This document shows positions 1 through 8,567 of a stretch of 8,567 nt of DNA, piece by piece (the stretch's first letter is position 1; the number at the start of each line of letters is the position of its first letter). Both the position numbers and the translations under genes were made by a program. Under the pieces are notes generated by a model. It saw only the letters and a list, made by a program, of their open reading frames with translations, made no database searches and was not told the origin of the DNA. This DNA is from Methanomassiliicoccaceae archaeon (GTDB lineage: Archaea > Thermoplasmatota > Thermoplasmata > Methanomassiliicoccales > UBA472), in assembly GCA_016919565.1 (NCBI GenBank), contig JACXTO010000138.1, positions 1 through 8,567 of the forward strand, read 5' to 3'.

Positions 1-76
1 GACAGTTGATGTCGGCCCGAAAGAGCACGGACTTGTTCTTGAAGTCGAAGTCGTCGAGAGTGTTGAATTCGAACAT
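1..76 (-). CDS. pgk: Phosphoglycerate kinase, N-terminal fragment (cut by window edge)
   Basis: Only the first 25 codons lie in the window; the gene runs off the left edge. The translation begins MFEFNTLDDFDFKNKSVLFR and continues into ADINC. This matches the first beta strand of archaeal phosphoglycerate kinase, where a 'V-L-hydrophobic-R-x-D-hydrophobic-N' signature (here VLFRADIN, residues 17-24) carries substrate-binding Arg and Asp residues. The enzyme interconverts 1,3-bisphosphoglycerate and ADP with 3-phosphoglycerate and ATP in the cytoplasm. The ATG at 76-74 is preceded by GGGGA (81-85) four bases upstream. It lies 85 bases downstream of gap on the same strand, so the two probably form a glycolysis/gluconeogenesis operon in which the product of one enzyme feeds the other. 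The call rests on a short stretch but is strengthened by the neighbour. Confidence 0.8.
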   Translation of the reverse strand, partial: MFEFNTLDDFDFKNKSVLFRADINC

Positions 77-161
77 TTGCTCCCCTTTCCGATTGAATGA
101 ACCCTCACATGGTAGATTATTCTTTTTCCGCCGCCCGCATCGATTCGTTCTCCGGCAGCGC

Positions 162-1178
162 CTACTTGCCGATGCCCATGGCCTTGTCGGTCTTGCGGAT
201 GGAGCGCATCGGGTCCGTCTCGGACTTCATCATCGAACGGACGCAGTCCACGATCTCCGGGACGATGTCGCTCTCCTGATGGATGGCCTGGTAGTAGTAG
301 AGCGTGCTCCCCTCCACCTTGATCCCGTCCTGCCAGACGATGATCTCCATGAAGTCGCCACGGGGACGGCCGAGGTCCCTGGCAAGCTCCATGACCTGGG
401 CCGAGGATTTGATGCCATGCTTGCCGCTGACGAAGCGGATGCGCGGGACGTTGTCCCAGACGCTGAGGATATCGTTCTCCGTCGCCTTCTTCCTCAGCTC
501 TACGGTGACGCAGTGAACGTGCATCATGGTGGTGGGAGTGACGACGGCCATGGTGCGGATGGGCAGCCAAGGCATGATTGTCTGGACGTCGATGCCGTGG
601 TGGGTTGGAAGCTTCAGGCTGGGCTCGATGGCGTTGAGGGCCGAGCCCTTCTTGTCCCCAGGGTCAGCGCCGCGGCGGACCAGGGCCGCGAAGGCCTTGT
701 CGATCCCGAAGACCCGGTCAAGCGGAAAGAGGGTCCTCACCAATCCAGTGGTGTTGCAGGAAACGACGCGCACGAACTGCGCGCCCCAGGCCTCTTGGTA
801 ATTGGCGAAGGCGTTGAACGATATGCCAGCGATGCCGTGTTCCTCCCCGCCTTGGAATATGGCCTTCACACCGGCCTTCTCGTAGATCGGCTTGTACTTC
901 GCCCCGATGCCACTGGGGGTGGCATCGACGATGACGTCGCACTTGGGCAGCAGGTCATCAAGGGTGCCGGCCAGCTTGATCTCCTCCTTTTCGAACTCGG
1001 CCACGTTCTCCTGGGCGGCCGCGTAGAGAGGGAAGCCTTCTTTTATTGCCAGCCTGGCCTCATAGCTGGGTTTGGTCTTGGTCACACCGACGACTTCCAT
1101 ATCGTCCATGCGCTGGATGGCTGAAGCGGCGCGTTTGCCGATGGTGCCATATCCGTTTATTCCGACCTTAACTTTCAT
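162..1178 (-). CDS. gap: Glyceraldehyde-3-phosphate dehydrogenase, archaeal type II
   Basis: This is a 338-residue phosphorylating GAPDH of the archaeal class, which interconverts glyceraldehyde-3-phosphate and 1,3-bisphosphoglycerate with NAD(P). The Rossmann fold starts immediately with GINGYGTIGKR (residues 6-16). The catalytic cysteine is Cys141 in VVSCNTTGL, and the catalytic histidine is probably His220 in PTTMMHVH, both at the positions usual for the archaeal enzyme. PTHHGID (191-197) is the conserved stretch in the catalytic domain. Length is normal for the family and no key residue is missing. The ATG at 1178 is preceded by GGTGTTGAGGTC, which contains SD-like GGTG and GAGGT. The downstream neighbour is pgk, giving a conventional two-gene central-carbon operon. 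It could act in glycolysis or gluconeogenesis; cofactor preference is not readable with confidence. Confidence 0.96.
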   Translation of the reverse strand: MKVKVGINGYGTIGKRAASAIQRMDDMEVVGVTKTKPSYEARLAIKEGFPLYAAAQENVAEFEKEEIKLAGTLDDLLPKCDVIVDATPSGIGAKYKPIYEKAGVKAIFQGGEEHGIAGISFNAFANYQEAWGAQFVRVVSCNTTGLVRTLFPLDRVFGIDKAFAALVRRGADPGDKKGSALNAIEPSLKLPTHHGIDVQTIMPWLPIRTMAVVTPTTMMHVHCVTVELRKKATENDILSVWDNVPRIRFVSGKHGIKSSAQVMELARDLGRPRGDFMEIIVWQDGIKVEGSTLYYYQAIHQESDIVPEIVDCVRSMMKSETDPMRSIRKTDKAMGIGK

Positions 1179-1291
1179 GACCTCAACACCCTTCGTTCAG
1201 GACATGATGATGAAGGATTATCTCCCTTACGGTGGAACTTTCGCAATGGTCATGCTTTCCATCAAGAGATCTGGTCTGAACAAGGTACGAG

Positions 1292-1302
1292 AAATATGAA
1301 AA
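1292..1302 (-). promoter_or_regulatory. Possible TATA box for gap-pgk
   Basis: On the minus strand this reads TTTTCATATTT, the best AT-rich match to an archaeal TATA box in the 148-base gap upstream of gap. It would place transcription start near 1270 and give a leader of roughly 90 bases. There is no clear BRE, and read-through from the DUF5654-like gene upstream is an alternative. Confidence 0.22.
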
Positions 1303-1326
1303 GTGGAAGGGGTTTCGTCGTCAAGC

Positions 1327-1581
1327 TCATTTCTTCTCTGGAACCACCGTTGCCTTCAACTTTGCGATCGACCTTCCGATCAGAATCACAGCGACGATCG
1401 CGAGGATGGTTACGATTATGGCATAGATGAACAAACCGACCCCTGGGTCGCTTGTGAATACCTGACCGACGGCCCATTTGATCGCTTCGTTCCATGCCAA
1501 CGCAGCTATCAATCCAAAGGCTGCGGTCATTAGAGCGGCTATAGTGTCCAGAACTTGTATCCGGAATGCTGTAGTTGCCAT
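1327..1581 (-). CDS. Small two-helix membrane protein, DUF5654-like
   Basis: This 84-residue protein has two predicted membrane segments. The first is about residues 10-30 (LDTIAALMTAAFGLIAALAW). The second is about 49-70 (GLFIYAIIVTILAIVAVILI). A basic tail (GRSIAKLKATVVPEKK) follows. The pattern 'xTAAFGLxAALAWNxAI' before a second helix is what I recall of the archaeal DUF5654 family; the function of that family is unknown. The loop between the helices is short and holds SDPG. The ATG at 1581 has a strong GGAGG (1588-1592) six bases upstream and a good archaeal promoter 55-70 bases upstream. It lies on the same strand as gap, 148 bases apart, so co-transcription is possible but not required. 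The coding call is firm; the family name is from memory. Confidence 0.85.
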   Translation of the reverse strand: MATTAFRIQVLDTIAALMTAAFGLIAALAWNEAIKWAVGQVFTSDPGVGLFIYAIIVTILAIVAVILIGRSIAKLKATVVPEKK

Positions 1582-1635
1582 TTCTTTCCTCCCTAACTAA
1601 TCCTTTAACAGGATATATCTAGATTGCACAGGCAC

Positions 1636-1650
1636 ATATAAAAATTTGGC
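1636..1650 (-). promoter_or_regulatory. TATA box and BRE upstream of the DUF5654-like gene
   Basis: On the minus strand 1644-1636 reads TTTTTATAT, immediately preceded by GCCAAA (1650-1645), which fits a BRE next to an archaeal TATA box. Initiation about 25 bases downstream would start the transcript near 1615. That leaves a leader of roughly 33 bases including the GGAGG site. This is the clearest promoter in the window. Confidence 0.6.
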
Positions 1651-1942
1651 GGGTTCGCAGTCTAGCCAGGTCGGCTGAAAAGGCGGAAGGAAAGTCACAT
1701 TGGCAAGGCGGTTTGTCGATGTTTGTCCAGCTCGAATCGCACGTTGGCGTTATTCCATCATTCCGAGAGCCCTGCTCCCTCCTTCTGACTAATCCTCAGT
1801 ATTCTCAGAACCGCCCCGGCCTTTTCCGTGCCGTCGCCAACTGTCGCTTGTTCAAGCATTCCATGCCCCCAAGCTCGCGCCCAGCTCGAATAAGGCAGTT
1901 TCTCTCGGAGCTTGCATAGCACGCATGCTGAAGAGCGTTCAT
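1651..1942. other. Intergenic spacer with no convincing gene
   Basis: This stretch separates the divergent DUF5654-like and radical SAM genes. Open frames on both strands (1713-1919 plus, 1758-1976 minus) lack ribosome binding sites and give low-complexity, unrecognisable products. A short hairpin, TAGCC-AGGTC-GGCTG near 1663-1677, resembles a tRNA D-arm, but no matching acceptor stem, anticodon arm or T-arm follows. I see no tRNA, no CRISPR repeat and no insertion sequence ends. A small RNA is possible but unsupported. Confidence 0.5.
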
Positions 1943-1959
1943 CCAACAATCTTGAAATA
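1943..1959 (+). promoter_or_regulatory. Possible promoter for a near-leaderless radical SAM transcript
   Basis: CCAACA (1943-1948, BRE-like) is followed by CTTGAAATA (1951-1959), a weak TATA-like box. Its centre lies about 30 bases before the ATG at 1985, so transcription would start within a few bases of the start codon. That would fit the lack of a well-placed Shine-Dalgarno sequence. The match to consensus is poor. Confidence 0.25.
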
Positions 1960-1984
1960 GCCTGGCGGAGTTGCATTAGCCGTA

Positions 1985-2914
1985 ATGAGCGATCTCATCA
2001 GCATTGGCCAGATGGGCTACTATGCCAAGTGGTTCTTCAAATCGAAGTTCGGCAAGAAGGGGCCATTGGTCAATACCATGATCATCAACTTCAACTGCAA
2101 CCTCCGCTGCAAGCATTGCAGCATCTCCGGCAACGCGGACAAGCTGCCGACCCCCTTCCAGATCGATTTCGAGAGCGCCAAGGGGGAGATGGAGGAGCAA
2201 TACAAGAAAGGCGCGAGGATACTCTTCTTCGAAGGCGGGGAACCGACCCTCTGGAAGGATGGCGAAAGGGACCTGCGCCACCTGATACAGGCCGGTAGGG
2301 AGGTGGGCTACTTCGTCATCGGCTACACCACCAATGGAACCAACCCCATCATAGAGGACAGCGATGTCGTCTCCGTCTCCTTGGACGGTCCTAAGGAGAT
2401 CCATGACCTGATACGCGGGGAAGGCACCTACGACAAGCTGATGGCGAACCTGGCGAAGACGACCCACCCGAACATCTTCGCCAACATGACCATAATGAAG
2501 CACAACCTCGCGAACGTCAAAGAGACGGTGGAGCTCGTGGCCAAGAACGAACGGATCCGCGGCATCATGCTGAATTTCATCACTCCACCGCCGTACGACA
2601 TCGCACTCATGCTGGAGGAGAAGAAGCAGGTAGTGGACCTCGCGCTCCGGATGAAGAAGCAGGGCTACCCGATCCTCAACACCACCAAGGCGCTGAGGGA
2701 CATGCTGATAGAGGACTTCGGAGCGCTGTGCCAGGATTGGGTCTCGGCCTTCGTTCTTCCGGACCGCTCGCATTACGGCGGCTGCCCGATGAAGGGGACG
2801 GAGTCGTGCAAGAAATGCGGCTTCGACGCGGTCCGGGAATACCGCCTGATCGTGAAGGGGAGCCCGAGCTCCATCACGCAGATGTCGAGAAGGTTTGCAT
2901 ACTCAAAGAAATGA
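1985..2914 (+). CDS. Radical SAM protein with C-terminal auxiliary cysteine cluster
   Basis: This 309-residue protein carries the radical SAM signature CNLRCKHC (Cys38, Cys42, Cys45; CxxxCxxC), which binds the [4Fe-4S] cluster that cleaves S-adenosylmethionine. GGEPT (84-88) is the SAM-binding GGE motif, and VSLDG (130-134) matches the strand-4 region of the family. Four more cysteines near the C-terminus (Cys249, Cys267, Cys275, Cys278) could bind an auxiliary iron-sulfur cluster, as in SPASM/twitch proteins. The N-terminus has an amphipathic, basic YYAKWFFKSKFGKK stretch before the barrel, loosely recalling HpnH-type lipid-pathway radical SAM enzymes. The substrate is unknown. The ATG at 1985 has no well-spaced SD; GGCGGAG at 1964-1970 is too far away to decide it. 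Met10 is an alternative start. The gene converges on and overlaps the UbiA gene by 41 bp, so any shared pathway is inferred from proximity, not from an operon. Confidence 0.9.
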   Translation: MSDLISIGQMGYYAKWFFKSKFGKKGPLVNTMIINFNCNLRCKHCSISGNADKLPTPFQIDFESAKGEMEEQYKKGARILFFEGGEPTLWKDGERDLRHLIQAGREVGYFVIGYTTNGTNPIIEDSDVVSVSLDGPKEIHDLIRGEGTYDKLMANLAKTTHPNIFANMTIMKHNLANVKETVELVAKNERIRGIMLNFITPPPYDIALMLEEKKQVVDLALRMKKQGYPILNTTKALRDMLIEDFGALCQDWVSAFVLPDRSHYGGCPMKGTESCKKCGFDAVREYRLIVKGSPSSITQMSRRFAYSKK

Positions 2915-3833
2915 CGACCAGCACCGCCTGGACGAGGGACAGCCTCAGGGCATCGAACACCGGGCGCATCTCCCGGGACTTGTCCTCCTTGTTGCGCAGG
3001 TGCCTTATCATGCTCACAGCGAACGGGAGAGTAAGGAACAGCAGCAGAAAAGTCCAGTTGTGGAGAGCTAGCACCATTACCAACCCATACAGCACCACCA
3101 GGATGCCAATCAGGATGCTCGTGACCTTGTCGACCCCGAAGCGGACCACCAGGTCCTTCTCGCCCGCGGCGATGTGCGCCTCCTTCCCTGACATCTCGTC
3201 GACTATGCGCATCATCATCGCCCCGATTCCGACGATGATGCCAACTATCAGCGCAGGCCAGGAGAACTGCTGGGCGATGACGTAGTAGCTGAAGAATGAA
3301 ATCATGGCGAAGCTCGCGAGCACGTCCAGCTCGCCAAGTCCGCGGGCGCCGAGGTTCAGCGGGGGCGCGGTGTAGAAGTAGCTCAGGAAGAAGGCTATGG
3401 CGCCGAGCACGAGAACGATCCATCCACCATACAGCATGATGGGGATCGACAGCGCCGCCGCCCCGACCGCCAATAGGACCAGTATCGTCTTTCCCGCCTT
3501 GTCGGATATCAGGCCGCGATCGAACGAGTTTCCCTGCCAGTAGATGGAGTTGCCGCCTTTCTCCTTAACGACGATCTCCTCGAACGCCTGGTTCAGCAGG
3601 GTGAAGCGCAGCTTGTCCGCCCCGCTCTTGTGGTCGAAGTAGTCGTTGGACAAGTTCACGAACAGCGCCAGGAAGAGAACGTCAAGCGGGATGAGGAAGG
3701 CCATGAGCCATTCCTGCTTCAAGGTGAGGGCGAATGCCACGCCGGTGATGGATGCAAGGACGAAAGGCAATGTCCAGGCGACCCTGAGAACATTCTTGAC
3801 CTTGTAGCTCAGGGAGTAGTGCTTTGCTTCCAA
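2874..3833 (-). CDS. UbiA-family prenyltransferase, MenA-like
   Basis: This 319-residue polytopic membrane protein has about eight to nine hydrophobic helices. The first Asp-rich motif, NDYFDHKSGAD (Asn63, Asp64, Asp67, Asp73), is of the MenA type and binds Mg-prenyl diphosphate. YTAPPLNLGARGLGE (154-168) is the other conserved family block. The second Asp motif, normally like DYEAD before AAGK, reads GKEAH (216-220) before AAGEKDLVVRFG, so the usual aspartates are not at their places. Asp212 and Glu213 lie just upstream and may substitute. Family members attach a polyprenyl chain to an aromatic or other acceptor in the membrane. It lacks features I would expect of the archaeal geranylgeranylglyceryl-phosphate enzyme, such as the 'RPIPSG' block. 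The start is TTG at 3833, supported by GAGGTGA (3838-3844) four bases upstream and no ATG nearby. It is the last gene of the operon, 67 bases after the SDR gene. Confidence 0.88.
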   Translation of the reverse strand: MEAKHYSLSYKVKNVLRVAWTLPFVLASITGVAFALTLKQEWLMAFLIPLDVLFLALFVNLSNDYFDHKSGADKLRFTLLNQAFEEIVVKEKGGNSIYWQGNSFDRGLISDKAGKTILVLLAVGAAALSIPIMLYGGWIVLVLGAIAFFLSYFYTAPPLNLGARGLGELDVLASFAMISFFSYYVIAQQFSWPALIVGIIVGIGAMMMRIVDEMSGKEAHIAAGEKDLVVRFGVDKVTSILIGILVVLYGLVMVLALHNWTFLLLFLTLPFAVSMIRHLRNKEDKSREMRPVFDALRLSLVQAVLVVISLSMQTFSTSA

Positions 3834-3837
3834 CCTC

Positions 3838-3863
3838 TCACCTCGCCTCCGAAAGCGGCGAAG
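3838..3863 (-). promoter_or_regulatory. Ribosome binding site of the UbiA gene, partly inside a hairpin
   Basis: On the minus strand GAGGTGA (3844-3838) is a near-full match to the archaeal anti-SD and decides the TTG start at 3833. Just upstream, CTTCGCC (3863-3857) can pair with GGCGAGG (3847-3841) around a nine-base loop. The 7-bp stem includes one G-T pair. The right arm of the stem includes the first four bases of the SD, so folding would partly hide it. The role is unproven. Confidence 0.4.
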
Positions 3864-3900
3864 GGATTAAACTCCTTCTCTTGAAGTCGGGCGATCGATG

Positions 3901-4896
3901 CTATTTCAGATAGCCGTTCGCTCTATACCAGTCCACGGTCTCCTTCAGACCGTCGGGAAGGCTGTGCTTTGGATGGTATCCCAATTCTCTCCGGGCACGC
4001 TCGATGCTGTACCATCGATCGACCTGGAACGTGTTCATGGAATCTATCCTCCAGATGAAGTCCGGCTTCCTTATCAGCCAATTGAATGCCTGGACCGGCG
4101 CTGCGAGCGCCTTGGCAATGAGCACCGGAACATGCCACCTCGGCAGGTCCTTCCCGACTATGGAGGCAAGGATGCCATAGACCTCATCGTAGGTGTAGGC
4201 TCGCGAGTCGGTGATGAAGTAGGTCCTCCCGATCGAGACCTCTGGCTTCTCCAAGGCTAGCATGAAACCTTGGACGACATCATCGATGTGGGCGAACTGC
4301 ACCCTCTTCCTGCCGTCGCCAATGACAATATTGGAAATCCAAGTGTTGGCAAGTGAGACGATGAACCAATACGAAACGTCATCCAGGTTCCTTGGCCCAT
4401 AGATGCCAGATGGTCTGATGATGGTAAAATCGATCCCTTTCTTCCGATATTCTCGGACCAGGTTCTCAGCGCGAAACTTGGACCTACCATATTCGTAGCT
4501 GGATTCACATGGCGAGTCCTCGTTGGCTGGCGGTTCCGGGGTCGGGCCCATTGCCTCGGTGCTGGAGCAATAGATGAGCCTGTGGACCCCGTTCCTCAGC
4601 ATCGCCTCCATGAGCAACTGGGTGCCCCAGACGTTGATGGTCTGGTATTTCTCCTTGCTCCCCTTGAATGAATAATAAGCAGCTAGATGGATGACGGCGT
4701 CCACGCCCTTCGTGATTCTATCGAGGCTTTCCGGGTCCGTCAGATCTCCCACCCGCAGTTCCGCTCCAAGCTTAGCAAGGAGGGCGGTGTCGCTATCCTT
4801 TCGTACCATCCCTACCACGACATGCCCCCTTCGGGTCAGTTCCTCCGCCACGTAGCCGCCAATAAACCCCGATGCCCCTGTAACCAGGACCCTCAA
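3901..4896 (-). CDS. Extended SDR: NAD(P)-dependent epimerase/3-beta-HSD-like oxidoreductase
   Basis: This 331-residue protein has an N-terminal TGASGFIGG (6-14), the GxxGxxG nucleotide-binding motif of extended short-chain dehydrogenases. The active site has Ser111/Ser112 (YCSST) and the Tyr136-x-x-x-Lys140 pair in YEYGRSK. RPSGIYGP (161-168) and the substrate-domain block FAHIDDV (201-207) are typical of the epimerase/3-beta-hydroxysteroid dehydrogenase/dihydroflavonol reductase branch. Length is normal. The family includes sugar epimerases, 3-beta-HSD, OleD and HpnA-like proteins, so the reaction cannot be fixed. Next to an aldehyde-forming LuxC/LuxE pair, a keto/hydroxyl redox step on a lipid is a reasonable inference. 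The start is TTG at 4896, within TTGA that overlaps the LuxC stop. GGAGG (4904-4908) lies seven bases upstream. The in-between ATG is out of frame and meets a stop after one further codon. Confidence 0.9.
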   Translation of the reverse strand: MRVLVTGASGFIGGYVAEELTRRGHVVVGMVRKDSDTALLAKLGAELRVGDLTDPESLDRITKGVDAVIHLAAYYSFKGSKEKYQTINVWGTQLLMEAMLRNGVHRLIYCSSTEAMGPTPEPPANEDSPCESSYEYGRSKFRAENLVREYRKKGIDFTIIRPSGIYGPRNLDDVSYWFIVSLANTWISNIVIGDGRKRVQFAHIDDVVQGFMLALEKPEVSIGRTYFITDSRAYTYDEVYGILASIVGKDLPRWHVPVLIAKALAAPVQAFNWLIRKPDFIWRIDSMNTFQVDRWYSIERARRELGYHPKHSLPDGLKETVDWYRANGYLK

Positions 4897-6359
4897 GCCA
4901 TTTCCTCCTTGGACGGGGTCTCGCGTTGGTACACGGCATAGGTGAAGAGGGCGGCCATGGGAATTCCATCGTAAGGTTCGGTGGCGGAGCGCATGAACAT
5001 GTCCTCGATCGGAACGAAACGATAGATTCCAGATGGCGTGAGGGACCAGAGCAACTCTTTCCTAATGTCTTCGGGCAAAGCTGTCCCCACGGTCTGCACC
5101 CTGTCCACGCCTCGGAAGGCGCTCATGTTGGGCAGCTGTGCCACGAACGCCGCCAGTCGGTCGGTCGAATCGAGCACCACCATCTCCAGGAATCTGCGGC
5201 GGCCGTGCACGTTAAAAGATGGAAAGGATTCCACCACCGCCTCTAGATTGGAGGTTCCCTTGCTCACCGCCAGGGTCCATGGGTTCTTCAGTGACGATGA
5301 GCTCATGACTTTGGAGCCATGGTACGTCAGGACCTTCTGTGCACTATTACGCACGAAAAGCGCATCGTTTGATGGTTCGACTGGGTACTGCAGCCCGATC
5401 GCGTCCAGATGATCGCGCACCTTGATGGCGAAGCGCAGCGATTCCGGGTATGGTCCGATGTAGAATGCCAGGGTCGGCGAGGAGCAGAGCTGCTGCTCGT
5501 AGAGGATCATGTTCAGCGCCAATCCCCTGGCCGCAGAATCGTCCGCCCTCGAGCCCCCTATCACCGCGATGCCAGTGAGGGGGCCGTTCACGAACAGCCT
5601 GGGGCGATGCTCGTTCTTCATCAGCTTCTGGCCGATCTCGCTGCGGGCTGGCTCACCGCCCCAGAAGTTCACCACCCCGAAATCGCCCTGTCCCAATGCC
5701 TCATCCAGCGTTTGGCTGTTATGCCCCATGTAGCTGATAGAGAGGGAACGCGCCATCAAGTGGGCCGCGGGGGACCGGCTCATCAATCCTTCCAGGCCGG
5801 AGAAGACCTCCACCACGGCCCGATAGTTGGAGATGGATGGCTTGAGCAGTGTGAAGTTGCCGGAGACCAAGGAGATGATGGTAGGGATGAGCGTCGGGAT
5901 TACCGAGTTCCCTGAGGATATTATGAAGGTCGGGCCAGCGGGCAGATGCCTCATCCCTTCCCCCTCTCGCAGCTCGACGTAACCCTCTAATGCCTCCGCC
6001 CCGCCGACCAGCGACCCATCCAGGTTCGCTCGGATCTCATCAGCATCGAGCACCTTTTTCACGAGGGAGAACTCCAGGTCGATGAGCTTCTCGGGATATC
6101 CGGTGGCAACGGCCAGCTCCTTCTTGACCGAATCCAGCTCTCCGTCGATCATCCTCTGCTGCCATATCTCTCCCAGCATCGATACCACCTGCAGCCTTTC
6201 CTCCAACGGAAGATCGCAGAGCTCGGCCTGCAATTGCCGACCCTCCTTTAGCATGGCATGGAGGGATTTCGGGCTCAGTTCCTTCACCAAGATGCCTCCG
6301 TCGAGCTTGACCTCGATCGTCTCCAGCTCCCCGCCCAGATAGAACGGTTCGATGCTCAT
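4893..6359 (-). CDS. LuxC-family acyl-CoA/acyl-protein reductase (aldehyde-forming)
   Basis: This 488-residue member of the LuxC family (aldehyde dehydrogenase superfamily) would reduce an acyl thioester to an aldehyde with NADPH through an acyl-enzyme. The likely nucleophile is Cys292 in YEQQLCSSPTLAFY, the family's 'QQxCSSP' block. HLPAGPTFIISSGNSV (138-153) and the LLKPS segment (171-175) fit the nucleotide-binding half. Gly-rich NFWGGEPA (231-238) also fits. In bioluminescent bacteria LuxC works in a complex with LuxE; here LuxE is encoded directly upstream, but no luciferase genes are visible. I chose the ATG at 6359 over an in-frame start at 6425. It forms an ATGA overlap with the LuxE stop, has GGAGGG (6366-6371) six bases upstream, and the longer version adds 22 implausible residues read from inside LuxE. 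The stop overlaps the SDR start by four bases. Confidence 0.92.
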   Translation of the reverse strand: MSIEPFYLGGELETIEVKLDGGILVKELSPKSLHAMLKEGRQLQAELCDLPLEERLQVVSMLGEIWQQRMIDGELDSVKKELAVATGYPEKLIDLEFSLVKKVLDADEIRANLDGSLVGGAEALEGYVELREGEGMRHLPAGPTFIISSGNSVIPTLIPTIISLVSGNFTLLKPSISNYRAVVEVFSGLEGLMSRSPAAHLMARSLSISYMGHNSQTLDEALGQGDFGVVNFWGGEPARSEIGQKLMKNEHRPRLFVNGPLTGIAVIGGSRADDSAARGLALNMILYEQQLCSSPTLAFYIGPYPESLRFAIKVRDHLDAIGLQYPVEPSNDALFVRNSAQKVLTYHGSKVMSSSSLKNPWTLAVSKGTSNLEAVVESFPSFNVHGRRRFLEMVVLDSTDRLAAFVAQLPNMSAFRGVDRVQTVGTALPEDIRKELLWSLTPSGIYRFVPIEDMFMRSATEPYDGIPMAALFTYAVYQRETPSKEEMA

Positions 6360-7627
6360 TGCACTCCCTCCTTGGCCGCCATCATCTCTTCCAACGTCCC
6401 GCCGCAGGCGCGCTGCAGCTCCCAACCCTCCTTAATCGTCAGCCTGCGCTTGAACTGGAACTCGCGACCGTAGTAGCGGTCGGAGGGGTGCGACGACATT
6501 ATGTCCCCAGGATAGAAGCATTCCAGCCAGGAGGTGGTGAAGGGATTGAAGATGCTAAGGATCCCTTCCCCGTCCCCCTCGATCGGCTCAAAGGTTCTAG
6601 GGTCGAGCAGTAAGACCTCCGACAGCGGGTAGGGCATCTTGTCCATAACGCCATGATGGTCGATTAGCGCGGTCAGCGTCTCGGTCATTCCCAGCACGTC
6701 CATGAATGGAGCTGGTCTCGGCTCGCCCTTCTTGGTCTTGGCGGTGAACTGCTTGCGCGACAGCTCCACGATATTGTCGTAAGGCGGGAGGTCGGCGAAG
6801 CCTTTGCTGCCGCCGCCTGTCACTACCACACCGCCCCTTCCCAGATGGACCGGTGGAGAGCCAGTGGCCAGCTTCTGCACGACATATTTCGACCAGGTCA
6901 GTTCCTCCATCCTCTTGGCGAGGAGGTACACTCCCGCCGGAGGGGTGAAGAAGAGCTTGGGCTGCTGCTTGGCCTTGAGGAACCTCATGATGCGCTTTCG
7001 GTTGGGCTCTAGCTTCTGCCAAGGCTTGTTTCCCTCCATACCTTCCTGCAGGTCCATGCCGTAGATGAGCTCGATGCCCTTGGATTCCAAGGCCAGCTCT
7101 ACGAACGCCACGAAGCTGAGGCGATAGCGCAGCTCGGGAGCGGCCATGAACAGGGCAATGCCTTCGTTCTGGTCCAATGTATCTCCGTAAACGTACTCGA
7201 AAAGCACCGCGTTTGCCTTGACCATGATGGCCAAGTCCAAGGGGCTGCGATAAAGTTTCACCGGGGCCCGCCCGGTCGTCCCGGATGATTGGAAGCTCTC
7301 CCCGTTCTCCTGGACGTCTTTTATCAAGAACATCTTCTGACCCTCCCCCCGCAGCATATCTGATGGGACTGCCAGCTTGGCTAGGTCCTCGATGCCCGCG
7401 TGCTTCGGGTCGATATCGAGACGGTCGAATAGATCAACGTAATAGGGATTGTGGCGGGCAAAGAACGACAGGCAATCGCGGGCCATCTGTTTGCGCATCT
7501 GGACTAACTGGTCGGGTGATTTCTTGAACAGGCTGTCCCCTTGTATAAGCTCCCAGATTCTGGCGACGTACGGATCTTTGAGGAGCGGGCTCTGGGAGGC
7601 GCGGTCGAAGATGTCGTTGACCGTCAT
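6356..7627 (-). CDS. LuxE-family acyl-protein synthetase (ATP-dependent acyl activation)
   Basis: This 423-residue protein is of the LuxE/PaaK-like adenylate-forming type. SFQSSGTTGRAPVKLYRS (111-128) is the ATP-phosphate-binding loop, and MDVLGMTET (309-317) corresponds to the adenylate motif. FYPGDI (371-376) fits the conserved 'GD' region. LuxE uses ATP to activate a carboxylic acid and carries the acyl group on a cysteine near its C-terminus before handing it to LuxC. Cys408 in QRACGG, 15 residues before the end, is in the right place for that cysteine; Cys370 is an alternative. It is the first gene of the operon and overlaps LuxC by ATGA. The ATG at 7627 is the earliest start, since an in-frame TGA lies 18 bases before it. 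No SD is visible, so a leaderless message is likely, and T-rich CTTTTGTTTC (7656-7647) is at a suitable distance for a weak TATA box. The acid substrate is unknown. Confidence 0.92.
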   Translation of the reverse strand: MTVNDIFDRASQSPLLKDPYVARIWELIQGDSLFKKSPDQLVQMRKQMARDCLSFFARHNPYYVDLFDRLDIDPKHAGIEDLAKLAVPSDMLRGEGQKMFLIKDVQENGESFQSSGTTGRAPVKLYRSPLDLAIMVKANAVLFEYVYGDTLDQNEGIALFMAAPELRYRLSFVAFVELALESKGIELIYGMDLQEGMEGNKPWQKLEPNRKRIMRFLKAKQQPKLFFTPPAGVYLLAKRMEELTWSKYVVQKLATGSPPVHLGRGGVVVTGGGSKGFADLPPYDNIVELSRKQFTAKTKKGEPRPAPFMDVLGMTETLTALIDHHGVMDKMPYPLSEVLLLDPRTFEPIEGDGEGILSIFNPFTTSWLECFYPGDIMSSHPSDRYYGREFQFKRRLTIKEGWELQRACGGTLEEMMAAKEGVQ

Positions 7628-7685
7628 GGCACAGCCGATTGCGTTTCAGAAACAAAAGGACGATGCTAGCGGCGACATCCTGAAG

Positions 7686-7693
7686 GGAGGTGA
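7686..7693 (+). promoter_or_regulatory. Full-length Shine-Dalgarno sequence in the divergent spacer
   Basis: GGAGGTGA, continued by CC, is an uninterrupted complement of the archaeal 16S 3' end, eight bases before an ATG at 7702. It does not serve the 164-residue gene directly: that gene is in another frame and starts 84 bases further on. It may serve the small ORF at 7702-7788, or be chance. Confidence 0.35.
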
Positions 7694-7701
7694 CCATTTC
7701 C

Positions 7702-7788
7702 ATGCCCAGAACAAGTATTTCGGCATGTGAGAAGAGGCCAGAAAGGAATAAGATGGGGCGCATCATCTTTATTCAGCATGAACTCTGA
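7702..7788 (+). CDS. Possible 28-residue leader ORF coupled to the downstream gene
   Basis: ATG at 7702 opens 28 codons (MPRTSISACEKRPERNKMGR, then IIFIQHEL) ending in TGA at 7786-7788. It is preceded by the strongest Shine-Dalgarno match in the window. Its stop lies eight bases past the ATG of the next gene at 7778, in a different frame, an arrangement that allows translational coupling. The peptide is basic, with no recognised family and no clear membrane segment. The next gene has no obvious SD of its own, which gives this ORF a plausible purpose. Against it: the ORF is short, and composition gives no independent support. Confidence 0.3.
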   Translation: MPRTSISACEKRPERNKMGRIIFIQHEL

Positions 7789-8272
7789 GACCATCAACGC
7801 GCTGAACTGCTATCGGCGGATGGGTTACGAGGACGTGAGCGAGGACTTCGCGGACGAGATCGAATCCATCCCGGACCAGACGGCGAAGCAGGAGTACGTG
7901 AAGCGCGAGGTGGAACGGGTCGGATCGCTGTTCAGGCGCATCTCCGAGGCCATCCTGGAGAAGCATAGCGACTCGGATTTCGAGGACATCGTGGTGGCAT
8001 GCAAGGCGCTGATGGACCGGGACAGCGCCGGAACGGTGGTCATCGTCGGAGACGTGATATTCGACGAGGTCACGATAACGCCCCAGGCGGAGGCGATCAA
8101 GAGGTCCATCGAGCAGGTGATTGCGCACCAGCAGCTCGAGCTCAAGACCGAGTACGAGGTCCAGGAAGTGGTCTGGGCCCTGGACTTCGCCCTGAAGAGC
8201 CTGACAGACTGGGAGTTCGCCAGCGAGCAGATCGTGCTGGTGAAATACTGCGAGACCGGCGACCCGTGCTGA
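7778..8272 (+). CDS. Hypothetical acidic helical protein, 164 residues
   Basis: I do not recognise this family. The translation starts MNSETINALNCYRRMGYEDV and is acidic and largely helical in character. Clear amphipathic stretches lie at about 35-62 (rich in Lys/Arg/Glu), 104-125 and 126-145. No membrane segment or signal peptide is seen. Four cysteines are at 11, 75, 158 and 164, the last two in the C-terminal YCETGDPC, too sparse to call a metal site. Third-position G/C bias matches the flanking genes, which supports real coding. The start at 7778 (ATG) is preferred over an in-frame GTG at 7727, whose extra 17 residues look untranslated and lack an SD. The gene is divergent from LuxE across 150 bases, so the two could share a control region. 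No function is proposed. Confidence 0.75.
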   Translation: MNSETINALNCYRRMGYEDVSEDFADEIESIPDQTAKQEYVKREVERVGSLFRRISEAILEKHSDSDFEDIVVACKALMDRDSAGTVVIVGDVIFDEVTITPQAEAIKRSIEQVIAHQQLELKTEYEVQEVVWALDFALKSLTDWEFASEQIVLVKYCETGDPC

Positions 8273-8339
8273 GCTCGCTGGATACCACGCGGGTCGATGC
8301 TGTCGCGCACCACATCATAGCGTTGTCAGCGGTTCACGA
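8273..8339. other. Short convergent intergenic gap
   Basis: These 67 bases separate the stop of the hypothetical gene from the stop of the VOC-like gene on the other strand. No T-rich terminator or clear hairpin is visible. Confidence 0.4.
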
Positions 8340-8567
8340 TTAATCCTGTTCGAGCTCCTCGCTGTCGAACGCCGAAGGCTCCTCGATGACATGGAAGAGG
8401 ATGCCAGCGGGATTGTTGATGTGGCATCTGCCCTCCCGCCCTTCCCAGATGACGACCTTCCAGCCTTGGGAGACGAGGTCTGCCCTCGCCACCTCGATGT
8501 CCGGGACGATTATCTCCAGGATCGGGCCGAGCTCCGGTCCTTTCTCGATATGGAGACTGATGTCATC
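8340..8567 (-). CDS. VOC/glyoxalase-like protein, C-terminal part (cut by window edge)
   Basis: The frame is open from the right edge to TAA at 8342-8340, giving 75 residues that begin DDISLHIEKGPELGPILEII and end EEPSAFDSEELEQD. The order is: strand (LEIIVPDI), helix (EVARADLVSQG), strand (WKVVIWEG), then a loop and two strands (GRCHINNPAGILFHVIEEP). This is the second half of a beta-alpha-beta-beta-beta module of the vicinal oxygen chelate superfamily, where 'DPxGxxxxxxE'-like endings are common (here NPAGILFHVIEEP). An acidic tail follows. The superfamily includes glyoxalases, dioxygenases, epimerases and resistance proteins, so no reaction is assigned. The N-terminal half and start are outside the window. 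Confidence 0.65.
   Translation of the reverse strand, partial: DDISLHIEKGPELGPILEIIVPDIEVARADLVSQGWKVVIWEGREGRCHINNPAGILFHVIEEPSAFDSEELEQD

Follow-up and report, generated by a model that had tools for sequence, protein, structure and literature searches.

The window, that is, the whole stretch of 8,567 nucleotides analysed here, carries four genes on the minus strand and a fifth that runs against them. The first is an open reading frame for a LuxE-like acyl-activating protein of 423 aa, a predicted acyl-protein synthetase (7627-6356), which overlaps by ATGA (6356-6359) the gene for a LuxC-family thioester reductase of 488 aa (6359-4893). The latter overlaps by TTGA (4893-4896) the TTG-initiated gene for an extended SDR of 331 aa (4896-3901), predicted to be a carbonyl reductase that uses the product of LuxC. 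A UbiA-family membrane prenyltransferase of 319 aa (3833-2874) starts 67 bases past the end of the SDR, and a radical SAM protein of 309 aa is encoded on the plus strand (1985-2914). This arrangement, including both overlaps and the 67-base gap, is as the initial annotation had it, and the convergence of the last two genes is equally confirmed; their 3' ends, however, do more than abut, overlapping by 41 bases (2874-2914). Each of the five reading frames has counterparts of high identity in related genomes, and the archaeal host agrees with the closest named records, the Methanomassiliicoccaceae MAGs fen_65 and fen_33, with a LuxC identity of 83%. In the following, the first three genes are called the trio, and the UbiA and radical SAM genes are treated as a second module.

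The LuxE-type identity that had been claimed for the first protein is not apparent from the window protein alone, which matched no Pfam family and fell short of the LuxE (PF04443) cut-off, but kinship with LuxE becomes visible through its relatives and through profiles. PF04443 is borne by two of the 120 family members listed (P0049 and P0060) and is matched at E<=0.1 by two of 30 aligned members; among four relatives tested, P0049 (30.1 bits) and P0060 (25.9 bits) pass the cut-off of 24.9, and P0044 and P0046 give no match. The best solved match of the family profile is the LuxE of Photobacterium phosphoreum (PDB: 7xc6_E), a weak match made up of two segments, both weak and each failing to pass by itself, and 7xc6_E is not among the 50 structural matches listed for the model of the protein. 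This model (pLDDT 83.5) displays a PaaK-type N-domain fold, with residues 7-330 of PaaK1 covering residues 30-399, and its closest solved folds among the matches listed are PaaK and 2-hydroxyisobutyryl-CoA ligase; the usual ligase C-terminal domain is missing, both by length and in the model. Located 15 residues from the C-terminus, Cys408 (codon 6404-6406, minus strand) is invariant in all 120 family members among the matches listed, the window protein included, and is kept in 26 of 26 LuxE-like proteins of the order. By its position in the sequence it corresponds to the C-terminal Cys of LuxE, as placed in PMC8301110, and is a putative acyl acceptor. The protein is a distant relative of LuxE, composed of an adenylating domain and a C-terminal tail with an invariant Cys. 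In the JGI records some members of the family are named phenylacetate-CoA ligase.

The second protein scores 77.2 bits with the LuxC family model PF05893 (cut-off 21), but this model is unspecific, its cut-off being passed in seven of 14 well-known control genomes including E. coli, and membership in the LuxC family hence rests on the profile match to a solved structure and on comparison of folds. Among solved structures, the archaeal profile matches the luminous-bacterial LuxC (PDB: 7xc6_A) best, at 17% aligned identity, and the fold resembles LuxC more closely than it does other aldehyde dehydrogenases. The catalytic Cys292 (codon 5484-5486, minus strand) lies in a YxQQxC motif, is present in 120 of 120 family members among the matches listed, and aligns with that of 7xc6_A. 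The protein remains far below the cut-off of the long-chain LuxC equivalog model NF052251 (31.4 bits against 750), suggesting that its substrate probably differs from that of the luminous bacteria. The SDR is readily recognized by the Epimerase model PF01370 (160.7 bits against a cut-off of 20.9), and its GxxGxxG glycines (G7, G10 and G13) together with S111, Y136 and K140 are each kept in at least 97.5% of the 120 family members listed. Its closest solved relative is 3wj7, which we take to be the carbonyl reductase Gox2253. Its best-scoring model is the sugar-epimerase-type HpnA (TIGR03466; 183 bits, under the cut-off of 367.65), so that the SDR step may differ from aldehyde reduction.

In the second module, the prenyltransferase matches PF01040 with 75.2 bits (cut-off 34.2), and the N60, N63, D64, D67 and D73 residues of its first Asp-rich motif are kept in at least 97% of 42 orthologues. 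Its best NCBIfam matches are MenA-type, but all lie under their cut-offs (TIGR00751, 63.2 against 102.15; TIGR02235, 88.1 against 225), and it further differs from the MenA-type enzymes of the UbiA family in being paired with a radical SAM protein and in its genomic setting: PF02621 (MqnA/MqnD-type) is absent in 19 of 19 genomes of the order and present in four of 14 controls, and menaquinone formed via the futalosine route was accordingly rejected as the product. The radical SAM protein (PF04055, 65.4 bits against 29.5) retains its CxxxCxxC motif (C38, C42, C45) as well as four further C-terminal cysteines (C249, C267, C275, C278) in at least 97% of 42 orthologues, and falls well short of the PTO1314 radical SAM model TIGR03961 (58.9 bits against 306.05). 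The two genes are convergent in 41 of the 42 genomes measured, with an overlap of 38-47 bases in 30 and of 12-16 bases in three more; seven further loci with both genes, left out of this measurement, also appear convergent. UbiA orthologues (E<=1e-30) occur in 63 of 147 genomes of the order, the distribution of the radical SAM gene across the order matches theirs, and across 389 genomes of the phylum the latter gene was found in this order only. Both genes are missing from several near-complete members of the order (e.g. G034, G035, G037, G038), and the product of the pair is hence probably dispensable for core energy metabolism. A methanophenazine-like carrier was likewise considered as the product but offers no gene set for comparison, its biosynthetic route being described as largely unknown in PMC6315138 and PMC5852551, and butanetriol tetraether lipids were set aside as a candidate product, no link to them having been found. 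The pair constitutes a second lead, beside the trio, to an undescribed prenylated compound in relatives of methane producers; neither pair nor archaeal trio is described in the titles and abstract openings of the open-licence papers that literature searches listed.

The phyletic patterns of the two gene sets bear on whether they function as one unit. LuxE, LuxC and SDR stand together in nearly every intact copy; within the phylum the trio was found in 13 of 389 sampled genomes, all 13 belonging to the order of the window, and outside it trio linkage occurs in other archaeal groups, as judged solely from contigs of matching size. The genes flanking the trio differ between families. The UbiA-radical SAM pair persists in seven genomes of the family f1 in which the trio is broken or was not found. 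Conversely, five of 27 LuxE-positive genomes are devoid of a UbiA orthologue, two of these being incomplete (G131, 64%, with LuxE at a contig end, and G017, 67%), and genes of the trio are present in the absence of UbiA in G017, G019, G021 and G126. Carriage of the trio by a virus or plasmid was considered and rejected: a scan of viral contigs with the LuxE alignment returned 54 pattern stretches, none confirmed as a relative, and a plasmid search gave one weak match, from Streptomyces.

The gene families, the conserved catalytic residues, the grouping of the trio and the separate loss of the two sets are all directly supported by these data. We consider it fairly probable that two pathways are encoded, with the trio reducing a carboxylic acid and the UbiA-radical SAM pair making a different, prenylated compound. 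Judging from the anatomy of the proteins, the LuxE-like protein would use ATP to adenylate the acid and pass the acyl group from acyl-AMP to Cys408, its C-terminal arm would hand the acyl group to Cys292 of LuxC, and there LuxC would use NAD(P)H to convert the thioester to an aldehyde, which the SDR then likely reduces to an alcohol. The scanned window proteins include no recognizable fatty-acid synthase, acyl carrier protein or LuxD-type protein, suggesting that the acid would come from elsewhere in metabolism. The MenA-like features of UbiA suggest that it may prenylate an aromatic or quinone-like acceptor made or modified by the radical SAM enzyme. The initial annotation had proposed a single pathway; the co-conservation of LuxE, LuxC and SDR stands, but a pathway in which a polyprenyl chain is attached to the product of acid reduction is not supported as stated, as the trio and UbiA are separable in relatives.

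The nearest characterized counterpart of the trio is the LuxC-LuxE pair of Photobacterium phosphoreum (PDB: 7xc6), which is the best solved match of both archaeal profiles, albeit weakly for LuxE, and with which it shares the LuxC fold and catalytic Cys, the C-terminal Cys following an adenylating domain, and the pairing of the genes. It differs from the luminous-bacterial system in its archaeal hosts, its divergence (the 17% identity of LuxC and a LuxE-like protein below Pfam detection) and its third gene, an SDR. A Pfam scan of nine window proteins recovered no LuxAB or LuxD family, as the initial annotation had noted, and the supply of fatty aldehyde for light was rejected on this ground; its prediction of LuxE/LuxC-type chemistry in an archaeon without luciferase in the window is supported at the level of sequence. 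LuxE and LuxC also occur together in a context other than light emission: flagellin glycosylation islands contain luxE, luxC and a 3-oxoacyl-ACP reductase in Aeromonas (PMC7874193), and LuxE/LuxC in Enterobacteriaceae (PMC4875605). This likeness, along with the HpnA-type model scoring best for the SDR, is what would be expected if the SDR acted on a sugar or beta-hydroxy substrate and the trio decorated a glycan or polar head group, as has been proposed for LuxE/LuxC in the bacterial islands. We regard this as unlikely, given that the bacterial genes are surrounded by glycosyltransferases and acyl carrier proteins, whereas none was recognized by eye among the neighbours of the archaeal trio, whose flanks moreover differ between families. 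So far, luminous bacteria and flagellin glycan islands have been the known settings of LuxE-LuxC reductases; if archaea possess a coherent branch of their own that spans several phyla and includes an SDR as the third gene, acyl-protein thioester reduction would belong to archaeal metabolism, and the question would arise which acid is reduced and what lipid or cofactor it serves.

The two-pathway reading has further to account for the proximity of the modules. The trio adjoins UbiA in 13 of 22 f1 genomes and in one genome of f2 (G001), that is, in two of the six families of the order, and the outer flanks in G001 are unlike those of f1. The gap between the SDR and UbiA reading frames is 38-77 bases in nine of 11 intact pairs measured (187 in G132, 411 in G133), and UbiA is present in 22 of 27 LuxE-positive against 41 of 120 LuxE-negative genomes, a co-occurrence uncorrected for kinship. 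In the LuxE tree a single clade was rejected for f1 (p-AU 0.009) and for f1 with f2 (p-AU 0.0001), tests made after the split had been seen; this could mean that the trio has come to lie next to UbiA repeatedly, a hint of a functional tie, although replacement in situ accounts equally well for the tree. The adjacency in 14 genomes, the positive co-occurrence and the non-clade tree leave room for a single pathway, in which UbiA would prenylate the aldehyde or alcohol of the trio and the radical SAM enzyme would tailor it into a membrane redox carrier or a modified lipid, a shorter version being made where a genome has a single module. Against this stand the separate loss and separate presence of the modules noted above and the separation of the trio from UbiA in eight of the 22 genomes that have both LuxE and UbiA (G008, G026, G104-G109), so that the neighbourhood in relatives, on which the initial annotation had made its reading depend, is preserved only in part. 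Synteny in f1 also keeps neighbours of other function (GAPDH and acetolactate synthase, named by eye), and adjacency there consequently says little. A single pathway thus appears distinctly unlikely, and we hold as quite improbable its more specific form, in which archaea use the LuxE-LuxC-SDR set to provide an alcohol as building block, the set having settled repeatedly, within two Methanomassiliicoccales families, next to the widespread UbiA-radical SAM pair and there supplying the synthesis of a new prenylated membrane lipid or redox carrier.

In a further, improbable alternative, the LuxE-like protein would be an acyl- or aryl-adenylating enzyme loading CoA or a carrier protein whose thioester LuxC uses, with no relay through acyl-S-LuxE. 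The PaaK-like and ligase-like closest folds listed and the JGI names favour it, but the ligase C-terminal domain is missing and the invariant Cys408 would be left without a role. Structural matches to the LuxE-like model also include EhpF (PDB: 3hgu, 3hgv, 3l2k), at a lower Z than PaaK; EhpF-O convert phenazine dicarboxylic acid to an antibiotic, according to PMC3175449.

The window corresponds to one entire contig (C154, 8567 bases) of a 1.06-Mb parent genome that is 63% complete, its nearest named relatives being the Methanomassiliicoccaceae MAGs fen_65 and fen_33. Its minus strand encodes a LuxE-like protein (7627-6356), LuxC (6359-4893), an SDR (4896-3901) and a UbiA prenyltransferase (3833-2874), and its plus strand a radical SAM protein (1985-2914). 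The open reading frames and the sequence bear out the initially annotated ATGA (LuxE-like/LuxC) and TTGA (LuxC/SDR) overlaps and the 67-base gap between SDR and UbiA; additionally, the 3' ends of UbiA and radical SAM overlap by 41 bases. Four of the five proteins pass their Pfam cut-offs, and the LuxE-like protein of the window, searched alone, matches no Pfam family.

When 147 genomes belonging to the order Methanomassiliicoccales were searched for LuxE, 35 gave a match; 27 of these were full-family matches and the other eight either a remnant (G130) or weak. Larger stretches from 26 genomes, together with the window itself and G017's 3-kb contig, cover the 27 LuxE-positive genomes plus G130. 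In the gene maps LuxE, LuxC and SDR adjoin each other, the exceptions being contig ends (G131, G017, G026) and G126, in which no SDR orthologue was found at E<=1e-30 beside LuxE–LuxC. The latter locus (L057) retains diverged LuxE (49%) and LuxC (42%) genes without SDR, UbiA or radical SAM, and its LuxE keeps the catalytic positions checked, including the C-terminal Cys408. Indirect evidence for linkage of the trio, which does not address gene order, comes from wide protein lists: among the best 120 proteins per list, 34 (LuxE/LuxC), 18 (LuxE/SDR) and 22 (LuxC/SDR) longest contigs of identical size were held in common, against 0.47, 0.55 and 0.42 shared sizes in the respective length-shifted controls. 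The trio's flanks vary: a gene identified by eye as pyruvate carboxylase precedes it in all six genomes of genus g26 (G104-G109; loci L048, L050-L054), and the flanks in families f5 and f4 are different again. In the five g26 genomes whose contigs reach far enough, genes recognized by eye as biotin ligase, BioY-like and ECF-type transporter are found further upstream.

The SDR possesses the extended-SDR residues; its nearest solved relative is a 'putative oxidoreductase' (PDB: 3wj7, E 9e-41), which we take to be the carbonyl reductase Gox2253, and its top NCBIfam model, HpnA, scores under the cut-off. Alongside the residues, predicted folds, gene order and separate loss of modules documented here, a plausible route would have an acid converted to acyl-AMP, the acyl group passed to Cys408 of the LuxE-like protein and then to the catalytic Cys292 of LuxC, and the thioester reduced to an aldehyde and finally an alcohol. 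The nearest known system is the LuxC–LuxE complex. LuxE/LuxC are also known from a non-light setting, flagellin glycosylation islands (PMC7874193, PMC4875605), and fatty aldehyde has been produced in E. coli using luxC, luxE and luxD (PMC4090904). Among the open-licence papers searched by title and abstract, none described this archaeal trio or the UbiA–radical SAM pair.

This pair forms a second unit. At our chosen cut-off of E<=1e-30, UbiA orthologues occur in 63 of the 147 genomes. The radical SAM gene (E<=1e-40) was found in 21 of the 389 genomes sampled from the phylum, none of the 21 lying outside this order. Among 61 relatives, 41 have both and 18 neither; in G002 and G145 one member was found, running to the contig end. 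Forty-nine loci with both genes were obtained and 42 measured, the seven left out being mostly cut by contig ends and convergent in appearance on gene maps. The genes are convergent in 41 of the 42 (same strand in G016). The overlap measures 38-47 bases in 30 loci and 12-16 in three, and 18 of the 42 have exactly the 41 bases seen in the window (2874-2914). It is thus retained across families of the order, often with base-level exactness. Such a long-lived convergent overlap may permit antisense regulation. The UbiA protein resembles MenA models but misses their cut-offs, and PF02621 was absent from all 19 order genomes tested. A DUF5654 gene (window 1327-1581) lies near the pair in many f1 loci and immediately upstream of UbiA in 10 of 11 mapped f5 loci holding UbiA; it is possibly a third partner.

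The initial annotation had proposed a single pathway in which UbiA joins the reduced acid to a polyprenyl chain. In family f1 (22 genomes covered), the trio adjoins UbiA in 13; G131 is cut and G126 has just LuxE–LuxC. In seven the pair is kept with the trio broken or not found: G130 (a LuxE N-terminus with a stop), G136 (an SDR end), G142 (an SDR carrying two stops) and G146 (a split SDR) have remnants at the trio site, and the others are G134, G141 and G144, the last a weaker case because its contig starts just before UbiA and the genome is 82% complete. Conversely, no UbiA orthologue or radical SAM match was detected in LuxE-bearing G017 (67% complete), G019, G021 and G126, G019 and G021 giving only weak UbiA-family matches (23-27% identity). 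Where LuxE and UbiA are both present they are adjacent in 14 of 22 genomes. Genus g16 contains trio genes without the pair in G017, G019 and G021 (L012, L043, L041) and the pair without the trio in G018, G020, G022 and G023, a split of three versus four genomes, some incomplete.

Some evidence favours a tie between the modules. UbiA is carried by 22 of 27 LuxE-positive versus 41 of 120 LuxE-negative genomes (Fisher p 9e-6, uncorrected for kinship). G001 (family f2) has the f1 order LuxE–LuxC–SDR–UbiA–radical SAM with unlike outer flanks; in the LuxE tree it groups with f6, whose trio sits apart from UbiA. Single clades of f1 LuxE (13 rows, excluding G126 and partial G143; p-AU 0.009) and of f1 plus G001 (p-AU 0.0001) were rejected, values that are not those of blind tests because the tree had already revealed the split. 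The UbiA–radical SAM tree lacks resolution at the depth needed to decide between in-situ replacement and repeated arrival next to UbiA, both of which fit; the latter, if true, would favour a functional tie.

Beyond the trio, the window encodes a 164-aa protein (7778-8272) with no match in Pfam or NCBIfam and a gene truncated by the window end (8340-8567), both of which again adjoin the trio in the close relatives G127 and G128.
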